From NCBI RefSeq assembly GCF_905235195.1, contig NZ_CAJOKH010000001.1, forward strand, positions 1-43,300: DNA of 43,300 nucleotides. Direction: 5' to 3'. Below the pieces are notes generated by a model, which worked only from the letters and a program-made list of their open reading frames with translations, was not told the DNA's origin and ran no database searches. A program made the position numbers and the translations under genes. Of this stretch, positions 1 to 43,300 are shown piece by piece. Positions within the stretch are counted from its first letter, which is position 1. Every line of letters starts with the position of its first letter. This stretch comes from an uncultured Methanobrevibacter sp. Its GTDB lineage: Archaea > Methanobacteriota > Methanobacteria > Methanobacteriales > Methanobacteriaceae.

Positions 1-296
1 GTATTTATAGATTTGCTCTGTGGGTGGTGTTTCTTTAGAAAGTCCTGCATATTTTTCTCAATTTTGTACTAGGATTTAACTCATTAACTACATCGGAAAA
101 GGTATAATTAAAATATATAGTCATTAATTGAATTTTAATTGAATTTACCATCATTTTGATGTTTTGTAATTTTTTTTTACGGTTGCATGTGTCTTTAATT
201 TTTTTTTTTAGAATTGTTAATTTTAATTATTTTGTCTAACAAATTAAATTTTGGGTATTTTGAATCGTAATTTAAATTCGGTAACATTTTTATCAT
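1..296 (-). pseudogene. degenerate transposase, N-terminal part
   Basis: The reading frame starts at the ATG at 296 (MIKMLPNLNYDSKYPK...) and stops after about 33 codons. Coding sense then resumes in a second frame (ATG at 154; IKIQLMTIYF...DVVNELNPSTKL) and, after another shift near 62, in a third (EKYAGLSKETPPTEQIYKY) that runs off the window. Joined, the pieces align with the N-terminus of the transposase at 43092: MIKM..LNLD.K.P...LL..I.KI, then FKIIFISMFFGLDIPFILKE against IKIQLMTIYFNYTFSDVVNE. There are at least two frameshifts and one stop, so it is inactive. The exact transposase family is not settled; an IS4-like DDE type is a guess. Confidence 0.6.
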
Positions 297-465
297 CAAA
301 TAAATATATGTTATCCTTTATATTTAAATATGCTGATTTAAATTTTTCTATTTTAAATTTTATGAATTTTATGAAAACACCGTAATAAAACAAATATAAA
401 TTAATTGAATTTAGTAAAAATAAGAGGTTTATGCAAGTTTCTCATACTAAAAAATCTAGCACCCT
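1..465 (-). mobile_element. decayed insertion-sequence end (remnant)
   Basis: Read on the minus strand, this stretch parallels the intact-looking insertion sequence that begins near 42921. Both have a T-A-G-G-G-like end, then a CTTATTTTT tract, then an AAATTTAAAT block, then the same ACATATATTTATTTGATGAT leader into a transposase start. The left end lies near 461-465 (GGTGCTAG on the minus strand) and the rest runs off the window. Boundaries are estimated by eye because the copy has diverged. The terminal inverted repeat cannot be confirmed, since neither element is complete here. Confidence 0.55.
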
Positions 466-500
466 ATATTATTATTAGGTTTATTGGATTTATTTATTGT

Positions 501-600
501 ATTTTAAATTTAGTGCTTTTTTTGAATTTGATAATGTTTAGAGTTTTATTTGATTTTTTTTTAATTGATTTTAAAATTAGTGCTTTTTTGAATTTGAATA
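501..600. repeat. two-copy direct repeat of about 33 bp in the deoC 3' spacer
   Basis: Positions 501-533 and 568-600 are near-identical copies around the core TTAGTGCTTTTTTGAATTTGA, 67 bp apart. They lie between the insertion-sequence remnant and the 3' end of deoC. Nothing else recognisable was seen in 466-711. A short open frame across 405-626 is compositionally AT-driven, straddles the remnant and is not called as a gene. Confidence 0.5.
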
Positions 601-711
601 TTAATAGTGTAGGCTTTATATTTTGAATTGATTCAATTATTAAAATAAGTGTTTATTTGTGCATTTAAATAAATAATTTTAAAGATAAAATAAAAAAAAG
701 ATTTAGAAAAA

Positions 712-1428
712 TTATAACATAATTTTTTTAGGTTTATAAGCTTTATTATCAAGTAAATTTTGATATTCTTCTAAAATAACATTGGCAGTTGATGATCCAA
801 GGCGTGTTGCACCTGCTGCTAAATATCTTAAACAGGTTTTTTCATCTTTAATACCACCTGAAGCTTTCATCTCTTTTTTATTAGCTGCAGTTTTAATAAG
901 TTGTAAATAGGTTATCATTTCATTAAATGTATTATTTCCTGTAAAACCTGTGTTTGTTTTAATAAAATCAGCATCAGTTTTGTTTATAATTTGACTAATT
1001 TTTGTAACTTGTTTTTCCTCTAATAAATTAGTTTCAATAATAACTTTTAATACTCTATCTCCAATTGCTTCTCTTACATCAGCAATTTCTTCACGTATAA
1101 TGTCATAATCACCATTAACGAATGCAGGAATATTCATTACCATGTCAATTTCATCTGCACCATCTTCAATGGCAATTTTAGCTTCCAATGCTTTTACTCT
1201 TTTATCATTAGTACCTAATGGGAAACCTACAACAGTTCCAACTTTAACTTCACTATCTTTTAATAATTCTGACGCTTGTTTAACATAACATGGGCTGACT
1301 ACAACAGAGTACATATTCCAGTCTTTTGCAATTTGACAAAATACTACTATGTCTTCTTTTGTAGCAGTATTGTCTAAATATGTAAAATCCATTGATCTTG
1401 CTAGTTCTTTGGGGGTTTTATTTTTCAT
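712..1428 (-). CDS. deoC: deoxyribose-phosphate aldolase
   Basis: Class I aldolase that reversibly cleaves 2-deoxyribose 5-phosphate to glyceraldehyde 3-phosphate and acetaldehyde; cytosolic, in deoxynucleoside and pentose metabolism. At 238 residues it is of normal length for the family. The TIM-barrel active-site elements are visible: EIDMVMN with the catalytic Asp95, DFIKTNTG with the Schiff-base Lys157, and MKASGGIKD with the second Lys188. A GAGG Shine-Dalgarno lies just before the ATG at 1428. The gene points away from elp3's 3' end in the same direction, with a 154 bp gap, so it probably has its own promoter. Function is assigned from strong family motifs; its physiological role in a methanogen is inferred only. 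Confidence 0.95.
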   Translation of the reverse strand: MKNKTPKELARSMDFTYLDNTATKEDIVVFCQIAKDWNMYSVVVSPCYVKQASELLKDSEVKVGTVVGFPLGTNDKRVKALEAKIAIEDGADEIDMVMNIPAFVNGDYDIIREEIADVREAIGDRVLKVIIETNLLEEKQVTKISQIINKTDADFIKTNTGFTGNNTFNEMITYLQLIKTAANKKEMKASGGIKDEKTCLRYLAAGATRLGSSTANVILEEYQNLLDNKAYKPKKIML

Positions 1429-1582
1429 ATTTTTACCTCTTTATTTTTCCCTACTACTTTTTTAATTTAATGGGTATAATATTTATATTTTTACTTATTT
1501 TCAGTTATTTTCATTTTCTTGTTCCAATAAATATGATTGATTATTTTTAAAGAAGAACATATTCTTTAAATTTATAATGGTT

Positions 1583-3292
1583 TTATATTAATTTTTTTGC
1601 CATATAGGGTCCTTTTCTTTCATATCCAAATTTACGATAGTAGTTTCTTGTTCCTATACCACTAATTATTAATATTTCTTCTCTTCCATTATTTAAGGAT
1701 ATTTCTTCAGCTTTTTTAAGTAATTTTTTTCCAAAACCTGTGTGTTGACCTATATTTAGATTCTTTTTGCCAATATTTATTAGATTTCCATAAACATGTA
1801 ATTCACGTATTAATGCAGATTTTTCTGTTATTTCCTCTCTAAATGGATTAGTTGATGGGAGTCTAAGTCTTAAAAATCCTGCAATTGACTCTTCATTTTT
1901 ATCTTCAATTGATAAAAAATGTTCTTCTCCTTTGCAACATTCATATTTTTCCATAAATAATTTATAATCATTAATATTATAGTCTTCTTTAGTTTTCTTA
2001 TGGCCAATTTCTCTACATCTTATGCATTTACAGTTAATATTTTCCTTTTCAAGTTTTTTGTATACAAATTCTCCAAGATTTGAATTGGATATTCCTCCCT
2101 GTATAAGTGTTGTTGGAATATCTCTTTGTATTCTCATAGTTCTAACCCATTTTGGAAGTATCTTTTTTATTTCAACAATTAAATCAACAGCTTCCTCAGT
2201 TGTGTATGGGTCATATTTGCCTTCTTTCCATAAATCGTATAGTTCACTACCTTTTGTTACAATAACTGGGTATATTTTCAACATATCTGGTTTGTAATTA
2301 CTATCTGTAAAAACCTGTTTAAACATTTCAAGGTCTTCCTCAGGACTTTGGAAAAGTCCTGGCATAAAGTGCATTGCAACTTTAATTGCTGAGTCTCTAA
2401 GATTTCTGTTAGCATTTATTGTATCTTGAACTGTATGGCCTCTTTTTACACGTTCATATATTTTCTCATCTGTTGTTTGAACACCAAGTTCTACTCTTGT
2501 AACTCCCATTTTTAACATTCTGTTAATATCACTTTTCTTACAGTAATCGGGTCTTGTCTCGAAAGTCATACCTATACATCTAATTTTAGAAGATTCATTT
2601 GCCTTTTGAATATCTTCAAGGATTACAAAATTATTTGGTTTATATTGTTTGACTATTCCATTTGAGTAAGGGGAGTAATTGTTTAAAATTTCCTTATCAA
2701 TATTTTCTAAATCAAGTTTTCTAGAACAATCTGTATTTTTGATTTCAACATCTTCAAGGATGATACCAAAATCTACCATTGCTTTAAGGCATTGGGATAC
2801 AAACCATTCTTGATAAGAGCAATCAAGTGATAGAAACGTTCCTCCCATAATAATAAGTTCAACTTTATCAATAGGATGGCCTACATTATATAGTTGCATC
2901 AATCTATTATAACATTGGATGTATGGGTGGAATTTAAACATACGTCCCCGTAATGCAGCAGGTTCTTCACCAGTATAGCTTGGAGGGGCAGTACTACTTT
3001 CAGGACAATACATACATCTTCCATGAGGACATTTGTGTGGTTGGCACATTACTGCTACAATGGCAACTCCAGATAAGGTTCTTGTAGGTTTTCTCTGTAA
3101 AATAGGAATTACAATATCCTTTTCTTCAATACTTGCACGTTCCAATATATCTGAATTACTCATAAATTTGGATAGTTTCATATCCCTGCAAATCTGTCTT
3201 TTGGAAACCTCAAGGTCACGACGTGTTTTAATTTTACCATTTAAAATATCATCAATAATTATTCTTGAGGCTTTATCTAGATTTTTATCCAT
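1583..3292 (-). CDS. elp3: Elp3-type tRNA uridine-34 acetyltransferase (radical SAM + GNAT)
   Basis: Archaeal Elp3 homologue, which uses acetyl-CoA and radical SAM chemistry to modify U34 in the tRNA anticodon. The 569-residue protein has an N-terminal region of about 75 residues, then the radical SAM core with the Elp3-type cluster motif Cys83-x9-Cys93-x2-Cys96 ([10 protein letters not shown]). IIMGGTFLS and a [11 protein letters not shown] segment follow. The C-terminal GNAT domain includes RELHVYG near 490 and the closing [18 protein letters not shown]. Cysteines around [10 protein letters not shown] near 420 are typical of the zinc region. The start at 3292 gives the expected length. In the archaea studied it works without the rest of the Elongator complex. 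Assignment is secure. Confidence 0.96.
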
Positions 3293-3532
3293 ATAATCCC
3301 TTTTTAAAACCTTTAAATTTTCTATAGTCTCTTTTACTAAAAAATATTAAATTAATATTTTTATTTTACAATATTTATTATTATTTGCCAAAATAAATTA
3401 TCTTAGCATAATAAAAAAATTTATAGTTAATTATTTATATTTTCATTTGTAAAATTTTAATTAATATATTGTTTAAATTAATATTTAAATAATAATTTTG
3501 TTTTAGTTTAAAATTTTTAAATGAGGATTAAG

Positions 3533-3760
3533 ATGAAAATTAAAAGTCTTTTAGGTATGAAAGTATTAGATACTAATGCAAATGAAGTAGGAAAAATTAA
3601 TGATGTTGAATTTGATATAGAAAATGGAAAAATTGATGATCTTACAATTTCTCTTAAAAAAAATTTATTAGATAAAAACAATGATATTATTGTTAAATAT
3701 GACAATGTTAAAAATATAGGGGATTATGTATTATTAGATATTGATATAGCTGAAGAGTAA
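3533..3760 (+). CDS. PRC-barrel domain protein
   Basis: Small 75-residue protein that is essentially one PRC-barrel: KSLLGMKVLDTNANEVGKIND at the front, then FDIENGKIDDLTISLKK, and a final VLLDIDI strand. PRC-barrel proteins are common in methanogens and mostly uncharacterised; the fold is shared with RimM and photosynthetic reaction-centre H subunits. An upstream ATG at 3521 is in frame, but GAGG at 3523-3526 sits correctly as a Shine-Dalgarno for the ATG at 3533, so the shorter start was chosen. It is followed after 70 bp by a DUF2098 gene in the same direction, possibly one transcript. No specific function can be given. Confidence 0.8.
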   Translation: MKIKSLLGMKVLDTNANEVGKINDVEFDIENGKIDDLTISLKKNLLDKNNDIIVKYDNVKNIGDYVLLDIDIAEE

Positions 3761-3830
3761 ATAACTAATTTTAAAATTAATATTTAATAATAAAAAAAAT
3801 AATGAATAGTTTATTTTATTAGGTGATTAG

Positions 3831-4133
3831 ATGGATATTAAAGATGCCATTGGTAGAAATATTGAAATAGGAAAAACTGTTCGTTATACTGCTACAGGCA
3901 CTACTGGTGAAGTTGAAGATTTAAAAATTAAAGATGATTCTTATTGGGTTAAAATCCAAGAAACAGATATGTGGTATATTGTTGAAGCAGTAGAAGTTTT
4001 ATATGATGATGAAATCCTTGATAAAGAGGATTATTATAATAGGGAAGAGACTTTTGATGAAGAAAACTTTAAAGAAAAACAATCTGACTTTGGTGAGGCA
4101 GGTATTGGTGATAATGTAACTGGTGGAGGTTAA
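3831..4133 (+). CDS. DUF2098 family protein
   Basis: 100-residue protein beginning MDIKDAIGRNIEIGKTVRYTATGTTGEVEDLK, with a conserved WVKIQETDMWYIVEAVE stretch near 44-60 and an acidic, glycine-ending tail (GIGDNVTGGG). This pattern matches the DUF2098 family, found mostly in methanogens and of unknown function. The N-terminal part reads like a small all-beta (SH3-like) module. GGTGAT at 3821-3826 is a clear Shine-Dalgarno for this ATG. Its neighbour upstream is the PRC-barrel gene, and downstream it converges with hel308. No catalytic residues are evident. Confidence 0.8.
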   Translation: MDIKDAIGRNIEIGKTVRYTATGTTGEVEDLKIKDDSYWVKIQETDMWYIVEAVEVLYDDEILDKEDYYNREETFDEENFKEKQSDFGEAGIGDNVTGGG

Positions 4134-4212
4134 CTTTATTTCCACTATTCCTATTTTTTCAATATTACAGTTTTCTAGTCTTTTATGTAATTTTTCTCTT
4201 TTTTATTAAAAT

Positions 4213-4322
4213 TTAATTATCTTTTTTTAATTAATTTTAGGTCTATTTTTAACTAAATTCTATTGCTTTTTTTAATTCATTTTAAATCTATTAGTTAATT
4301 ATCTTTTTTTAATTAATTTTAG
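4213..4322 (+). repeat. repeated T-tract block, probable multi-step terminator
   Basis: An exact 28 bp segment occurs at 4213-4240 and again at 4295-4322 (core ATCTTTTTTTAATTAATTTT). A degraded third copy of the core (CTTTTTTTAATTCATTTTA) lies between them at 4266-4284. The block is the spacer between two convergent genes. Runs of seven T on the plus strand fit archaeal oligo-T termination for the DUF2098 transcript. The terminator role is inferred; the duplication is seen directly. Confidence 0.5.
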
Positions 4323-4365
4323 ATTCTTTTTTACAAGTTTATTATATTTTTTAATAGTTTGTTAT

Positions 4366-6450
4366 CTATTGAGAATTATAAGTATCTGCAAATTCTTTAA
4401 TTCTTGAGGCAAGTTTTGGACCAATACCATCAATTCTTTGTAGATCTCTAAGACTTGCAACCCTTAAATCTTCTCCAAATATATCTACAGCTGCTCTTGC
4501 TCTTTTTCTTCCTAATCTTTTAACACCTAAAACAAGAGGAATAATGTCTTCCTTAACACCATAATATAATCTTGCAGATAATTTATTCAAGTCATTAATA
4601 TATTTATATTCTCCAAATACTTCGAAGGTATCTTTTGTGAATTTAATAAGCATGGACGCTTCAAGTGCACAACGTCTACATGATGCAGAATAAACATGAT
4701 ATTTATTTTCGATTTCATATTCTGTTTTTTCATTAATCCATTCCATAAGTGATACACATGTTGCTTCGGGATTTCCAGTTTCTGTTGCAAATATTCCAAG
4801 TGATGTCATTTTTTCCATTATTGGTTCTTTGTTTTTACCTGCTTTACGTGATATGAGAGGTAAATCTACAGTTTGTGTAAGAAGATAAAGTAATTCTCCA
4901 ATATTAAGTTGGTCTTCAACATGAGTAATGTATTCTTTAATTTTAATTGCAGTATTTACAGCATAATTTGATTTGGCAATTAAAAGACCAAAATCAGTTG
5001 TTTTTATTCCACTTGGTGTAATTTGTAATATTCCATTTTTCATTAAATATTCAATGGATGTTTGAATTTCATATTTTAAGCTTTCTTCTGCAAAAAAACT
5101 TAAGGATTCATTTTTATTCATTTGATATCCATATAATGTTTTCTTAAAAAAATCAAAAAGCTCATCAGGATTTTTTGATATGGATGAGGCAACTTGTGCA
5201 ATAATTTGTTTGTAGAATGCATCTTTATTTTCAATTAATTTAGAATTAGTGTCTTCTATTGATCCATAAACATACATTTCTTCAAGATTTTTGGCTTCTT
5301 CAGAGGTTTTAGCAAGTAGATATGAATATCCTTCCTTATCATATAATGGTCTTCCTGCTCTTCCAGACATTTGTTCATAATCAAATACAGGTATTGATTG
5401 AGGGCCTTGATTGGTCCAACGTGTATAATCACGGATTATGACTGATTTTGAAGGGAGATTTACACCATACATTAAGCTTGGTGTTGAAACAATCATCAAT
5501 ATGTTTCCAGCTCTAAATTCGTCTTCTATAATTTCTTTTTGTTCAGAAAACAATCCTGCATGGTGGAATACACATCCGTATTTTGCTGATTCTGCAAGAC
5601 TTAAACAGGTGGTTGTTGGTCTTGAGCCTTTTCTTTTAGGAACATCAAGTAGTTTATCTGCAACTTTTTCAAATCTTTCTTTTTCTTTTTTTGTTATTTT
5701 ATTTTTGATTTTACCTGCAACATATTTGGCTAGACTTTCAGTAAATCTTCTTGTTGATACAAAACTCAATGCTTGACTATTTTCTTTTTTAGCTTTTTCA
5801 ATGATTTTAACAATAATATCATTTTTGCTTTTTACATTAAACATTTCATTATCAAGGACCTGTTTTTTTAGAGGTACTGGACGATAATCATGTTCTACTA
5901 CTGTTGCATCTAGCCAGTTTTTAATATCTTCCATATTTGCAAGTGTTGCAGATAATGCAATTATTCTCATTGAAGGATTAATAATTCTTGCTCTTGTAAT
6001 AGCACATTCAATAGTAGGTCCTCTAGAATCTTCGCCAATCATATGGAATTCATCAACTACAATTGAGTCAATATCTCTTAATACATTCCAGTTGTAACGT
6101 GTTAGTGTATCGAAACTTTCAAAAACCATTACTGCCAAATCACTTGAACTTGGATGGCGACCTACTTTTATTCCAAAGTCTTCAAATTTTTTAAATTCCT
6201 TAATTTTTTCATTTTGTATTGAAACTAATGGAACTGCATATATTGCTTTTGATCCATTTATAAGACTTTTCAGTAAACCAAGTACTCCTAGTACTGTTTT
6301 ACCACTTGCAGTTGGTATTGCAATTATATAATTAGACTTATCATCAATATATCCACTGTCAAGTACTGCTTTTTGTGCAGGATTAAATTCTTCAATATAT
6401 GGATAACTTGCATTAATTATTTCTTTTATATTTTCATCTAGATTTTCCAT
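4366..6450 (-). CDS. hel308: Hel308-type superfamily 2 DNA helicase
   Basis: ATP-dependent 3'-5' helicase of the Hel308/Hjm group, acting at stalled replication forks and in recombination. At 694 residues it has the usual length. Motifs in order: Q-motif NPAQKAVLDSG (23-33), Walker A IPTASGKT (45-52), motif II DEFH (133-136), motif III SAT (167-169), SFVSTRR near 229-235, and motif VI QMSGRAGRP (360-368). The ratchet and helix-hairpin-helix end follows (IDGIGPKLASRIKEF, about 673-687). Motif II is DEFH where DEIH or DEVH is more usual; this is conservative. It converges on DUF2098 and is separated by about 220 bp from moaC, so it is probably transcribed alone. The start at 6450 gives a natural N-terminus. 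Confidence 0.95.
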   Translation of the reverse strand: MENLDENIKEIINASYPYIEEFNPAQKAVLDSGYIDDKSNYIIAIPTASGKTVLGVLGLLKSLINGSKAIYAVPLVSIQNEKIKEFKKFEDFGIKVGRHPSSSDLAVMVFESFDTLTRYNWNVLRDIDSIVVDEFHMIGEDSRGPTIECAITRARIINPSMRIIALSATLANMEDIKNWLDATVVEHDYRPVPLKKQVLDNEMFNVKSKNDIIVKIIEKAKKENSQALSFVSTRRFTESLAKYVAGKIKNKITKKEKERFEKVADKLLDVPKRKGSRPTTTCLSLAESAKYGCVFHHAGLFSEQKEIIEDEFRAGNILMIVSTPSLMYGVNLPSKSVIIRDYTRWTNQGPQSIPVFDYEQMSGRAGRPLYDKEGYSYLLAKTSEEAKNLEEMYVYGSIEDTNSKLIENKDAFYKQIIAQVASSISKNPDELFDFFKKTLYGYQMNKNESLSFFAEESLKYEIQTSIEYLMKNGILQITPSGIKTTDFGLLIAKSNYAVNTAIKIKEYITHVEDQLNIGELLYLLTQTVDLPLISRKAGKNKEPIMEKMTSLGIFATETGNPEATCVSLMEWINEKTEYEIENKYHVYSASCRRCALEASMLIKFTKDTFEVFGEYKYINDLNKLSARLYYGVKEDIIPLVLGVKRLGRKRARAAVDIFGEDLRVASLRDLQRIDGIGPKLASRIKEFADTYNSQ

Positions 6451-6672
6451 ATTAATCAGCAGTTTTTTTATAATAATCTATTCTAAAGAATATATGAAGT
6501 ATAGGTAAGTCCTTATGAAAACTATTATTTATTAAACTTCAAACCATATCTTTTAATTCAGTTATTAAAATTAATTAAATTTAATAAATTATTTTATTTT
6601 ATTAAACATATTAAAGTTTAATTTAAATTAATTTCCTTATAATTTTATTTTTATTATTATATTTATATTTTA

Positions 6673-7146
6673 TTAGTTTTTTTCTTTTTTTATTACTTTA
6701 ATATTACTTATATGCGTATTAGGATATTGACCATCAGAATCTTTTTCAACAGCTTTAACCATATCCCATATTGTTAAAAGTGCAACACTGCAACCAGTAA
6801 TTGCTTCCATTTCAACTCCAGTTTGACCTTTAGAGTTTACACTCACTTTACAATTAATATAATCTTCCTTTACATCAAATTCTATGTCTATGCCAGTAAT
6901 GTTTAGAGGATGACATAATGGAATAATGCTGGATGTATTTTTTACAGCTTGAATTCCTGCTATTTGGGCTGTTGTAAGTACATTTCCTTTTTTGATTTCG
7001 GAATTTTGAATTTTTGATATAGTTTCTTTTTTAAGGTATATATTTCCACTACTAATAGCCTTTCTACTCTGTTCTGCTTTAGCTGAAACATCAACCATAT
7101 GTATACCATTTTCGCTTAAGTGAGTAAATTCTTTATTATTATTCAT
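6673..7146 (-). CDS. moaC: cyclic pyranopterin monophosphate synthase
   Basis: Second step of molybdopterin synthesis: converts the MoaA product (3',8-cyclo-7,8-dihydro-GTP) to cyclic pyranopterin monophosphate. The pterin cofactor is needed in methanogens for formylmethanofuran and formate dehydrogenases. The 157-residue protein has the family motifs HMVDVSAK (16-23), PLCHPLNIT (76-84), TGVEMEAITG (109-118) and LTIWDMVKA with the catalytic Asp128 and Lys131. It is divergently arranged with the DUF2284 gene over a 195 bp AT-rich region that should carry both promoters. No other moa gene is nearby, so it appears to be a stand-alone unit. Confidence 0.95.
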   Translation of the reverse strand: MNNNKEFTHLSENGIHMVDVSAKAEQSRKAISSGNIYLKKETISKIQNSEIKKGNVLTTAQIAGIQAVKNTSSIIPLCHPLNITGIDIEFDVKEDYINCKVSVNSKGQTGVEMEAITGCSVALLTIWDMVKAVEKDSDGQYPNTHISNIKVIKKEKN

Positions 7147-7341
7147 AATTTCACTTGTTCAAATTTTGATTTATAAATATATATTTGATAAAATATTAAT
7201 TTTATTTTTTATTTTTTTTCAATAGTTTTTATATTTAAATATTATATTTCTTTTTCAAATATTTTTTTAATATAAGTTTTAAAGAAAGGATTTTATTTAA
7301 TTAAATATATAATATAATTCATTGAATTTGTAGGGGATTTA

Positions 7342-7887
7342 ATGTACACTGCTAAAAAAATTGTAAAAACAGTTAAGACAAGTGATTATTTATCTGATTA
7401 TGGTAATGTTAATTCTAATTTAAACTATTGTATGCAATGTCCTAATTATAATAAAAACTGGGCATGTCCTGTATATGATTTTAATGTAGAAGAGGTTATA
7501 AAAAAATTCAGAAATCTTGATATTTATGCGGTTAAAATAGATTTTGACAAGAGTGATGTTGGAGAAAAATTGCCGGGTGAAGCTAATGCCATACTTAAAA
7601 AAAGTTTAAATAAAGAAAAACGTCTTCTTCACAATGAATTGCTATCTAAGGAATCAGCTCGTCATAATTCAAAAGCACTTATTCCAAATCAATGTAAATT
7701 ATGTAATGGTTGTAGTAGAATTACTGGTGGAAATTGTGTTTATCCAAATAAAAGCAGATATTCATTTGAAGGTTTCGGTGGAGATTTAGAAAAAACAGCA
7801 TCTGGAATTTTTAATATTCCGATGAAATGGGTTATAGATAGTAAAATACCGGAATACACAATAATATTCGGTGGTTTATTATATTAA
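7342..7887 (+). CDS. DUF2284 cysteine-rich predicted metal-binding protein
   Basis: 181-residue protein with seven cysteines in two groups: Cys30, Cys33 and Cys42 (CMQCPNYNKNWACP), then Cys118, Cys121, Cys124 and Cys132 (CKLCNGCSR...NC). The second group resembles an iron-sulfur binding pattern. This layout is that of the DUF2284 family, annotated as predicted metal-binding and frequent in methanogens and anaerobes. No membrane segment or signal peptide is visible, so it is cytosolic. A TATA-like TAAATATATAAT lies about 35-40 bp upstream, and GGGGATTT precedes the ATG. Its partner or substrate is unknown. Confidence 0.85.
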   Translation: MYTAKKIVKTVKTSDYLSDYGNVNSNLNYCMQCPNYNKNWACPVYDFNVEEVIKKFRNLDIYAVKIDFDKSDVGEKLPGEANAILKKSLNKEKRLLHNELLSKESARHNSKALIPNQCKLCNGCSRITGGNCVYPNKSRYSFEGFGGDLEKTASGIFNIPMKWVIDSKIPEYTIIFGGLLY

Positions 7888-8086
7888 TTAATTTTATTTC
7901 TTTTTTATAATTTATTTTATTTTTATTATTTTTTAATTTTTAATTAATTCTTTTTATTTAATTGGAGTTTATCAACTCTTATTTTTTCTTTTATTTTTTT
8001 ATCTTTCTTTAATATATTCTTTTTATAGAGTTAGATTTTATTTTTCAAGTATTATGCATTTTATATTAAAATCATATAATTTTAGT

Positions 8087-9178
8087 TTATTTTATCTCAT
8101 CATAGGGTATTTCCATTTTTGAAAATACTTTAGCTCTTTCTCGTGCATTTTTTGAAAATTTATTTTTTAAATCTTTATCTTGAAATACTTTGTCAATAGC
8201 ATTAGCTATAGACTGATTATCTTCACTATTAATTAATAGTCCAACATCTGGTGTAATGATTTCAGAAATACCTCCTGTATCACTTCCAATAACTCCTTTT
8301 CCACATGCAAGGGCTTCAATAAGCACGATTCCAAAACTTTCACTATGTGAAGGTAATATTACAATATCTGAGGAGGGGATTATTTTTTCAATATGACTTC
8401 TTGCACCTGTAAAATAAATATTATCTATATCTTTTGCCATCTCTTCTAGTTTTTTTAATTCTGGACCTTTACCTACAATTACAAGGTTATAATTAGTTTT
8501 GCTCATTTTTTTAGCTTTAATTAAACCATCAACATTTTTACGGTCAATTAGATTTCCAATAAATAATAATATTGGGTAGTCATTATTAAGTCCATAATCT
8601 CTTTCAAGCTCTTTTTTAAAACAATAATCTTCACTTGGTTTAAATGTATTAATGTTTACTGCATTGTGATGTATTCTAATTTTATCTTTTAGTCCTTTAA
8701 GAGGGATTTTTAAGATATTTTCTTTTAATGCTTCACTTACAGCAAGAACAACATCTGCTTTTTTAAGCACTCTTTTTATAATTGGATGGGTAATAGATTT
8801 ATTATTATATAATTCGAAGATATCTGATCCATGTGATGTAACATATGTTTTTGTATTAGTGTTTTTACCTACTTCTGTTGCAAGTAGTCCAGCTGGAGCT
8901 AGGTAATGTCCGTGAATTATATCAATATTTTCTTCTTTTACAAGTTTTTTTAGGGTTTTTTTACCATTTAAATAAAATCCAAGTCCTCTTAAACCTGGTA
9001 TGTTTATCCCTTTTGTTCCTATAACATGGATTCCATCAATGTCTTTTATATCCTTATGAGGGTATGTAATTACATATACTTCATGGCCTTCTTTAATTAG
9101 TTCTTTTGCAAGTGTGTGTATGTGTACACCTACTCCTCCAATATGTGGTGGGAATTGACCAACCATTGCTATTTTCAT
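8087..9178 (-). CDS. GT4-type glycosyltransferase
   Basis: 363-residue retaining GT-B glycosyltransferase of the group-1 (GT4) type. The N-terminal donor/acceptor loop MVGQFPPHIGGVGVHIHTLA is typical, and HGHYLAPAG (89-97) and SHGSDIF follow. The C-terminal half carries LFIGNLIDRKN (205-215), and the E-x7-E motif ESFGIVLIE spans Glu280-Glu288, followed by GSDTGGISEI. Such enzymes use a nucleotide sugar and act at the cytoplasmic membrane face on lipids or surface glycans. The sugar and acceptor cannot be told from sequence. GGTGAT precedes the ATG at 9178. No other glycan gene is next to it; cbiD lies upstream on the same strand 90 bp away. Confidence 0.9.
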   Translation of the reverse strand: MKIAMVGQFPPHIGGVGVHIHTLAKELIKEGHEVYVITYPHKDIKDIDGIHVIGTKGINIPGLRGLGFYLNGKKTLKKLVKEENIDIIHGHYLAPAGLLATEVGKNTNTKTYVTSHGSDIFELYNNKSITHPIIKRVLKKADVVLAVSEALKENILKIPLKGLKDKIRIHHNAVNINTFKPSEDYCFKKELERDYGLNNDYPILLFIGNLIDRKNVDGLIKAKKMSKTNYNLVIVGKGPELKKLEEMAKDIDNIYFTGARSHIEKIIPSSDIVILPSHSESFGIVLIEALACGKGVIGSDTGGISEIITPDVGLLINSEDNQSIANAIDKVFQDKDLKNKFSKNARERAKVFSKMEIPYDEIK

Positions 9179-9268
9179 TACATCACCTTTTAATTTAATT
9201 TATTTTATATTTTATATTTTATTTAAATAATTAAATTAATAATCATTACTCTTTAAAAAGTTGTTTAT

Positions 9269-10420
9269 TTAATTTTTAAAACTATCTTTAATTAAATAAT
9301 TATCATAATTTGAATTTAGTATATGGGATTCCATATCAACTATAATCACATTTAATTTAATCTTAAATCTGTCTTGAACTCTTTGTCTGATCGCATCAGC
9401 AATGCTGTCCAGTACTAAAATATCCAATTGGGACTTTTTAAGTATATCAATAATTTCTTCTGTGGTTTTGCATGAATATACTTCTTTTATAATCTCTGTA
9501 GAACCACCACATAAACCTGTGTGTGCTGCAAATATTTCTCTACGTCCATCTGCCACTGCATGTTTAGTATTGAATATTCCGCCTGCAAGTTTAACCAGTT
9601 TTCCAATATGGCCAACTAAGGTTAAATGGTTAATTTCTCTTTTTGAAGCCTCTTCAAACATAAATCCTACAAAGTTTGTTGTCTGTATTACCTGGTCTTT
9701 ATCAATGTCTAGAATATTGTTTGCAATTTTCTCTCCAATATTGCCAGGAACAAATACTATCTCATCAAAGCCTTCAGCAACGGCAACATCTAGAGGTATT
9801 AAAAGTGAATCTTTATAAGCTTTTGTACTCATAGATCTTGCAATACCTGTTGTTCCAAGTATACTTATTCCTCCAACAATTCCAATACGAGGATTCATTG
9901 TACGTTTTGCTAGTTTTTCACCATCAGGAATTGTTACAGTTATTATTGCAAGTTTATTTTTAGGTACATACTTTTTTAAATTATCTTTAATCATCTTTCG
10001 GGGAATTGGATTGATGGCATATTCTCCAATAGGTATTTGAAGACCTTTTTTTGTTACCTTACCAATTCCTCCTCCAGATTTAATGATTACATTGTCATTT
10101 TTATCGATTAAAGGATTAGTATAATCAACAGTATATTCACTAGAATTAAATAGTTCAACTGTTGTAATTATTTCAATATTAACAGTAACATCAGGATCAT
10201 CATAAGGATATTTATGTGCAGATGAGGAAGCCTTATTTTCCCCAATCAACTCACATCTGTCTAAAAATATATCTAACCTATCGGTAGGTGTATTAATTTG
10301 AACAATAGATATTTCTTCACTACTTATTATCCTTTTTAAACTTGCAAGAGCAGTTGCAGTTGCAATGCTTCCAGTTGTAGGTCCAGATTTATATCCCTTT
10401 TCCTGATTATTAGGGTTCAT
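9269..10420 (-). CDS. cbiD: cobalt-precorrin-5B C1-methyltransferase
   Basis: CbiD of the anaerobic cobalamin route, which methylates C1 of the corrin ring with SAM. The 383-residue length is normal. It has the diagnostic N-terminus GYKSGPTTGSIATATA (9-24), then KSGGGIGKVTKKG, NPRIGIVGGISILGTTGI near 177-194, LVGHIGKLVKLAGG, and HAVADGRREIFAAHTGLCGG. CbiD feeds the corrinoid of the methyltransferase complex Mtr, essential in methanogenesis. The other corrinoid gene here, cbiP, is about 24 kb away, so the pathway genes are scattered. The start at 10420 places the conserved GYKSGPTTG at residue 9, as expected. Confidence 0.95.
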   Translation of the reverse strand: MNPNNQEKGYKSGPTTGSIATATALASLKRIISSEEISIVQINTPTDRLDIFLDRCELIGENKASSSAHKYPYDDPDVTVNIEIITTVELFNSSEYTVDYTNPLIDKNDNVIIKSGGGIGKVTKKGLQIPIGEYAINPIPRKMIKDNLKKYVPKNKLAIITVTIPDGEKLAKRTMNPRIGIVGGISILGTTGIARSMSTKAYKDSLLIPLDVAVAEGFDEIVFVPGNIGEKIANNILDIDKDQVIQTTNFVGFMFEEASKREINHLTLVGHIGKLVKLAGGIFNTKHAVADGRREIFAAHTGLCGGSTEIIKEVYSCKTTEEIIDILKKSQLDILVLDSIADAIRQRVQDRFKIKLNVIIVDMESHILNSNYDNYLIKDSFKN

Positions 10421-10579
10421 AAATTTTAATATGTATTTTTAAATATAAAACTTATATCTTTTCTTTATTTATAAAATAATTTGAGAATTTATAAATCAAT
10501 CATTATTCATTGTATAAACCATATTTTCAAAGTATTTATTATTATGAATTTCAAATAATTTATTAACTTATTTATCCTA

Positions 10580-11265
10580 ATGATTATATTGTATAATAGG
10601 TTTGAAATTGCTCAGGAATTTGCTAATGCTATTGATTCAGATGAAATTATTAAAATGATATTATTTGGGTTTGTTGCACGTGGAGATGATAATGAGGAAT
10701 TGGATATTGATATTTTAATTGTTATTCATAATAAGAATCATGAATTGGAATCTATTATTAGCAATATTGTTGTAGATTTTATTCTAGAAAAAGAGGAAAT
10801 TATTTCGCCTCATATAATGACTGAAGAACATTTCAATAAAACAAAAGATTATAGTTTTCTTAAAAATGTAATGGATGAAGGGGGTTATTATATGAATATT
10901 GAAGAAATTAATGGAGTCATGGATTTAGCAATTGAAGAATTAAGTATGGCTCAAAAATTGTTTGATGCTGGAAAGTATAGAGGGTCTATAACTCATTCAT
11001 AATATGTGATGTTTGATGCTCTAAAGCTTTATTACTTACTCATAATTTTGTCAGTAAAAAACATGATACAATTTTGACTCAATTTAGTAAAGATTTTGTT
11101 CTTGATGGCGATTTTAATCAGGAAATTTATGCCTATTATTCTAATGCTAAAAACCTTAGAAGGAAATCTAGTTATGATTTCACAGTGAATTTTGATAAAC
11201 ATGAGACATTTGATTGTTTAATTCAGGCTGAAAAATTCATAATGGAAGCAAAAAAATTTTTGTAA
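10580..11265 (+). pseudogene. broken nucleotidyltransferase-HEPN fusion gene
   Basis: The first 140 codons give a MNT-type nucleotidyltransferase domain (ILFGFVARGDDNEELDIDILIVI) followed by the start of a HEPN domain (MNIEEINGVMDLAIEELSMAQKLF...YRGSITHS). A TAA at 11000-11002 then stands where HEPN proteins have Tyr (SYYVMFDALKALL). A single missing G near 11023 (CTAAAGCTTTA instead of CTAAAGGCTTTA) shifts the frame. Coding sense continues from about 11023 to 11265 as TQFSKDFVLDG...RRKSSYDFTVNFDKHE...FIMEAKKFL, a normal HEPN end. The catalytic GS of the nucleotidyltransferase is GF and the Ser before DID is Leu, so the active site was also decaying. MNT/HEPN proteins typically act as toxin-antitoxin pairs. 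Confidence 0.85.
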
Positions 11266-11470
11266 ACTATTTTAATAATTTACTTATTAATTCATTTTGT
11301 TTTATCTTTCATACTTGAATATAATAGTTAAATTAAATTATGTAAATTAAAATTAATAATAAATAAAATATCTAATCTTATATTTTTTATTTTAAAAATT
11401 AAAAAAGATTAAATTAATTAAATGATGAAAAAATTAGAGAAAATATTAAAAATTAGAGAAATTATTAAAT

Positions 11471-11716
11471 TTATTGTAAGCGATCTAGTAATTCAGGTAA
11501 ACTAGGTGCACCAACAAATTCAATGTGATTGTCAATAGCAATACTAGGTACAGCCATAATTCCATAATTTATAGCTTTTTCTCTGTTTTCTTCATCTTCA
11601 ACATTACAAATCTCAACTTCTAAATTAGGAATTTGGGATTTTGCTTCTTCAACTACCTGTACTGCACCAGGACAGTGAGGGCAGGTTGATGATATAAATA
11701 CTTCTACTTTTGTCAT
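11471..11716 (-). CDS. small thioredoxin/glutaredoxin-like protein
   Basis: 81-residue redox protein with an N-terminal beta strand TKVEVFISSTCPHCPGAV holding the CPHC active site, then NVEDEENREKAINYGIMAVPSIAIDN with the conserved cis-proline (VPS), and a short helical end. This is the compact archaeal thioredoxin-like family also found in Methanothermobacter, probably a disulfide reductase of the cytosol. The start was set at the ATG at 11714-11716 because GGTGAT lies right before it; a GTG inside that Shine-Dalgarno is an unlikely alternative. It converges with the broken NTase-HEPN gene. Reductant and target proteins are unknown. Confidence 0.88.
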   Translation of the reverse strand: MTKVEVFISSTCPHCPGAVQVVEEAKSQIPNLEVEICNVEDEENREKAINYGIMAVPSIAIDNHIEFVGAPSLPELLDRLQ

Positions 11717-12136
11717 TTGTATCACCTTTAAAATTTTATAATATAATAATCATTTAATGTTTTTAATTTAAAATTAATATTAGATTTAACTAATAAATTT
11801 ATATTAATTTTCTTAATTGTATAAAGGTTTTATAAATTAATATTTAAAGTTTACTAATTATCTGGAAATTTTTTATAGTTTATTGATATTTTTTTTATAA
11901 TATGTATTTTTTGAATAATTATTTTCATAATTCAAATAAGTTTTATATTATCAAATTAATATTGTTAATAAATTATTAAATTTTTACAATAATTCTTATA
12001 AAGCATAATACATATATTTTATTTAATAGGAAAAATACTCAATAAGAAGTAATATTCAATTAAATTAAGTGGCATAATATTCATTAAATAATTTAGTAGT
12101 ACTAATGTATATTTTATTTAATAAAGCGGTGATTTC
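11717..12136. promoter_or_regulatory. divergent promoter region, with a 13 bp palindrome
   Basis: This 420 bp spacer between the thioredoxin gene (minus) and aroK (plus) contains no gene that I can support. Two related TATA-like segments lie on the aroK side: ATACATATATTTTATTTAAT near 12009 and ATGTATATTTTATTTAAT near 12105. Between them TTAGTAGTACTAA at 12093-12105 is a perfect palindrome. The AT-rich context makes chance possible. An aroK promoter here is inferred from position. Confidence 0.35.
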
Positions 12137-12997
12137 TTGAAAAAAACAGTTGTATCTCCAGGTTCAGCAACTATAATAAATGCAATTTCTACAGGATTTG
12201 GTTCTGCATTTGGAATTGATTTGAATATTAAGGCTTCAGTTAGTGAAAATAATACTGGAGAAATCATATCTAAATCTGATATTGGTGCAGATACTAAGCT
12301 TATGGACATGTGTGCAAGTGCAGTGATTGATTATTATGATGTGGATTGTTCTTTAACTATTGGAACTGAAACTAATCTTCCGATGGGATCTGGTCTGTCT
12401 AGTAGTAGTGCATTATCAAATGCAGTTTGTAAAGCTGTTTCATCCTTTATTGCAGAGGAATTTGAATTAAAACCATTAGATGATTATGAATTATTGAATT
12501 TGGCTATTGACACATCACTTGATGCAAAGGTAACTATTACAGGTGCATATGATGATGCTTCGGCTTCTTATTTTGGTGGTGTGGTTGTATCTGATAATTA
12601 TAATCGTAAACTATTGGTTAAAGAAAAGTTTAAAGAATCTGATATTTTAATATTTCTTGTTGATAAGAACTCTTTAACGATAGATGTTGATGTTGAAAGA
12701 ATATCTCTTATATCTTCAATGGTTGATTTGGCATATAAACAGGCTTTAAAGAAAAATTATTTCAAGGCACTTAACTTAAATGGTATTTTATATTCCAGTG
12801 TTTTAGGTTATGATTCTAATATTGCTATTGAAGCATTATCTGCTGGAGCATTAGCATCTGGTTTGTCTGGTACTGGATCTGCTTTTACTGCTATTGTAGA
12901 TGATGTATCAATTGATAGTGTTAAAGAAGCTTGGAGTCAATTTGAAGGCGAAATTATTCAAACTAAGGTTAATAATCAAGGAACTATTCTTTTATAA
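12137..12997 (+). CDS. aroK: archaeal shikimate kinase (GHMP family)
   Basis: Phosphorylates shikimate to shikimate 3-phosphate. Archaea use a GHMP-kinase member unrelated to bacterial AroK, and this 286-residue protein fits it: SPGSATIINAISTGFGSAFGID at the front and the GHMP phosphate-binding loop PMGSGLSSSSAL (82-93). The C-terminal glycine motif is ASGLSGTGSAFTAIV. The start is TTG at 12137: no ATG fits, and GGTGAT at 12128-12133 marks it. The chorismate mutase gene follows about 1.1 kb downstream on the same strand, which supports an aromatic amino-acid role, although a gene fragment and a small membrane protein lie between. Confidence 0.93.
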   Translation: MKKTVVSPGSATIINAISTGFGSAFGIDLNIKASVSENNTGEIISKSDIGADTKLMDMCASAVIDYYDVDCSLTIGTETNLPMGSGLSSSSALSNAVCKAVSSFIAEEFELKPLDDYELLNLAIDTSLDAKVTITGAYDDASASYFGGVVVSDNYNRKLLVKEKFKESDILIFLVDKNSLTIDVDVERISLISSMVDLAYKQALKKNYFKALNLNGILYSSVLGYDSNIAIEALSAGALASGLSGTGSAFTAIVDDVSIDSVKEAWSQFEGEIIQTKVNNQGTILL

Positions 12998-13018
12998 TAT
13001 TATTGTTTTTAATATAGA

Positions 13019-13198
13019 TATGAAAAACTTGCAGAGGAATTTGGAATCAAGGATGAGGATTATTTCCTAACAAGTGTTGAACGTTTTAATATGTTGGAAA
13101 AATCAACATCAAAGCATAATACAATCAATAAGTTTGTTACTGGTTATAATCCTAATCGTTACATTGGAAATAAAACTCAATCGATGGATTTTTATTAA
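13019..13198 (+). pseudogene. orphan C-terminal coding fragment, unknown family
   Basis: An open frame of 59 codons reads like genuine protein (YEKLAEEFGIKDEDYFLTSV..., then a Lys/Asn-rich part, ending NKTQSMDFY) and closes with TAA. It has no start codon or Shine-Dalgarno; an in-frame stop lies two codons upstream at about 13010-13012. It follows aroK by only 21 bp. The balanced composition, unlike the random AT-rich frames nearby, suggests the 3' remnant of a deleted gene. I do not recognise the family. A programmed or sequencing-related frameshift is a less likely explanation. Confidence 0.45.
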
Positions 13199-13235
13199 TT
13201 AAAGAAAATAAGTTTGTTTTTATGGAAATTGATAT

Positions 13236-13550
13236 TTGGTAATTGGATTTTCATGGTTCTCTTTTGTATTTGCTATCCTAATTACTGTCGGATTTTTTGC
13301 AGGAACTATTGATGGAATGTTCAACGCTATTATGTCTGGTGCAATTACTGCAGTTGTTTTAGGTTCTATGGAAAATTCTTTGGTGGAATTTTTGTATGGT
13401 GCATTTGTAGCTGGGGTTTATAAAGGATATTTTGGAGGGCACATTGTAATTCTAATTATAACAGGTATTATAATAGGATATTTATCCAATGCATATCTTA
13501 AAGAGCCTATCCGTGGGATTGTTGATAATTTAGGTATCTCTTGGTTATAA
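13236..13550 (+). CDS. small glycine-rich integral membrane protein
   Basis: 104 residues, nearly all hydrophobic, with three to four predicted membrane segments: GFSWFSFVFAILITVGFFAG, a glycine/alanine-rich middle (MSGAITAVVLG, LYGAFVAGVYKGYFGG) and IVILIITGIIIGYL. It resembles the small membrane proteins of DUF5518 type found in methanogens, but that is a loose match. The start is uncertain: TTG at 13236 is used, without a good Shine-Dalgarno. An ATG at 13222 (MEIDIW) runs into TAG-free but stop-closed sequence (TAA at 13240) and would join this frame only with a one-base change, so the 5' end may be damaged. Function unknown. Confidence 0.5.
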   Translation: MVIGFSWFSFVFAILITVGFFAGTIDGMFNAIMSGAITAVVLGSMENSLVEFLYGAFVAGVYKGYFGGHIVILIITGIIIGYLSNAYLKEPIRGIVDNLGISWL

Positions 13551-13670
13551 TTTTTTTATGTTTCATAAATTAAGTATTTAAAGAATTAAATAGAACGTTG
13601 GAATCTAAAATTTCAAAGTTTCTATAACAATTCATAATTTAAATATTTTCTTTTAGCAAAGTAAATTCTG

Positions 13671-13752
13671 GTCTTTATATCTAAATTTAATCTGTGTTTT
13701 ATATTATCTTAAAATAAATATTATCGCATGATTTGAATTTGGATATAAAGAC
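13671..13752. repeat. imperfect inverted repeat in a 536 bp gene-free stretch
   Basis: GTCTTTATATCTAAATT (13671-13687) faces AATTTGGATATAAAGAC (13736-13752), 16 of 17 bases complementary, with 48 bp between. The arm GGTCTTTATATC also occurs in the leader of the right-hand insertion sequence (near 43031), followed there by a similar AAATTTAAAT. It may be the trace of a small mobile element, or a long-range hairpin. The rest of 13551-14086 is AT-rich and shows no gene; the chorismate mutase promoter must lie in its last part. Confidence 0.45.
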
Positions 13753-14086
13753 ATTTTTTATTAAAATAACTGATTTTAAATAGTATTTTTATATACTATC
13801 TTTTATGAATATACTTAATAATAAAAATAAGAGTATTTATGTTCATTTTTATTTTAAAAAATTCAGATTTCTAATCTATTATTCATCTTATTATCTTACT
13901 TTATTTATAAAACTTTTATTTATCTTTGAATTTTTATAAGTAATTAAGGATTTGATTTTTCATTAGCTTTTTATTTTAAGGTTTTATAAAATCCCATAAA
14001 TGAATGTAAAATACAATATCTTTAAATATAATAAAGATACATATTTAATTATTATTATAATTATTACAATTTATGGAGATTTTTTC

Positions 14087-14416
14087 ATGAAAGAAGAAAC
14101 TAAGAGAAATTTGTTTAAGAGTGAAGAAGAAGCTCAAAATGTCCTTAAATCTTCTAGAGAAAAAATTGATAAATTTGATAATGATTTAATTAATATAATT
14201 TATGAGAGAACTTCTCTTGCAGATAGTATCGTCAAAGCTAAAACTTATTTAGATATGGATGTCTATGATGAAAGTAGAGAAAAATTTGTTTTTCAAAAAG
14301 CTGAAAAATTAGCTATTGAGAAGAATATTGATCAAGATAAATTAAATCAAATTATGAAAGTATTAATTGATTTAAGTAAAGATAGACAAAAGCATGTCTT
14401 AGATAATTTAGAATAA
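14087..14416 (+). CDS. aroQ: chorismate mutase, AroQ class
   Basis: Converts chorismate to prephenate, the branch point to phenylalanine and tyrosine. The 109-residue all-helical protein aligns without gaps to the E. coli P-protein mutase active site: Arg24, Arg41, Lys52, Asp61, Arg64, Glu65, Ser97 and Gln101 match Arg11, Arg28, Lys39, Asp48, Arg51, Glu52, Ser84 and Gln88. The start at 14087 is chosen because GGAGAT at 14075-14080 is well placed. An ATG at 14000 would add a hydrophobic Ile-rich leader with no counterpart in the family. It lies just ahead of rpS17e (36 bp), probably in one transcript, and shares its pathway with aroK upstream. Confidence 0.92.
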   Translation: MKEETKRNLFKSEEEAQNVLKSSREKIDKFDNDLINIIYERTSLADSIVKAKTYLDMDVYDESREKFVFQKAEKLAIEKNIDQDKLNQIMKVLIDLSKDRQKHVLDNLE

Positions 14417-14452
14417 TACAATTTTTTACTTAAAAAATATGGAGGAATGATT

Positions 14453-14647
14453 ATGGGAAATATAAGAACTACATTTGTTAAACGTATATCAAAAGAACTT
14501 ATTGAAAATCATAGTGATTTTACTACTGATTTTGAAACCAATAAAAAATTAGTATCTGAATATTCTACTGTCAGTACTAAACATTTAAGAAATAAAATTG
14601 CTGGATATATCACCAGATTAATGAAATTACAAGAAGTACAAGCTTAA
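14453..14647 (+). CDS. rps17e: ribosomal protein S17e
   Basis: 64-residue small-subunit ribosomal protein of the archaeal/eukaryotic S17e family. Sequence starts [18 protein letters not shown], the family's hallmark, and continues with [12 protein letters not shown] and [16 protein letters not shown]. It lacks zinc-binding cysteines, as is normal for S17e. GGAGG at 14441-14445 suits the ATG at 14453; an ATG at 14447 is too close to it. The gene follows chorismate mutase closely, and a hairpin overlaps its stop codon. Assignment is secure. Confidence 0.95.
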
Positions 14648-14660
14648 GTTTTTAACTTAA
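14644..14660 (+). terminator. hairpin at the rpS17e stop
   Basis: TTAAGTT-TTT-AACTTAA is a perfect 7 bp inverted repeat overlapping the TAA stop, followed by T-rich sequence (14668-14730). It could end the aroQ-rps17e transcript. The stem is all weak pairs except one G-C per arm, so the T tracts may matter more than the hairpin. Confidence 0.4.
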
Positions 14661-14775
14661 ACTTACTTTTCTTATTTTATTTGATTTTTACACTTTTTCT
14701 ACATATTTTTAGATTTTTTTTATTAAATTGCTATTTTTTTTATTATTAGGTGGTATAATTAAAGATAAAATTTTC

Positions 14776-17412
14776 ATGGAAAAAGAATTTTTTGAAAAGC
14801 TAAGCAAACACTGTATGGATTTTGGTTTAGGTTTAAATGAAGTTTTATTTGAAAAAATCTTTTATATCATTAATAATAATCTTCCAATTTTAAAATATGA
14901 AACTCCTTATAAAGTTAAACCTGTAACTATTTATTTGACTGATGAGATTCTTGCATATTTGGAAGAGTTTACCCTTAAAAAAAATATAAATAAAAGGGAT
15001 GTTTATTACACTGCTATGAAATCATTGGAAGAGGATGATTTAAAAAATGCTGATGATTATTGTAATGATATTATCAAAACGGAATCTCCAGATAATGATG
15101 TAAAAATCAAGGATAAAAACAATATTAAATCTAATTTAAAACATAACACTAAAGGCCATAAAAAGGACACCTCACTATTAAATAAAAATAATAAAGTAGA
15201 TAAAAATCCAAATAGTCAAAGGTCTTATAGTGAAAATGACAATATAAAATCAGCTGATAGTAGAAGCTCTGATAATTTTAAAACTAAAAAAGCTAAAACT
15301 AAAAGAACTAAAAAAACTAAATCTAAAAAAGATAAAAGAACTAAAAAAACTAAAAATAATAAGAAAACAAGTATTGATGATAATAATATTTTATCTATGA
15401 AAACTGATTTGGAAGGTAATATTTCTATTGAAACAATTACTAGTGAGGAGTATAATCTTAAAAAGTTAAAAAACAGCAAAAAATCTAAAAATTCTAAAAA
15501 AGATTTTTCTCCTAGAAAATACCTTTCTAGTTTTGATTCTAAAGAACATCTTTTCTCAAAATATGGTCCTTTAATAGAAGAATATGAAATGGAATATAAA
15601 AACAATAAAATTAATAGACTTATTAAAGACTTTGATAAAGATAAGGATTTGGAATTATTCGATGGGAAATTTAAAACTGTCAGTATAGAGTCTATGTCTT
15701 CTAGTTTAAAGAACGAATTTAAAGAAAGTTCAGATTTTTTTAATAATATCTGTGGCCACAAATTAGATGATTATCAAAGACTTGCTGCAATTGTCGATGA
15801 TGATAACCTTCAAATCATTGCAGGGGCAGGTACTGGCAAAACATTAACACTAATAAGCAAAGTCAAGTATCTCATTCAAAGCAAAGGAGTAGATCCTAGA
15901 AGAATCTTATGTTTATCTTTCAATACTTCTTCAGCTCGTGAATTGCGAGAAAAGCTTGAAAATGAACTTGGAAGATTTATTGAAACAAAAACTTTCCATT
16001 CATTAGGTTTAAAGATTATAGGTTCATTTGATAAAAATATTAAAAGTCGTTCAATGGATTATGATAGGTTTTTTATAGAAAGGTTTAAGAATTCATTGAC
16101 TATTAATGAAATGGAAGATATGATAAAATTAGGATATGATATTTTTCACATTTCAAAATATGCCTTTGAAGATTTAATTTCAAGTCGTAAAAATTTATCT
16201 AAAGAGGACAAAATAGTTGAGGAGTATAATTTTGTTTTATCACAATGTCCTCTTCCAGGTTTAATTGAAGATTTTATGGAAAGCTTTAAAAGGAAAAATT
16301 ATTCTTTTGATCAATTCTATAGCTTCTACACTGACCCTTATTATTTTTCCATTAATGATTACTCTAAATCTACCATTGAAAATAGACATAGGTTTTTAGA
16401 TATTGTATCTAAGTTTTTCCTTGAATATGAATTATATTTACTTAAAAATAATATGGTTGATTTTAGTGATATGATTAACAAATCTATTGGTCTTGTGGAA
16501 TTATTAGGTTTAAAATATAGTTATGATTATATATTGATTGATGAATATCAGGACACCTCTTATCTAAATTATAAGCTTATTAGGGCTATAAAACATAAAA
16601 CTAATTGTAAGATAGTTGTTGTTGGTGATGATTGGCAGTCTATCTATGGATTTAGAGATACTAATATTGAATTGTTTACTGAGTTTCCTAAATACTTTAA
16701 AAATCCTACTATTGTTTTTACAAAAGAAACATATAGAAATTCTCAGGAATTAATTGATGTTGCAAGTAAGTTTGTTCTCTCAAATAATAAACAAATCACA
16801 AAGAATCTAATTTCTAATGTTTCTGCTGAAAATCCTCCAATCAAGGTTTCATATATTCATGGTAATGACAAATCAAAAAATGATATTTTATCTAAAATTA
16901 TTTTTGATTTAACTGAAAATTATCCGGGATCTACTTTATATATTTTGGCAAGAAATAAGGATATTATAAAAAAATATTTATCAAAAAATAGTTTCAATGG
17001 AGAAAATCTTAAACAAATAGGCAAATCAAATAATTTAAAGATTATTTATCCTGAAAATTCCCACATTAAAGATAGTGATAAGTTAGATATAAACTTTAAA
17101 ACGATTCATGCTTCAAAAGGTTTAGAGGCGGATAATGTCATAGTCCTATTAGATGATAAGTTTCCAAGTACTAGAAGTAGTCATTCACTTTTAAATTATG
17201 TTTCAAGTGATTATGATATTTCAAGTAAAAAAGTAAATGAAGAGAGAAGATTGTTTTATGTTGCACTCTCAAGAACAAGAAACAATGTTTATATAATTTC
17301 TGAGCTATTTAATAAGTCTGATTTTATGAGAGAATTAGAAGACTTTTGGGGCTTGAATAAGTTTAAAAATAGTTTTGAGATTTATTATAATTGTGATGAA
17401 GATGAAAATTAA
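14776..17412 (+). CDS. UvrD/Rep-type helicase with N-terminal extension and basic linker
   Basis: Superfamily 1A DNA helicase of 878 residues. Residues 1-90 form a compact, possibly DNA-binding domain (KVKPVTIYLTDEILAYLEEF). Residues about 95-250 are low-complexity Lys/Ser/Asn/Asp with a strongly basic patch of Lys-Thr-Lys-Arg runs at 169-197. The helicase core follows: DDYQRLAAI, Walker A AGAGTGKT (349-356), motif II DEYQDTS (from 589), VVGDDWQSIYGFR, TIHASKGLEADNVIVL, and RRLFYVALSRTR near the end. Start: ATG at 14776; upstream TTG at 14728 adds a hydrophobic stretch unlike the family, though GGTGG at 14750 is rather far from the ATG. It probably acts in repair or replication restart; the extension's partner is unknown. 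Confidence 0.9.
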   Translation: MEKEFFEKLSKHCMDFGLGLNEVLFEKIFYIINNNLPILKYETPYKVKPVTIYLTDEILAYLEEFTLKKNINKRDVYYTAMKSLEEDDLKNADDYCNDIIKTESPDNDVKIKDKNNIKSNLKHNTKGHKKDTSLLNKNNKVDKNPNSQRSYSENDNIKSADSRSSDNFKTKKAKTKRTKKTKSKKDKRTKKTKNNKKTSIDDNNILSMKTDLEGNISIETITSEEYNLKKLKNSKKSKNSKKDFSPRKYLSSFDSKEHLFSKYGPLIEEYEMEYKNNKINRLIKDFDKDKDLELFDGKFKTVSIESMSSSLKNEFKESSDFFNNICGHKLDDYQRLAAIVDDDNLQIIAGAGTGKTLTLISKVKYLIQSKGVDPRRILCLSFNTSSARELREKLENELGRFIETKTFHSLGLKIIGSFDKNIKSRSMDYDRFFIERFKNSLTINEMEDMIKLGYDIFHISKYAFEDLISSRKNLSKEDKIVEEYNFVLSQCPLPGLIEDFMESFKRKNYSFDQFYSFYTDPYYFSINDYSKSTIENRHRFLDIVSKFFLEYELYLLKNNMVDFSDMINKSIGLVELLGLKYSYDYILIDEYQDTSYLNYKLIRAIKHKTNCKIVVVGDDWQSIYGFRDTNIELFTEFPKYFKNPTIVFTKETYRNSQELIDVASKFVLSNNKQITKNLISNVSAENPPIKVSYIHGNDKSKNDILSKIIFDLTENYPGSTLYILARNKDIIKKYLSKNSFNGENLKQIGKSNNLKIIYPENSHIKDSDKLDINFKTIHASKGLEADNVIVLLDDKFPSTRSSHSLLNYVSSDYDISSKKVNEERRLFYVALSRTRNNVYIISELFNKSDFMRELEDFWGLNKFKNSFEIYYNCDEDEN

Positions 17413-17870
17413 TTTTTATCAGTTTTCAAATAAAGATGATAGTAGAAAATAAACATGCTATTAATTTATTTTATTTTATTTTATTATTTTATTATATGCT
17501 TTCAATTATTTTCATTAATAAAATTCAATAGTAATATATTCTTCAATCTTTTCAAAATATCAAATTTAATACTTTTTTATTTTAATCCTCTTCAATATCT
17601 TCAAATAATAAAATTCAAGATTATATTTTTTATAACTTTTTTAGTTAATTTATTAGCTAAATGAAAAATACAATTTATTTAGTTAGTAGTTTAATGAAAT
17701 AAATACAATTTTTTGAGATTAAATTTTAATATTTTATAAAAATATATTAATGTGTATATTTAAAATTTATAAATGTATAATATATGTGTGTAATAATTTT
17801 TTAAAAATTATTAAATTAATAATAATTAACTTTAAATTTTTTATTAAATTTTTAGATTATGGTGAATTCA
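17413..17870. other. 458 bp gene-free spacer before the lysine operon
   Basis: Very AT-rich sequence between the helicase and lysC. A 69-codon open frame at 17455-17664 encodes only Phe/Ile/Leu/Tyr-rich residues, has no Shine-Dalgarno and looks like a compositional accident. TATA-like runs near 17755-17790 (GTATATTTAAA, GTATAATATATG) are candidates for the lysC promoter. In-frame ATG at 17859 overlaps the Shine-Dalgarno and is not the start. Confidence 0.4.
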
Positions 17871-19100
17871 ATGGAATTAATAGTGGCAAAATTTGGGGGA
17901 ACCTCTGTTGGAGATGGTTCCAGAATAAAAAAAGCTGCCCAATCTGTTGTAAATGAATATATGAAAGGTAATCAAGTTGTAGTTGTAGTTTCAGCTATTA
18001 ACAAAACTACAGATGATTTGATTCAGGTTGCAGAAGAAGCTATAGGGGATATTGCTTCTCCTCAACAGATGGCAGAAATATTATCTATGGGGGAAATGAC
18101 AAGTGCAAGAGTAATGGCATCAACCATAGAATCTTTAGGTGTAAAGTCAACATTCATTGACACTTATAATGAAGCATGGCCAATTATAACTGATAATAAT
18201 CCATTGGAAGCAAATATTAACTTTGAAGCTTCTGAATATCAATCAAAAAAACTTGCTCAACTTCTAGAGCAAGGAGTCATTCCAGTAGTATGTGGATTTT
18301 TGGGTAGAGGTCCAAATAATCAAATTACTACTATTGGTAGAGGTGGCAGTGATGTAACTGCTTTCTTTTTAGGCCATGCTCTTAGTGCAGATGAAGTTGT
18401 TATTGTTACAGATGTGGATGGTGTAATGAGTACTGACCCTCGCAAAATTGAAGAGGCTGAAAAATTAGATAAAATTTCTGTTGAAGAAATGAGGGATATT
18501 GCACTACATGGTGCACAGGTTTTACATCCAAATGCTTTAAAATTTAAAGATCCTAATATTAGTGCTAAGATTATTAGTTTTGAGAAAGGAAATCTTTCAG
18601 ATAAAGGTACTGCAATTATTGGTCCTTTTGAAGGAGATTTATTAAAATCAGCTACATTATATCCTGAAGAATTATCTATTATTGCAGTAGTTGGAGAACA
18701 TATGATAGAATCTAAAGGATTGCTTTCTCAACTTACAAATATTCTCTCAGAAAATAATATTAATATTTATGGAATTTCTGCAGCTGCAAATTCAATGACT
18801 GTATTTGTAAGTAAGAAAAAATCTGATAATGCACATCATTTATTACATCGTCTTGTTGTTAATAATGATAATTTATCTTCACTTTCAATTGGTAATGATA
18901 TAGCTATGATAAGTGTTATTGGTCCTGAATTTAATGTGGAAACGCCAGGTATAATCTCTGATATTACAAGACCATTACACAAAAATAATATTAATATTGT
19001 AGAAATCTCTTCTTCACAAACAGCTATTATATTGTTTGTTGAATGGAAAGATGGTAAAAAAGCACTTGAACTTATTAAGGAGGTTTTAGATGAAATTTGA
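17871..19100 (+). CDS. lysC: aspartate kinase
   Basis: Phosphorylates aspartate, the first step to lysine, threonine and methionine. The 409-residue protein begins [16 protein letters not shown] with the kinase motif KFGGTS (7-12). [16 protein letters not shown] and the nucleotide-binding [15 protein letters not shown] follow. Two C-terminal ACT domains (from about 265, including [19 protein letters not shown] and [19 protein letters not shown]) indicate feedback control by an end-product amino acid. GGTGA at 17861-17865 places the start at the ATG at 17871. The gene overlaps dapA by 11 bp, so translation is probably coupled, and dapB and asd follow in order. Assignment is secure; which amino acid inhibits it cannot be read from sequence. 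Confidence 0.96.
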
Positions 19101-19983
19101 AGGAACTGCTGTTGCAATGCTTACTCCTTTTACATCAGATATGAAAATCGATGAAGAAGGTTTTAGGGAAAATATAAATTTTTATATAGATAATGGGGTA
19201 GAAGGTTTAGTTGTTTGTGGTACTACAGGCGAATCTGCTACATTGACTCATGAAGAACATAGACAACTTATTGAAATTTTTGTTGATGAAGTAAATGGTA
19301 GAGTAACTACAATTGCTGGTGCAGGTAGTAATGCTACAGCTGAAGCTTTAGATTTAGTAAAATTTTGTGGAGATGCTGGTACAGATCAGGCACTTGTAAT
19401 CACTCCTTACTATAATAAACCACAACAGCACGGTTTAATTGAACATTATAAGGCTCTTAATGAGGTTTCTGATATTGATATTATTGCATATAATGTACCA
19501 TCACGTACTGGACTTGATATTGCATCTGAAACTATTGTGGAACTTGCTAAATTAGATAAAGTCACTGCTGTAAAAGAAGCAAATCCTAGTTTAGATAAAG
19601 CAAATGATACTATTTGTCTTTTAAAAGAAAATGGTTTATATGATAATATTAATATTTTATCTGGAAATGATGGTCTTACATTACCATTAATTTCAATTGG
19701 TGCTAAAGGAGTTATTAGTGCTTCTGCAAATGTAGATCCAAAAAGAATGGTTGATATGGTACATCTTGCAATGGAAGGTAAATATGATGAAGCAAGAAAT
19801 TTACATTATCAAATGATTCCTTTAATCAATGCATTATTTATGGAAACTAGTCCTGCTCCTACTAAAGCGGCTTATCATATGATGGGTAAACCCGCAGGAG
19901 ATTTAAGACCACCTCTTGCACCGATTAAAGAGGAAACCAAAAAAGTTTTAAAGAATATTCTTAAAAAAGACGGATTTATTTAG
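19090..19983 (+). CDS. dapA: 4-hydroxy-tetrahydrodipicolinate synthase
   Basis: Condenses pyruvate with aspartate semialdehyde on the lysine branch. The 297-residue TIM barrel shows GTTGES (44-49) with Thr45-Thr46, Tyr108 in TPYYNKP, Tyr134 in AYNVPSRTG and the Schiff-base Lys162 in AVKEANPS. Residues [11 protein letters not shown] near the end are also typical. A GAGGT Shine-Dalgarno lies within the end of lysC, and the start overlaps it by 11 bp. It is the second gene of lysC-dapA-dapB-asd. The protein is of usual length with no oddities. Confidence 0.97.
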
Positions 19984-20071
19984 ATTTTCCCCCTTTTATT
20001 TATTTTTTTTATTTTGATTTCTAAATTTAATAATAATTTTAGTTAATAATTTTTTAAGGAGATATAATATT

Positions 20072-20890
20072 ATGTTAAAAGTTGCTGTTACTGGAGCTGC
20101 AGGAAGAATGGGTTCAGGTATTGTTAGAAAAATTACAGAACAAGATGATATGGAAGTAGTTGCTGCTATAGAACTTCCTAACACTCCTCTTGAAGGAAAA
20201 GATATTGGTCTTCAAGTAGGTATTGGTGAATTAGGTGTTCCAATAACTGGTTCTGAAAAATTGGAAGAAACTCTAAAAGAAAGTCAAGCTGATGTGTTGG
20301 TTGATTTTACTATTGCACCTGCAGCTGCTCAAACTATTCAAATTGCTAGTAAATGTGGTGTTAATTTAGTAGTTGGTACTACTGGATTTTCTCCAGAACA
20401 ATTGGAATCTAATTTAAAAGCTGTAGTTGATAATAATATTAAATCAGTTATGACTTATAATTTTTCTATTGGTGTTAATGTGTTCTTTAAAGTTATCCGT
20501 GATTTAACACCTATATTGAATGATTTCGATATTGAAATTATTGAAGCTCATCATAATCAAAAAGAAGATTCTCCATCTGGAACTGCTGTTACAGCTCTTA
20601 AAACTGTATGTGATGCTTTAGGACGTAATCCTGAGGAAGTTGCAGTTTATGGAAGAGAAGGTCATGTAGGTAAAAGGACAAAACCTGAAATTGGTGTCCA
20701 TGCTATACGTGGTGGAGATATTACTGGAGACCACACAGTACTTTATGTAGGTGATGGTGAAAGATTTGAAGTAAAACATACAGCACATAAAAGGGAAGTA
20801 TTCATTGCTGGTGTAATTAGGGCTATTAGATATATTCCTAATGCAGAACCGGGTAAAATCTCAGATATGTCTGATGTATTAGGTATTTAG
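20072..20890 (+). CDS. dapB: 4-hydroxy-tetrahydrodipicolinate reductase
   Basis: NAD(P)H-dependent reductase following DapA. The 272-residue protein has the Rossmann start VAVTGAAGRMGSGIVR (4-19), VDFT near 78-81, GTTGF (102-106) and the substrate-binding helix EAHHNQKEDSPSGTA with His160-His161, Lys164 and the terminal SGTA loop. GGAGAT at 20058-20063 precedes the ATG. It is 88 bp after dapA and 81 bp before asd, all in one direction, so operon membership is likely. Lysine is the expected product; the later diaminopimelate steps are not in this window. Confidence 0.97.
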   Translation: MLKVAVTGAAGRMGSGIVRKITEQDDMEVVAAIELPNTPLEGKDIGLQVGIGELGVPITGSEKLEETLKESQADVLVDFTIAPAAAQTIQIASKCGVNLVVGTTGFSPEQLESNLKAVVDNNIKSVMTYNFSIGVNVFFKVIRDLTPILNDFDIEIIEAHHNQKEDSPSGTAVTALKTVCDALGRNPEEVAVYGREGHVGKRTKPEIGVHAIRGGDITGDHTVLYVGDGERFEVKHTAHKREVFIAGVIRAIRYIPNAEPGKISDMSDVLGI

Positions 20891-20971
20891 ATTTATTTTT
20901 AGTTTAATTATAATTTAGACTAATCTTATTTTATTATTTATAAAAATTATTTTTGTAAGTGAGTTGATTAT

Positions 20972-22021
20972 ATGGTAAATGTAGGTGTACTTGGTGCAAC
21001 TGGAATGGTTGGTCAAAGATTTATCCAACTTTTAGATAAACATCCTGATTTTGAGATTACTGCTCTTGCAGCTTCTTCAAGGTCAGCGGGTAAACGTTAT
21101 GAAGATGCAACAACTTGGTATCTTAATGAAGCAATGCCTGATTATGTAAAAGATATTACTGTATGTGAAACATCACCTGATGCTATGTCAAATGATGTAG
21201 ATATTTTATTTTCATCACTTCCAACAGAATTTGCAGCTAAAGTTGAACCGGAATTTGCAAAAGATTATGTTGTAGCATCAAATGCAAGTGCTATGCGTAT
21301 GGTTGATGATGTTCCTTTAGTTATTCCAGAGGTTAATCCTGAATTTTTAGATTTAATTGAAATTCAACAAAAAAACAGAGGATGGGATGGTTTTATTGTA
21401 ACTAATCCTAATTGTTCTACAATTGCATTAACTTTAACATTAAAACCTATATATGATGCATTTAAAATTAATAAGGTTTATGTTTCTACTATGCAGGCGG
21501 TTTCTGGTGCAGGTTATAATGGTGTTCCATCAATGGCTATTGTTGATAATATTATTCCATATATTGGAAATGAAGAGGAAAAAATGGAAAGTGAAACTTT
21601 ACATCTTTTAGGTAACTTAGATGGAACTGATGTTGTAAATGCTGATTTCAGTTTATCTGCTTCTTGTCATAGGGTTGGAGTAGTTGATGGTCATACTGAG
21701 GCAGTTTTTGTCGAACTTGATAATGATGAAAATATTGCAGATATTAAAGATGTAATGTCTAATTTCAAAGGTTTACCTCAAGAATTAGATTTATATTCTG
21801 CTCCTAAAAATCCTGTTATTGTAAAAGATGAAAAGGATCGTCCACAACCTAGGTTAGATAGATTGTCTGATGGTGGTATGGCAGTAACTGTAGGACGTCT
21901 TAGAAAAGATGCATCTATGAATAATAGTTTTAAATATATATTAGTAGGTCATAATACTGTTAGGGGTGCTGCTGGAGCTTCAGTTTTAAATGCTGAACTT
22001 ATTAATGAGAAAATACTTTAA
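20972..22021 (+). CDS. asd: aspartate-semialdehyde dehydrogenase
   Basis: Reduces aspartyl phosphate (LysC product) to aspartate semialdehyde, the DapA substrate. The 349-residue archaeal/fungal-type enzyme starts VGVLGATGMVGQRF (4-17) for NADP binding. It has the catalytic Cys148 in TNPNCST, VSGAGYNG near 178-184, and the catalytic His241 in VVDGHTEAVFVE with Arg234 just before. It is the last gene of the lysC-dapA-dapB-asd group. The length and motifs are standard. It also feeds the threonine and methionine branches. Confidence 0.97.
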   Translation: MVNVGVLGATGMVGQRFIQLLDKHPDFEITALAASSRSAGKRYEDATTWYLNEAMPDYVKDITVCETSPDAMSNDVDILFSSLPTEFAAKVEPEFAKDYVVASNASAMRMVDDVPLVIPEVNPEFLDLIEIQQKNRGWDGFIVTNPNCSTIALTLTLKPIYDAFKINKVYVSTMQAVSGAGYNGVPSMAIVDNIIPYIGNEEEKMESETLHLLGNLDGTDVVNADFSLSASCHRVGVVDGHTEAVFVELDNDENIADIKDVMSNFKGLPQELDLYSAPKNPVIVKDEKDRPQPRLDRLSDGGMAVTVGRLRKDASMNNSFKYILVGHNTVRGAAGASVLNAELINEKIL

Positions 22022-22365
22022 TTATTCTCATTTCATTTTTTCTTTTTTTACCATTATTTTATTAATTCTTATTTTTCTTATTACTTTTTCCTTAATTTTA
22101 TTAAATAACTTTAAATACTATTAAAATATATATCAATTATAAATAATTCTATAAAATTTAATCTATAAAATTATTTTATAGTAAAATATTATTAAATTTC
22201 AAATTTTATAATATTTTTTATATTAAGATACATTAATTTAATATTTTTAACTTTAAAATTAATTACTTTATTGAATTTTTTTTTAAAGTTTTATATTGGT
22301 TAAATTTTAAATTTTTATAATAATAATCATGATTTTTTATTATAAAGTTTTGTTGGGAGAATATA
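22022..22365. other. 344 bp gene-free spacer
   Basis: The first part, after asd, is T-rich on the plus strand (22040-22090), as expected for archaeal termination. The remainder is AT-rich and should hold the promoter of the coiled-coil gene; ATTATAAAG near 22340 is a weak candidate. A GGGAG Shine-Dalgarno at 22354-22358 precedes that gene's ATG. No other structure was seen. Confidence 0.35.
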
Positions 22366-24300
22366 ATGGTTTTTGACAGTTATGAAAGGGAGACTCTACA
22401 AAAATTAGTTAGATCTTGTTTATTAGAGATAAATAGACTTAAAACTGATTTAGCTGCAGCAGAAAAACAACGAGTCAACTTAGAAAATGAGAAAATTCAA
22501 ATTCAACATGATGAAACTGTAAATGAATTACAGCTTAATTTAACTGATAAGGAAAATGAATTGTTAAAACTAAAAAGTGATTTTCAAGATGAAATCAATA
22601 ATCTTAAATCATCCATCAATGCAAAGGATGAAGAGATTAATATTAAAAATAAAATAATTCTTGATAATGAAAATCTTATCAGTAATCAAGATGAAAAAAT
22701 ACGTAAATTAAGTGAATTTGATAATAACATTAAATCAGTTAGAACAGCAATTGAAGCTGATATATCTTCTATTAAGTCTTCTCTTGAAGAAGTTTTAACT
22801 AATTTTCAACAAGGGGAAACTTTAAGTGATGAGAAAATTCAAGAAAAAACTGATATTATCAGTCAAAAGGACTCAGAAATCAAATCACTTTCAAAAAATA
22901 TTGAAGATTATAAAATCCAAATCATTAACCTACAAAACCAACTTGACTCTAAGGATAGTTTCATTGAACTTAAAGAGGAATTAACTAATACAAAACATGA
23001 ATTATCTCAAAAAAATGAAGAGCTTGATAGTTTAAAAGAAGATTCAGTTTCCAAATCTGAATATGATAAATTAACAGAACAATTAGAAGATTTAAGAGAA
23101 TTAATTAAATCTAAAGATTCAACTATTCAAGATTTACAAAAATCCAATGATAAACTGATTACTCTTCAAAATGATTTAGATTATGCAAATGAATTATTGT
23201 CTTCAAAAAGCCAGGAATTAAATATAATCAATGAAAATCGTGTATCATCTGAAGAATATTTAAAAATAAAAGCAGAATTAGACTCTACAAATAAAAAATT
23301 AGAATCTAAAGAAAATGAACTAGGGTCTTTACTTTTAAATTCAATTTCTAAAGAAAAATTTGATAATCTTCAAAAAGAATATGATGAATTTAAGAAAACT
23401 GCTGTGCCTAAAAAATCTTATGAGGAATTAGGCGAAGAATTAACCAAAATTCGTCAAGGTACTATAGATAAAGATTCCTATAATGAACTTAAAGATGAAT
23501 ATGAGAAATATAAATCTCAATCTGTTTCTAAAGAGGTTTATGATAATCTTAACGAAGAACTTGAAAGTTTAAAAGAATCATCTGTTTCTAAAGAGGATTA
23601 CACTAATTTGGAAATTGAACTTCAATATGTCAAAAACAATTCCATCTCCAAGGAAATGTATGACGATTTATTGAATGAATTAAATAAATATAAAGCAGGT
23701 TCTGATGAAGGTGAAACTTATGATGAACTTGTCAAGGAATTAAATTCTTTAAAATCCAATTCAATTTCTATTGAGGAATATAATAGACTTAAAAAAGAAA
23801 ACTCACTTAAAGATAAGAAAATTGATCGTTTGGAAAAAATTAAGGATTTATTTTCCGAACTTGAAGCTCAACATAATAACGATTTGAAAAACTTAGAACA
23901 ATTACAGTCTCAAATAAAGGATATTGAATCTGGTAATGTTAATGGTTCTTCAAATACAAATATTGAAAATGAGGATCTTAGAAAAGAACTTCAAGAGAAA
24001 GACGATAATATTAAGGAACTGGAAGAAATAAAAGATTTGTATCATAAATTGATTATTCCTCCTAAACCTGATTTGACTTCATTCCAATCTCAAGTATTTA
24101 ATTTAATTCCAGATGAACCTTTGACTTCCGCTGAAATCCATGAGTATATTAAAAATGTTGCTTTTGATAAGATTTCCATTGGAAGTATTGAGAATATCTT
24201 GAAAAAATTAATTAGAAAAGGATATGTTGAATCTCATGAAAAGGATGATAAAGTAGTTTACACTAAAGTTGCTGATAATAGTTCTAATGTAAATGAATAA
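22366..24300 (+). CDS. long coiled-coil protein with 20-residue repeats and a winged-helix-like C-terminus
   Basis: 644 residues, not assignable to a named family. The N-terminus (1-30, MVFDSYERETLQKLVRSCLLEINRLK) starts a heptad-rich coiled coil that runs to about 560. Within it, residues 327-480 are a regular 20-residue repeat with consensus (I/V)SKExYDxLxxELxxLKxxS, seven full copies plus a partial one. The C-terminal 75 residues (SFQSQVFNLIPDEPLTSAEIHEYIKN...ILKKLIRKGYVES) read like a winged helix with a beta wing, suggesting DNA or protein binding. There is no membrane segment or signal. It stands alone between asd and the tRNA pair. A structural or chromosome-organising role is a guess only. 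Confidence 0.85.
   Translation: MVFDSYERETLQKLVRSCLLEINRLKTDLAAAEKQRVNLENEKIQIQHDETVNELQLNLTDKENELLKLKSDFQDEINNLKSSINAKDEEINIKNKIILDNENLISNQDEKIRKLSEFDNNIKSVRTAIEADISSIKSSLEEVLTNFQQGETLSDEKIQEKTDIISQKDSEIKSLSKNIEDYKIQIINLQNQLDSKDSFIELKEELTNTKHELSQKNEELDSLKEDSVSKSEYDKLTEQLEDLRELIKSKDSTIQDLQKSNDKLITLQNDLDYANELLSSKSQELNIINENRVSSEEYLKIKAELDSTNKKLESKENELGSLLLNSISKEKFDNLQKEYDEFKKTAVPKKSYEELGEELTKIRQGTIDKDSYNELKDEYEKYKSQSVSKEVYDNLNEELESLKESSVSKEDYTNLEIELQYVKNNSISKEMYDDLLNELNKYKAGSDEGETYDELVKELNSLKSNSISIEEYNRLKKENSLKDKKIDRLEKIKDLFSELEAQHNNDLKNLEQLQSQIKDIESGNVNGSSNTNIENEDLRKELQEKDDNIKELEEIKDLYHKLIIPPKPDLTSFQSQVFNLIPDEPLTSAEIHEYIKNVAFDKISIGSIENILKKLIRKGYVESHEKDDKVVYTKVADNSSNVNE
23344..23763 (+). repeat. 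seven 60 bp in-frame repeats
   Basis: Each 60 bp unit encodes 20 residues with fixed positions: Ile/Val-Ser-Lys-Glu at 1-4, Tyr at 6, Leu at 9, Glu at 12-13, a Lys at 18, Ser at 20. Copies start at residues 327, 347, 367, 387, 407, 427 and 447, and a partial one at 467. Spacing is exact, although the DNA has diverged, so the protein period is under selection. Related but longer-spaced units start near residues 228 and 293. Confidence 0.8.
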
Positions 24301-24370
24301 ATTCTTTTCAATAATTTTTATCTTTTCTTTAACTTTTTTTAATTTAAATTTTTTTTCATTTAATATCCTT

Positions 24371-24475
24371 TTTTATATAATTTAATTTATCTTTTTTATC
24401 ATTCTTTTTATATAATTTAATCTATCTTTTTTTTAATATTTTTTATATAATTTTATTTAATCTTTCTTTAATCTT
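24371..24475. repeat. three-copy 35 bp tandem repeat
   Basis: TTTTATATAATTT begins at 24371, 24406 and 24441, exactly 35 bp apart, each copy followed by a TTTA-T-CTTTTTT tract. The array lies just after the coiled-coil gene and resembles a row of oligo-T terminators. The rest of 24301-25002 is AT-rich without a gene; near 24950-24985 a shorter repeat (AATAAATAGTATTTC, two to three copies) is also seen. Confidence 0.55.
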
Positions 24476-25002
24476 TTTTATTAAATCTATTTATGTATAT
24501 TTTAAGTATTAATAGCTAATATAGCGTTTTTTGTAAATCTTTATGTTTTAATATAAAATTAAAACACAATAATTAATGATTAAAACTTTAAATGTCATAT
24601 GAAATTTTTTTATTTTTTAGCTAAAACTTAATAATGTTTTATTAGAAATTTATAATTAATTTTTATACGATGGTATATTATATATATTCCAAATAAATTA
24701 TTTTTTATTATTTCACAATGACTTTTTTAAATTTAATATTCACTATTTAATTATATACTTTTAAAATTATCATTCATTTTTATGATAGGTTATTTAAAGT
24801 AAATTGATATTTTTTCTTGCAAAAATTTTTTACTTTTTCATATGATAGTTCAGCTTTTAACTTATCTAAAATTAATATTTTTTTAAAGTATTTAAAAATT
24901 AAAAGTCAATAAAAAATCTTTCTTTTTAAAAAATATTATTCTCAATAAATAGTATTTTCAATAAATAGTATTTCAAAAAATAGTATAATCTATTGAAATT
25001 AT

Positions 25003-25027
25003 ATATAAAAATCGAAAAACAGAAAAA
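25003..25027 (-). terminator. oligo-T terminator of the tRNA pair
   Basis: Directly after the 3' end of tRNA-Gly(TCC) the minus strand reads TTTTTCTGTTTTTCGATTTTT, three T5 runs, which is a typical archaeal terminator for a small RNA transcript. Confidence 0.6.
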
Positions 25028-25101
25028 TGCAGCCGCCGGGATTCGGACCCGGGTTGCTGGCTTGGAAGGCCAGAGTAATAACCAGACTATACCACGGCTG
25101 C
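25028..25101 (-). tRNA. tRNA-Gly (anticodon TCC)
   Basis: Full cloverleaf: 7 bp acceptor GCAGCCG/CGGCTGC, D arm GTATAGTCTGGTTATTAC, anticodon stem CTGGC/GCCAG with loop CTTCCAA (anticodon at 25064-25066), T arm CCGGG/CCCGG with loop TTCGAAT, discriminator A. No CCA is encoded and no intron is present. It is separated by 5 bp from tRNA-Gly(GCC) upstream, so the two are cotranscribed. Confidence 0.95.
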
Positions 25102-25106
25102 ATATA

Positions 25107-25180
25107 TGCGGCGTCCGGGATTTGAACCCGGGTCTCTAACGTGGCAGGCTAGAGTCTTAACCAGGCTGGACTAACACCGC
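25107..25180 (-). tRNA. tRNA-Gly (anticodon GCC)
   Basis: Cloverleaf with acceptor GCGGTGT/ACGCCGC (one G-T pair), anticodon stem CTAGC/GTTAG around loop CTGCCAC (anticodon at 25143-25145), T arm with loop TTCAAAT, and discriminator A. No CCA encoded, no intron. First gene of a two-tRNA transcript, both for glycine. Confidence 0.95.
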
Positions 25181-25223
25181 ATTTGAAATATTTTAATACA
25201 ACAAAATAATGTTGGTTTACATC

Positions 25224-25237
25224 ATATATAAAGCTTT
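25224..25237 (-). promoter_or_regulatory. box A promoter of the tRNA-Gly pair
   Basis: On the minus strand AAAGCTTTATATAT matches the methanogen stable-RNA box A consensus AAANNTTTATATA, with the purine BRE part included. It lies about 45-55 bp upstream of the 5' end of tRNA-Gly(GCC), leaving a leader of about 20-25 nt. Confidence 0.8.
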
Positions 25238-25590
25238 TGTTTTTTTTGCTTATTTTCCTATACTTTTTAGATCTTCTAAAAATATTTTTTTTATTTTTAA
25301 TTAAATTAAGTTATGATTTTTTTTTTAGTTTAATATATTTATTTTATCTTGATTTTGTTTAAAAAAATGATTAGCAGTTGTTTAATTTTTAAGTTTTTTA
25401 AAAGTCTAATTTTTAATTAATTTATTAATTAATTATTTAATTATTTTTATTCTTATTGAATTTAGATATTATATTTATTTTTATAAAATAAAATTATGTA
25501 TTTTATTTTTTTTATAATTAATATAATAATTTATTTGATATTTAAAAACATTTAAATAATATAAAATTATATATTAAAAGTGGAAAAATT

Positions 25591-25624
25591 TTTAATTTAA
25601 TTTAATTTAATTTAATTTAATTTA
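25591..25624. repeat. TTTAA microsatellite in a 629 bp gene-free stretch
   Basis: Six perfect TTTAA units (25591-25620) plus a partial one. Copy number is likely variable between strains. The rest of 25238-25866 is AT-rich spacer without a supported gene. It should contain the promoter for the small membrane protein pair starting at 25867. Confidence 0.7.
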
Positions 25625-25866
25625 TTAATATCTTTAATGAATTTTCTTTAGTAAATGTTTATTTTTTCTTAATATTGTAGTAAAATGTATTATTTAATAA
25701 ACTGATTAAGAATAAATAAATTTTATTATCTATTGGATTTTTAAAATTTTACAATTATTTTAATATTTTCCAAGTTTTTTTTTAAAGAAACTTTAAATTT
25801 TAATAAAATATTGTAATATAATTGTTATATTATTTTTTCTTATAAAAATAACGAATTGGTGAGTAA

Positions 25867-26142
25867 ATGATTGATTTTAGTATTTATGTTCCGTTTTTAG
25901 GACTTTTAATATTTGGTAATATTGAAAATTTAATCTTGGCTTCCCAAGGGGTAGTTGTAGGTGTGGATTCTAAGAAACTTGCTCTTTTCAGTATTATTGC
26001 AGTGTCCTGTTGGTTGATTATAGGTACTTTTGCTACATCTTTTGCAATTCAGTATGCGGATGTAATAGAGTTCATTGGTGGTTTGGCAATTGCTATTTTA
26101 GGTGTTCAGTCTATGCTAAAAGCAACTCATATTATACATTAA
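25867..26142 (+). CDS. half-size membrane protein A of a tandem pair, LysE/MntP-like
   Basis: 91 residues with three membrane helices: about 8-33 (FLGLLIFGNIENLILASQGVV), 38-62 and 68-85. The shared motifs with the next gene are IFGNIENL, SQGV, WL..GT, YAD.IEFIGG and LG.Q.ML. The final helix (EFIGGLAIAILGVQ) closely resembles the end of manganese exporter MntP and related LysE-superfamily carriers, which consist of two such 3-helix halves. Lysines lie in the loop after helix 1 (Lys36-Lys37) and at the C-terminus, which predicts N-outside topology. GGTGAG precedes the ATG. It is 20 bp before its paralogue, in an obvious operon. The transport substrate is unknown, and the family relation is by eye. 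Confidence 0.8.
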   Translation: MIDFSIYVPFLGLLIFGNIENLILASQGVVVGVDSKKLALFSIIAVSCWLIIGTFATSFAIQYADVIEFIGGLAIAILGVQSMLKATHIIH

Positions 26143-26162
26143 ATTTTTTAAGGGGTTAATTT

Positions 26163-26432
26163 ATGGGATTTGATGAATTTAAACCATTTTTACCATTAAT
26201 CATTTTTGGTAATATTGAAAATTTAGTACTTTCTTCTCAGGGAGTTATAGCAGGTGTAAATCCTCTAATTTTAGCTGGCTTATCTTTAATGTTTGTTATT
26301 TTTTGGCTATTATTAGGTACTTTAGGTACTAAAGTTGCTATTAAATATGCTGATTTAATTGAATTTATTGGTGGTTTTGCTATATTTGTTTTAGGTCTTC
26401 AAGCAATGCTAGGTGCTTTAGGCATTTTATAA
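26163..26432 (+). CDS. half-size membrane protein B of a tandem pair, LysE/MntP-like
   Basis: 89 residues, three helices, clearly paralogous to the gene before it (GNIENL.L.SQGV..GV and YAD.IEFIGG..I..LG.Q.ML shared). Its positive charges are Lys7 before helix 1 and Lys56 and Lys60 before helix 3, with none after helix 1 or at the C-terminus. By the positive-inside rule it should sit N-inside, opposite to its partner. Together the two could form an antiparallel heterodimer equal to one six-helix transporter. AAGGGG lies before the ATG. Not a pseudogene: both frames are intact and similarly conserved. Substrate unknown. Confidence 0.8.
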   Translation: MGFDEFKPFLPLIIFGNIENLVLSSQGVIAGVNPLILAGLSLMFVIFWLLLGTLGTKVAIKYADLIEFIGGFAIFVLGLQAMLGALGIL

Positions 26433-26628
26433 TTTTAGATAAAACTATTTTTCCTAGTTTACTTTTTTTCAATCAATATTATTATTATTATTATTAATAT
26501 TTTTAGTGGATGAATTTATTAAATATAAATTCAAATTATTTTCTCATTTTTTATTATTATCATGCTATAGTCGATTGTTTATAAAAATACAATTTAAAAT
26601 CACTAGTGAAAAATAAAATTTTAACCCT

Positions 26629-28110
26629 TCATTCAATTTCCAATTCTTCTTCCCTTTTTGGAAGAAGGGTAAATATTGTTGGAAATATTACCAGTAATAT
26701 CCCAATTATTAATTGGAATATTAAAGTAGACCAATTATTATTTAAGATTAATTCATAAATTCCATTTGCTAAAATACCGATTAACAGTATTGGAATTATA
26801 TATTTGATAAGATATACCCACCAATTACCTAATTTAATTTTTCCATTTTTATTAATGATTTTAAGTAATTTTTTATTATTGTACAACCATCCAAATATTA
26901 AACCTTCAAGAACAATTCCAAATAAAACTCCAAAGTTATTCAAGAATGAGTCTGCTATTTTAACCAAATAAGTTCCCATACCTGTTGCAAATACAGTTGA
27001 TACAATAAATCCTATTGCACATAATATTGTTACAACATTTTCTCTTTTAATTTTAAATTTTTGAGTAATTGCATTAGATATTGGTTCAAGTAATGAAATT
27101 GTTGTAGTGATTCCTGCAAAGAATACGCATAAGAAGAATAAGGGTCCGATTATATTTGCATAAGGTCCCATTTTATTGAATACCATTGGAAATGCTACAA
27201 AAATAAGCCCTGTTCCCTCAGTTACTACATGATTAATAGGTACATGTTCTGTTATTGACATAAATCCAAGTATTGAAAATACTCCTATTGCAGTTAATAG
27301 CTCAAAACTACAGTTTGAAATTGCAACTATCCCTCCATTTTTAATAAGATTAGAATTTTTTGGAAGGTAACTTGAATATGTTGATATGACGCCCCAACCT
27401 AAACTTAGTGAAAATATAATTTGCCCTGCAGCTGCAAGCCAAATATTCAAATTGAAAAGTGCATCCCATTTTGGTTTAAATAATGCATTAATACCTATAT
27501 TTGCACCTGGAAGTGTTATACTGTAAATAACAACAACTGCCATAATTCCTACAAGTAAGGGTATTAAGATTTTACTAAATCTTCCAATACCATTATTTAG
27601 ATTTTGACGTGAAATATACCAGATTATACTCCATATAATTATTAAAGATCCTAAAACTGGCCATATGATATGGCTTAATCCACTGATGGAGGTGGTACTG
27701 TGAAGTAATGTTGTTGTAAAAAATGTATTTGTATTTGCTCCCCATCCTTTTGTAATACTTAATACTAAATATATGATGTCCCATCCAATAATTACAACAT
27801 AATATATTAATATTAAAAATGGAACAAAACAAATAAACCAACCTACAACTTCAAGTGGCTTTTTAACCTTTTTATATATGTTTGGTACTGATGTTTTAAA
27901 TTCAAAACCTATTACATATTCTAAATATAAGAAAGGTAAGGCAATTATTAAAATAGAAATAAGATATGGTATTAAAAAGGCGCCACCCCCATTTGAATAT
28001 ACAACATAGGGGTATCTCCATATATTTCCAAGTCCAATGGCAGATCCAATCATTGCCATAATAAATGATAATGTGCTGTCCCATTGGGGTTTGTTTTTTT
28101 CACTTTCCAT
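26629..28110 (-). CDS. sodium-dependent transporter, NSS family
   Basis: Neurotransmitter:sodium symporter family (LeuT fold), usually importing amino acids or similar solutes with sodium. The 493-residue protein carries the family signature in helix 1 (GSAIGLGNIWRYPY, 22-35, then NGGGAFLIPY) and about 12 membrane segments. The C-terminus (KREEELEIE) is charged. The start at 28108-28110 is chosen over an overlapping GTG at 28119, because GGTGA serves as Shine-Dalgarno for the ATG. It lies 28 bp after the methyltransferase gene, so the two are probably cotranscribed. The substrate cannot be read from sequence; the link with a methyltransferase might hint at a methylated solute, but that is speculation. 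Confidence 0.93.
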   Translation of the reverse strand: MESEKNKPQWDSTLSFIMAMIGSAIGLGNIWRYPYVVYSNGGGAFLIPYLISILIIALPFLYLEYVIGFEFKTSVPNIYKKVKKPLEVVGWFICFVPFLILIYYVVIIGWDIIYLVLSITKGWGANTNTFFTTTLLHSTTSISGLSHIIWPVLGSLIIIWSIIWYISRQNLNNGIGRFSKILIPLLVGIMAVVVIYSITLPGANIGINALFKPKWDALFNLNIWLAAAGQIIFSLSLGWGVISTYSSYLPKNSNLIKNGGIVAISNCSFELLTAIGVFSILGFMSITEHVPINHVVTEGTGLIFVAFPMVFNKMGPYANIIGPLFFLCVFFAGITTTISLLEPISNAITQKFKIKRENVVTILCAIGFIVSTVFATGMGTYLVKIADSFLNNFGVLFGIVLEGLIFGWLYNNKKLLKIINKNGKIKLGNWWVYLIKYIIPILLIGILANGIYELILNNNWSTLIFQLIIGILLVIFPTIFTLLPKREEELEIE

Positions 28111-28138
28111 TAGATTCACCTAAAAATTTAAAAAAATA

Positions 28139-28819
28139 TTATTCTTTTCTTCCAATTGCACATAACCAATGCGTCTCCCCTTTGGTAAAGGTGGTGACAT
28201 CTTTAAAACCAGCGTCTGCAAGCATTTGACCTAATTCATCTTCAGATGGTACAAACATTTCCAATAGTTTCATTCTATCTCCTAATCTTTCTTCAATATG
28301 TCCATCATTTAATTCCTCATTGCAAATGAATATTGCTCCATCATTTTTAAGTACACGTTTTATTTCCTTTAAATCTTCTTTAAAATCAGGCCAGAAATAA
28401 ATAGTTTCAAATCCAGTTACAATATCTATACTTTCATCTTCAAAGGGAATATTTGACACTGTTCCTTCTAAGATTTCCACTTGTCCTTTTTCAATTGCTT
28501 CAGCATTATATTTTATTGATTCTTCAACACTTTTTTTTGAGTAATCAAGTCCATAAACTTTAGCATTCGTCATTGATGAAAATCTATTAACATTTACTCC
28601 TCCACCACAGCCAATATCAAGAATTATATCATCTTCGCATATATTCAGATGGCTTATTCCCCATTGAGCTAGGCTTTCATGAGATTTGTTCATTCTTTTA
28701 ATCATTTGCTCTCCAAGCTCTCCTTTAGGTTTACGGCAATTTATCAATAATTCATCTGTTTCTGATTTTTTGATTTCATTTATTTCTTCTTGACTTAATT
28801 TATTTTCTTTAGGACACAT
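28139..28819 (-). CDS. class I SAM-dependent methyltransferase
   Basis: 226-residue Rossmann-fold methyltransferase. Motif I is ILDIGCGGGVNV (67-77, Gly70, Gly72, Gly74), followed by VYGLDYSKKSVE with the acidic ribose-binding Asp, IPFEDESIDIVTGFETIYFWPD (motif II/III region) and LKEIKRVLKNDG. It belongs to the broad Methyltransf_11/25 group; the N-terminal 60 residues include RKPKGELGEQMIKRMNKSHE, common to small-molecule methyltransferases in methanogens. It precedes the NSS transporter in the same direction. Substrate unknown. Confidence 0.88.
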   Translation of the reverse strand: MCPKENKLSQEEINEIKKSETDELLINCRKPKGELGEQMIKRMNKSHESLAQWGISHLNICEDDIILDIGCGGGVNVNRFSSMTNAKVYGLDYSKKSVEESIKYNAEAIEKGQVEILEGTVSNIPFEDESIDIVTGFETIYFWPDFKEDLKEIKRVLKNDGAIFICNEELNDGHIEERLGDRMKLLEMFVPSEDELGQMLADAGFKDVTTFTKGETHWLCAIGRKE

Positions 28820-29239
28820 TATTTTTACCTTGAATTATTTTTCCTATTAATATAATTATAAATCTAAATAGAGTGTTTAGTAAAGAAAAATTTTAAAATA
28901 TTATTCTTCTTTTTATAAATAAAAATATAATTATGAATTTTATAATCTAATTTTTTAATTATATCTTAAAATTTAATATGAAATTTTGTTTCTCTTTATT
29001 TTTAAATATTTAAGTTTTATTTTTTATAATTATTATATAGTAGTAAAGATTAACTTTTAAGAAAATAATCTTTTATAAATTAATTAAATATATTTCTAAT
29101 TTATCTTAATATTAATTAATATTTAACAATATTCACATTAAAAAAAGGTTTTTATTAGTAATAATGGTTGAAAATATTGTAGGGGTAAAAAAAGTTGTTT
29201 CTAGAAATTTATAATGAATTGTTTTATAAAAAAAGGTGA
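28820..29239. other. gene-free spacer between methyltransferase and thermosome
   Basis: AT-rich. A 16-codon frame at 29164-29214 (MVENIVGVKK...) is too short to call. The promoter of the methyltransferase-transporter pair must lie just right of 28820. Nothing else was seen. Confidence 0.35.
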
Positions 29240-29288
29240 GAGATAGATAAAATCTATCTCATTAATGTTTATAATCACTTTGTGATTA
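29240..29288 (-). terminator. two hairpins after the thermosome gene
   Basis: GAGATAGAT-AAA-ATCTATCTC (29240-29260) is a perfect 9 bp stem. A second one, TAATCAC-AAA-GTGATTA on the minus strand (about 29272-29288), includes the stop codon. Both lie within 50 bp of the thermosome stop. On the minus strand they are followed by a T-rich run (29215-29235), so a termination or mRNA-end role is likely. Confidence 0.55.
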
Positions 29289-30896
29289 CATCATTGGAGG
29301 CATTCCGCCTGCTCCGCCCATAGCAGCTGGGTCAGGTTCTGACGCAGTAGATGCAATAACATCATCAATTCTTAAAATCATTTCAGCAGCTTCAGAAGCA
29401 GATTGGATTGCTTGTTTTTTGACACGTTTAGGTTCAATTACTCCAGCTTCTTTCATATCAGTAACTTCACCATTGAATACGTTTAATCCCATGGTGTTAG
29501 ATTTTTCATGAGCAGCTCTTAAGTCTACTAATGAATCAATACTGTCAATACCAGCATTTTCAGCTAAAGTTTTAGGAACAACTTCTAAACTTTCTGCAAA
29601 TGCATTTACAGCTAATTGTTCTCTTCCACTGATAGATTCAGCATAATCTTTTAATTTTTTAGCGATTGCTACTTCAGGAGCTCCTCCACCAGCAACAACT
29701 TTACCGTCTTCAACAGTAGCAGCAACTACGCCTATTGCATCTTCCATTGCTCTTTTAATTTCGTCTGCAATATGTTTAGTACTACCTCTAATAAGGAGGG
29801 TTACAGCTTTAGGTTCACTACATTCTTCAACAAAGATCATATCTTCACCAGAGACTTTTTTCTCTTCAACAGATCCAGCTAAACCTAAATCAGTAGCAAC
29901 TAAATCTTCTACATTACTTACAACATTTGCTCCAGTAGCTTTGGATAATTTTTCAATATCTGATTTTTTTACTCTCCTAACAGCTAAAATTCCAGCTTTA
30001 GATAAGTAATGTTGAGCTAAATCATCAATACCTTTTTGACAGAATAAAACATTTGCTCCAGCATCAGCAATTTTATCAACCATTTCTTTTAACATATTTT
30101 CTTCTTGTTCAATAAATGCTTGCATTTGGCTAGGGTCTGTAATTCTGATTTCTGCATCAACTTCAGTTTCTTTAACTTCAATAGCAGAGTTAATAAGTGC
30201 AATTTTAGCATCTTTTACTGAATCTGGCATACCTTGGTGTACTCTTTCTTTGTCTACAATAACACCTTGAACGAGTTCAGTTTCTTCAACAGATGCTCCT
30301 TCTTTTTTCTCAATTTTAATATGGTCAATGTCAACTTTTCCATCTTCAGCAACTTGTTCGACAGCTTCAACAACGATTTTAGCAAGAGGTTCACGAGCTT
30401 TTTCAGTTCCTTTACCGGTCATTGCAGTAATTGCTACTTTGTTTAACATTGCAGTGTTAATATCAGCAATTGCAATGTCTTCTAAAATTTCTTGTGCTTT
30501 TTCAGCAGCTTGTCTGTATCCCATTGCAATAATGGTTGGGTGAATATCCATATCTAATAAATTTTCAGATTGTTTTAATAATTCTCCTGCAATAATAACA
30601 GCAGTAGTAGTTCCGTCTCCTACTTCATCTTCTTGAGTTTTTGCAACTTCAACAAGCATTTTTGCTGCAGGATGATCAATATCCATTTCTTTTAAGATGG
30701 TAACTCCATCATTAGTTACTACAATGTCTCCAAGTCCATCTACTAACATTTTGTCCATACCTTTTGGACCTAAAGTAGTTCTTACAGTTTCAGCTAAAAC
30801 TTTACCCGCTAAAATATTATTTCTTTGTGCATCTCTACCAAGTAACCTGTTGGTTCCTTCTGGTAAAATAAAAATAGGTTGACCTTGTTGTGCCAT
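29286..30896 (-). CDS. thsA: thermosome subunit (group II chaperonin)
   Basis: ATP-driven protein-folding chaperonin forming double 8-membered rings in the cytosol. The 536-residue subunit has the ATP-binding motifs LGPKGMDKM (42-50), [11 protein letters not shown] (61-71) and GDGTTT (93-98). The apical region and EDMIFVEE precede the equatorial [13 protein letters not shown]. The C-terminus is the flexible Gly/Met-rich tail [16 protein letters not shown] lies just before the ATG at 30896. A 19 bp palindrome lies 21-39 bp upstream and a TTTAAATA box about 50 bp upstream. In Methanothermobacter, thermosome, thiolase and HMG-CoA synthase genes are also neighbours (from memory). Which paralogue this is (alpha or beta type) cannot be decided. 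Confidence 0.96.
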
Positions 30897-30916
30897 ATTT
30901 TCACCTCTATATTAAA

Positions 30917-30935
30917 TTTAGTAATTATTACTAAA
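30917..30935 (-). promoter_or_regulatory. 19 bp palindrome in the thermosome promoter, possible operator
   Basis: TTTAGTAATTATTACTAAA is a perfect dyad centred 30 bp upstream of the start codon, followed on its right by a further half-site (TAGTAAA). The TATA-like TTTAAATA lies about 20 bp further upstream, so the dyad would overlap the transcription start, as archaeal repressor sites do. The regulator is unknown; Phr-like heat-shock control is known from Pyrococcus but not shown here. Confidence 0.5.
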
Positions 30936-31476
30936 TAGTAAATTTTTATTTAAAATGATTTTGATGTTTTGAAGAGTTTAACAGTTAAACATTTTATTTT
31001 ACTAATTTTAACTATCTGTATCTTAGTAAAATTTTCATACTCCTCTTATTAATTTTAAAATTTATAAAATTTTTAATTAAAAAAAACATCTACATATACA
31101 ACTGGGTTTAAGGTTATATAAATACTTTATGGTTAAAAGTAAATTATTGTAACTAAAAGTTAATAATTGGTATTATGGGTATTAAACCTATAAAAATCTA
31201 TATTTTCATTTAATATTTCTTTATATATACTAAATTATTATAATATAATTTTTTATATCTTATTATTATTTTTTTAAATAACACTTATTTTTTCTAGAAT
31301 ATTCTCAACTTTTCCTTTATTAATTTTAATTATTCAATAATAAATATATTTTATTTTAAATTTTTTTAATATTATTTTAAATTTTTTAATATTTGAGGTT
31401 GTTATATTAGGTGGATAGAACTTATTGATTTTTTTTGATATTAGATGGTGATGATATTTTAAATGGATAAAATCTA

Positions 31477-31549
31477 TTTATAGTTTTTACCAATTTTATT
31501 ATAAATCATTTATAAACAAATATAATAAAAGTTTAGTAATTTACTATAA
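31477..31549. repeat. dispersed intergenic repeat, copy A
   Basis: About 93 percent identical by eye to 38741-38816, differing by three small indels and two substitutions. Its body includes TTATTATAAATCAT, TATAAACAA and the palindrome TTAGTAATTTACTA. The flanks diverge immediately on both sides, so this is a defined unit and not a larger duplication. Confidence 0.75.
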
Positions 31550-31946
31550 TTTAATTTATCTTAGAAAATCTTGATAAGATAATATTTTTTAAAAACATCT
31601 AATACTCTAAATTTTTTAAAAAATATATAATTAAAATTAAATGTGGCAAAATCAGTCTTTTAATATTAAAATTTTTAAATATGAAAAAATAAGCTTTTTA
31701 CTAATCTCTTTAATAAGTATATTATTAATTACTCTTAAAAATCTCTAAGTATATATTTTAGAATATAATCAACATTTATTTTTTCTAATAACATAATTAA
31801 TAATTTCTCATTTATATGAAATAACACTTAAAAAAAAATATATACTTTTATATGTTTTAAAAACAATTATTATAATATGATAATTTAATTTAGTTGATTT
31901 TAGCTAAATTAATTTTAACTTAAAAATTCCATTATGAATTTGAAAA

Positions 31947-31986
31947 TTTTTATTATGGAATAATTGTTTTTATTATGGAATTATTG
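31947..31986. repeat. 20 bp tandem repeat upstream of HMG-CoA synthase
   Basis: TTTTTATTATGGAATAATTG (31947-31966) is followed directly by a copy with one change (31967-31986). An inverted half (AATTCCATTATG) precedes at 31926-31937. It lies 110-150 bp before the start codon and could be a regulator site. Confidence 0.5.
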
Positions 31987-32098
31987 GTATTATTTTTTAA
32001 GCCAATTAAGTTTATAATTATATTGAAATTGCTTAAGACAATTCAAGAGATTATAATCAATTTCTAAATTTCATTATAATAAATTACGGTGTGATTTT

Positions 32099-34316
<2,218 letters not shown>

Positions 34317-34466
34317 GTTTTTTCTTTTTTTCTTATTTTTTTTTAATTTTTCTTTAATATTTTTTAGATAATTTTTTTTAGATAAAAGTAGTATTCTAGT
34401 TTTTTTCATCTTTTTTTTAGATATTTTTTTTTTCATTGGTAATTTTTTAGAAAACTTTTTTTTTAT
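34317..34466. terminator. T-rich convergent spacer
   Basis: After the thiolase stop the plus strand has many T runs of 6 to 10 (34319-34460), a strong archaeal terminator for the HMG-CoA synthase-thiolase transcript. No gene is seen; a minus-strand frame here is poly-Lys from the T runs. Confidence 0.6.
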
Positions 34467-36071
34467 TTATTTAGATGCTGTTGTATACGTGTAGTCGTCT
34501 CCAAAAATTAATTTATCAATATAATCCATATCTACATTTTCTTCAATTAATTGTGCCAATTGTTCAAGGGAATTATCTAAACTATCTTCATAAGGATCAC
34601 TTACACCATCATCTAATTTTAATCCCTTATTTTTCCTTATATGGTTTAATAGGTTTCGACGTAAATTGTAATTGTGGAATATTCCATGAACATATGTGCC
34701 GAATACATTTGACTGTCCACATGCCCCGTCAAAGGGACTGTCATAATCATTTCCCACCCCTTCTTCAACAATAAATAGTGGAAAAGTACTGTTGATTGAA
34801 GGATTTATTATGGTACTTGTGCCTTCATGTTGTTCATAACCTGTTAACTCTTCTTCTTCAAGACCTTTAAATATGATTTTTGCAAGTCCGCATAAATAGT
34901 CATTATCAGGAACTCTTAATTTTGTCTGGCATGCTGCTTTAATGGTGTTTGTAAATTCTGTTTTTAAATTAAGAAGTCCAAGGCCTGTTACATGTTTAAG
35001 ATTAGATTCTTTCATATTTTCGTCAATTAATTCTTGGCCTAATATTTGGTAACCACCGCAAATTCCAATTACAGGTATTTTTTCTCCTCTTTCAATTATT
35101 TTTTCTCCAAGATCGCTATCTACTAATGCCTTTGCATCACTTGTTGAGGTACGTGTACCTGGAATGATTATCATATCCACATCATCAAGTTCACTTGGTG
35201 AATCATATATTGATACCATTTTAATCCTTACATCTGGCTCTGTTTCAAGAGGATCTATATCTGTAAAATTAGCTATTTTAGGTAATTTTATAACTCCAAT
35301 AGTAATATCCTTTTGTTTATCCTCATATTCAAGGAATTTATGATCTGCTAAAGATTGGGAATCTTCTTCAGGTAATTTAAGACTTTTATCAAAAGGTATA
35401 ACTCCTAAAACTGGTGCTTTAATAATGTTTTCTAATTTTTCAATTCCCGGCATTAATATGTCTAGGTTTCCTGAAAATTTATTGATTATTACAGCTTTAA
35501 GACGTGCATGGTCACGTTCATTAAGAAGTGCAAATGTTCCTGCAATTGCAGCAAAAACTCCTCCTCTATCAATATCTGCAACAAGAACTACATCACAATC
35601 TGCCATGTGTGCAACTTCCATATTTGCAATATCTTCTTCTCTCATATTTATTTCAGATGGAGAACCTGCACCTTCTATAAATATAATGTCATATTTTTTA
35701 CTAAGTCTCTTGTATGATTCATTCATGGCACGTATTGCTTCTTGTTTAAAATCATGTTGATAAGTGTAGAAATCCATATCATCTACTACTTTTCCTTGTA
35801 TAATAACTTGAGAAATAAAATTACCTTTCGGTTTAAGTAAAATAGGATTCATATCTATTTCAGGTTCAATTTTAGCTGCTAATGATTGTAAATATTGTGC
35901 AACTGCCATTTCACCATTTTCTTTAGTAGTGTATGAATTTAGTGACATGTTTTGAGATTTAAAGGGCGCTACCTTATATCCTCTTTTCATATAAATTCTA
36001 CATAATGCAGCTACAAGTAAACTTTTTCCTGCATTGGATGATGTGCCTTGAATCATTAATGTTTTTGTCAT
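34467..36071 (-). CDS. cbiP: adenosylcobyric acid synthase, glutamine-hydrolysing
   Basis: Amidates the b, d, e and g side chains of adenosylcobyrinic acid a,c-diamide in corrinoid synthesis (CbiP/CobQ). The 534-residue protein has an N-terminal ATPase domain with the modified P-loop MIQGTSSNAGKS (6-17) and FIEGAGSPSE. The C-terminal class I glutaminase follows, with the nucleophile Cys338 in VIGICGGYQILG and His462 in GTYVHGIFHN. The length matches the family. It stands alone, convergent with the thiolase and divergent from lonB. With cbiD it supports de novo corrinoid synthesis for methyl transfer in methanogenesis. Confidence 0.96.
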   Translation of the reverse strand: MTKTLMIQGTSSNAGKSLLVAALCRIYMKRGYKVAPFKSQNMSLNSYTTKENGEMAVAQYLQSLAAKIEPEIDMNPILLKPKGNFISQVIIQGKVVDDMDFYTYQHDFKQEAIRAMNESYKRLSKKYDIIFIEGAGSPSEINMREEDIANMEVAHMADCDVVLVADIDRGGVFAAIAGTFALLNERDHARLKAVIINKFSGNLDILMPGIEKLENIIKAPVLGVIPFDKSLKLPEEDSQSLADHKFLEYEDKQKDITIGVIKLPKIANFTDIDPLETEPDVRIKMVSIYDSPSELDDVDMIIIPGTRTSTSDAKALVDSDLGEKIIERGEKIPVIGICGGYQILGQELIDENMKESNLKHVTGLGLLNLKTEFTNTIKAACQTKLRVPDNDYLCGLAKIIFKGLEEEELTGYEQHEGTSTIINPSINSTFPLFIVEEGVGNDYDSPFDGACGQSNVFGTYVHGIFHNYNLRRNLLNHIRKNKGLKLDDGVSDPYEDSLDNSLEQLAQLIEENVDMDYIDKLIFGDDYTYTTASK

Positions 36072-36388
36072 AAAATTACCTTAAATTTAATATTATTCAT
36101 TGTTACTCTAAATATCAATATTATTTTTAGTTATTTTGAAAATTTTCATTATTTTTTTATTTAATATAGTTTTTAAAAATTAATTAAATTTATTCTTATC
36201 TTCATTATAAGTTTTTATTAATTATTATTAAAGTATATTTATATTTTTTTAACTTATACTTGATTTTCAATACAAGTTTTTGAAAGTGCCAAAAACTATT
36301 ATTTTAATAAAAGAGAGGGTAGATTTTCTCTATATTTTAATATTTTAATTACTTTAATTTACTAAAACAAAAATCTTTTTATACTAAT

Positions 36389-36415
36389 TTAACATAAGTT
36401 ATTAATGTATGTTAA
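36389..36415 (+). promoter_or_regulatory. inverted repeat in the lonB promoter region, possible operator
   Basis: TTAACATA (36389-36396) and TATGTTAA (36408-36415) form a perfect 8 bp dyad with 11 bp between. A TATA-like TTTTTATACTAA lies just upstream at 36376-36387, so the dyad would cover the transcription start. The rest of 36072-36490 is AT-rich and contains no gene. The GAGGTT Shine-Dalgarno is at 36480-36485. Confidence 0.5.
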
Positions 36416-36490
36416 TATAGGTAAATAATAAGTTAAAAAGATAATTTATTATTGATATTTTATTTATAAAAATAATTATGAGGTTTATTT

Positions 36491-38629
36491 ATGGAATTAA
36501 AAAACGATTCCTCTATTAGAGAAGAATCAAAAGATGATTCTTCTATTAATGAAGAAGAGGTTTTAGATGAAAACATTACTGATGATAATAGTGATGTTAA
36601 TCTTGATGATTCTAATGATGAAAATAAAGATGTAATTTTAAAACCTCAAATTGATGATGAATCAGAAAATTCTCAAGAGGACATGTCTTCAGATGAAAAT
36701 AATGAGATAACTGATGATCTAGTTCCTGAAACAGAAAAATTAGGACCTATGGTTGATTATGAATCTGTTAAAACTAGTGAAGATATTGATATTCCTCCTC
36801 TTTTAATAGACCAAGTTATTGGTCATGAAGAAGCTGTTGAAACTATTAAAAAAGCAGCTAAACAAAGGAGAAATGTTCTTTTAATAGGTAATCCTGGTGT
36901 TGGAAAATCAATGCTTGCAAAGGGAATGTCAGAATTATTACCTCCTGAAATATTACAAGATGTTCTTGTATATCCTAATCCTGATGATCAGAATCATCCT
37001 TTAATAAGGACAGTTCCTGCAGGTGAAGGTAAAATTATTGTAAATAGTGCTAAATCTTCATCTAAAATTTATGAGGAGAGAAAATCATTAATTATAATGG
37101 TAGCAATTGCAGGAGTATTGGCTTTAGGATTTTTCTACAATGCATTACTTGAATCAATTATTGCATCTGCATTCATATTTTTAATTGGACTTCAAATCAA
37201 ACCTAAAAATATTTCTCAAGGTCCTAAATTATTAGTAAATAATTCAGATAAAAGATTTGCACCATTTTTCGATGGAACTGGTGCTCATGCAGGTGCACTT
37301 CTTGGTGATGTGAGACATGACCCATATCAATCTGGTGGTTTAGGAACTCCTGCTCATGAACGTGTAGAACCTGGAATGATTCATAAGGCTCATAATGGTG
37401 TTTTATACATTGATGAAATTGGTACTATGAGTATGAAAACTCAACAAGAGCTCTTATCTGCAATGCAAGAAAAACGTTATGCTATTACGGGTCAAAGTGA
37501 AAACAGTAGTGGTGCGATGGTTCGTTCTCAAGCAGTACCATGTGACTTTGTATTAGTAGCATCTGGTAATATTAAGGTTTTAGAAGGTATGCATATTGCA
37601 ATGCGTTCAAGAATTAGGGGATATGGTTATGAAGTCTATATGAAAGACCATATGGATGATAATGATGAAAACCGTAAAAAACTTGTAAGATTTGTAGCAC
37701 AGGAAATTAAAAATGATGGAAGAATTCCACCATTTGATACAACAGCTATGGATGAAATTATTCTTGAAGCTAAACGTAGAGCAGGTAAAAAAGATGCATT
37801 AACCCTTAAACTTAGAGATTTAGGTGGTCTTGTAAGATCATCTGGAGATGTTGCTAAAGAAGAAGGTGAATCATTTGTTACTGCACAACATGTTGTAAAA
37901 GCTAAAAGATTTGCTAGAACTCTTGAACAACAAATGGCAGATATGTCTATTCAAAATAGAAAAGATTACTCTGTATTCAGTGCTGAAGGTGGAAGAGTTG
38001 GTGTGGTTAATGGTTTAGCTATTATAGGAGATAGAAGTGGTATTGTTATGCCAATTGCTGCTGAAATGGCTCCGGCAAACAGTAAAAATGAAGGTAAAAT
38101 CATTGTCTCTGGTAAATTAGGAGAAATTGCTGAGGCTAGTGTACAAAATATTTCAGCTATTATTAAAAAATACACCCAAGTTGATATATCTGATTATGAT
38201 ATTCATGTACAGTTCCTTCAAGCATATGATGGTGTAGAAGGAGATTCTGCTAGTGTTTCTATGACTGCAGCAGTTATTTCTGCAGTTGAAGGTATTCCTG
38301 TAGATCAAACAGTAGCACTCACTGGTTCATTAAGTGTTCGTGGTGATGTAATGCCTATTGGTGGAGCTACTGGAAAAATAGAAGCAGCTGCAGAAGCAGG
38401 TATTAAGAAAGTACTTATTCCTAAATCTAATTTAGGTGATGTTATGATTGAGGATAGATATAAAGAAATGATTGAAATTATCCCAATTGAAACTATTGAT
38501 GATGTACTTGATAATATTTTAATAAATGGTTCTAGAAAAGATAATTTAATGGCTAAAATTAAAGAAATTAGAGAATCTGTTAGTGATTCTGTTTCTGATA
38601 TTTCAATAAACACTCCACAAGCACACTAA
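36491..38629 (+). CDS. lonB: membrane-bound ATP-dependent protease LonB
   Basis: Archaeal Lon protease, fused AAA+ ATPase and Ser-Lys peptidase anchored in the membrane with the active parts in the cytosol; degrades damaged and regulatory proteins. At 712 residues it is somewhat long, owing to an acidic Asp/Glu/Ser/Asn-rich N-terminal extension (1-82). Walker A is GNPGVGKS (133-140), with two membrane helices at about 199-236 inserted in the ATPase as in all LonB. Walker B is VLYIDEI (304-310). The protease domain has catalytic Ser586 (EGDSASVS) and Lys629 (GATGKIEA). A dyad lies in its promoter. The extension's function is unknown. Confidence 0.96.
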
Positions 38630-38740
38630 TTTCTAAATTTTATTTATTTTTTTATTTTTCTAATTTTTCTTTTTTTATTTTATTTAATTTTATTTATTTT
38701 GTCTTATTAGACTATTTTTTAATATTCAATAAAAATTATT

Positions 38741-38816
38741 TTTATAGTTATTTACCAAATTTTTATTATAAATCATATATAAACAAGTATAATAAAAGTT
38801 TAGTAATTTACTATAA
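38741..38816. repeat. dispersed intergenic repeat, copy B
   Basis: Second copy of the unit at 31477-31549, in the same orientation. It lies in the convergent spacer between lonB and pgk2, so it is not in a normal promoter position. A 20 bp part (AAATCATAT-TTATAAACAAG) recurs at about 41100-41119, between the XRE and ImmA genes. The preceding 38630-38740 is T-rich terminator sequence. Confidence 0.75.
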
Positions 38817-38883
38817 GCTTTTTTTCTTTAAAATCATTTTAGCAGTCTAAATTTTCCCTTTAAAAATATTTATATTTGAAATT

Positions 38884-39825
38884 TTATTCTTTATATAAAA
38901 AGCCTTTTTTATCTAATTCATTTTTAATATCTTCAAGTGTTTCTTTATTTATTGCACAGATAGTTGTTTGGCGATATTCACTTAAATTATATAGATTTTC
39001 TAAATCTCTTTTTCTCTCATCATAATTATTTAAATTATTAAGGAATTTTTCATATTCTTCAACTTCAGAAACATTAATCATTCTAACTAAGGGTTCTTTA
39101 AAACCTTTAATTGGATATGAAACATTTTTTATGGTACCATTATATTTTCTAATAATAATATCTGCTACATCATATAATTCATCAACTGTATTTTTTAATT
39201 TTAAACTTTCACAGCTTTCATTAATGTCTGATAATATTTTTTTAACAGTTCCATCAATATTATCACTTTGAATTACTTTAATGTCATTTTTTTGGGCTTG
39301 TGACATTAAATAATCATGAATAATACGATTTTCCATAAAGTAATCTAGTTGTTTTCCGCCTCTTCCAATTTCTGTAGCTCTTTTTACAAAACGGTTTTTA
39401 TGAGAATTTTCATCTGCACTTAAAACAAAGAAATGAACAGAAGCATTATCCTTAAATTTATCTAAGTCAATCATTCCCGGAATCAAATGAACTCCTTCAA
39501 TAATAATATCATCATGATCTTTAACAGCTCTTTCAATAACCTTTTCAATTGCAGGTAGTACAAAAGAAGAATGTTCTACAAAACCTGCACTAATTAATTC
39601 TTCTTCATTTTTATATCTGTTCTGATTTCTAAGTGTTTTATAAGCATTATATGATGAACTATGTAACGCAGGTGCATAATCATCCCCAATAATTCCTCTT
39701 ACAACTTCTCTTATAAAATCAGATTCAATTAAATGTTTTATATTAAGTGATTTAGCTAACTCAGATGCAACTGTTGATTTGCCTATTCCAGAAGCACTTC
39801 CTATTAAAATTACATATGGTTTCAT
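38884..39825 (-). CDS. pgk2: 2-phosphoglycerate kinase
   Basis: Phosphorylates 2-phosphoglycerate to 2,3-diphosphoglycerate, precursor of the cyclic 2,3-diphosphoglycerate that Methanobacteriales store. The 313-residue P-loop kinase starts KPYVILIGSASGIGKST with the Walker A at 9-18. IESDFIREVVRG, LHSSSYNAYKTLR, IIIEGVHLIPG and ADENSHKNRFVKRA follow, a pattern seen in archaeal 2-PGK. The length is close to that of the Methanothermus enzyme (about 300). No ATP-cone domain is present at the front, unlike longer homologues. It is probably monocistronic. The related P-loop mevalonate-type kinases are a less likely alternative. Confidence 0.85.
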   Translation of the reverse strand: MKPYVILIGSASGIGKSTVASELAKSLNIKHLIESDFIREVVRGIIGDDYAPALHSSSYNAYKTLRNQNRYKNEEELISAGFVEHSSFVLPAIEKVIERAVKDHDDIIIEGVHLIPGMIDLDKFKDNASVHFFVLSADENSHKNRFVKRATEIGRGGKQLDYFMENRIIHDYLMSQAQKNDIKVIQSDNIDGTVKKILSDINESCESLKLKNTVDELYDVADIIIRKYNGTIKNVSYPIKGFKEPLVRMINVSEVEEYEKFLNNLNNYDERKRDLENLYNLSEYRQTTICAINKETLEDIKNELDKKGFLYKE

Positions 39826-39918
39826 TTAAATTCCTCTCAAAGTTTTTTTTCAATAATAATGTTTAATAATTAATAACCTATTATTTTTAAATTTATATAT
39901 AGAATCTTTATAAAATAT

Positions 39919-40224
39919 TTATATAATTCTTTTTGATTCCCATACACTTTGGATTATTACAGATTTATCTTTATCGATTGCTATTATTATAACTAATTCT
40001 TTATTGGAATAGTTTTCGGAAGGGTAATACAATTTAAATTCATTCCTTTTGTCTTGTTCTATATCTAAAGGGTCTTCATTCAATATTACCTTTCGAATAT
40101 ATTCTTCACTAATCTCCCTTGATTGTTCTCTTTTAAAGCTGTGTTTTGTAAATATTAATTTATTTCCATTTAAACTCATGAGAATCTCATCTACATCTGA
40201 AATACTGTAACTATTATTTGCCAT
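39919..40224 (-). CDS. DUF4258-like small protein, possible toxin of an XRE/ImmA cassette
   Basis: 101 residues. The central FTKHSFKREQSREISEEYIRKVI (25-47) and the strand-rich end (NKELVIIIAIDKDKSVIIQSVW) resemble the DUF4258 fold, a small alpha/beta domain with a conserved His-Arg-Arg set (H28, R32, R36). The function of that family is not established; the fold resembles small RNase toxins. The gene is 45 bp after the ImmA/IrrE-like gene and in the same direction, with an XRE regulator upstream. A toxin role is an inference from context only; it could also be an accessory or regulatory protein. Confidence 0.65.
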   Translation of the reverse strand: MANNSYSISDVDEILMSLNGNKLIFTKHSFKREQSREISEEYIRKVILNEDPLDIEQDKRNEFKLYYPSENYSNKELVIIIAIDKDKSVIIQSVWESKRII

Positions 40225-40269
40225 AGTTTATCCCTTTTTTAATACTAATTTTTATTCTTTTTCCACCCT

Positions 40270-41004
40270 TTATTTTTCATATTTTTTATTTTCATCTTTA
40301 TTTATAGAATATTCCTTATATTTGTTAAAAAGAAGTTTATCTCTTTTTTCTTTACTGATTAATTGATTATCGTATGATAATTCGATTAGTCTAATGTAAT
40401 TGCCTATGACCAATTCTTCGTAATTAGTATAGGATTCATATAATTGCTGTGTAAAACCAAGCTTTCTTGCATTTCTTTTAATGTGTGGTTTGAACTTTTC
40501 ACGTTCTTCCTCTGTAATTTTTCCAAGGAGATTTAGTCTAAATAAAAATGCATCATGACTTATTTGATAATATTGTTCTGCTTTAATAATGTCTTCAAGT
40601 GTCCATTTTTCAATATTAAATTCCTCTTCATATGAATCTAATCCTCCATGAGGTAAAAGGAGACATGATGCAAAGTTTTCAGCATTAGATTCAATTTCTT
40701 CATGACTTAGTGAGCTTATGTTTATATAGTTCCTTTCAGCCATTAAATGATAGATTTCATGTGCCAATGTAAATCTTTGTCTTCCTAAAGGGTGATTTGA
40801 GTTAATAAAGATAAGTACTTGATTGGATACTATACAAGATGATCCGCTAAAGTTTCCATCAAATTTTAAAAAGGATATAGTGAGATTATTAATTTTATTT
40901 AAGGCGAGGGATATTATGTCAATAGGGTTATTATCATGAATATTCCATTTTCTCCTACATTTATTTGCAAGTTCATTCATTTCAAAATAGTTAGAATAAT
41001 CCAT
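40270..41004 (-). CDS. ImmA/IrrE family metallopeptidase
   Basis: 244-residue zinc peptidase with HEIYH at 82-86 (LAHEIYHLM) and the likely third ligand Glu105 in ESNAENFASCLLLP. This is the pattern of the ImmA/IrrE family, in which the enzyme cleaves an XRE-type repressor (ImmR, DdrO). The motif's usual Asn after Ala is Glu here. The start is the ATG at 41002-41004 after GGTGA; the TTG and GTG upstream fall in the Shine-Dalgarno. It sits between an XRE gene and a DUF4258 gene on the same strand. Cleavage of that XRE protein is the natural hypothesis. Confidence 0.85.
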   Translation of the reverse strand: MDYSNYFEMNELANKCRRKWNIHDNNPIDIISLALNKINNLTISFLKFDGNFSGSSCIVSNQVLIFINSNHPLGRQRFTLAHEIYHLMAERNYINISSLSHEEIESNAENFASCLLLPHGGLDSYEEEFNIEKWTLEDIIKAEQYYQISHDAFLFRLNLLGKITEEEREKFKPHIKRNARKLGFTQQLYESYTNYEELVIGNYIRLIELSYDNQLISKEKRDKLLFNKYKEYSINKDENKKYEK

Positions 41005-41142
41005 TTTATTCACCAATAATGCTTAATATTATTTTTTTAAGTTTAAATCTATTATATCATTATAAGAGAATCGTAATTATGATTTTTCATCAATATTTTA
41101 AATCATATTTATAAACAAGAATTATTAAACTAATAATACTTA

Positions 41143-41469
41143 TTATAGGTCTTTAGTAATTTCATTTAAATATTCAATGTCTTTTAATATTCTATTCATT
41201 TTTGCAAGACCATTTAAATCTTTATTGTGAATATCAGACCTAAATACATAGGTATTTATTTTATATTCTTCATTTCCATAGAGAATATAATCTTCACTAC
41301 AATTATATAAATCGCATAATTTTTTTAAAGCAGATTTTTGTAGTTTTCTGCTATCATTTTCAATTCTTGCAATTTGTCCCTGATTATAATCAAGATATTT
41401 TCCAATATCTGATTGTGTAAAGTTATAGTGTTTTCTTAAATTTTTTAATCTACTTCCTACACTTTCCAT
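41143..41469 (-). CDS. XRE-family transcriptional regulator
   Basis: 108-residue DNA-binding protein with an N-terminal helix-turn-helix at about 5-60 (VGSRLKNLRKHYNFTQSDIGKYLDYNQGQIARIEND split over the four helices) and a short C-terminal part (from 70) without a known domain, which may hold the ImmA cleavage site or dimer interface. The start at 41467-41469 is preferred; a GTG at 41478 is possible. A TATA box lies 45 bp upstream and an imperfect dyad sits in between, suggesting autorepression. It is first gene of a minus-strand cassette, with a 138 bp gap to the ImmA gene, and divergent from prs. Confidence 0.85.
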   Translation of the reverse strand: MESVGSRLKNLRKHYNFTQSDIGKYLDYNQGQIARIENDSRKLQKSALKKLCDLYNCSEDYILYGNEEYKINTYVFRSDIHNKDLNGLAKMNRILKDIEYLNEITKDL

Positions 41470-41476
41470 TTTTCTC

Positions 41477-41521
41477 ACTATTATACTAATTAATTATAGT
41501 TTTGACATAATCTTTATATAA
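41477..41521 (-). promoter_or_regulatory. XRE gene promoter with imperfect dyad
   Basis: TTATATAAA on the minus strand at 41513-41521 follows AAAAGC, close to the archaeal box A consensus. ACTATTAT...ATTATAGT-like arms at 41477-41500 (7 of 8 matching) lie around the expected transcription start, as an autoregulatory operator would. Confidence 0.45.
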
Positions 41522-41698
41522 GCTTTTAGTATTTTTATTCCATTTAAATATAATTTTTTTTAAATTTTTCCATATAAATTTATTATTTTTTCTATCAAAA
41601 AGCTTATTATTTAATAAATTAGTGATTTACAAAAATTTTTTATATTTCAAATATCTAAATATAATTATTTATATATAATAATATTGATTGGTGATATT

Positions 41699-42598
41699 TT
41701 GATTGTAAGTGGTTCAGCTTCTCAAAAATTAGCAGCTAATGTGGCAAAAGAGTTAAATGATGTTTTTGTTAGGGTCGAAACTAAAAAATTCCCTGATGGT
41801 GAAAAATATTTACGTGTACATGGAAATGTTGATGAAGAGGTTACTATTATTCAATCTACAGGTTTTCCTCAAGATGAGACTCTTGTTGAATTATTGTTTT
41901 TAATAAGGAATCTTAAAGATTTGGGGGCAAAAAAAGTTAAAGTTATTGTTCCTTTTATGGGTTATGCAAGACAAGAACGTAGATTTAATGATGGTGAAGC
42001 AATATCAGCAAAGATTGTTGCCGAATTAATTGAAATGGCTGGTGCTGATGAATTTGCATCAATCAACCTTCATGAAGATTGTGTTAGGAAATTCTTCAAT
42101 ATTCCAGCATATAATTTGTCTGCTATGCCAGCTATTGCAGACTATGTAAGTGAAATAACAAATGACCCAATTATTATTGCTCCAGATAAAGGTGCTTTAG
42201 GTTTTGCAGAGGAAATTTCAGAAATTTTAGGATGTAATTGTACATATCTTAAAAAAGTCAGACTTGGACCTGATAAAGTTGAAACTACTATAGCAGATAT
42301 AGATGAAAGTGAGGATAATGGTAGTAAAGTGGAAATATCTTCTGTTAAAGGAAAGGAAGCTGTCATTATTGATGATATTATTGCAACAGGTGGTACAATA
42401 GTTAACGCTATAAACATTTTAAAAGAACATGGTGCAGTAAGTGTAAATGTATGTTGTGTACATCCAACACTTGTAAATGATGCTATTAGTAAAATTTTTG
42501 CTGCAGGGGCAAAGGACCTTGCAGGAACTGACACATTGAAATCTGATGTAAGCAGTATAAGTCTGGCAAAAACTATTGCTAATCATCTAAGGGAATAA
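41699..42598 (+). CDS. prs: ribose-phosphate diphosphokinase
   Basis: Makes 5-phosphoribosyl diphosphate from ribose 5-phosphate and ATP, for nucleotide, histidine and tryptophan synthesis. The 299-residue protein shows FPDGEKYLRV (31-40), VPFMGYARQERRF (84-96), NLHED (123-127), APDKGALGFAEEI and the PRPP-binding loop VIIDDIIATGGT (222-233). The start is TTG at 41699 (MIVSGSASQKLAANVA), after GGTGAT at 41690-41695; a TTG at 41684 lies before the Shine-Dalgarno and is not used. A TATA box TTTATATATA at 41668-41677 is only about 20 bp upstream, so the leader must be very short. It is divergent from the XRE gene. Confidence 0.94.
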   Translation: MIVSGSASQKLAANVAKELNDVFVRVETKKFPDGEKYLRVHGNVDEEVTIIQSTGFPQDETLVELLFLIRNLKDLGAKKVKVIVPFMGYARQERRFNDGEAISAKIVAELIEMAGADEFASINLHEDCVRKFFNIPAYNLSAMPAIADYVSEITNDPIIIAPDKGALGFAEEISEILGCNCTYLKKVRLGPDKVETTIADIDESEDNGSKVEISSVKGKEAVIIDDIIATGGTIVNAINILKEHGAVSVNVCCVHPTLVNDAISKIFAAGAKDLAGTDTLKSDVSSISLAKTIANHLRE

Positions 42599-42847
42599 TT
42601 TTATCTCAGTATTTTTTAATATTTTTTATTTTTTTTTAGTATTTTTTTTATTTTATTCAATTTTGATTGTTTTTACATTTTTGATATTAAATTTAAAAAA
42701 TAATTATATGTTTATAAAATTTATAAAGGTTTTATATTTTTGGACTTTTGTAGAAATCCTATTTGATTATTACAAAAATTTTTATAATATGTATTTTTGT
42801 TCAATTTTACTCTAATTTTTGAAAAAGGATTATAACCTCCAATATTT
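42599..42847. other. T-rich 3' spacer of prs
   Basis: Runs of 6-9 T at 42615-42660 make a good terminator for prs. Further right, ATAAAGGTTTTATA (near 42724) and TTTTTATAATATGTATTTTT (near 42780) both also occur near 11822 and 11890, with similar spacing, in the spacer next to the thioredoxin gene. Nothing else was seen. Confidence 0.4.
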
Positions 42848-42919
42848 TTATTCTTTATCATTTAATTCAAATTCAATCAAATGGGTATCTATAAAGCTTA
42901 TTTTTGTATAACTTAACTT
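42848..42919 (-). pseudogene. 3' end of a gene cut off at the insertion sequence
   Basis: On the minus strand KLSYTKISFIDTHLIEFELNDKE can be read from about 42919 to the stop at 42848. The frame is closed on its 5' side by a TAA at 42920-42922, which coincides with the estimated end of the insertion sequence (TAGGGGCC). The peptide has protein-like composition and would be the last 23-24 residues of a disrupted gene; its 5' part should lie beyond the element. I do not recognise the protein. Confidence 0.4.
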
Positions 42920-42920
42920 T

Positions 42921-43300
42921 TAGGGGCCTGAAATTTTCTGAATAAAATTTGGGCTAAAATTTCTTATTTTTTATGTTTATCATATTTATTTATAATTGTT
43001 TGTAAAAATACAATTTAATTTTCATTATTTTTAATAAATAGGGTCTTTATATCGTTAAATTTAAATAGTATGTATTACATATATTTATTTGATGATCAAA
43101 ATGAAACAGAGATTAAATTTAGATATTAAAGACCCAAATTATACTTTGTTGAAAGAAATATTTAAAATTATGGATTGCAGAGAAACTTCTGAAATATTAG
43201 TTTCAAATGGTTTTAAAAACATTAACAAACAAGTATTTACATTTAAAATCATATTCATCAGCATGTTCTTTGGATTAGACATTCCATTTATCTTAAAAGA
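42921..43300 (+). mobile_element. insertion sequence, left part (runs off the window)
   Basis: Starts near 42921 (TAGGGGCCTGAAATTTTCTG), where similarity to the minus-strand remnant at 1-465 begins, and includes a non-coding leader of about 170 bp and the start of a transposase. The leader contains ATTGTTTGTAAAAATACAAT (42995-43014), a near palindrome that recurs near 26574. The right end and any target duplication lie outside. Confidence 0.6.
43092..43300 (+). CDS. transposase, N-terminal part (cut by window end)
   Basis: Open from the ATG at 43092 to the window end: MIKMKQRLNLDIKDPNYTLL, then KEIFKIMDCRETSEILVS and a hydrophobic helix FKIIFISMFFGLDIPFIL. At least 69 codons without a stop. 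A second in-frame ATG is at 43101; the first is favoured because the remnant at 296 keeps both. It is homologous to the decayed copy at 1-296. DDE residues are not within the window, so calling it a transposase rests on the repeated occurrence and on recollection of similar Methanobrevibacter transposases. Confidence 0.65.
   Translation, partial: MIKMKQRLNLDIKDPNYTLLKEIFKIMDCRETSEILVSNGFKNINKQVFTFKIIFISMFFGLDIPFILK

Follow-up and report, generated by a model that had tools for sequence, protein, structure and literature searches.

The window, a stretch of 43,300 nucleotides of Methanobrevibacter DNA, holds two adjacent genes for small membrane proteins that resemble one another and carry their lysines in reciprocal positions, raising the question of whether they are separate proteins or two halves of one carrier that insert into the membrane in opposite directions. 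The two genes, here called A and B, and the gap between them are as follows.

25867..26142, + strand: ORF of protein A, 91 residues with three transmembrane (TM) helices, predicted N-out/C-in.
26143..26162, + strand: A-B intergenic gap of 20 nt, purine-rich, with a ribosome-binding-site-like aaggggtt.
26163..26432, + strand: ORF of protein B, 89 residues with three TM helices, predicted N-in/C-out.

Both ORFs, their lengths and their shared motifs were present as the initial annotation had described them, and from the layout of the sequence the two genes look to be transcribed together. A and B are paralogous three-helix proteins with GNIENL and SQGV in common, and a third shared motif reads YADVIEFIGG in A and YADLIEFIGG in B. 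The lysines also lie where they had been noted: in A, GNIENL is in TM1 (with the invariant Glu20), K36 and K37 are in loop 1-2 and K84 is past TM3, and in B, GNIENL is again in TM1 (invariant Glu19) and the lysines are ahead of TM1 and, in loop 2-3, ahead of TM3 (GTKVAIKYAD). The helix positions in both window proteins, including the broken TM1 of A, were deduced from the model of an orthologous fusion (L034, see below). A second A-B pair, more distant in sequence, is on contig 44 of the same genome (L002/L110).

A scan of 84,980 species, which captures close peptide patterns only, identified 74 loci, every one of them in Methanobacteriaceae, with the relatives labelled Methanobrevibacter and Methanosphaera. 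By profile search the family was found in 104 of 139 Methanobacteriaceae genomes, corresponding to four of the 17 genera in Methanobacteriaceae and four of the 20 in the phylum, and copy numbers were mostly even among the genomes listed. The expectation that orthologs would occur as adjacent pairs with opposite charge bias held at all loci examined but two: B comes immediately after A in the same orientation, in most cases at a spacing of -8 to 22 nt. Of the two exceptions, L079 is at a contig end and L077 has an orphan B (L077:2989-3258) with a three-residue deletion in loop 2-3; the latter genome also has an intact pair (L042), and the orphan is possibly the result of decay of a second pair. 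GNIENL, including its glutamate, is invariant in 54/54 alignment rows. No Pfam family (54 members searched) or NCBIfam family reached cut-off for A or B, there was no PDB sequence match to either protein, and no viral relatives were found. Matches to SemiSWEET and SpoIIIAC were dismissed, being far under the cut-offs and not common across members.

The charge distribution of the two proteins is fully reciprocal. Counting K/R by side (N-terminus plus loop 2-3 vs. loop 1-2 plus C-terminus), the window proteins have 0 vs. 3 in A and 3 vs. 0 in B, and the same excess is found in 74/74 A orthologs (loop 1-2/C-terminus) and 73/73 B orthologs (N-terminus/loop 2-3), with no exception and no tie in either set. 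Among 67 non-redundant A sequences K/R columns are in loop 1-2 (90%) and just past TM3 (81%), with almost none elsewhere, and among 70 non-redundant B sequences they are ahead of TM1 (80%) and in or near loop 2-3, where three positions have 96, 99, and 81%, again with almost none outside these regions. By the positive-inside rule this reciprocal bias predicts that A is oriented N-out/C-in and B N-in/C-out. Adjacent homologous genes with a fixed and opposite K/R bias are the class feature of dual-topology heterodimer pairs, and A and B have it. In a tree, A and B separated cleanly into two clades (support 0.944), and the distance matrices of the two are correlated (mirror r 0.88). Within a locus the two proteins have an average identity of ~54%.

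At locus L034, which lies on a 192-kb contig of one assembled genome (a MAG), a single in-frame ORF of 196 residues spans A and B, with the A stop codon and the B start codon both absent and a hydrophilic linker; both codons are present in the related L016. Three helices, an apparently helix-free linker and three more helices would place the two halves of this protein in the membrane in opposite orientations. We used the fusion as the single-chain query for AlphaFold2, with in-frame pairs as paired rows, and the resulting model, from a shallow alignment of 21 rows, had a pLDDT of 83 and a pTM of 0.75. It has three helices per half, with TM1 of both halves broken right before the N-I-E of GNIENL (A half: residues 2-17, 20-31, 36-60, and 62-86; B half: residues 113-121, 124-135, 140-164, and 166-195). 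The split antiparallel heterodimer that had been suggested for the window pair thus gains support from the pairing, the reciprocal charge, the natural fusion and the co-divergence. A Foldseek search with the L034 model gave no PDB or viral match at E<=0.001, the best matches being unrelated carriers with low TM-scores, and a model of MntP itself also had no PDB match at E<=0.001; a weak pointer from the MntP model to RnfA/NqrD was not significant.

We consider it probable that A and B form an obligate antiparallel heterodimer which is, in effect, a single MntP/LysE-type carrier with six helices in an inverted repeat, predicted to act on a cation or on a proton-coupled substrate. In our proposed mechanism, each protein would insert as three helices, A N-out/C-in and B N-in/C-out, and the two would assemble antiparallel into a small secondary carrier. 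The predicted break in TM1 at Gly-Asn, mid-membrane, would put E20 of A and E19 of B centrally with the likewise invariant Asn and Gln of TM1 beside them. These two acids, related by a pseudo-two-fold axis, may form a putative site at which a cation binds, or else protons whose movement drives that of another substrate, and the carrier would run an alternating-access cycle. That the acid is invariant and the membrane contains no conserved basic residue favors a cation or a proton-coupled substrate over a phosphate-bearing lipid.

The initial annotation had likened the pair to the LysE superfamily, and to MntP in particular. For this comparison profiles were prepared for the A-B pairs, for MntP, LysE, and SMR proteins from within the phylum, and for bacterial MntP, CadD, and TerC. 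The concatenated A-B profile matched the MntP profile by hhalign with a probability of 85.6%, rising to 88.5% (E 2.7e-6) with a richer MntP profile. The alignment runs colinearly through about 130 columns, pairing A with the N half of MntP and B with the C half; TM1 of A contributes hardly anything to it. Controls against MntP were lower: 22% for the swapped order, 41% for A-A, 60% for B-B, and 0.1% for the reversed profile, and block shuffles of columns scored at most 28.9 vs. the observed 44.6. With random halves of the A-B set the match came to 77-90%. With shallow alignments (A2, A3) it fell to 29.9%, colinearity being kept, as against 79-88% with deep profiles, and it was 79% to archaeal MntP alone vs. 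23% to bacterial MntP alone. The likeness stood at a moderate level for MntP, and other parts of the superfamily fell away: LysE proper was rejected as a relative at 7%, and so were CadD (0.2%) and TerC (0.1%), which gave about 0.1-0.6% with small profiles. For scale, MntP matched LysE at only 3-11% with the same profiles. None of 54 members matched PF02659 (MntP).

MntP and the A-B pair are alike in having 3+3 helices in halves that face opposite ways, a matching charge distribution in each half, an acidic residue in each half's first helix and a GG motif in the third. Mean K/R counts (N-terminus, loop 1-2, loop 2-3, C-terminus) are 0.1/2.3/0.3/2.3 for the N half of MntP, which is the A pattern, and 1.6/0.3/2.9/0.0 for the C half, which is the B pattern. 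The superfamily trait of two oppositely oriented 3-TM repeats is found in the A-B pair, not in one chain. In the AlphaFold2 model of Methanobrevibacter smithii MntP, TM4 is broken right before Ile-Asp117, and the helix limits relative to the acid (-13..-3, -1..+10, +16..+44, and +47..+64) resemble those of B in the L034 fusion (-12..-4, -1..+10, +15..+39, and +41..+70); TM1 of the N half is unbroken in that model, so the agreement in helix breaks covers one half only. The differences are that MntP is one gene and A-B two, that the acid is Asp in the [SA]xDA of TM1 and TM4 of MntP and Glu at the equivalent position in GNIENL, and that A and B are far more alike than the two halves of MntP. At the level of sequence we judge kinship of A-B to MntP-type carriers of the LysE superfamily to be likely but not proven.

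The likeness could instead have arisen by convergence of two inverted three-helix units on a GG motif and loop lysines, an explanation we find somewhat doubtful. It would account for the fact that masking GG halves the match (to 44%), and the identity between A and B means that they cannot each derive directly from one half of MntP. Convergence does not sit well, however, with a match that stays at 63% after masking K/R, that is colinear and above all shuffles, nor with helix breaks that lie at a matching distance from the acid.

What the carrier might move has to be considered with its genomic surroundings. The pair is inside a surface-polysaccharide cluster at 46 of the 74 loci with flanks, comprising rml/CDP-glycerol clusters at 34 loci and other glycosyltransferase clusters at 12. 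The order in rml-type clusters is rmlA, rmlC, rmlB, a gap (median 222 nt), A, B, a CDP-glycerol glycerophosphotransferase gene (PF04464; median 6 nt from B to this next gene) and then GT2 glycosyltransferase genes, followed by a WbaP-type sugar-phosphate transferase gene (PF02397) where longer stretches were read. As the pair starts a rhamnose/CDP-glycerol-type operon in many Methanobrevibacter, it probably has a role in envelope glycan assembly there, and the glycan operons favor an envelope role, which might be exerted via the supply or removal of an ion or by moving an intermediate; candidate substrates would be a cation or an envelope-glycan intermediate. About 28 loci are outside glycan clusters (nine window-type, nine Methanosphaera-type, and ten other). 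The window-type neighborhood includes genes for a SAM methyltransferase, thermosome, HMG-CoA synthase, and thiolase, and with this non-glycan setting the window copy is stand-alone and not in a glycan operon. In the M. smithii surface-polymer cluster (L112:2659-5217) there are an ABC-2 exporter permease and ATPase besides A-B; the G035 cluster had no ABC-2 exporter in the stretch read.

A divalent-metal exporter, for Mn2+ or a similar ion, would make the pair a split MntP, which is consistent with its resemblance to MntP in profile, charges and helix break, Glu taking the place of the conserved Asp. No PF02659 MntP was found in the window's own genome, a negative that includes A and B, and the pair could substitute for it there. 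Glycosylation enzymes that depend on Mn, together with GDT1/TMEM165, would offer a reason for the glycan setting. We nevertheless hold a metal exporter to be rather less than an even prospect, because 113 of the phylum's 152 genomes, among them most of those with the pair, encode a full-length MntP, because no metal riboswitch (Rfam; yybP-ykoY Mn type) was found in the 11 loci scanned, and because the acidic motif is NIEN rather than the [SA]xDA of MntP. With so many pairs in glycan operons as well, the metal-ion substrate put forward by the initial annotation does not follow from the evidence.

The operon context suggests a second substrate class, with A-B as a small antiparallel flippase for a lipid-linked glycan or polyprenyl-phosphate intermediate, similar to ArnE/ArnF or GAP. 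The pair heads a tight operon with the CDP-glycerol glycerophosphotransferase and glycosyltransferases, beside rmlABC(D) and the WbaP-type polyprenyl sugar-phosphate transferase; ArnE/ArnF, a paired small flippase encoded in a sugar-lipid operon, is a precedent (PMC9574504), and the LysE superfamily includes peptidoglycolipid transporters (PMC4608589). We think such a flippase unlikely, as each subunit has an invariant Glu in place of a conserved in-membrane positive residue for phosphate, the SMR profile match is 0.2-1.3%, the M. smithii cluster already has its ABC-2 exporter, and some copies, that of the window among them, do not lie in glycan clusters. The WbaP-type transferase, moreover, occurs in 123 of 139 genomes, some of them from genera where the pair is missing, so that gene co-occurrence gives no specific link. 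That A and B are not a transporter at all, and instead form separate parallel or homodimeric complexes or are small scaffold or regulatory membrane proteins, would suit their small size and the lack of a solved-fold match, but is highly improbable: the genes are strictly paired, diverge together and in one case are fused, the charges are fully reciprocal, and polar/acidic residues in mid-membrane are invariant.

Returning to the antiparallel A-B carrier, three known systems invite comparison. The cyanobacterial members of UPF0016/GDT1 (PF01169; PMC7380456) have, as A-B does, adjacent 3-TM genes with opposite charge bias and two-domain fusions, and the adjacent pairs function only together (PMC4067407). 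In contrast to UPF0016/GDT1, the A-B family has no known singletons bar the one orphan B, and the motif E-phi-G-D-[KR]-[ST] is absent from A-B; kinship was rejected on this motif alone. PF01169 matched neither the A/B proteins nor anything in the phylum's 152 genomes, and a plasmid probe yielded no GDT1. The SMR heterodimers (ArnE/ArnF, MdtI/MdtJ, and EbrA/EbrB; PF00893) are likewise encoded by paired small genes and form antiparallel dimers, with a Glu in TM1 of most subtypes; however, they have four TM helices per ~110-residue subunit as opposed to three per half in A-B. By eye, the TM1 Glu and the spacing of Trp in TM2 made an EmrE-like relationship attractive, but it was rejected on the low profile match (about 0.5% for SMR alongside the LysE, CadD and TerC comparisons), and no A/B member matched PF00893. 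The GAP/peptidoglycolipid branch of the LysE superfamily (TC 2.A.116), compared by description, shares the 3+3 helices and has an envelope-glycolipid role, but its members are encoded by single genes (180-290 residues) rather than by two.

The initial annotation saw in the window pair a living version of the state that preceded fusion. Split pairs and one fusion do coexist in the family, but with ~54% identity between A and B and a restriction to four genera we interpret it as a 3-TM duplication that happened again, recently and independently, and not as an ancient relic. In the simplest history, a 3-TM ancestor, probably of dual topology, would have been duplicated recently, after which opposite orientations were fixed and the two genes fused once. 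A duplication route from a 3-TM precursor has likewise been proposed for LysE-superfamily carriers (PMC4608589) and was shown for UPF0016 (PMC4067407). We put forward, tentatively, that these are lineage-restricted split antiparallel carriers of LysE/MntP type, which arose by a recent 3-TM re-duplication, exist as both pairs and a fusion, and were recruited to glycopolymer operons. With similar reserve, we suggest that such a family may be previously undescribed and that a role in glycopolymer operons may not be known for MntP. The only paired/fused series described in the LysE fold class is that of UPF0016/GDT1 (PMC4067407), and A-B would add a second, from gut methanogens that can be cultured (M. 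smithii and M. stadtmanae among them), where the high identity of A and B would make duplication, topology fixation and fusion experimentally testable. The rhamnose/CDP-glycerol operons for surface polymers in methanogens of the rumen and the human gut would also gain, in A-B, a membrane component that lacks annotation.

Several other features were observed around the pairs. Upstream of A-B in the window are two neighboring tRNA genes on the - strand (25028-25101 and 25107-25180), and the same two-tRNA layout is near window-type pairs in L006, L007, L014, and L074. Positions 22366-24300 (+ strand) encode a 644-residue protein with long heptad-like coiled-coil repeats and no Pfam match. A gene for a transporter of the sodium:neurotransmitter-symporter family (PF00209; 26629-28119, - strand) adjoins A-B, as it does in L006 and L007, and the HMG-CoA synthase-like and thiolase genes at 32099-34316 (+ strand) have counterparts near the window-type pairs of seven further loci. 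Just downstream of a pair of the contig 44 type, at L022:3454-3603, there is an FMN riboswitch with a riboflavin gene (DHBP synthase).
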